A stretch of DNA of 33,584 nucleotides from Melioribacter sp. (GTDB lineage Bacteria; Bacteroidota; Ignavibacteria; Ignavibacteriales; Melioribacteraceae). The stretch spans positions 1 to 33,584 of the forward strand of contig JAGXSM010000213.1 in the NCBI GenBank assembly GCA_018333725.1, read 5' to 3'. A program made the translations under genes and the position numbers. Below, one piece after another: positions 1 to 33,584 of this stretch. The notes beneath the pieces were generated by a model. The model had not been told where the DNA came from. It was given only the letters and a program-made list of their open reading frames with translations, and did no database searches. Within the stretch, counting starts at the first letter, position 1. Each line of letters starts with the position of its first letter.

Positions 1-196
1 TGCAAACGTCATGCTGTTCATACTTCGTATAGTTTGAGATTACCGAAGCGTGATGAATAAAATTTATTTTTTGCAAACGTCATGCTGTTCATACTTCGTA
101 TAGTTTGAGATTACCGAAGCGTGATGAATAAAATTTATTTTTTGCAAACGTCATGCTGAGCGTCCCGAGCAAGGCGAGGGATAGCCGAAGCATGAC
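1..196. repeat. 71-bp tandem repeat (units starting at 1, 72 and 143), the third unit diverging into a palindromic element
   Basis: tgcaaacgtcatgctg... recurs at 1, 72 and 143 with exact 71-bp spacing. Units 1 and 2 look identical. Unit 3 continues as gtcatgctgagcgtcccgagcaaggcgagggatagccgaagcatgac with arms gtcatgct (150-157) / agcatgac (189-196). Confidence 0.95.
107..196. repeat. Left copy of 90-bp direct repeat flanking the GIY-YIG gene
   Basis: gagattaccgaagcgtgatgaataaaatttattttttgcaaacgtcatgctgagcgtcccgagcaaggcgagggatagccgaagcatgac. Differs from 665-754 at 3 positions by eye. Confidence 0.95.
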
Positions 197-235
197 TGGA
201 AAGGTAAACAGAACCAGATTAAGTGATGATTACCC

Positions 236-281
236 GTCAGACTTCGACTCACACGACTTTCGTCGTGTGGCTCAGTCTGAC
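236..281. repeat. Imperfect 46-nt inverted repeat / hairpin
   Basis: gtcagacttcgactcacacgac-ttt-cgtcgtgtggctcagtctgac: outer gtcagact/agtctgac and inner cacacgac/gtcgtgtg arms. Confidence 0.85.
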
Positions 282-341
282 TTAGATATGCTGAATTAGA
301 CATTCATAGTTTTTATCAATCTGTTTTAAGAAGATTGAGAT

Positions 342-656
342 ATGAGAAAGCAAATGTATGTTTATATTTTAAGATGTTCCGATGGTACTTATTATACTGG
401 AGTTACAAATAATATTGAGCGACGTCTTCAAGAGCATAAATCTGAAAGACATAATAGTTATGTATCAGCAAGATTACCTTTTGAACTTTTTTATTACGAA
501 GAATTTAATAGCCCGTTAATTGCTATTGAAAGAGAAAAACAGATCAAGGGTTGGAGCCGGGCTAAAAAGGAAGCATTAAAATATCGGGATTTTGATAAAC
601 TTAAAATCCTATCAAAAAACAGAAAAGCAAAGCAACATCATATTGTCTATCCTTAG
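342..656 (+). CDS. GIY-YIG nuclease family protein (single domain, COG2827/YhbQ-like)
   Basis: MYVYILRCSDGTYYTGVTNNIERRLQEHK: YVYIL...YTGVT GIY-YIG core plus EREKQIKGWSRAKKEALK motif. Confidence 0.92.
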   Translation: MRKQMYVYILRCSDGTYYTGVTNNIERRLQEHKSERHNSYVSARLPFELFYYEEFNSPLIAIEREKQIKGWSRAKKEALKYRDFDKLKILSKNRKAKQHHIVYP

Positions 657-664
657 TAAAGGGC

Positions 665-754
665 GAGATTGCCGAAGCGTGATGAATAAAGTTTATTTTT
701 TGCAAACGTCATGCTGAGCGTCCCGAGCAAGGCGAGGGATAGCCGAAGCGTGAC
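665..754. repeat. Right copy of 90-bp direct repeat flanking the GIY-YIG gene
   Basis: gagattgccgaagcgtgatgaataaagtttattttttgcaaacgtcatgctgagcgtcccgagcaaggcgagggatagccgaagcgtgac. Confidence 0.95.
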
Positions 755-770
755 TTGAGATTGGAGAATA

Positions 771-1703
771 ATGAGCTTAACCAGAAACATCCTATTGTGG
801 ATGTCTGAAAATAAATTTATGAAAGAACGAATTCCAAAACTGGGATTCGTTCGAAAAGCTGTAAAAAAATTCATGCCGGGTGAAACCGAAGATTTTGCCC
901 TCGATGCTGCGGCACAGTTTTCACAATTTGGTATTCCCTCAGTTTTTACAAAACTGGGTGAAAACATTACACAAATTTCTGAAGCAGATTTAGTCCGAGA
1001 TCATTACTTAAAATTGATTGAGAAAATTGTTGAAAGAAAATTGGATATTGAAATTTCTGTAAAGCTCACCCAGCTCGGTTTTGATCACTCGGAAGAAGAA
1101 ACCTATAATAACTTTATAGCCATAGTTAAGAAAGCTAAAGAGAAGCTCGGCAACTCTGTTTTTATTGATATGGAAAGCAGCATTTACACTCAAAGAACAC
1201 TCGACTTTTATAAAAAGTGCAAAAAAGATTTTGAAAATGTTGGTCTATGCTTACAAGCCTATTTATTTAGAACGCAGAATGATATAGAAGAATTATTTAG
1301 TATTAATCCATCAATCAGAATGGTGAAAGGCGCATATAAAGAACCGCACAGCCTGGTGTTTAAGGACAAGCCAATGGTGGATGAGAACTTTTTTGTTTGC
1401 GCAAATAAACTTTTGCTGCAGTCAAAACAAAATAACATCAGACCGGTTTTTGCAACACACGATGAAAAACTTATTAAGCGAATAACACAGGAAGCTGATC
1501 GCATCGGTATTAAAAAGTCTGCGTACGAGTTTCAGATGCTGTACGGAATAAAGACCACTTTACAAAAACAGCTTGCAAAAGATGGTTATCAATTCCGTGT
1601 TTTAATTGCATACGGCGAATCGTGGTATCCGTGGTACATGCGCCGGCTTGCAGAACGTCCGGCAAATATCTGGTTTGTAATTAAAAACATATTCTCTAAT
1701 TAG
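771..1703 (+). CDS. Proline dehydrogenase family protein (monofunctional)
   Basis: 310 aa with PRODH-type motifs (SVKLTQLG, DMESS, CLQAYLFRT, RMVKGAYKEP, FATHDEKLI, EFQMLYGI, RVLIAYGESWYPWYMRRLAERPAN). Confidence 0.93.
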   Translation: MSLTRNILLWMSENKFMKERIPKLGFVRKAVKKFMPGETEDFALDAAAQFSQFGIPSVFTKLGENITQISEADLVRDHYLKLIEKIVERKLDIEISVKLTQLGFDHSEEETYNNFIAIVKKAKEKLGNSVFIDMESSIYTQRTLDFYKKCKKDFENVGLCLQAYLFRTQNDIEELFSINPSIRMVKGAYKEPHSLVFKDKPMVDENFFVCANKLLLQSKQNNIRPVFATHDEKLIKRITQEADRIGIKKSAYEFQMLYGIKTTLQKQLAKDGYQFRVLIAYGESWYPWYMRRLAERPANIWFVIKNIFSN

Positions 1704-1741
1704 ATTCACTTTTCGGAATAAGAACAACACATGAGCAATCT

Positions 1742-2626
1742 ATGAAACAGTTAAAAGGAATTATGCCTCCAATAACAACTCCATTTGTAAATGGTGAACT
1801 TGCTGCAGACAAACTTGAATTCAACATTAACAGGTGGAATAAAACCGGATTAACCGGTTATGTCGTAATGGGTTCTAACGGTGAATCTGTTTTCTTAACA
1901 CGGGATGAAAAATTAAAACTTGTTGAGATTACAAAAAAATCGGCATCGCCGGATAAATTGATTATTGCCGGAACCGGAAGCGATTCAATAAAAGAAACAA
2001 TTTCTCTTTCAAACGAATCTGCCGAAAGAGGTGCAGACTTTGCATTAATACTAACACCTTCATTTTATAAATCCGAAATGAAACATAATGCATTCATAAA
2101 ATATTTTACGGCAGTTGCTGATGCTGTAAAAATTCCTGTAATTATTTATAACGTACCCAAATTCACCGGTGTTGATATCGAAGCCGAAACTGTATCAAAG
2201 TTATCTGAACATCAGAATATTGTTGGAATAAAGAACAGTTCAGAAAACGTTCGGCAGAACAATGAATTTGTATTTTCAACAGATAATAATTTTTCGGTAA
2301 TTGTTGGAACAGCTTCTATGCTCTATTCAGGATTTACCTCAGGATGTGCCGGCGGCATTCTTGCACTTGCAAATATTGCCCCCGATCAGTGCGTTGCAAT
2401 TCAGAACCATATAGAAAAAGGAAACCTGAAAGAAGCATTAGAAATCCAGAACAGAATGATCCCGGTTAATAAAGCTGTAACCGCTAAATTTGGCGTGGCA
2501 GGATTAAAAGCTGCTATGGATATGCTCGGCTATTTCGGAGGCGAACCAAGAGCTCCTCTTTCACCGTTAAATGAAAAGAGTATGGAAGAACTTAAACAGA
2601 TTCTTCTTTTAGCCGGCTTGCAATAA
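1742..2626 (+). CDS. Dihydrodipicolinate synthase family aldolase, resembling 4-hydroxy-2-oxoglutarate aldolase (HOGA-type)
   Basis: GSNGE, IPVIIYNVP and GIKNSS motifs of the DapA superfamily. The C-terminus AVTAKFGVAGLKAAMDMLGYFGGEPRAPLSPL resembles HOGA1 as I recall it. Confidence 0.85.
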   Translation: MKQLKGIMPPITTPFVNGELAADKLEFNINRWNKTGLTGYVVMGSNGESVFLTRDEKLKLVEITKKSASPDKLIIAGTGSDSIKETISLSNESAERGADFALILTPSFYKSEMKHNAFIKYFTAVADAVKIPVIIYNVPKFTGVDIEAETVSKLSEHQNIVGIKNSSENVRQNNEFVFSTDNNFSVIVGTASMLYSGFTSGCAGGILALANIAPDQCVAIQNHIEKGNLKEALEIQNRMIPVNKAVTAKFGVAGLKAAMDMLGYFGGEPRAPLSPLNEKSMEELKQILLLAGLQ

Positions 2627-2663
2627 CTGATTAAAAATATCTTTTCAATAAATCGGTCCATTT

Positions 2664-5120
2664 ATGAAAACATGGAAATTATTAGCCGTTGTTTTCTTCA
2701 TATCATTTTTTATCAACCATGCTCAAACTAAATTATTATCAATCCCATCTGAGCGCGAGAAACTTCTGATGGATTTCAACTGGAGATTTCACTTTGGCAA
2801 TTCAGAAGATCATCAGAAAGATTTTAATTACGGTTTGGAAGAACCATTCGCTAAAGCCGGTGCGGGTAACAGCGTTTTAAGAAACGATTTTGTTGACTCT
2901 ACCTGGAGAATATTAGATTTACCACATGATTGGGCTGTTGAACTTCCATTTCAAAATCGAATTGAAGATGATCAAATAGTTGCACACGGTTATAAACCGA
3001 TCGGCAAAAAATTCCCTGAAACAAGTATCGGCTGGTATAGAAAAACATTTAACATTCCTTCAAGTGATAGAGGAAAAAGATTTACAATAAAGTTCGATGG
3101 GGTTTTCCGGGATTGTCATGTCTGGCTTAACGGGCATCTTCTTGGAAGAAATTTGAGCGGATACAGTGAGTTCAGTTATGATATAACAGACTATTTGCTT
3201 TACGACAAACCGAACGCACTTGTAGTTAGAGTTGATGCAACATTTTATGAAGGTTGGTTTTACGAAGGCGCTGGAATTTACCGCCATGTCTGGCTTATTA
3301 AAACAAATCCGCTTCACATTCCGCTTTATGGAACATACGTTACAACCGAAGTACTAAAAGGAAATGCTGACATTGAGATTGAAACCGATCTGAAAAATGT
3401 TTTTAACTCTGCTCAGAAATTTGTACTTCATTCTTTTATAATAGACAGTAAGAATAATATTGTCGGCAGTAATTCAACTAAAACTGAGATTGATCCATTC
3501 GGAGAAAAAAAGATTACTGAGAAAATTAATATTAAGAACCCGTCTCTCTGGTCAATTGAAACACCAACACTTTATAAGCTAGTTTCGGTCATTGAAAAAA
3601 ATAATCAGGTTGTTGATAGAGTTGAAACTACATTTGGAATAAGAAAAATTACATTTGATAAGGACAAAGGATTTTTCTTAAACGGGAAACATGTTAAGAT
3701 AAAAGGGGTCTGCTGCCATCAGGATCATGCTGGAGTTGGTTCAGCATTACCAGACCGGCTGCAATACTATAGGATTGAGTTATTAAAAGAGATGGGTTGT
3801 AATGCGTATCGGACAAGTCATAATCCTCCTACAAATGAATTACTTGATGCATGCGATAAACTTGGAATGCTGGTGCTTGATGAAAACCGGCTTATTGGAA
3901 GTAGTCCGGAATTTATCAGCCAATTTGAAAGATTAATTCTGAGAGATCGAAACCATCCTTCAATTATTGCATGGTCTTTGGGTAACGAAGAATGGGCGAT
4001 TCAAACAATAGAAGTTGGAAAACAAATTGCCTTATCTCTCATGCAGATCCAAAAGAAACTCGATTCGTCCAGATTATCTACCTATGCAGCCAATACACCC
4101 AGGTACGAAGGAATAAATAGCGTAATCGATTTACGTGGATTTAATTATATGAAAATTTGCAACATCGATAAATACCGTCAGGATCATCCCGAACAAATTT
4201 TATGGGGAACAGAAGAAGTTAGCAATCTTTGCACTCGTGGAATCTATTCTAACATTCCCGAAGAAGGTTTTATGGCAGATTATGATACTAACTTCCCGGG
4301 GTGGGGATCGACTGCAGAAAAATTCTGGACTTTTTATGACGAGCGCGAATGGCTCGCCGGAGGATTTGTCTGGACGGGATTCGATTACCGCGGTGAACCG
4401 ACTCCTTATAAATGGCCGTGTATCAATTCACACTTTGGAATTATGGATATGTGCGGATTTCCAAAAAATGTTTACTACTATTATCAGTCATGGTGGAGCG
4501 TCAAAGATGTTCTTCATATTTTCCCTCACTGGAACTGGCAAGGGAAAGTTGGAGATACAATAAACGTTTGGTGCTATTCGAACTGCGATAATGTTGAATT
4601 GTTTTTAAATGGAAGAAGTCTGGGTAAAAAAGATGTGATTAAAAATTCTCATCTGGAATGGAATGTTATTTATGAGCAGGGAATTCTTGAAGCTAAGGGA
4701 ATGAAAAATGGAAAAGAAATTTACTCTAAAGTACAGACCACCGGAGAAACTTATACGGTAGTTTTAACTCCCGATAGAAAAAAAATAAATGCTGATGGAG
4801 AAGATATTTCTATTGTGAATGTAATTGCAATTGATTTCGATGGTAATGAAGTTCCTACAGCAAATGAATCGTTAGTCTTCGAAATAAAAGGTAATGGGAC
4901 AATTATCGGAGTTGGAAACGGTAACCCGAGCAGTCACGAACCGGATAAGTACTTGAAGGGGAATTACAAACGCTCCCTATTCAATGGTAAATGTCAGGTA
5001 ATAGTACAATCAACAAAAGAAGCCGGAGAAATTGTTTTAACAGCTCGTTCAGAAAGATTAAAATCTGCAGCAGTCGAGTTAACAACATTAAAAACAGAAC
5101 TTAGACCGGCTGTAAAATAA
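2664..5120 (+). CDS. Glycoside hydrolase family 2 protein (beta-galactosidase-like), secreted
   Basis: N-terminal signal; GH2 motifs LPHDWAVELPF, GWYRKTF, FDGVFRDCHVWLNGHLLG, IKGVCCHQDHAGVG, RTSHNPPTNELLDACD, NHPSIIAWSLGNEEW, GFVWTGFDYRGEPTPYKWP. Confidence 0.95.
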   Translation: MKTWKLLAVVFFISFFINHAQTKLLSIPSEREKLLMDFNWRFHFGNSEDHQKDFNYGLEEPFAKAGAGNSVLRNDFVDSTWRILDLPHDWAVELPFQNRIEDDQIVAHGYKPIGKKFPETSIGWYRKTFNIPSSDRGKRFTIKFDGVFRDCHVWLNGHLLGRNLSGYSEFSYDITDYLLYDKPNALVVRVDATFYEGWFYEGAGIYRHVWLIKTNPLHIPLYGTYVTTEVLKGNADIEIETDLKNVFNSAQKFVLHSFIIDSKNNIVGSNSTKTEIDPFGEKKITEKINIKNPSLWSIETPTLYKLVSVIEKNNQVVDRVETTFGIRKITFDKDKGFFLNGKHVKIKGVCCHQDHAGVGSALPDRLQYYRIELLKEMGCNAYRTSHNPPTNELLDACDKLGMLVLDENRLIGSSPEFISQFERLILRDRNHPSIIAWSLGNEEWAIQTIEVGKQIALSLMQIQKKLDSSRLSTYAANTPRYEGINSVIDLRGFNYMKICNIDKYRQDHPEQILWGTEEVSNLCTRGIYSNIPEEGFMADYDTNFPGWGSTAEKFWTFYDEREWLAGGFVWTGFDYRGEPTPYKWPCINSHFGIMDMCGFPKNVYYYYQSWWSVKDVLHIFPHWNWQGKVGDTINVWCYSNCDNVELFLNGRSLGKKDVIKNSHLEWNVIYEQGILEAKGMKNGKEIYSKVQTTGETYTVVLTPDRKKINADGEDISIVNVIAIDFDGNEVPTANESLVFEIKGNGTIIGVGNGNPSSHEPDKYLKGNYKRSLFNGKCQVIVQSTKEAGEIVLTARSERLKSAAVELTTLKTELRPAVK

Positions 5121-5144
5121 ATTTTTTATTATCAGAGGAATATT

Positions 5145-6260
5145 ATGAGTAGTTCTTTTACACCTTTTAACAGAATATTGATGGGACCCGGTCCATCAAA
5201 TGTAAATCCAAAAGTTTTACAAGCATTATCCAAACCGGCTCTTGGTCATCTCGATCCGCAATTCATCGGATTGATGGATGAAATAAAAGATCTATTGCGA
5301 TACACATTCAAAACCGAGAACGAAGCAACGTTTGTTCTCTCCGGTCCGGGTTCTCTTGGAATGGAAGCTTGTCTTGTAAATCTTATTCACCCGGGCGATA
5401 AAGTTATTGTATGTGTCGGTGGATATTTCGCTAACAGGATGACTCAAATTGTTGAAAAGATCGGAGGCAATCTTGTAACAGTAAAAGAAACCTGGGGACG
5501 TGCAATCGATCCGGAGAACCTTGAACATTCACTTAAACAGAATCCCGATACAAAAGTGGTTGCATTTGTACATGCCGAAACATCTACCGGAGCTTTATCG
5601 GATATAAAAACACTTTCGGGTATTGCTCATAAATATGGGGCATTTGTAATTGCAGACACGGTTACTTCACTCGGTGCAGTTGAAGTCAGGATTGATGAAT
5701 GGAAAATTGATGCTGCGTATTCATGTTCTCAGAAAGGTCTTGCGTGTGTTGCGGGTATGTCGCCTATTACATTCAGTCAGCATGCGGTCGAGTTTATTAA
5801 GAACAGAAAAATTCCGGTTCAAAGCTGGTTCAACGATTTGAATCTTCTATTAAGTTATTGGAATGGTCCCGGTAAAAGAGCATATCATCATACCGCGCCA
5901 AGTAATCAGTTCTATGGATTGCATGAAGCATTGCTGTTATTGAAAGAAGAAGGAATTGAAAACTCATGGCAAAGGCACAAAGAAAATAGTGTTAAATTAA
6001 TCTTACGGCTAAAAGAATTGGGATTAGAGCCGCTCGTTCCTGAAAATGAAAGAATACCAAACCTGCTAACAATTAAAATTCCCCATGGTGTTGATGAATT
6101 AAAAGTAAGAACTGAATTGTTAAACAAGCATAACCTTGAAATTGGCGCTGGCTTGGGAGAACTTGCCGGAAAAGTTTGGCGAATCGGTTTAATGGGTTAC
6201 AATTCCAATGAAAAAATGATTGATTATTGTATTGGCGCTTTCAAAGATGTGTTGAAATAA
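5145..6260 (+). CDS. Class V aminotransferase, alanine-/serine-glyoxylate aminotransferase family
   Basis: LMGPGPSNVNPKVL, HAETSTG, ADTVTSLG, SCSQKGL (PLP lysine), YHHTAPSNQFYGLHEAL, RIGLMGYNS. Confidence 0.92.
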   Translation: MSSSFTPFNRILMGPGPSNVNPKVLQALSKPALGHLDPQFIGLMDEIKDLLRYTFKTENEATFVLSGPGSLGMEACLVNLIHPGDKVIVCVGGYFANRMTQIVEKIGGNLVTVKETWGRAIDPENLEHSLKQNPDTKVVAFVHAETSTGALSDIKTLSGIAHKYGAFVIADTVTSLGAVEVRIDEWKIDAAYSCSQKGLACVAGMSPITFSQHAVEFIKNRKIPVQSWFNDLNLLLSYWNGPGKRAYHHTAPSNQFYGLHEALLLLKEEGIENSWQRHKENSVKLILRLKELGLEPLVPENERIPNLLTIKIPHGVDELKVRTELLNKHNLEIGAGLGELAGKVWRIGLMGYNSNEKMIDYCIGAFKDVLK

Positions 6261-6379
6261 CAAGTTGGAATTAATAAAGACTGGTCAATAAGAAAATTTT
6301 TAAAAAATAACTTGACAAACTGCTGAACAATAATTATTTTCACTTTAGAAATTAAAGCACTTTGTAAAAGGGAAGAAAA

Positions 6380-6976
6380 ATGGACGATAAAACAGCATTA
6401 GAGGAATTACAGTTCATACGGAAAGTAATCGATGAAACGCGTCAAAGCGTTGTTTACAACGGCAAGGATTCTATTTTCTGGGGCATAATTATAATAATAG
6501 GGATGATGTCAACTTATATTTTGGTTATAAACGAGATCTACTTTAGATATGCTTATATCTGGTTAGTATTGATCTCTATTGGTTGGGTTTATTCACTCTA
6601 TAATGGTAAAAAGCAAAAAGCAAAATTCCCCTCAACTTTTGCTGGTAAACTTATTGGATATGTATGGGGTATGGCTGGCATTTCAATGACAATTATTGGT
6701 TTTGTCGGAACTTATAGTGGAGCTGTTAGCCCTATGGGAATTAGTCCCATTGCTTGCATAATAATGGGCGGAGCTTACTTCCTAACCGGAAAGTTGTGTG
6801 AAGCAAAGTGGATAAGCAATTTATCCTACGGTTGGTGGATCGGCGGAACTGCATTATTATTTATTAAAACTGTCGAATCGTTTTTAATTATGTCTCTATT
6901 AATGTTATTTTTTCAGACAATACCCGGAATAATAATTTATAGAAAGTACAAAAAAGAGATAGCGGTAAAATCGTGA
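6380..6976 (+). CDS. Multi-pass membrane protein of unknown function
   Basis: 198 aa with about 5-6 hydrophobic segments. Overlaps the start of the downstream HTH gene. Confidence 0.75.
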   Translation: MDDKTALEELQFIRKVIDETRQSVVYNGKDSIFWGIIIIIGMMSTYILVINEIYFRYAYIWLVLISIGWVYSLYNGKKQKAKFPSTFAGKLIGYVWGMAGISMTIIGFVGTYSGAVSPMGISPIACIIMGGAYFLTGKLCEAKWISNLSYGWWIGGTALLFIKTVESFLIMSLLMLFFQTIPGIIIYRKYKKEIAVKS

Positions 6977-7269
6977 GCCAGTTCGATTATCAACAAATTG
7001 ACGACATAATTCATTCTAGAATTAGATTAGCTATTATGGCTCTTTTAATTTCCATAGAAGAAGCGGAATTTAATTTTATAAAGGAAAAAGTTAATACGAC
7101 TGATGGAAACCTAAGTGTCCACATTCGAAAACTTGAAGAAGCTGGTTATGTATCTATTAAAAAGGAATTTGTTGATCGAAAACCAAGAACAACTTATGCT
7201 CTTACAAAAAATGGAAGAAAAGCTTTTGAAATTTATCTTGATCATTTAGAGAAGCTAATCAAAAAATAA
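6973..7269 (+). CDS. Winged-helix transcriptional regulator (MarR/ArsR-like)
   Basis: GTG start overlapping the previous stop; TTDGNLSVHIRKLEEAGYVSIKKEFVDRKPRTTYALTKNGRKAFEIYLDHLEKL is a typical wHTH. Confidence 0.9.
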   Translation: MSQFDYQQIDDIIHSRIRLAIMALLISIEEAEFNFIKEKVNTTDGNLSVHIRKLEEAGYVSIKKEFVDRKPRTTYALTKNGRKAFEIYLDHLEKLIKK

Positions 7270-7328
7270 TTTTTTTGTTTATATACTTTATAAAATAAAG
7301 TTCTTTATACAATAACAAAGAGGTTAAC

Positions 7329-8102
7329 ATGAAAAATGTAATCCAATTATTAATTATTCTTTCACTTGTAATTACAAATCTTCTATCGGCTCAAAATCAA
7401 GATAGAATAGAAGAGAACAAAATACTGGAAGCAATAAACCTTGCTGATAAAGCATTGGTTGTTTACAATAAAGATATGCTTCTTAAAGCAAGAGAAGTAT
7501 TCGAAAAAGAAAGTGATAATCTGACTTGTCTGTTTTTTCAAACCTTCTGTGAATATAAACTTCTGGAAATGAGCTCCCGACCGGGTAATGGAGACCTGTT
7601 CGATAAAATTTACGACACAGCTGTTGAAAATGCTGAACAACTTTCATCCGCCGAAGGTTTTGAATCGGAAGGTAAAACTCTTCTTGCCGGAATTTATATG
7701 ATGAAGATTGCATCAAATCCAATGTCTGCTGTCTCGCTTACAACAAAAATTCATGCACTTCTAGACGAAGCACAAAGTATCAATTCCTCCAATCCAAGAT
7801 CATATATTATTAGAGGAATCATGAAGTTTCAAACCCCGGCTATGTTTGGTGGAAGTTTAGAAGATGCAGTAAAAAATTTCTCGAAAGCAATTCAACTCTT
7901 TGAAAAGGAAGACCAGGTCGAACCTGTTAAACCTCACTGGGGTTATCTTGAATCAATTATATGGATGGGCCTTGCCCAGGAGAAACTGGAAAACTTTGAT
8001 GCAGCAAAATTCGCCTATCAGAAGGTGCTGAATCTTGAACCAGATTACACCTGGGTTAAATATTCTTTGCTTCCGAACTTGCTTAAGAAAATTGGGAATT
8101 AA
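7329..8102 (+). CDS. Secreted TPR-containing protein
   Basis: Signal peptide MKNVIQLLIILSLVITNLLSAQ; C-terminal TPR-like WMGLAQEKLENFDAAKFAYQKVLNLEPDYTWVK. Confidence 0.8.
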   Translation: MKNVIQLLIILSLVITNLLSAQNQDRIEENKILEAINLADKALVVYNKDMLLKAREVFEKESDNLTCLFFQTFCEYKLLEMSSRPGNGDLFDKIYDTAVENAEQLSSAEGFESEGKTLLAGIYMMKIASNPMSAVSLTTKIHALLDEAQSINSSNPRSYIIRGIMKFQTPAMFGGSLEDAVKNFSKAIQLFEKEDQVEPVKPHWGYLESIIWMGLAQEKLENFDAAKFAYQKVLNLEPDYTWVKYSLLPNLLKKIGN

Positions 8103-8123
8103 TTATTTCTGAAAGGGACAAAA

Positions 8124-10337
8124 ATGATTGAGCAGAAAAAAATAATACTGATAATAATTTTACTTATTGCTGGATTAATATCTTTATCGGCACAGGAAAA
8201 AACTAGAATTGAAGGCTCTATAAAAGACGATAAAAATAAACCTGTTCCATATGTAAACGTATTTCTTTTAAACACAACCGATGGGACAATGAGTGATGAA
8301 GAAGGTAATTTCAGTTTTAAGACTTCCGCCAAAGGGAAAGTAGTTCTAATTGCCAGTATTGTCGGATATGAAAAATTTGAAAGAGAGTTTGAAATTACTG
8401 CGACAAGATTTCACTTTGATATACAGCTTAAAGAGAAAGCCGTTAATCTGAAAGAAACTATTGTAACGGGAAGTTCTTACGGTTCCGAAAAAGAGAAAGG
8501 ACTGGTTATTAGCAGGATTGATGTACTTACTACTCCAGGAGGAGCCGCAGATATTTTTCAATCACTTAAGACTTTACCCGGATTAACACAGGTATCTGAA
8601 AGTGCTGAGTTATACGTCCGGGGCGGTGATCCTATTGAAACACTGACTATGGTTGATGGTTCAATCGTCTATCATCCATTTACATTTGAATCGGCATACG
8701 GCGGTCTCTTCTCTAATCTTACTCAAAGCGCAGTGAAAGGTATTTATTTCTCAAGTGGAGGTTTTTCATCAAAATATGGAAATGTACTTTCCGGAGTACT
8801 TGATATTGAAACACGGGATCAGCCTTCGAGGTCACAATATCAAATTGGTCTATCGCTGGCAAACGGTTCATTAACTGCAGATATACCGCTGAGTGAAAAT
8901 AAACTTGGAATGTATTTCGACTTGCGGCAAAGTTTTACAAAACCAATATTCTGGTTAAATGGTGGATTGGATCGGATGACATTATCTCCAACTTCAAGAA
9001 ATGGAACTGGTGGAATAATTTACTCCTATTCAAAGACAGGAAAATTGAAATTGTTCGGAATGATTGCCGACGATAAGCAAGGTGTTAAAGTCGAACGAGC
9101 GGAATATACAGGTGCTTTCAACGGTAATTCTAATAATCTTTTTGTTAATCTGCAAAACACAAATATTCTTTTCGAATCAGTTATCATGAAGAATAGTGTT
9201 GCTTATAATAAGTATTCCAACAACTGGCTGATTGGAATACTTGATCTTACCAAAACCGATTATGTTTATACATTCAGAAATGATTTTGAAATTTCAGTTA
9301 ATTCCTCAAATAAAATCCTTGTGGGTGCTGAATATGAAAAGCGCGAAGTAAACTATCTTGGTAAAATTCCGGAAGATGATTTCGATATTCGTCCTGACGG
9401 TAATTCAAAAATAATTGATGCAACATTTTACGGATCGCGGTTTGCCGGTTACACAGAATTTCAATCTGCTAATCCATTCGGATTATCCAATGTATCGGTT
9501 GCTACGGGAATACGTTATGATAGAATCCCGGAACTAAAACTCGACTGGTTAGATCCTCGTTTGAGCATAAGCTATAAACTGAGTGATAAATCAATAGTAA
9601 AATTGGGTGCCGGAGTTTTTCATCAGCTCCCTAATCCCCAATTATTTAGACCCGTTGATGGCAACCCAAATTTGAAATCCATGAAAGCTGAACATTTGAT
9701 TATATCTTATGATTATAACATTGATGAGCAAAACTCCTTCAGAATGGAAGTTTATCACAAGGAATATTCTAACCTACCGAAAGAAAATTCGATACTAAAT
9801 TATGATAACAGCGGAAAAGGATTTGCAAACGGAGTGGATATTATTTTTAAAGGATTTCTTCCGTTTAATATTACCGGATGGATCTCTTACGGATTCATAA
9901 ATACAAAACGAGATTGGATGGACTTTGATGGGTTTACAAGCAGTTCATTCGACATTACACATAATTTTTCACTAGTCTTGAAATATAATCTTAGCGATTT
10001 ATGGCAGATCGGGATAAATGCAAAATACGCTACGGGTCGTCCTTACACTCCTGTTGAATCATCATACTATAGAGACGATCTGAAAATTTTTGAACCAATT
10101 TATGCGGCAACAAATTCTGATAGATTTCCTGACTATAGACGAATCGATCTTCGTATTATGCATTTTAACACAATATTTGAGAACATCTCTTTTGTAGCTT
10201 ATATGGAAGGCTTAAATATTTTTAATCATCAAAACATTTTTGGCTATACATATTCTCCTGATTATTCAGAACGGAAAGAAATAAAGAGCTACTTCGGACG
10301 GCGTATGCTCGTTTTCGGATTTATGTTTGGTTTTTAA
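8124..10337 (+). CDS. TonB-dependent receptor with N-terminal carboxypeptidase-like (CarbopepD_reg) domain
   Basis: IEGSIKDDKNKPVPYVNVFLLNTTDGTMSDEEGNFSFK domain, then plug VLTTPGGAADIFQSLKTLPGLTQVSESAELYVRGGDPIETLTMVDG and a beta-barrel ending in F. Confidence 0.95.
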   Translation: MIEQKKIILIIILLIAGLISLSAQEKTRIEGSIKDDKNKPVPYVNVFLLNTTDGTMSDEEGNFSFKTSAKGKVVLIASIVGYEKFEREFEITATRFHFDIQLKEKAVNLKETIVTGSSYGSEKEKGLVISRIDVLTTPGGAADIFQSLKTLPGLTQVSESAELYVRGGDPIETLTMVDGSIVYHPFTFESAYGGLFSNLTQSAVKGIYFSSGGFSSKYGNVLSGVLDIETRDQPSRSQYQIGLSLANGSLTADIPLSENKLGMYFDLRQSFTKPIFWLNGGLDRMTLSPTSRNGTGGIIYSYSKTGKLKLFGMIADDKQGVKVERAEYTGAFNGNSNNLFVNLQNTNILFESVIMKNSVAYNKYSNNWLIGILDLTKTDYVYTFRNDFEISVNSSNKILVGAEYEKREVNYLGKIPEDDFDIRPDGNSKIIDATFYGSRFAGYTEFQSANPFGLSNVSVATGIRYDRIPELKLDWLDPRLSISYKLSDKSIVKLGAGVFHQLPNPQLFRPVDGNPNLKSMKAEHLIISYDYNIDEQNSFRMEVYHKEYSNLPKENSILNYDNSGKGFANGVDIIFKGFLPFNITGWISYGFINTKRDWMDFDGFTSSSFDITHNFSLVLKYNLSDLWQIGINAKYATGRPYTPVESSYYRDDLKIFEPIYAATNSDRFPDYRRIDLRIMHFNTIFENISFVAYMEGLNIFNHQNIFGYTYSPDYSERKEIKSYFGRRMLVFGFMFGF

Positions 10338-10343
10338 TTATCA

Positions 10344-10380
10344 GCCGGATGGAATATTTATTAATTCATCCGGTAAGTTT
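10344..10380 (+). terminator. Putative terminator after the TonB receptor
   Basis: gccggatggaat...attcatccggt stem followed by aagtttttattttc. Confidence 0.5.
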
Positions 10381-10534
10381 TTATTTTCTCTTAAATAATA
10401 AAACATAAGATTCGCCTTTATTTTCAAGGGTTTTCTTAAGTTCAATCCGATTTTTTGGTTTCGCACCGGATATTTTTCCTAATTTTACCTACCTAAAAAA
10501 CTGATTTATCGTAAAACGAAAAGAAGGACACTTT

Positions 10535-12172
10535 ATGGCCAACGCAATTTTCAACGTACCATTACCACCCAATGAACCTGTAAAAAATTATGCACCCGGT
10601 TCTCCTGAAAAAGCTGCACTGAAATCGAAACTTGATGAATTAGCAAACCAGCAAATTGATATCCCCATAATCATCGGCGGAAAAGAAATTAGAACCGGCG
10701 ATACCGATAGCTGTGTAATGCCACACGATCACAAACATGTTCTTGCAAAATATCATAAAGTTGGTGAGAAAGAAGTTAAGATGGCGATCGATTCTGCGAT
10801 GGACGCACACAAAACTTGGTCCAGAATGGATTGGCAGGATCGGGTTTCTGTTTTTCTGAAAGCTGCTGATCTTCTTGCACTTACTGAATGGAGATATATA
10901 TTGAACGCTGCAACTATGTTAGGTCAAAGTAAAAATCCATTCCAGGCAGAAATTGATTCTGCTGCAGAGCTGGCAGATTTCTTCCGTTTTAATTCTTACT
11001 ACGCTATGCAAATTTACCAGCAGCAGCCGCTTCACTCTCCTTTTGGCATGTGGAACAGATCCGAATACAGACCACTCGAAGGATTTATTTTTGCGGTAGC
11101 TCCATTCAATTTCACATCAATAACCGGCAACCTTCCTACAGCTTGTGCTATCATGGGTAATGTTGCATTATTAAAACCTGCTTCAAGTTCAGTTTACTCG
11201 GCTTACTGGATTATGAAATTGTTAGAAGCTGCGGGACTTCCATCGGGAGTAATTAACTTCGTTCCCGGCTCGGGTTCTAAAGTCGGCAATCCGGTTATGG
11301 ATTCTGAATACTTCGGTGGAATTCACTTCACCGGTTCAACACCAACATTTCAATCGATGTGGAGAACAGCGGCAAATAATTTAGCAAAGTATAAATCGTA
11401 TCCGCGCATAGTTGGAGAAACCGGCGGTAAAGATTTTATCTTCGCCCATTCCAGTGCAGATATTACAGCATTAGGAGTTGCAATGATTCGCGGTGCTTTT
11501 GAGTATCAGGGACAGAAATGTTCTGCAGCATCGCGTGCTTATATCCCAAAATCGATCTGGCCTAAACTAAAAGAATACACGCTTGCAGAGTTGAAGACAG
11601 TCAAGGTGGGAGATCCGCGCGACTTCACAAATTTCTTTAACGCTGTAATTGATAAAGGCGCATTCGACACAATTACCGGTTACATTGATTATGCTAAGAA
11701 ATCGAATGAAGCTACAATAATTGCCGGCGGCGGTTACGATAGTTCTAAAGGATATTTTATCGAACCAACAATTATTGAAACAACAAATCCAAAATTCAAA
11801 TCGATGGAAGAAGAAATATTCGGACCGGTATTAACATTATACGTTTACGATGATAATAAATATGAAGAGACATTACAGATTTGCGATCAGACTTCTCCAT
11901 TCTCATTAACCGGAGCAATTTTTGCACAGGACAGATTTGCAGTTGAAAAAGCGGATAAAGCATTAACGCACGCTGCCGGCAACTTCTATATTAACGATAA
12001 ACCAACAGGTGCCGTTGTTGGTCAGCAACCATTCGGCGGTGCAAGAGCAAGCGGAACAAATGATAAAGCCGGAAGCTATTTGAATCTTATCCGATGGGTT
12101 TCTGCTCGAACAATTAAGGAGAATTTTATTCCTCCTAAAGATTACCGTTATCCATTCATGAATGAGAAATAG
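10535..12172 (+). CDS. pruA: L-glutamate gamma-semialdehyde (1-pyrroline-5-carboxylate) dehydrogenase
   Basis: ALDH motifs: PFNFTSITGNLPTACAIMGNVALLKPAS, GETGGKDF, FEYQGQKCSAASRAYIP, EEIFGPVLTLYVYDD, NFYINDKPTGAVVGQQPFGGARASGTNDKAG; resembles ALDH4A1-type P5CDH. Confidence 0.95.
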   Translation: MANAIFNVPLPPNEPVKNYAPGSPEKAALKSKLDELANQQIDIPIIIGGKEIRTGDTDSCVMPHDHKHVLAKYHKVGEKEVKMAIDSAMDAHKTWSRMDWQDRVSVFLKAADLLALTEWRYILNAATMLGQSKNPFQAEIDSAAELADFFRFNSYYAMQIYQQQPLHSPFGMWNRSEYRPLEGFIFAVAPFNFTSITGNLPTACAIMGNVALLKPASSSVYSAYWIMKLLEAAGLPSGVINFVPGSGSKVGNPVMDSEYFGGIHFTGSTPTFQSMWRTAANNLAKYKSYPRIVGETGGKDFIFAHSSADITALGVAMIRGAFEYQGQKCSAASRAYIPKSIWPKLKEYTLAELKTVKVGDPRDFTNFFNAVIDKGAFDTITGYIDYAKKSNEATIIAGGGYDSSKGYFIEPTIIETTNPKFKSMEEEIFGPVLTLYVYDDNKYEETLQICDQTSPFSLTGAIFAQDRFAVEKADKALTHAAGNFYINDKPTGAVVGQQPFGGARASGTNDKAGSYLNLIRWVSARTIKENFIPPKDYRYPFMNEK

Positions 12173-12190
12173 TTAGACATCTTTCCCAAA

Positions 12191-12220
12191 AACTTCCCTT
12201 CTCCGAAGGGAAGTTTTTTT
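12191..12220 (+). terminator. Rho-independent terminator
   Basis: aacttccctt-ctccg-aagggaagtt followed by ttttt. Confidence 0.9.
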
Positions 12221-12231
12221 AAGGAGTGAAC

Positions 12232-13524
12232 ATGAAACGTTATTTGAATTTCTTTATTCTAATCCTTTTTGTCTATTCAATCTCCTACTCCCAAACCGAA
12301 ACAGAATTATTTAAGAAGCTAAAATCCTTCAAAGAAATTGCAAATATCCAGCCGGTTAGAGTTGATACAACGTATAAGGAAGGATATGAAATATTAATAA
12401 CACAACCGGTTGATCATAAGAATCCCAAAAGCAAAAAATTTACACAACGTATTTTCCTATCGCACATCGATTTCTCGCAACCAATGGTATTTGTAACCGA
12501 AGGATATTCGGCAAATCGAAATTCTAAAACAGAACTTTCGAGAATATTAGGTGCAAATCAGATTATTGTTGAGCATCGCTACTTCGGAAAGTCTGTTCCG
12601 GAAAATCTTGACTGGAAATATTTAACAATTGAACAGGCCGCCAACGATCATCATAAAATAGTTGAACTGTTTAAGAAACTTTACAACGGAAAGTGGGCAA
12701 ATACCGGTGTTAGTAAAGGAGGTCAAACGACTCTTTATCATCGCTATTTCTTTCCTAATGATGTAGATGTTTCGGTTCCTTATGTTGCACCGATTAATCT
12801 TGCACAGGAAGATCCGCGCATTTATATGTTTCTAAACAGTGTTGGTACCGAAGAGTGCAGAGAGAAAATAAAAAAATTTCAGCGCGCGTTCCTAACAAAA
12901 AGAGATGAAGTCCGCACCCTACTAATGAAAGATGCAGAACAGCAGAATATTCAAATTGCGTGGGATTACGACTTTGTGTTAGAATACATGACATTAGAAT
13001 ACTCATTCGCATTCTGGCAATGGGGACAAACAAAGTGTGAGGATATTCCATCACCGGATGCGAGTGCAGAGGAATTATATAATCACATGAAAGCATCTAA
13101 TCCATTGTATTTCTTCACCGAGCAAGCCATGAAAGATTTTGGTCCATTTTATGTTCAGGCATATAATGAAGTCGGTTATTATGGTTATGATCTTGCACCT
13201 TTTAAAGATTTGCTTGTAGAAATAAAAGATGGATCGAATATTATGCTTGTTCCCGAAGGCGCAAAGGTTGAATACAACTGCAGTAGTTTGCAAAAGGTTA
13301 ATACCTGGCTTCAGAAAGAAGCAAGTAACATACTTTACATTTACGGTGGTAACGATACATGGAGCGCAACATCAATACAATTGCTTGGCGAAAACAATTG
13401 TGTTAAGATGGTAAAAAAAGGGGGCGCGCACGGAACTAATATCAGAAGCTTCGAAGGCGAAGAAAAGGAACTAATCTATTCTACTTTAAAAAACTGGCTC
13501 GGATTAAAAGTTAACCGATTGTAA
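12232..13524 (+). CDS. S37-family (PS-10-like) secreted peptidase, tripeptidyl aminopeptidase-like
   Basis: Signal peptide; HRYFGKSVPENLDWKYLTIEQAANDHHKIVELFKKLYNGKWANTGVSKGGQTTLYHRYFFPNDVD with nucleophile GVSKGG. ATG at 12232 after aaggag is preferred over the upstream GTG at 12226. Confidence 0.85.
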   Translation: MKRYLNFFILILFVYSISYSQTETELFKKLKSFKEIANIQPVRVDTTYKEGYEILITQPVDHKNPKSKKFTQRIFLSHIDFSQPMVFVTEGYSANRNSKTELSRILGANQIIVEHRYFGKSVPENLDWKYLTIEQAANDHHKIVELFKKLYNGKWANTGVSKGGQTTLYHRYFFPNDVDVSVPYVAPINLAQEDPRIYMFLNSVGTEECREKIKKFQRAFLTKRDEVRTLLMKDAEQQNIQIAWDYDFVLEYMTLEYSFAFWQWGQTKCEDIPSPDASAEELYNHMKASNPLYFFTEQAMKDFGPFYVQAYNEVGYYGYDLAPFKDLLVEIKDGSNIMLVPEGAKVEYNCSSLQKVNTWLQKEASNILYIYGGNDTWSATSIQLLGENNCVKMVKKGGAHGTNIRSFEGEEKELIYSTLKNWLGLKVNRL

Positions 13525-13529
13525 AATTT

Positions 13530-13584
13530 ATCTGCCTTAAGAGAAAGTAATTTTTTCTTCCTAATTCTTTTAAGGCAGATTTTC
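13530..13584 (+). terminator. Rho-independent terminator-like hairpin
   Basis: atctgccttaagag ... cttttaaggcagat followed by tttct. Confidence 0.65.
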
Positions 13585-13683
13585 TATTAAAAACAATTTC
13601 AAGCACATGTAATATTCTTTCACTATTTTTCTTATAGAAATTTTCCTCTCCTCCATTCAACCAATAAAATGTGGAGGTGATTT

Positions 13684-14436
13684 ATGAAAGTCCTCGGCTC
13701 ATACGAAAAAGCCCGTATCTACATCGAAAAACATTACGAAGAATCCGAAGAAGCAAAACTCCACCGTAGAAGATTAAATCCCGGACCAATAATTACAATA
13801 TCCAGAGAGACAGGAACCGGCGCAGTAAAGGTATGTGAAAGCCTGGTGGAGTATTTAAATAACCGCGCAATGCCCGAATACAACGACTGGGCATTTTTTG
13901 ACAAAGAATTGATGGAAAAGGTTATGGAGGACCATAATCTGCCTGATCACTTTAAAAAATATCTCTCGGAAGAAAAACCGGCAAAGATCGATTCCTGGTT
14001 TGGTGAAATATTAGGAATCACTCCATCTAAACTACTTCTGCTTCATAAAACGTCCCAGACAATTACTAAACTTGCTGAATATGGAAATGTAATATTAGTA
14101 GGCCGGGGTGCTAACATCATACTCTCTCACATGAAGCGTGCATTTCATATCAGATTAGTCGCACCGTTAAATTTCAGAATTGATACGGCAATGAACATTT
14201 ACAACCTTGACCGGAGAGCAGCAATAGAGTTCATTAAGACCGAAGATGAATCCCGCAAACATTACATTTTAAAATATTTTCATAAAAGCATTGAAGACCC
14301 ACATTTGTATCATGCAATAATTAACACAAATCTACTTAGTTTTAATGAAATTGCCGATATGATCGGCCATTGTGTTATTAAGCGTTTCCCCCACTTTTTT
14401 AACCAGTCAAAAATTGAATTGCCTGGAATAGAGTAA
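13684..14436 (+). CDS. Cytidylate kinase-like family protein
   Basis: PIITISRETGTGAVKVCESLVEYLN (P-loop-like), WAFFDKELMEKV, VILVGRGANIIL, HIRLVAPLNFRI. Confidence 0.85.
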   Translation: MKVLGSYEKARIYIEKHYEESEEAKLHRRRLNPGPIITISRETGTGAVKVCESLVEYLNNRAMPEYNDWAFFDKELMEKVMEDHNLPDHFKKYLSEEKPAKIDSWFGEILGITPSKLLLLHKTSQTITKLAEYGNVILVGRGANIILSHMKRAFHIRLVAPLNFRIDTAMNIYNLDRRAAIEFIKTEDESRKHYILKYFHKSIEDPHLYHAIINTNLLSFNEIADMIGHCVIKRFPHFFNQSKIELPGIE

Positions 14437-14447
14437 CAGTATATTTT

Positions 14448-14498
14448 AAAGAGCAGAATTAAATTCCCTGTGTTCTAAATTAATTCTGCTCTTTTTAT
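14448..14498 (+). terminator. Rho-independent terminator
   Basis: aaagagcagaatta ... taattctgctcttt followed by ttat. Confidence 0.85.
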
Positions 14499-14526
14499 AT
14501 TACAACAATTCGTAACGGAGAAAAAA

Positions 14527-16029
14527 ATGTTATCTAAAATCAAAATTGTTATTTCGTTAATCGTCATTTTATTCATATCAACAAATATTTATCCTCAACA
14601 AACAAAGCTGGAGAGAATTGATAGTTATATTCAGCAAGCTATGATTGATTGGAAAATGCCCGGCTTTGCTGTAGCAATTGTTAAAAATGATACTGTAATT
14701 TTTTCTAAAGGTTACGGCGTTAAAGATATTAGAACAAATGAACCCGTAGATGAAAACACAAATTTTATGATTGCATCCTGTTCAAAGGCATTTACTACCG
14801 CATCAATTGCGCGATTGGTAGATCAGGGTAAATTAAAATGGGACGATCCGGTTACCAAATACTTGCCATATTTTCACATGTATGATCCCTGGGTTACAAA
14901 GGAAATGACAATCAGAGATCTTGTAACACACAGAAGCGGACTTGCAACATTCAGCGGGGATATACTCTGGCTCGGCTCAACTTATGATAAGGATGAAGTT
15001 ATAAGGCGCGCACAGTACCTGAAACCCACTTCAAGCTTCCGTTCGCGGTACGGATATCAGAATATTATGTACAGCGTTGCCGGAGAAGTGATTAAAGCCG
15101 TATCCGATACTAACTGGCATGGTTATATAAAACATAATTTTTTCGAACCGCTTGGAATGACAAGAAGTAATACATCAATTAAAGAGATGAAAGAGAAAGA
15201 AAATAATGCATGGCCGCATAGAATTGATAACGGGAACGTTGTAGCTCATAGCGATTATTATTCAATTGAAACCGTTGCGCCGGCTGGTGCAATCAATTCT
15301 AATGTTAAGGATATGGTTCAGTGGATTCGTTTGCAATTGAACAAAGGGAAGGTTGGCGACAGAAGAATTTTTAGCGAACGCCAATCGAATGAAATGTGGT
15401 CGAATAGTATGTTTCTCGGTAATAATAATTATGGATTAGGATGGTTTATTGCCTATAACAACGGCAAGCGTGTATTGAACCATGGTGGAGGAATGCCGGG
15501 AATGATTTCCGATGTTACAATTATACCCGAAGAAAAACTTGGTCTGGTTATTCTTAGCAATTATGAAACCGGAATGGTAAATGCAATAAGAAATTACATT
15601 ATGGATGTTATGATAAATATTGAACCGAAAGATTATAACAAGATGATGCTTGAAAACTGGTCCAGAAGGATGGAAAACTTTGAAAAGGAAAATAAGAGAA
15701 GAGAAGATGTAAGAGTAAAAAACACAAAGCCCTCTCTCCCGCTCGAAAAATATTGTGGAACTTACGAAGATAAAATGTACGGAAAAGCCGAGGTAAGTCT
15801 TAAAGATGGAATATTATTTTTGCAGTTTGTTCCATCGCCGGCATTTAAAGGTGAATTAAAACATTATCACTTCGATCAATTCTATATCGACTGGGAAGAT
15901 GAATTCCTGACAAGGGGCTGGGTAAAATTCGATATGAACTTTAACGGCGAAATTAAACAATTCAATATCGAGGTCCCTAACTCGCCGGATTTTATCTTTA
16001 CCGAATTATTGTTCGAAAAGGTGAAATGA
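14527..16029 (+). CDS. Serine hydrolase, class C beta-lactamase/PBP family, with C-terminal DUF3471-like domain
   Basis: Signal peptide; SCSKAFT (SxxK), YGYQNIMYSVAGEVI (YxN), GLGWFIAYNNGKRVLNHGGGMPGM (HGG). Confidence 0.93.
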   Translation: MLSKIKIVISLIVILFISTNIYPQQTKLERIDSYIQQAMIDWKMPGFAVAIVKNDTVIFSKGYGVKDIRTNEPVDENTNFMIASCSKAFTTASIARLVDQGKLKWDDPVTKYLPYFHMYDPWVTKEMTIRDLVTHRSGLATFSGDILWLGSTYDKDEVIRRAQYLKPTSSFRSRYGYQNIMYSVAGEVIKAVSDTNWHGYIKHNFFEPLGMTRSNTSIKEMKEKENNAWPHRIDNGNVVAHSDYYSIETVAPAGAINSNVKDMVQWIRLQLNKGKVGDRRIFSERQSNEMWSNSMFLGNNNYGLGWFIAYNNGKRVLNHGGGMPGMISDVTIIPEEKLGLVILSNYETGMVNAIRNYIMDVMINIEPKDYNKMMLENWSRRMENFEKENKRREDVRVKNTKPSLPLEKYCGTYEDKMYGKAEVSLKDGILFLQFVPSPAFKGELKHYHFDQFYIDWEDEFLTRGWVKFDMNFNGEIKQFNIEVPNSPDFIFTELLFEKVK

Positions 16030-16117
16030 AAAAAAGAATAAAATAAATTTTCAATAAATCCGGCACATTCAAGCCGGATATACCGTCAAAATGGTGTTAA
16101 ATAAATACGGACATGAA

Positions 16118-17920
16118 ATGAAGCATTCAATTACAGTAAAATATTTACTCGTTCTTCTGATAATTACATTTTCAACATCATTATTGGCGCAGCATAAGTT
16201 CTATGTTAACCTTAATGACCGGGCTGATGATCTATTTAAGGTTACTCTCTTACCTGAAAAACTAACCGAGAAAAATAAAATTTATCAGTTTGCCGCAACT
16301 GCACCGGGAACATATCAAATAATGGATATCGGAAGATACGTTAGAAGCTTCAAGGCATACGATAAATCGGGATCTGAAATTTTAGTTACCAACATTTCAA
16401 CAAATCAGTGGGAAATTTCCAGACCTCAATCAGTTTATAAAATTGAATACTCTATTGCCGAAACATTCGATACCCCCATGAATGAAAATCCGGTTTACCC
16501 TATGTGCGGCAGTTCATTAGAAGATGATCATGCATTAATTAACGGGCAAACTGTGTTTGGTTATTTCAATGCAATGCAGAAATACCCGATAGAAATTAAA
16601 CTTGAATACCCTGATAACTGGATTGTTGGAACTGCGCTTGAGAAGAATAACAACGGATTCTATTATGCACCGGATTATGATTATGTTGTTGATTCTCCGA
16701 TCCTGATGGGCAATCTTACAAAAGCTTCTGCAAAAATTGAAAACACTGTTATTGATGTTTTTACATACTCAAAGAAAGGATTGATTAAATCGGAAAGTAT
16801 TCTAACCGGGCTCGAAGACATCTTAAGCGCAACAAATCAATTTTTAAACGGCTTACCTGTTGAAAGATATGTGTTCTTATTCCATTTCGAGAATTTTTCC
16901 GCCGGTGCATGGGAGCATAATTACAGCTCTATTTATGTTATGAAAGAAGATGCATTAAATGAGCGGTATATGACGGAGTTACGCTCAACTGCAGCACATG
17001 AATTTTTTCACATTGTAACTCCACTGCTCATTCACAGCGAACTGGTTGCGAATTTTAATTACGAAAAACCTGTTATGTCTAAGCATCTCTGGTTTTACGA
17101 AGGAGTAACTGAGTGGGCTTCGGATATCCTTCAGCTTAGAGATTATATTATGTCCATTGATGATTATTTATTACAGGTAAGACAGAAGCTGAATGTCAAT
17201 GATAATTTTGATCAGTCACTTTCACTTACAAAACTTGGTGTTGAATCAACAGAAAGGCAAACCGAATATTTCAATATCTATAATAAAGGATCTGTAGTTG
17301 CTACTCTTCTTGATATCCGGCTTTTAGAATTATCAAAAGGAAAGAAAGGATTGAGAGAATTAATACTTGATTTAGCAAAAAAATACGGAGCTAAAAAATC
17401 TTTTTCTGAAGAAAACTTTTTTAACGAACTTGTTAAAATGACCTATCCTGAAATAGGAGACTTTCTTAATAAATATATTGATGGTTCTGAAAAACTTCCG
17501 GTTAAAGAATATTTTGCAAAGGTTGGAATTGATTATAGTGAATCTGCCGGTGTTGATTCTTCGAGAACTGGATTGGGATTTGGAATCGGTTTTAAAGACA
17601 ATAGTTTCGTAGTAGTAAATGTTGATCCTGCTAATGCAGATAAACTTAAGACCGGAGATGTGCTTTACAAATTTGAAGGTGAAGAAATCACAATGCAAAA
17701 TGCCCAACAGTTATTAGCTCCTCTTGGAAAATTAAAAGTCGGCGATAGTTTCAAAATTACTATTCTAAGAAACAGCGAAGAGCATGAGGCAAGTATTACT
17801 ATGCAACCCCGACAGATAAAACATGTTTTCAAATTGATGGATAATCCTTCTAAAGAACAAAGTTTCTTAAGGGAAATGTGGACACAGAACCAGATGAATT
17901 ATAAAGCAAGTATGGAGTAA
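16118..17920 (+). CDS. M61-family glycyl aminopeptidase-like protein with PDZ domain
   Basis: AAHEFFHIVTPLLIHSE zinc motif, LWFYEGVTEWASD, C-terminal PDZ VVVNVDPANADKLKTGDVLYKFEGEEI. ATG at 16118 (MKHSITVKYLLVLL) starts a normal signal peptide. Confidence 0.9.
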   Translation: MKHSITVKYLLVLLIITFSTSLLAQHKFYVNLNDRADDLFKVTLLPEKLTEKNKIYQFAATAPGTYQIMDIGRYVRSFKAYDKSGSEILVTNISTNQWEISRPQSVYKIEYSIAETFDTPMNENPVYPMCGSSLEDDHALINGQTVFGYFNAMQKYPIEIKLEYPDNWIVGTALEKNNNGFYYAPDYDYVVDSPILMGNLTKASAKIENTVIDVFTYSKKGLIKSESILTGLEDILSATNQFLNGLPVERYVFLFHFENFSAGAWEHNYSSIYVMKEDALNERYMTELRSTAAHEFFHIVTPLLIHSELVANFNYEKPVMSKHLWFYEGVTEWASDILQLRDYIMSIDDYLLQVRQKLNVNDNFDQSLSLTKLGVESTERQTEYFNIYNKGSVVATLLDIRLLELSKGKKGLRELILDLAKKYGAKKSFSEENFFNELVKMTYPEIGDFLNKYIDGSEKLPVKEYFAKVGIDYSESAGVDSSRTGLGFGIGFKDNSFVVVNVDPANADKLKTGDVLYKFEGEEITMQNAQQLLAPLGKLKVGDSFKITILRNSEEHEASITMQPRQIKHVFKLMDNPSKEQSFLREMWTQNQMNYKASME

Positions 17921-18029
17921 TACATAGTTTAATTTAAGAACACCATTTTTCGATAATTATTTTACACTTTATAAAGTAGTACAAATAAATTAGATTGATA
18001 TAGAATAATAAACCGGTACGTGGTGTTCT

Positions 18030-19070
18030 ATGAACAGAATAAAAAAGTTTTCGTTAATATTTCTGCCTCTTTTTGCTTTATTAATATTTTCCTGTACATC
18101 AACTTACGAATCAATCTATCCTACCTTAAACGATGGCAAATATGATAGTGAATTCCCATATAAAAGCTCCTCTAAACAGCTTGAAGAAATAAGCAATTCC
18201 ATAAAGCTTATTAATTGTATTGCGTTTTATAATAGTTATGTTTTTGATGAAAGCTCCTCGCTAACAATTAGAGAAGTAAAAAGAATTGATATTGAAAAAT
18301 CTGCTACAAAAGTAATATTCTATAATAATACTGCTTCGGGAACAGCAACAATTATTGGTGTGAATAACGGGAATGTTCTACTAATTACAGTTGCACATAT
18401 TGTAAATTTCCCTGATACAGTAATTTCATACTATTCTAATCCCGATGGAACTCCATCTCAAAAAGTTCAGAGTGTTTCAGTAAAAACGCGTCAATCAAAT
18501 TACATCCCCGATCTGCCCGATGGCGGAGACCTTGATATAGTTCTGATGGACAAATCACTTGACATTTGTCTGTTAGGTAAAAAGTTCGATTCAATTGCCG
18601 CATCACGGCTTTCTGTTTTTAATTATCAGTGGGGACTTTCTTCTGAACTGGAATGGGGTACTTTTATTTATGTCTTCGGTTACCCGATGAATTACAAAAT
18701 GATCTCTAAAGGAATTGTTAGCAGTCCGGGTAGAGAAAAAAATACATTCCTGATTGATGCGGTCTTTAATCGCGGATCGAGTGGAGGTATTGTCCTTGCG
18801 ATAAGAGATGGCATTCCAAACTTTGAATTAGTCGGATTGGTTAAATCGGTTCCGGCAGATTTTCAATATGTTGTTCACCCGCTCTCCAAAACTCAGGAGT
18901 TGGAATATAACCCTATGATTCCATACAAAGGTGAATTGTTTGTTCAAAAAGAACAGATTATGAGAACAGGAATAACCAAGGTAATTGGTATTGAAGCTGT
19001 TGCTGAGTTTATTAAACTGAACAGATCTTTTTTATTGAATAAAGGATTCTATGTTAATAACCTCTTTTAA
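18030..19070 (+). CDS. Trypsin-like serine protease, putative lipoprotein
   Basis: Lipobox LLIFSC; LLITVAHIV (His), FNRGSSGGIVLA (Ser GSSGG). Confidence 0.8.
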   Translation: MNRIKKFSLIFLPLFALLIFSCTSTYESIYPTLNDGKYDSEFPYKSSSKQLEEISNSIKLINCIAFYNSYVFDESSSLTIREVKRIDIEKSATKVIFYNNTASGTATIIGVNNGNVLLITVAHIVNFPDTVISYYSNPDGTPSQKVQSVSVKTRQSNYIPDLPDGGDLDIVLMDKSLDICLLGKKFDSIAASRLSVFNYQWGLSSELEWGTFIYVFGYPMNYKMISKGIVSSPGREKNTFLIDAVFNRGSSGGIVLAIRDGIPNFELVGLVKSVPADFQYVVHPLSKTQELEYNPMIPYKGELFVQKEQIMRTGITKVIGIEAVAEFIKLNRSFLLNKGFYVNNLF

Positions 19071-19094
19071 TTTTTTTTCTGATTATTTACCTGA

Positions 19095-20408
19095 TTACCC
19101 TTCCATAACTTCTTTTACTTCCCCTTTGGCAACCTTAACTATTATGTCGCCGAAAAGATCCATTTCTGAAGTTAACGTATAAACATTTGGTGTAACTCTG
19201 ATTCCTTTGAACTCAGGATGAATAATTGGTACGACATAAATCCTGTGCTTGCTAAGCAAATAGTCCACAAGCTTGGGTACATCCACTCCGTCAATGTAAA
19301 AGTTAACAAGTCCGCACCAGTTTGATGTATCGTCAATGTTAACTCTGAATTTAACATTCTTAAATCCCTTTACCCTGTTAATCCATCTTGAATGCAAGTA
19401 ACGGAATCTTTCGGCTTTTCTTTCAATACCGATAGCCTCATTAAATGCAAGAGCTTCTGCAACGGCATTATGTGTTGCAGCCGGATGAGTTCCTATTTCT
19501 TCAAACTTTCTGATATTCTCATCCATCTCTTTAGGTGCTGCCATTAAAGGCCATATTGTTTTGATCAAATCTTTTTTTACATACAACATACCGGTTCCAA
19601 CCGGTGCATAAGTCCATTTGTGAAGCGATGAACCAAAAAAATCAACGTCAAGATCAGAAAGTTTATACGGTATGTGATTGAATGAGTGAGCCGCATCGCA
19701 TATAACAGGAATTCCAGCATCATGGGCTAATTTACTTACCTGTAGTACCGGCAATATTTGTCCGGTTAGAAAACAAATGTGACTTACAAGAATAGCTTTA
19801 GTCTTTGGTGTAATTCCTTTCCGGAAAGCATTAACATAATCATCTTTATTCATCAAAGGTGTTGGATAAGGGACTTGAACAAGTTTAATTCCCCATCTTC
19901 TTTCGAGCTGGGTATATGTTGTAAGCATTCTTGGATAATCTTGAGTTGTGGTTAATACTTCGTCGCCTTCTTTTAAGTTCATTCCCTGTTGAACAATTTG
20001 CAACGATTCACTTGCATTACGGGTAACAGCAACTTCTTCCTTATCGCATCCGAATAAGATTGCAAGCTTCTCACGTACTGTTTCAATTTGGGGTTCTACA
20101 TGCCGCCACATAAAGTAAGCAGGTGCCTGGTTGGAGTAATCGATATAGCGTTTGAATGCATCGATTACAACTTTAGGTGCAGGAGAAACACCTCCGTTGT
20201 TTAGATTGATCAATGTTCTGTCGACCTCAAAAGCTGACTGAATCCGTCCCCAGAAAGCATCATCAGAGGCAAGTTCCTTTGCTGATTTATCAACTGCTAA
20301 TTGTTCAACTGCTTCTGCAACTCTTGCAATTGCATCGGTTTTAAGAACTACAAATGCTGCACCGGTGGTAAGTAAAAACCTGTTTAGAAATTCTCTGCGT
20401 GACGACAT
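19095..20408 (-). CDS. Class V aminotransferase-fold PLP enzyme (isopenicillin N epimerase-like) with Tat-type signal
   Basis: MSSRREFLNRFLLTTGAAFVVL twin-arginine N-terminus; VAVTRNASESLQIVQQG, VICDAAHSFNHIPYKLSDLDVDFFGSSLHKWTYAPVGTGMLYV (PLP lysine). Confidence 0.9.
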   Translation of the reverse strand: MSSRREFLNRFLLTTGAAFVVLKTDAIARVAEAVEQLAVDKSAKELASDDAFWGRIQSAFEVDRTLINLNNGGVSPAPKVVIDAFKRYIDYSNQAPAYFMWRHVEPQIETVREKLAILFGCDKEEVAVTRNASESLQIVQQGMNLKEGDEVLTTTQDYPRMLTTYTQLERRWGIKLVQVPYPTPLMNKDDYVNAFRKGITPKTKAILVSHICFLTGQILPVLQVSKLAHDAGIPVICDAAHSFNHIPYKLSDLDVDFFGSSLHKWTYAPVGTGMLYVKKDLIKTIWPLMAAPKEMDENIRKFEEIGTHPAATHNAVAEALAFNEAIGIERKAERFRYLHSRWINRVKGFKNVKFRVNIDDTSNWCGLVNFYIDGVDVPKLVDYLLSKHRIYVVPIIHPEFKGIRVTPNVYTLTSEMDLFGDIIVKVAKGEVKEVMEG

Positions 20409-20620
20409 GGTAAGCCCCTTTGAATTTTGGCTTCAAATTTTGAAATAATTTCCTCAAAAGCAATCATTATTTCTTAATATATTTTTAATGGGAATGAGCT
20501 AAAAACTATTAGAAATAGTTGGCATTGTTTATTACTTTAGCATAAGATTTTTTATGTCCGACAAGAGATTAATGAATTTCGATTCGGACCGATTTAATAA
20601 TTAACAGAGGGGATATTAAT

Positions 20621-21103
20621 TTGGCAGAAGAGATTAAAAAAGAACTATTGAGCAGAAAAACGATTGCGCTTGTTGCTCACGATAACAAGAAAAAAGATTT
20701 AATTGAATGGGCAAAGTATAACCGGGATTCATTGGCAAATCATACTATTCTTGCAACAGGAACTACGGGCATATTACTCGAAAAAACTCTCGACATAAAA
20801 ATTGAGAAGTTGCAAAGCGGACCATTAGGAGGCGATCAGCAAATTGGCGCTATGATTTCTCAAAGTGAAATCGACCTTTTAATTTTCTTCTGGGATCCGC
20901 TCGAAGCTCAACCGCACGATCCCGATGTTAAAGCTCTATTAAGAATTGCTGTAGTATGGAATATTCCTATTGCATGTAACCGTGCTTCGGCAGACTTTAT
21001 TTTTTCTTCTCCATTAATGACAAGCGAATATACACGCCTTGTACCGGATTATGAGAATTACAGAAAGCGAAGAATTGCTACAGAAGAAAATTCAAATGAA
21101 TAA
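20621..21103 (+). CDS. mgsA: Methylglyoxal synthase
   Basis: [91 protein letters not shown] start. Confidence 0.96.
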
Positions 21104-21605
21104 ACCCGATAAAACAGAATATGCAGAATACTATCACAAATATGTGTTAGAAGTCCCCGCCGGAAATATTACAGATATACTCGAAGATCAATTAAACTCT
21201 TCCGTTGAATTTCTATCGGGAATTTCCGAGGATAAATCGATTTACAGATATCAGCCCGGTAAGTGGAGTATCCGCGAAGTGCTTGGGCATATAATAGATT
21301 CAGAACGTGTTTTTGCTTACCGCGCGTTAAGGTTTTCGAGAGGAGATCAAAAACCATTACAGGGTTTTGATGAGAATCTTTACATAAATAATTCCAATTA
21401 TAATATGATCGGCATTCAATTTCTGATCGAAGAATTTTATCATCTCCGCAAATCGACAATATCCTTATTCAGATTGATGAAAAATGAAATGTGGCTTAAC
21501 AAAGGAAATGCTTCCGGTTATGATGTTACAGTTAGAGGGTTAGCATACATAATCGCCGGACATGCAGAACATCATTTAAGAGTAATTAAGGAGAGGTATT
21601 TGTAG
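21096..21605 (+). CDS. DinB family protein
   Basis: [34 protein letters not shown] ... [17 protein letters not shown] at 21096 overlaps the mgsA stop. Confidence 0.88.
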
Positions 21606-22130
21606 ATGTCACTTCTTGTATTAGCATATCCAACAATTGAAAAGAAAGATTTCAACTGGATTCAATCTGTCCGTAAAGATCACGACGAGCGTTATTACAA
21701 AATAGTAAATCCCCATTTTACGATTGTCTTTCCTGTAAACAATTGCGAGTATAATCAATTATCCGAGCACGTTAATAAAGTAACCAGAAAATTCGGAACA
21801 TTTTTCTTTGTGTTGAGATGTGCCCAGATTGTAAAAGATTCCTTCAGTGATTATACGGATGTCTTTCTTATTCCAGAGGAAGGATACCGGTTGTTTGTAA
21901 AACTTCATGACGCACTTTATTCTGGAATATTAGAGAAAGAATTGAGGCTCGATATTCCATTTATTCCCCATTTAGGTATTGCAAACAGTCTCGACCCGCT
22001 TAAATGCAAGGACCTTGCCGATAAACTGAACAGTAAGAATATCGAAATAGTTGGTGCTATTAATAAACTTGATATTGTTTCTTACGAAGAGAATAATGTA
22101 AAATCTCTCGGCTCAATTGTTTTGCAGTAA
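21606..22130 (+). CDS. 2'-5' RNA ligase superfamily protein
   Basis: PHFTIVFPV and PFIPHLGIA (two HxT/HxG-like motifs). Confidence 0.78.
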   Translation: MSLLVLAYPTIEKKDFNWIQSVRKDHDERYYKIVNPHFTIVFPVNNCEYNQLSEHVNKVTRKFGTFFFVLRCAQIVKDSFSDYTDVFLIPEEGYRLFVKLHDALYSGILEKELRLDIPFIPHLGIANSLDPLKCKDLADKLNSKNIEIVGAINKLDIVSYEENNVKSLGSIVLQ

Positions 22131-22197
22131 AATTACAAAATGATAAAACCAATTTAACTGCAATACGACTAATGGTTAAGAGTTTATAAAATAATTA

Positions 22198-22536
22198 ATG
22201 AAAAAAATTAAGTACATAATCGGCAACATAAGTATAGAAGCCGTCCTTTGGACAATAGCACTTCTATATTTGTTATTTATTAATCCATATGAAGTGCAGA
22301 AATTTACATTGTGTCCTTTCCACAATATGGGTATTGAATATTGTCCCGGTTGCGGACTCGGAAGGTCGATATCATTTTTATACCATGGAGATTTTATTCA
22401 TTCATTAAAAACACATCCGCTTGGCATAGCTGCTTTCATTCTGATTTTACTTAGAATAATTCAATTGACAAAACAAACCATAAAAAACATTAAATCACAA
22501 AAGAGAGGTGATTCATGGCAAACGTCTATGAATTAA
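22198..22536 (+). CDS. DUF2752 domain membrane protein
   Basis: CPFHNMGIEYCPGCGLGRSISFLYHGDFIHSLKTHPLG. Confidence 0.88.
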   Translation: MKKIKYIIGNISIEAVLWTIALLYLLFINPYEVQKFTLCPFHNMGIEYCPGCGLGRSISFLYHGDFIHSLKTHPLGIAAFILILLRIIQLTKQTIKNIKSQKRGDSWQTSMN

Positions 22537-22859
22537 TGCCCGAAATTATGGGCGAAGAACAAATGTACATCTCAAGTTTAATCAAGAACCTTGACGATCA
22601 GAAAGCGCAGCAATTTGCAAACATCTACCGTGCCCGCAGAAGAGATCCAATGATTATACTTCTCGTTACGCTTGTTGGATTTTTAGGAATTGCCGGAATT
22701 CAAAGATTTTTAACCGACCAGATCGGACTAGGAATTTTATATTTACTGACCGGCGGTATTTGTTTAATTGGAACAATTATAGACCTGGTTAATTACAAAA
22801 GAATCGCATTTGAGTATAATCAGAAGCAAGCAGCTCAAATTATAATGATGATTAAATAA
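22515..22859 (+). CDS. TM2 domain-containing protein
   Basis: Two TM segments around GIAGIQRFLTDQIGLGILYLLTGGICLIGTIIDL. Overlaps the DUF2752 gene. Confidence 0.85.
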   Translation: MANVYELMPEIMGEEQMYISSLIKNLDDQKAQQFANIYRARRRDPMIILLVTLVGFLGIAGIQRFLTDQIGLGILYLLTGGICLIGTIIDLVNYKRIAFEYNQKQAAQIIMMIK

Positions 22860-22976
22860 AATTAATTGCTTTGTTCTGTTTGAAAATTATCATTATGTTT
22901 AAGACGGTAGGCAATCGAAAAGTTTTTTAGTTGTCTCGTTTTATTTAATTAGTATAATTTCATAGGAGTCTATTCA

Positions 22977-23189
22977 ATGGCAGAACGTGAAAGCGGAACC
23001 GTAAAATGGTTTAATGCTGCAAAAGGTTTCGGTTTTATCGAACGCACGCAAGGCGGAGACATATTTGTTCACTTTTCTTCTATCAAATCCGAAGGTTTTA
23101 AAAGTCTTGAAAAAGGCCAGAAGGTTGAGTTCACTGTTGGTGACGGACCAAAGGGACCGCAAGCTCAAGACGTCACCTTAGTGAAATAA
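22977..23189 (+). CDS. Cold-shock protein (CspA family)
   Basis: [31 protein letters not shown] ... [12 protein letters not shown]: canonical RNP1/RNP2. Confidence 0.98.
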
Positions 23190-23211
23190 TAAAGTATTAT
23201 TAACTACGTGC

Positions 23212-23242
23212 AAACCCCCGAATTATGTGGGTTTATTTTTTC
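23212..23242 (+). terminator. Rho-independent terminator of the csp gene
   Basis: aaacccccgaattatgtgggttt followed by attttttc. Confidence 0.8.
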
Positions 23243-23296
23243 TATTACTATGTCTTCTAAATTCTTACTTAATTTTGAACTTAGAATTCAATCATA

Positions 23297-23326
23297 TTGT
23301 TATGACATTTATAAAAAATAAATTTT
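23297..23326 (+). promoter_or_regulatory. Putative Bacteroidota-type promoter (-33 ttg, 19-bp spacer, -7 taaatttt)
   Basis: ttg at 23297-23299 and taaatttt at 23319-23326 (7/8 to TAnnTTTG), ending 4 nt before the GTG of the poly-Cys ORF. Confidence 0.4.
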
Positions 23327-23330
23327 AACA

Positions 23331-23426
23331 GTGAAGACCAGATACACATATTATCTCATACTGATTTTCGGTAAAACTGAAAAACATTCCCTTTCTTTAA
23401 GCAGCCGCTGTTGTTGTTGCTTCTAA
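23331..23426 (+). CDS. Candidate poly-cysteine leader peptide: MKTRYTYYLILIFGKTEKHSLSLSSRCCCCF*
   Basis: My translation from GTG 23331: GTG AAG ACC AGA TAC ACA TAT TAT CTC ATA CTG ATT TTC GGT AAA ACT GAA AAA CAT TCC CTT TCT TTA AGC AGC CGC TGT TGT TGT TGC TTC TAA. Four consecutive Cys codons 54 nt upstream of the cysE ATG. Absent from the supplied ORF track. Confidence 0.72.
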   Translation: MKTRYTYYLILIFGKTEKHSLSLSSRCCCCF

Positions 23427-23433
23427 TTTTTTT
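23399..23433 (+). promoter_or_regulatory. Candidate attenuator hairpin overlapping the poly-Cys codons
   Basis: AAGCAGC (23399-23405) can pair with GTTGCTT (23416-23422, one G-U); then ctaa and T7 at 23427-23433. Confidence 0.4.
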
Positions 23434-23479
23434 ACTATCAAATTCATTTCAAATAAAATTTTTATCAGGATAAATTAAT

Positions 23480-24325
23480 ATGGAAACGAACAATAAGTTA
23501 GATTCATTCATAACCGAGTTGCAAAGTAAAAGAGAGCTGCATTCCTGCACAATCTCTCTAAAAAATAATACTGTTAACTTCATTAATAGTCAGATTAGTT
23601 TGCTTTTTCCGCACTTTGCAGAAAAAATAGATAACAAAAGCATTCCACAAGAAATCGATTCTATAAAGAATCAGTTAATAAAATTAATTAATTCACTAAA
23701 CGGATTGACTAAAATTGATGCTGAAAGTGTAACTCAGAATTACATCGAAAAATTGCCGGATATTCATAATAAATTATGGATGGATGCTAATGCAATTTAT
23801 GATGGCGATCCGGCTGCAGAAAGTATTGACGAGGTAATACTCGCATACCCCGGTTTTATGGCAATTCTGATTTACAGATTTGCGCACGAACTATATAAAC
23901 TTAGAGTCCCTATAATACCAAGAATAATGTCGGAACATGCTCATCAAATAACGGGTGTCGACATTCATCCTGGTGCAGTAATCGGTTCTCCGTTTTTTAT
24001 TGATCACGGGACGGGAATAGTAATTGGAGAAACAACTGTAATTGGCAATAATGTAAAAATATATCAGGGAGTAACTCTTGGCGCGCTAAGTGTTAAAAAA
24101 GAATTATCAAATGTAAAGAGGCACCCTACCATAGAAGATGATGTAATAATTTATGCGCAATCGGTTATTCTTGGAGGTAATACAGTCATCGGTAAAAACA
24201 GTGTAATAGGTGGCAACTCGTGGATTGTTCAAAGTATTTCTCCTAATTCGGTTGTGAATAATAAAAACGAAGTAAGAATCAAATCAAACAAAGATTTTGA
24301 AGAACCAATTAACTTTATTATTTGA
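23480..24325 (+). CDS. cysE: Serine O-acetyltransferase
   Basis: [74 protein letters not shown] left-handed beta-helix SAT signature. Confidence 0.96.
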
Positions 24326-24336
24326 AAGGATACGTT

Positions 24337-25248
24337 ATGAAAGCAAATAACATACTTGAAACTATCGGCAACACACCACATGTTAAAATAAACCGCATCT
24401 TTGGTAATAAACACGAAATATGGATTAAGCTCGAACGTGCAAATCCTGGGGCTAGTATTAAAGACCGGATTGCACTCGCAATGATAGAAGAAGCTGAAAA
24501 ACAGGGAATAATAAAACCCGATAGTGTAATTGTTGAACCAACTTCCGGAAACACCGGTATTGGCTTAGCAATGGTTGCGGCTGTTAAAGGTTATCAACTG
24601 ATCTTAGTAATGCCGGAATCAATGTCGGTTGAAAGAAGAAAAGTTATGGCTGCATACGGAGCTAAATTCGAATTAACACCCCGTGAATTAGGAATGAGAG
24701 GTGCTATTGAAAAAGCAAATGAAATTGCAGCCCAAAATCCAAAAGCCTGGATACCACAGCAATTTGAAAATAGGGCAAATGTAAATATTCACATTAGCAC
24801 TACGGCAAAAGAAATATTAAATGATTTTGCCGATGGAATTGATTATCTGATAACAGGTGTTGGAACGGGCGGACATATTACCGGCGTATCAAAAGTACTT
24901 AAAGAAAAATTTCCTCAGCTTAAAACTTTTGCGGTTGAACCTGAATTATCGCCAGTACTTTCCGGCGGCAAACCAAGTCCGCATCCTATCCAGGGAATTG
25001 GAGCTGGATTTATTCCTAAAATACTCGATGCTTCTGTTCTTGATGGGGTAATTACAGTATCAAAAGAAGATGCGTTCGAATTTGCACAACGTGCTGCAAA
25101 AGAAGAAGGAATTTTTATGGGAATATCTTCAGGTGCATCACTCGCGGCAGTATCAAAAAAGATAAAAGAGATTCCAGAAGGGAAAAAAATTCTTACTTTT
25201 AATTATGATACTGGAGAAAGATATTTATCTATAGAGGGTTTGTACTGA
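24337..25248 (+). CDS. cysK: Cysteine synthase (O-acetylserine sulfhydrylase)
   Basis: [83 protein letters not shown] at 24337 with upstream gaaagga. Confidence 0.96.
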
Positions 25249-25263
25249 TATAATTGAAGAGTT

Positions 25264-25298
25264 TTACTCCCATTCTTAAACGTGAATGGGAGTAAATT
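25264..25298. terminator. Convergent-gene terminator hairpin (possibly bidirectional)
   Basis: ttactcccattc ... gaatgggagtaa between cysK (+) and the decarboxylase (-). Confidence 0.75.
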
Positions 25299-25301
25299 CT
25301 A

Positions 25302-26759
25302 TTACTGATTTTTCAGTTCATTTAGTTTTTCATTTATTAATTTCCATGCAAACTCAACATGCTTTTCTTCCATTCGTAATCCAGAGATTACCAATCTGAT
25401 TGTAAACTTTCCTTTTAGTTTAGTGTGGACTAAAAATATTTTTCCCGTTTCATTGAGCATGTTCAGTAATTTTTCGTTCAAGAGATTTAATTCATTTTCA
25501 TTCAGGTTATCATTGGGTTTAGCACGAAAACAAATTGTACCAAAGTAAACCGGAGCTAATCTTTCGAATTTAGGATTTCCATCAATCCAGCCGGCAAAAA
25601 GTTTTGCTAACCTTAAATGCTCTCTTAATCTCTGTTGTAATCCTTCAATACCAAAGTACCGCAGAACAAACCAGAATTTTAGAGAGCGGAATCTTCTGCC
25701 AAGTTGAATTCCGTAATCCATATAATTAATTACGGATTCTTCGGTTGTCTTAAGATATTCAGGAACAAGACTGAATGCTCTTTTCAAAACATCCGGCTTG
25801 GATGTGTAGAGAATACTGAAATCAACCGGAACAAAGAGCCATTTATGCGGATTGATAACAATCGAATCTGCTTTTTCCATTCCCTTAAAATAACTTTCCA
25901 TTTCCGGAAGCATTGCAGTTACCCCTGCATACGCACTATCAACGTGAAGCCATATCTTTTCTTTCTCGCATATTTCAGCAATCGCATCAACAGGATCTAC
26001 AGCTGTTGAAGAAGTTGTTCCAATAGTTGCAACTACACAAAACGGATGATAACCTTTTAACCTATCTTCATTAATTGCAGCTTCTAATTTATCCGGTATC
26101 ATTGCAAAGTTTTCATCGGTTGGAATTTTCCTTGTTCCGGTTAATCCTATTCCAAGCGTTAAAGCAGCTTTCTCAATTGATGAGTGCGTCTGTTCCGTGC
26201 AATACAAAATCAATCTTGGTAAACCGGTCATTCCATTTGTGCGGACATCCAGACCTGTGTATTCACGCGCAGCAGCTATTGCATGCATTGTGCTCACAGA
26301 TGCTGTATCATACACAATACCAAAGTAATTCGAAGGCAAGCCAATAATCTCGCGGAACCAGTTAAGAACAGTTTCTTCCAGTTCAGTCCCGGAAGGATTC
26401 GATTTCCAGACCATTCCGTTTGTATTGAACGCTGCCGATAGTAATTCACCCAAAATTCCCGGTCCGCTCGATGTTGAATTGAAATATGCCATAAAGTTCG
26501 GATGATTCCAGTGAGCAACACCGGGTAAAATAATTTTATTCAGGTCATCAATTATTCTTTCAAACTTTTCTCCATCCGCTGGAGCTTTACCGGGTAATTG
26601 GGATTTTACTTCGCCGGGTTTTATTTGTGCAAGTACGGGATACTTTTCGATGTTATCGAGGTAATCGGCAACCCAATCGATTAATTGGTAACCGTATTTT
26701 TTAAATTCCTCGGAAGGCATATCCAAGGAATTCTTGCTCATGCTCTTAATCTTGCTCAT
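25302..26759 (-). CDS. Pyridoxal-dependent (aromatic amino acid-type, group II) decarboxylase
   Basis: GVAHWNHPNFMAYFNSTSSGPGILGELLSAAFN, VATIGTTSSTAVDPV, WLHVDSAYAGV, ADSIVINPHKWLFVPVDFS. Confidence 0.95.
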   Translation of the reverse strand: MSKIKSMSKNSLDMPSEEFKKYGYQLIDWVADYLDNIEKYPVLAQIKPGEVKSQLPGKAPADGEKFERIIDDLNKIILPGVAHWNHPNFMAYFNSTSSGPGILGELLSAAFNTNGMVWKSNPSGTELEETVLNWFREIIGLPSNYFGIVYDTASVSTMHAIAAAREYTGLDVRTNGMTGLPRLILYCTEQTHSSIEKAALTLGIGLTGTRKIPTDENFAMIPDKLEAAINEDRLKGYHPFCVVATIGTTSSTAVDPVDAIAEICEKEKIWLHVDSAYAGVTAMLPEMESYFKGMEKADSIVINPHKWLFVPVDFSILYTSKPDVLKRAFSLVPEYLKTTEESVINYMDYGIQLGRRFRSLKFWFVLRYFGIEGLQQRLREHLRLAKLFAGWIDGNPKFERLAPVYFGTICFRAKPNDNLNENELNLLNEKLLNMLNETGKIFLVHTKLKGKFTIRLVISGLRMEEKHVEFAWKLINEKLNELKNQ

Positions 26760-26764
26760 GCTCT
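26732..26764 (-). repeat. 18-bp-period tandem duplication of the start-codon region of the decarboxylase gene
   Basis: agagcATGAGCAAGA occurs at 26764-26750 and 26746-26732 (minus strand), giving two in-frame ATGs (26759, 26741). Confidence 0.9.
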
Positions 26765-27601
26765 CTAAAATTTTGTTTTACTTAACCACTCACAAACAAT
26801 TCTTGTAAGCTTTATTCTGCTATCGGAGAAGGAGTGACCGGTTTCTAAAATATGTTCTTCAAAATTTGCTGCGCCTGAAATTTTTAATGCACCAACCAAA
26901 GGTTTATGATGAATATCGAGCGGTGCTATCGTATCATGTTTAGCAACTATTATAAGCCAATTTTTACTTTTCAAAGTATCAAGATGATTTAGCAGGTTCC
27001 ACTCTTTTTTATTTGTGATCATTTCATTCAATAATGTTACCGCTGATTCACACCTAACAAATTCCATTGCCGGCTGCATCGTATCGGCACTAAACTGAAT
27101 CAGCTCGTTATTTCCTTCAATGAATTCTCCGAAAAGACCTGAATTGAAACCGGCAAGGGATGCAACATTTTTTATATCGCCATATTTAAGTGAATTGTAA
27201 ACGGCTGAAAATCCACCCATGCTATGACCGATTAAAATAATTTTGTTGCTGTCAACTTTATATTTTTCTTCAGCAGATTTACTTTTTAAAAATCGAATTG
27301 CATTATCAGTATCTTCAATAAGGTTTGTCCATCTGTACTCCCCTTCACTCCCCCAGCACCCGCGGTAGTGAAAAACCATAACATTAAAACCGCTTCTTCT
27401 AACAGCATGAGCGATATCATAATTTACTTCGTTACCCGGGAAACCATGAAGCAGAAGTATTGTGGGGTGGAGCCCCTCGCCGGATGCAAAGAAAAATGTG
27501 CCGAGCAATCTGCATCCATTACTGGTAAATGAAACCGGCTGCATCGAAGCTGGAAATTTGGAGTCGTTAGGAGCGTCCTGGGTTACTGGATCGAAATTCA
27601 T
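26765..27601 (-). CDS. Alpha/beta hydrolase
   Basis: TILLLHGFPGNEVNYDIAHAVRRSGFNVMVFHYRGCWGSEG, KIILIGHSMGGFSAV, IVAKHDTIAPLD, LETGHSFSD. Confidence 0.93.
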   Translation of the reverse strand: MNFDPVTQDAPNDSKFPASMQPVSFTSNGCRLLGTFFFASGEGLHPTILLLHGFPGNEVNYDIAHAVRRSGFNVMVFHYRGCWGSEGEYRWTNLIEDTDNAIRFLKSKSAEEKYKVDSNKIILIGHSMGGFSAVYNSLKYGDIKNVASLAGFNSGLFGEFIEGNNELIQFSADTMQPAMEFVRCESAVTLLNEMITNKKEWNLLNHLDTLKSKNWLIIVAKHDTIAPLDIHHKPLVGALKISGAANFEEHILETGHSFSDSRIKLTRIVCEWLSKTKF

Positions 27602-27826
27602 TTGTATTCCTAAAAATATTATATTACTTAAACTTTATTGCACACAAAGATAAGCAGAATTCAAGTTGTTTGTTAAGAAGTGTTACAACTGAATGATGAT
27701 GATATTTCATCAATAATTATCTAATCTATATGATTACCTAAAACGGTTTAATTCTTCAACTGCTCCAAATATATTTTTAAGTTCTTTATTGTGTTGAGAC
27801 TAATTATTTTTCCAAAAATATAGGAT

Positions 27827-28405
27827 TTATAATTCCCAACTATGTGCTATACTTATTTTTATCATCCAGGGTACTTTGTAATAATTCCATGTAGTTTTAT
27901 ATAAAGGTCCCGACTGCATATCTCTTTCCCAGCCGTAATTAACATTATTAAGTGATAAGTTAATTTGAATTTCTGTTAAGAGATCTTCTGATATTCTATA
28001 ACCTCCCCCTATAACTAAAAATGGAAGTAATACTCTTTCTGAAGCTGCGCTGTTACTTGCAGCTCTGGGAAGATTGTAATGTGCATTTAATCCGCTAATA
28101 ATGTACATATCTGAATCTAAATTGTAAGACCAAAATAATCCTATATCATAACCAAAATAAATATAACCTAATATAATTCCGGGTCTTAAAGAAATTCCTA
28201 TTTTCTCGTCAGTAAACTGTGTTAGAGAAAATGTAATTCCCAGGTTTCCTTCAATAGATAATTCCTTTGTCTTTATAAGAGGATTAAAACTTACTTTTTC
28301 AACATTTGCTAAGTATGTAATTGGTTCTAAATGAATACCAAAATAGGTTTGCGCAGATATAACCGTTTGTAAGCAAAACAAAAATAAAATAAGATATGCT
28401 TTTAT
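27827..28405 (-). CDS. Outer-membrane beta-barrel-like protein, paralog 3 (start apparently ATA; ORF track extends to 28504)
   Basis: Signal-like KAYLILFLFCLQTVISAQ; YFGYDIGLFWSYN and GLNAHYNL match the paralogs. AAGGAG at 28418-28413 lies 7 nt before ATA at 28405-28403. Confidence 0.6.
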   Translation of the reverse strand: MKAYLILFLFCLQTVISAQTYFGIHLEPITYLANVEKVSFNPLIKTKELSIEGNLGITFSLTQFTDEKIGISLRPGIILGYIYFGYDIGLFWSYNLDSDMYIISGLNAHYNLPRAASNSAASERVLLPFLVIGGGYRISEDLLTEIQINLSLNNVNYGWERDMQSGPLYKTTWNYYKVPWMIKISIAHSWEL

Positions 28406-28528
28406 TTTAAATCTCCTTATAATTCTATAACTACCCAGTACAAAATACTTGAATAGATGAATCTTATCGTTCCATAAACAGGTTCTATATCTATAATAAA
28501 TCATTTTAATCCGGGAGATAAAGAAACA

Positions 28529-29092
28529 TTAAAATATATCCCAAGTTATATTGAAACCAAGTTTTACAATGCTTTTTACTTCTTTATCCATAATTCTTGA
28601 ATACGTCAATCCGTCCATATCAATTTCATATGCAAACTTTCTATCCGAGGTCCAGAAATAGATTAAATCAATGAATGAATTTGAGCCTAAGATTAGTCCA
28701 ATACCAAGACCTTTGTAAAATATTCCTTTTTCATAGCTGCCCCCTCTATTATGTGCCGTTCCAATATTGGAATGATGGTTTGCACCAAGCAATAAAAAAA
28801 ATTGAGATGGCAATATTTTAATTTTACTAAATAAGCCTAATTCATATCCTGAATATTCATCGTTTATCAGAACTATTCCCGGCCGTATTTCAAAATTGAA
28901 TATTTCCCATGGCTCAATTAGAAGATTACCAGATATACTAAATATTAAAGGTATATTAAAGTTTTCATTTCTCTGTTCTCCAAAAAGAATCCCCGGTTCA
29001 TATCTAAATCCAATTTTAAGTGTTTGCGCAAATTGATTTTCAATTACTGTAACAACAATTAAGAAAACTATTAACAAGTTTTTTGCTTTCAT
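28529..29092 (-). CDS. Outer-membrane beta-barrel-like protein, paralog 2
   Basis: Signal MKAKNLLIVFLIVVTVIENQFAQ; YSGYELGLFSKIK and GANHHSNIGTAHN shared motifs; C-terminal aromatic F. Confidence 0.7.
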   Translation of the reverse strand: MKAKNLLIVFLIVVTVIENQFAQTLKIGFRYEPGILFGEQRNENFNIPLIFSISGNLLIEPWEIFNFEIRPGIVLINDEYSGYELGLFSKIKILPSQFFLLLGANHHSNIGTAHNRGGSYEKGIFYKGLGIGLILGSNSFIDLIYFWTSDRKFAYEIDMDGLTYSRIMDKEVKSIVKLGFNITWDIF

Positions 29093-29117
29093 ATATAGTC
29101 GATTTTGTACTTCATCT

Positions 29118-29154
29118 TAACGTAAAAAAAATCGTTCATTTATATTTTACGTTA
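29118..29154 (-). terminator. Intra-cluster hairpin between paralogs 1 and 2 (possible attenuator)
   Basis: taacgtaaaa (29118-29127) / ttttacgtta (29145-29154), perfect 10-bp arms starting at the paralog 1 stop codon. Confidence 0.5.
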
Positions 29155-29721
29155 GAAGTCAAATGATATTCCTATACTAAATTTTATTAAATTTATTAAT
29201 AATATTGGTTCTTTTAGCATACCTTTTTCAACATCCCAGTAACGAAAATCAGCATATTGGTTTTCCCCAATTGGTATTTGATATGACAATTGAATAAAAA
29301 GAATATCAGTAAGATAGGTACCAAGTCCAATCGTTCCAACTAACAAGTAATTACTTTTTGAAATGTGATGAAATGAGTTGGTTCCGCTATTCTTATGTGT
29401 TAATACTCCACATGAAACAAATTCTTTATTTTCTCTTAAAAAGTATTTAAATATCAATCCTGTTTCAAATCCGTTGTACCTATTACCTTCTGATAACAAT
29501 ATGCCATATTGCAAGTCCAGTTTAATATTTTTATTAATTTCCATTCCACCGAATAAATAAAAGCTAGTTACATAAAATTTTGATTCTGGTTGAAATTGAA
29601 ATTGAGAGCGAAGAAAGAAAGCTTCACCCTTTAGACCCCCATAAAAAGACTGCGATAATATATTTGAATAGTTAGTTAATAAAAAAAACAATAAGTTTAT
29701 CAAGTATATTTTGTTTTTCAT
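29152..29721 (-). CDS. Outer-membrane beta-barrel-like protein, paralog 1
   Basis: Signal MKNKIYLINLLFFLLTNYSNILSQ; YNGFETGLIFKYF and GVLTHKNSGTNSFHH shared motifs; C-terminal SFDF. Confidence 0.7.
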   Translation of the reverse strand: MKNKIYLINLLFFLLTNYSNILSQSFYGGLKGEAFFLRSQFQFQPESKFYVTSFYLFGGMEINKNIKLDLQYGILLSEGNRYNGFETGLIFKYFLRENKEFVSCGVLTHKNSGTNSFHHISKSNYLLVGTIGLGTYLTDILFIQLSYQIPIGENQYADFRYWDVEKGMLKEPILLINLIKFSIGISFDF

Positions 29722-29733
29722 TTTGCACCTTCG

Positions 29734-30871
29734 TTAGAAAGTAACTATTCTTGTTTCATATGTAGGATACTTATCAATTAGGATCCATTCCGGCCCCAAA
29801 GTATATGGGTCGCAATTACAAGGATTTTGGTCAATACATTCATAAACATAGACCCATTTTCTTTCTACTTTTCTTAACCAACCCCATTTCCAAGCGAATA
29901 AAGAAAATGTTTCAATATTATTATTAGAATAAACATCTGTATTATCCTCATATTGGTATAGCCAAATACCATACAATCCCAAATTCGTAGCATGACCGAT
30001 TAAGTCATCATATTCGCTTAAATCTTTATGCGCCCCAATCCAAGTCATTGAAAAATTTACAAGTTCTTCATGAAAATCTGTCCATAATGATCTTTGGTCC
30101 GGATTAAACCATTCTGGATAATCATTGTATCTTGTGCACATAATTGAATTTACAGTGTGCTCAATTTAGTTAGCATTTGAAACAATGTTTTCTCCTGCAA
30201 TAAATCTTGATGTAGTATAGTATGTTCGAAAAAAACTACTCATAGATTCCACTTGTTGAACAGTACCATTTTGATTCGACAATGGTTCATCTGTATAATA
30301 ACCCCAGAGTGCCGGTCTATTTTGAACGTCTGTTTGATATTGATTATTAGTAACAAAGAATCCTCCACCCATTATATTCGAGGGAGTATATCCCGCTGCA
30401 ATTACATTATCATATGGCCAACCGAGAGTTGTGTACATATAGTTAAATCCGAACTTTTCTTTGAGTTCTCTAATTCTAGATATATTACTCCATCTTTCTT
30501 CTGTTGGCCAAATCCCTACAATCTTCCCCGGTACATTCTCATAATGATCAAACAACCAATAGTTAACAACTTTTTGACACTGGCTAGCAGCATTCGGCAC
30601 TATTTCTCCACCTCCTCCTTTATCCTTGTCCTTCTCCTATTCTTTATCCTTGTCTTTTGTTTTAGTGGAATCTCCTGTCATTGATAAATTCAAGCCGGAA
30701 TCTTCTTTACTGGATTTCAATAATTGATTCGGTTCTGTTGGCGGTTCATTTGTGCACCGGTTAAAAAATACAAATGCGATCAATAGTAATAAAATGTGAG
30801 TGAGTGAGTGAGTGAGTGAGTGAGTGAGTGCGTGAGTGAAATGATAATTCAACAAATGATGAACTTTTCAT
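29734..30871 (-). pseudogene. Interrupted exported (lipoprotein-like) gene, ~370 codons in one frame with two in-frame stops; C-terminal part TIM-barrel/glycosidase-like
   Basis: Track ORFs 30637-30855, 30166-30600 and 29734-30141 share one frame, separated only by TAG (30639-30637) and TAA (30168-30166). Contains WGYYTDEPLS. A strong SD-ATG at 30871 (aaagggggttatcATG) is out of frame. Confidence 0.75.
30796..30839. repeat. Tetranucleotide microsatellite (GTGA/TCAC), 11 units with one variant (GTGC)
   Basis: gtga x8 (30796-30827), gtgc (30828-30831), gtga x2 (30832-30839). Confidence 0.98.
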
Positions 30872-31007
30872 GATAACCCCCTTTAAGTTTTGTTAATTGC
30901 ATTTATAAACTGCAAAATATTTTTGAAAGTTTCAATAATAAAAAATAATATTCACGAAATATATGCTTCCAAATAAACAATCCTTTTCAATTGCCTACTT
31001 CATTTCT

Positions 31008-31015
31008 TATCTTTG
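31008..31015 (+). promoter_or_regulatory. Putative -7 promoter element (TAnnTTTG) for proS
   Basis: tatctttg matches TAnnTTTG, 29 nt upstream of ATG 31045. Confidence 0.45.
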
Positions 31016-31044
31016 CTCATTATTTTTCAACAATTCTGAGATAT

Positions 31045-32730
31045 ATGCGATTTACTAAAAATTTCATCCCGACTCTCAAAGAAGTTCCGGCAGATGCCGT
31101 TATTCCAAGTCACATTTTAATGATCCGCGCCGGTATGGTAAGAATGCTTTCGGCTGGGATCTATTCCTTTTTACCACTCGGGTATAAAGTTGTAAGAAAA
31201 ATTTCCGATATCATTCGCGAAGAGATGAATGCAATAGGCGGACAGGAATTCCACTTTCCGGGATTAAATCCAAAAGAGATCTGGGATGCAACCGGAAGAG
31301 TTGAAGCATTCGGCGATATTTTATTCCATGTTAAAAACCGCGAGTACGTTCTTGCCCCAACACATGAAGAGATTGTTGCGTTCCATGCTAAAGGTGCAGT
31401 TACATCATATAAAGATCTACCGCAAATATGGTATCAGATTCAGACTAAATTCCGTAATGAACCAAGACCAAGAAGCGGTGTTATACGCGGAAGACAATTT
31501 CTAATGAAAGATGCCTACACACTCGATAAAGACTTCGAAGGTCTTGATGTCGGTTATGCAAAACATGACGTGGCTTATAGGAAAATTTTTGACAGATGCG
31601 GATTGAAGTATTTTGTTGTAGGAGCCTCATCCGGTGCAATGGGCGGAAGTAAATCCGAAGAGTTTATGGTTAAGAGCGATGCCGGTGAAGATACAATAGC
31701 TTATTGTGAAAAATGTGGTTACGCCGCCAATGTTGAAGTTGCTCAATCAGTTGCAAAATCTGCAACACGGCATTCCGAAAGTAAATCGTATTATGAAATT
31801 TCAACACCAAATGTAAAATCAATTGATGAGCTTTGTGCGTTCTTGAAGATTGATGAACACGAGACTGCTAAATCGAGAGTCTATATTCACGATGGGAAAC
31901 CGGTTCTTATACTTATGCTTGGTAATGATGAAGTGAATGAAACCAAACTTGGAAGTCTCCTCGGCAGCAATGTTCGTCCTGCACATCCCGAAGAATTAAA
32001 AGAGATTTCAGGTGCAGATGCTGGGTCAATTGGCCCAATAGGATTCAAACATAGAATAATAGCCGATAACCTTTTGAAAGACGCCAATAATCTTTACAGC
32101 GGCGCCAACAAGAACGATTTTCACATCGGCGGAATTGACCTTAAACGCGATATTCCGAACATTGAATATGCAGACCTTCGCACGGTTGAAAACGGTGAAT
32201 TGTGTGTGCGCTGCAGTTCAACTCTTGAAGTCTTCAAAGCAATTGAACTCGGACATATTTTCAAGCTCGGTACAAAATATTCCGAAGCCCTTGGCGTTAA
32301 TTACCTTGATGAAAATGGAAAAGAACATCCAATTGTAATGGGAAGCTACGGAATAGGTGTTGAGAGAATTTTTGCATGTTACATCGAACAGAATTACGAC
32401 GATAAAGGAATAATCTGGAAGAAACCTCTCGCTCCGTTCGATATTCATCTTATCGGATTAAACATGAAAAACACTCACGTTGCCGAAACTTCAAATAAAC
32501 TTTATGATGATTTACAAAAGGAAGGGTTTGAGGTTCTATTCGATGACAGAAATGATGTTAGTGCCGGTGTTAAATTTAACGATGCCGATCTGCTTGGAAT
32601 GCCGGTTCAGGTTATTGTTGGTGAGAAGAATTTGAAAGATGGAAAAGTTGAATTGAAACAACGTGTGACAAATGAAAAAAATGTTTTAGAGCTATCCGGA
32701 TTAATAAAAAAACTAAAAGAACTAAACTAA
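31045..32730 (+). CDS. proS: Prolyl-tRNA synthetase
   Basis: GMVRMLSAGIYSFLPLGYKVVRKISDIIREEMNAIGGQE, LAPTHEEIV, QIQTKFRNEPRPRSGVIRGRQFLMKDAYTLD; inserted editing-type domain. ATG at 31045 is preferred over the TTG at 30991. Confidence 0.96.
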   Translation: MRFTKNFIPTLKEVPADAVIPSHILMIRAGMVRMLSAGIYSFLPLGYKVVRKISDIIREEMNAIGGQEFHFPGLNPKEIWDATGRVEAFGDILFHVKNREYVLAPTHEEIVAFHAKGAVTSYKDLPQIWYQIQTKFRNEPRPRSGVIRGRQFLMKDAYTLDKDFEGLDVGYAKHDVAYRKIFDRCGLKYFVVGASSGAMGGSKSEEFMVKSDAGEDTIAYCEKCGYAANVEVAQSVAKSATRHSESKSYYEISTPNVKSIDELCAFLKIDEHETAKSRVYIHDGKPVLILMLGNDEVNETKLGSLLGSNVRPAHPEELKEISGADAGSIGPIGFKHRIIADNLLKDANNLYSGANKNDFHIGGIDLKRDIPNIEYADLRTVENGELCVRCSSTLEVFKAIELGHIFKLGTKYSEALGVNYLDENGKEHPIVMGSYGIGVERIFACYIEQNYDDKGIIWKKPLAPFDIHLIGLNMKNTHVAETSNKLYDDLQKEGFEVLFDDRNDVSAGVKFNDADLLGMPVQVIVGEKNLKDGKVELKQRVTNEKNVLELSGLIKKLKELN

Positions 32731-32813
32731 ATTTTACACAAAGGACAGAGAGGATTTTCAAAGCCGGTTTTATACTTTGCACACCCGGCGAATTCTCTGC
32801 GTGTTAGTCTTTT

Positions 32814-33488
32814 ATGATTCCAAAACTCTTCATAGTCTCAACACCTATCGGTAATTACGACGATATTACTCTCCGTGCTATTAATATTCTGAAAGAGGTC
32901 GATTTTATTATCTGCGAAGAATTTAAAGAAGCACGACGGTTACTTTCACAATTCAAAATTGATAAAGAATTATTCTCGCTTAATGAACACAACGAAGATG
33001 AAGCAAGTGAAGAAGTTTTAAGAAAGATTAAAGAAAATAAATCTGCAGCGTTAATATCAGATTGCGGAACGCCTCTTTTCTCGGATCCGGGGACAAAACT
33101 TATTCAACTGTGCATAGAAAGTAATATTGAAGTTATACCTGTCCCCGGCGCAAGTTCAATAATGGCTGCATTAGTTGGTTCCGGATTTTCGCTTGATAAG
33201 TTTTATTACGCCGGCTGGCTCTCTCCAAAATCAGATATTCGCAAAAAAGAATTGCTAAGATTAAAAAGTATTAAAGAAATTATTGTCCTGATGGAAACAC
33301 CTTACCGGCTTAAGGCAATTCTGACAGACATTGTTAAAGTATTCGGAAGTAATACCAGATTAGTTGTTGGTTTCGACCTGACATTGCCTACAGAAAAATT
33401 CTTGCGGGGCAGATCTGCAGATATTCTAAAAATTGTTGAAACAAAAAATCTTAAAGGCGAGTTTGTTATTATTATAGATAACACATAA
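32814..33488 (+). CDS. rsmI: 16S rRNA (cytidine1402-2'-O)-methyltransferase
   Basis: LFIVSTPIGNYDDITLRAINILKEVDFIICEE, AALISDCGTPLFSDPGTKLI, VIPVPGASSIMAAL: classic RsmI motifs. Confidence 0.95.
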   Translation: MIPKLFIVSTPIGNYDDITLRAINILKEVDFIICEEFKEARRLLSQFKIDKELFSLNEHNEDEASEEVLRKIKENKSAALISDCGTPLFSDPGTKLIQLCIESNIEVIPVPGASSIMAALVGSGFSLDKFYYAGWLSPKSDIRKKELLRLKSIKEIIVLMETPYRLKAILTDIVKVFGSNTRLVVGFDLTLPTEKFLRGRSADILKIVETKNLKGEFVIIIDNT

Positions 33489-33499
33489 GGGTCCTTCGA

Positions 33500-33584
33500 A
33501 TGAAGCGCAACATGTTCCGCTGGCTGGAAGAATTAAAATCCACTTCCCGTAAAAAACCGTTACCGGTACTTTCATTTCCCGCCA
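33500..33584 (+). CDS. Partial CDS running off the window, possibly uroporphyrinogen decarboxylase/MtaA-like
   Basis: MKRNMFRWLEELKSTSRKKPLPVLSFPA... open to the window end. The ...LSFPA N-terminus is reminiscent of that family; too short to be sure. Confidence 0.35.
   Translation, partial: MKRNMFRWLEELKSTSRKKPLPVLSFPA

Follow-up and report, generated by a model that had tools for sequence, protein, structure and literature searches.

A single-domain GIY-YIG nuclease gene between palindromic repeats in Melioribacter, a candidate for a class of minimal homing-like cassettes at tRNA genes and intergenic palindromes

The window, meaning the whole 33,584-nucleotide stretch analysed here, is the entire contig C213 (JAGXSM010000213.1) of a 2.86-Mb draft genome of Melioribacter sp. 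(G000; GCA_018333725.1). Close to its start lies a gene for a GIY-YIG protein of 104 aa (342-656), bracketed by two 90-bp direct repeats (107-196 and 665-754) that each contain a palindrome. This is the layout that the original prediction had read from the letters, and its by-eye count of mismatches is exact: the repeats differ at 3/90 positions (113, 133 and 192, each A/G). The pair belongs to a longer array, whose identical 71-bp units reach the contig start. In order, the features are:

5-75, plus strand: first 71-bp tandem unit, at the contig start, with a degenerate copy of the putative target palindrome (GTCATGCTG...CCGAAGCGTGAT) and an AT-rich spacer; identical to 76-146; repeat family D1
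76-146, plus strand: second 71-bp tandem unit, identical to the first
150-196, plus strand: palindrome A, left copy, GTCATGCTGAGC then GTCCCGAGCAAGGCGAGGGAT then AGCCGAAGCATGAC, read as putative target-motif halves round a central hairpin; orthologous copies in G002 and G003
236-281, minus strand: palindrome B, GTCAGACTTCGACT then CACACGACTTTCGTCGTGTG then GCTCAGTCTGAC, with CTGAGC/CGAAG halves (minus strand) round a hairpin with an 8-bp stem; 60 bp separate it from the gene downstream; conserved in G002 and similar in locus L144
342-656, plus strand: single-domain GIY-YIG nuclease, 104 aa, placed by the tree in the R1 clade (UPF0213/COG2827-like); PF01541, E 3.9e-19
661-683, plus strand: half palindrome GGGCGAGATTGCCGAAGCGTGAT, immediately 3' of the stop codon, opening the downstream repeat
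684-707, plus strand: AT-rich spacer gaataaagtttattttttgcaaac, shared with the tandem units and resembling the 3' end of the gene upstream in G002 and G003
708-754, plus strand: palindrome A, right copy, 1 mismatch against the left copy

The palindromes of the window start with CGTCAT and end with ATGAC or GTGAC. Palindrome A folds as a DNA hairpin in both copies, at -10 kcal/mol (z -3.2) on the left and -8 kcal/mol (z -1.5) on the right, and palindrome B, directly upstream of the nuclease gene, is the stronger of the two (-13.9 kcal/mol, z -4.9). We read both as a putative target motif (CTGAGC..GTCGAAG) that may have been opened by a hairpin, TCCCGAGCAAGGCGAGGGA in A and CACACGACTTTCGTCGTGTG in B; the intact form of this putative target palindrome would be CTGAGCGGAGTCGAAG. 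As had been predicted, no transposase accompanies the gene, and no integrase either, among the ten downstream ORFs scanned, the upstream side being the contig end. A phage or prophage origin was considered, and the annotated window neighbours include no phage genes.

The window protein scores 69.2 bits against PF01541 (curated cut-off 22.6). Residues Y8, Y18, G20, R28 and E65 are invariant across its clade, so that the catalytic Tyr, Arg and Glu are kept. Its nearest solved structures by sequence, PDB 1ZG2 and 1YWL, are single-domain GIY-YIG proteins of UPF0213/COG2827 and share its one-domain size, but these entries are hypothetical proteins whose descriptions carry no repeat association. Compared with its orthologue in G002, the gene has a dN/dS of 0.25, indicating purifying selection. 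Its synonymous divergence from that orthologue (dS 0.31) is lower than that of the neighbouring gene (dS 0.72), which would fit a later exchange of the nuclease, although a single pair of short genes is no proof.

The array lies just upstream of a proline dehydrogenase gene (771-1703), and the orthologous site differs among four congeners. The site in G001 is a short intergenic region with neither palindrome nor nuclease, the empty site for which the original prediction had looked to relatives. In G003 it holds two tandem palindromes and no nuclease, in G002 the order is palindrome A, palindrome B, nuclease, palindrome A, and the window is an expanded version of the G002 arrangement. In other words, at one and the same site close relatives have the unit, lack it or have it in reduced form. 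Among 57 related genomes, matches to the palindrome pattern were found twice in G000, at the orthologous site of G002 and G003, and once at an unrelated position in G005; the occurrence of the palindrome at this locus is not due to chance. A strict reading of it as a genome-wide REP was rejected, as the palindrome is confined to this locus.

The window gene is one of ten GIY-YIG matches in G000, of which one is probably UvrC (570-aa frame). Most of the others stand at contig ends, the mark of repeats that break assembly. They include a tandem array at tRNA-Met, a gene beside tRNA-Ser, copies flanked by pieces of tRNA-Asp, tRNA-Ala and tRNA-Cys, and, on contig C76, a gene flanked by GTCATNCCCGC palindromes. 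The same surroundings recur in a sample of 80 regions with 82 GIY-YIG clusters from the 57 related genomes, for which shifted positions in the same contigs served as controls. A tRNA gene lies within 200 bp of 37/82 clusters, compared with 14/1262 control positions (p 9e-38); all of these clusters (37/37) are on the same strand as the tRNA, and part of the tRNA is usually duplicated on the far side. Flanking direct repeats, mostly palindromic, accompany 25/41 scorable clusters away from tRNA genes as against 20/1362 controls (p 1e-30), and they also flank relatives of the window protein in named genomes from many phyla (24/74 versus 19/1909 controls). The number of GIY-YIG matches per genome ranges from 1 to 20. 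Arrays in complete genomes include five 315-bp units at tRNA-Asp (G047) and five 450-bp units at tRNA-Leu, and each array unit of 315-450 bp has a single GIY-YIG gene. One tandem array of G000, made of GIY-YIG gene, tRNA-Met piece and terminator, is split over two contigs (L005 on C99 and L008 on C123), and the D-loop CAATTG of its tRNA-Met pieces is replaced by TCCGCCGAAGGCGGA. At L046 and L010 the GIY-YIG frame enters the tRNA copy, so that the tRNA tail and its hairpin supply the C-terminus (GGRPD...) and the stop codon.

An insertion can also be read at the tRNA-Ala locus of G000. Its order is a phosphatase gene, an intact tRNA-Ala, a decayed GIY-YIG gene with an in-frame stop, a tRNA-Ala tail and an HTH gene. 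The same flanking genes in G003 enclose only tRNA-Ala, and G001 likewise has tRNA-Ala without the nuclease, making both sites empty. On alignment the blocks overlap by about 66 bp of the tRNA, the duplicated part, and about 249 bp are unique to the insert. This comparison shows an insertion with target duplication, and with the window locus it makes two sites that are polymorphic for presence and absence among relatives. The nuclease stands alone in both: it is the single ORF between the repeats of the window, and the tRNA-Ala insert encodes GIY-YIG and nothing else, with no integrase. Tyrosine-integrase elements of tRNA genes are in this respect unlike the tRNA-Ala insert and the 315-450-bp array units, which encode GIY-YIG only.

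A tree of 157 GIY-YIG domains, a single-domain tree and as such poorly resolved, relates the nucleases to their surroundings. In the T clade, 35 of 44 rows are tRNA-linked, and in the subclade of the window 43 of 55 rows carry the CTGAGC..GTCGAAG motif; none of 500 shuffles clustered the tRNA and motif labels as tightly on the tree. Within the T clade the tRNA isotype changes 13 times, against a shuffled mean of 26.2. Within 600 bp of the nuclease the density of this motif, CTGAGC..AGTCGAAG, is about 60 times that found elsewhere. Of 148 genomes of the phylum, 35 have the motif, 34 have an R1 nuclease and 19 have both (p 2.4e-6, a statistic that ignores phylogeny); motif copies flank the R1 gene in G153, G110 and G076, and the motif is dispersed in genomes other than that of the window. 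Motif-rich genomes that lack an R1 nuclease also exist (G058, with 162 copies, G123, G080 and G034), and 38/157 tree rows are loci without a repeat by these tests. Taken with the REPs described below, comparison shows that nuclease clades track target type, be it tRNA isotype, CTGAGC motif or CGTC-type REPs. Repeats scattered without a link to GIY-YIG genes, and orthologues without repeats, would have spoken against the original prediction; instead, the repeats of relatives far exceed controls, and particular palindrome families go with two of the nuclease clades. Its suggestion of a candidate mobile or REP-like unit is partly supported: the unit behaves like a mobile one, to judge by the series of empty, reduced and filled sites and the excess of flanking repeats over controls, but the window palindrome is not spread over the genome as a REP would be.

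These patterns bear on two readings in which the nuclease does not drive its own movement. The first holds that tRNA genes and palindromes are hot spots of recombination or integration and that the nuclease is small cargo, duplicated by host recombination, by slippage or by an integrase acting in trans. The 3' ends of tRNA genes are classic integrase targets, tandem repeats grow by slippage, and the role of the nuclease is here inferred from sequence, all of which would suit such a passenger; we nevertheless regard this reading as quite improbable, given that nuclease clades track target type and tRNA isotype, that the pattern is missing at control positions of the same contigs, that the tRNA-Ala insert holds the nuclease gene alone, and that co-orientation with the tRNA is complete. 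That co-orientation, and the purifying selection on the window gene, could also be expected if nuclease and target copies were not a mobile element but a module by which the host regulates genes or maintains its tRNA loci. Presence and absence between congeners, the pseudogenised tRNA-Ala copy with its in-frame stop, and the variable copy number of arrays and of matches per genome make such domestication very improbable.

The duplicated tRNA pieces differ from the tRNA beside the cassette, which is intact. An unrelated hairpin, often TCCCGA..TCGGGA, takes the place of one arm in these copies or opens it. Of 30 tRNA copies, 24 contain a perfect inverted repeat that is foreign to the tRNA (at least 6 bp, loop at most 12), as against 11.5% of shuffles; a looser null with loops to 60, in which 31% of shuffles reach 6 bp, was too permissive and was replaced. 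The position of the hairpin depends on the isotype: the T-arm in Asp, the anticodon arm in Pro, Lys, Gly and Val, and the D-loop in Arg. Among pairs of copies of the same isotype, the hairpin lies in the same arm in 22/26 (p 4e-4). The tRNA-Asp tail at G047, for example, bears its hairpin with TCCCGACTAGTCGGGA. On this comparison, most copied tRNA pieces have one arm with a foreign hairpin, and which arm it is mostly stays constant for a given tRNA. The idea that all palindromes of the window clade likewise hold a central hairpin failed, as most R1 motifs are uninterrupted (spacing 4-5).

Hairpin-bearing pieces are also found in arrays. In the complete genome G048, locus L124 (C1:2522800-2534000) has six tandem 73-bp 5' halves of tRNA-Met, each with a TCCCGA..TCGGGA hairpin in place of the anticodon arm, followed by an intact tRNA-Met and then a GIY-YIG gene. 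In the same genome, tandem hairpin-bearing tRNA-Ser pieces stand beside tRNA-Ser(cga) at L254 (C1:2479500-2485500, positions 2640-2990) with no GIY-YIG gene left, a relic array. The tRNA-Met heads and the nuclease-free tRNA-Ser array parallel the nuclease-free 71-bp units of the window and the two palindromes of G003. As a separate observation, TCCCGA..TCGGGA mini-hairpins are dispersed in G000, G003, G034, G047, G048 and other genomes, at 5-53 per genome versus 0-3 for the reversed pattern, and may form a mobile hairpin family of their own.

REPs have been sorted into a GTAG superfamily, which is linked to RAYTs, and a CGTC superfamily without a dedicated transposase (Di Nocera et al. 2013, PMC3733652). 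CGTC-tagged REPs include Neisseria dRS3 and Rickettsia RPE-4/6; no transposase gene was associated with them in that work, which does not mention GIY-YIG (PMC3733652). In the loci fetched here, CGTC REPs (strict pattern) occur near GIY-YIG genes of the R2 clade and of no other, and repeats of the GTCATTCCCGC..GCGGGAATCC type flank R2 genes in Ignavibacteria, Neisseria, Azospirillum, Aeromonas, Photobacterium and Rhizobium. CGTC REPs are 6- to 11-fold denser near the R2 gene, which holds for R2 and not for the window clade. CGTC REP (62) and R2 nuclease (89) occur together in 47 of 197 genomes of the class (p 3.9e-9, ignoring phylogeny), whereas 15 of the 62 genomes with CGTC REPs have no R2 match. 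The REPs are dispersed in genomes other than that of the window, and several REP-poor genomes (G000, G013, G018, G246 and G284) have them beside the R2 gene. Matches to an R2 protein in plasmid records come mainly from taxa that PMC3733652 names for CGTC REPs (Sinorhizobium, Azospirillum lipoferum, Novosphingobium aromaticivorans, Sphingobium and Neisseria), plus other Rhizobiaceae; in these records the density of CGTC REPs rises 11-fold in the roughly 700 bp around the R2 gene, with REPs there in 6/16 loci and without regard to phylogeny. The window palindrome resembles CGTC REPs in its initial CGTCAT but not in its core, and its nuclease is of the R1 clade.

The tight link between an R2 subclade and REPs reported to lack a dedicated transposase (PMC3733652) speaks for a RAYT-like reading, in which the GIY-YIG enzyme acts on extruded or single-stranded hairpins, the palindromes (REPs) are the moving units and the hairpins of tRNA copies are insertion products. 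The dispersed TCCCGA..TCGGGA hairpins and the hairpin-bearing arrays without a nuclease (the G003 site and L254) point the same way. The layout is indeed similar to that of GTAG REPs and their HUH tyrosine transposases (PMC3733652, PMC3116915), in that a single enzyme gene is flanked by palindromes which in some genomes occur elsewhere too. However, GIY-YIG takes the place of HUH, no HUH tyrosine transposase is found among the ten downstream ORFs, the linked repeats are CTGAGC..GTCGAAG palindromes or CGTC REPs rather than GTAG, and nearly half of the clusters in this order adjoin tRNA genes. RAYTs do not typically duplicate long target pieces (tRNA halves) or form tandem arrays of entire cassettes, the hairpins replace tRNA arms instead of adding a tetranucleotide-tagged unit, and the window palindrome is not dispersed. 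We therefore consider the RAYT-like reading unlikely. By analogy, the cassettes would work in the manner of free-standing homing endonucleases or of REPs paired with an enzyme, yet they lack the defining marks of RAYTs. The RAYT- or homing-like layout with GIY-YIG chemistry that the original prediction proposed was thus close, apart from the genome-wide REP that the palindrome is not and the tRNA-linked relatives that a pure REP/RAYT picture does not predict.

We propose instead, as the probable though by no means certain reading, that the window locus belongs to a large class of minimal, homing-like cassettes, which would enter specific repeated targets and multiply there in tandem. Each cassette would consist of a single GIY-YIG gene, about 300 bp long, with copies of its putative target sequence on either side. 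Comparison of loci shows cassettes at specific sites (tRNA genes or intergenic palindromes), with the target copied on both sides, empty sites, tandem arrays and a match between clade and target. Hypothetically, the nuclease would cut its own target, which would be the CTGAGC..GTCGAAG palindrome in the window clade, a tRNA arm in the T clade and CGTC REPs in an R2 subclade. Homologous recombination at the break could then copy the cassette into empty targets and expand the array in tandem, as in phage SegB. Replacement by a hairpin at the cut site would render the extra target copies uncuttable, and we propose that this is why hairpin-bearing copies accumulate. Both the nuclease-driven movement and the protection by hairpins are what we infer from these patterns. 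Such protection cannot be general, because most R1 loci have the motif without a central hairpin, and the intact tRNA beside the cassette should likewise be a target, which counts against the homing model. A host recombinase that acts in trans may also be responsible.

SegB is a free-standing phage GIY-YIG endonuclease that cuts within tRNA genes at RAWTSGAAC and, through recombination, causes a tRNA-nuclease segment to amplify in tandem (PMC13096335). In our reading, RAWTSGAAC fits the tRNA T-loop, where several of the hairpins described here lie (GGTTC^GAATCC). Since SegB is the nearest tested system and its motif fits the hairpin-interrupted T-loop, we prefer the homing-like cassette. SegB and the free-standing GIY-YIG homing endonucleases of T-even phages share with the cassettes a gene beside tRNA genes and tandem tRNA-nuclease segments; SegB further has a T-loop-like cut motif within tRNA genes and a nuclease gene whose 3' end shares microhomology with the tRNA (PMC13096335). 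Unlike SegB, the cassettes reside in bacterial chromosomes, encode one domain of about 70-100 aa, have targets duplicated on both sides and hairpin-exchanged target copies, and include a sister clade tied to palindromic repeats. The tandem arrays and target duplication resemble a SegB-type homing endonuclease at least as much as a RAYT.

The repeat- and tRNA-bracketed relatives of the window gene suggest that minimal mobile elements of this class are widespread, and they offer a candidate partner to a REP family for which no enzyme had been reported. A bolder reading, towards which we lean not quite halfway, is that small GIY-YIG nucleases are the missing partners of CGTC/GTCAT repeats in many phyla, with a sister lineage of isotype-specific tRNA-gene parasites that leave the tRNA of the host intact and disarm their surplus target copies by swapping an arm for an unrelated hairpin. 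If true, the tRNA branch would represent chromosomal parasites of a new and very small kind, responsible for tandem arrays and for breaks in assemblies. UPF0213/COG2827 is a large uncharacterised nuclease family, and the hairpin-exchanged copies amount to predicted cut sites for many nucleases at once, which makes its specificity directly testable. In a search of the open literature, with subscription journals outside its scope, no paper joined GIY-YIG with REPs, UPF0213 or Ignavibacteria, and none printed the motif. Because CGTC REPs are reported to lack a dedicated transposase, their link to GIY-YIG provides a concrete, testable candidate.

One R2 gene lies between sufB and sufC in Azospirillum lipoferum AZO_p3 (L273), and another lies inside a DISARM defence gene cluster on a Planktothrix plasmid (L283). 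Near some genes of the R2 clade (L087, L193, L198, L200 and L203) there is another palindrome family, GTCATTGCGAGG..CGAAGCAATC, with a weaker enrichment (ratio 2.3).
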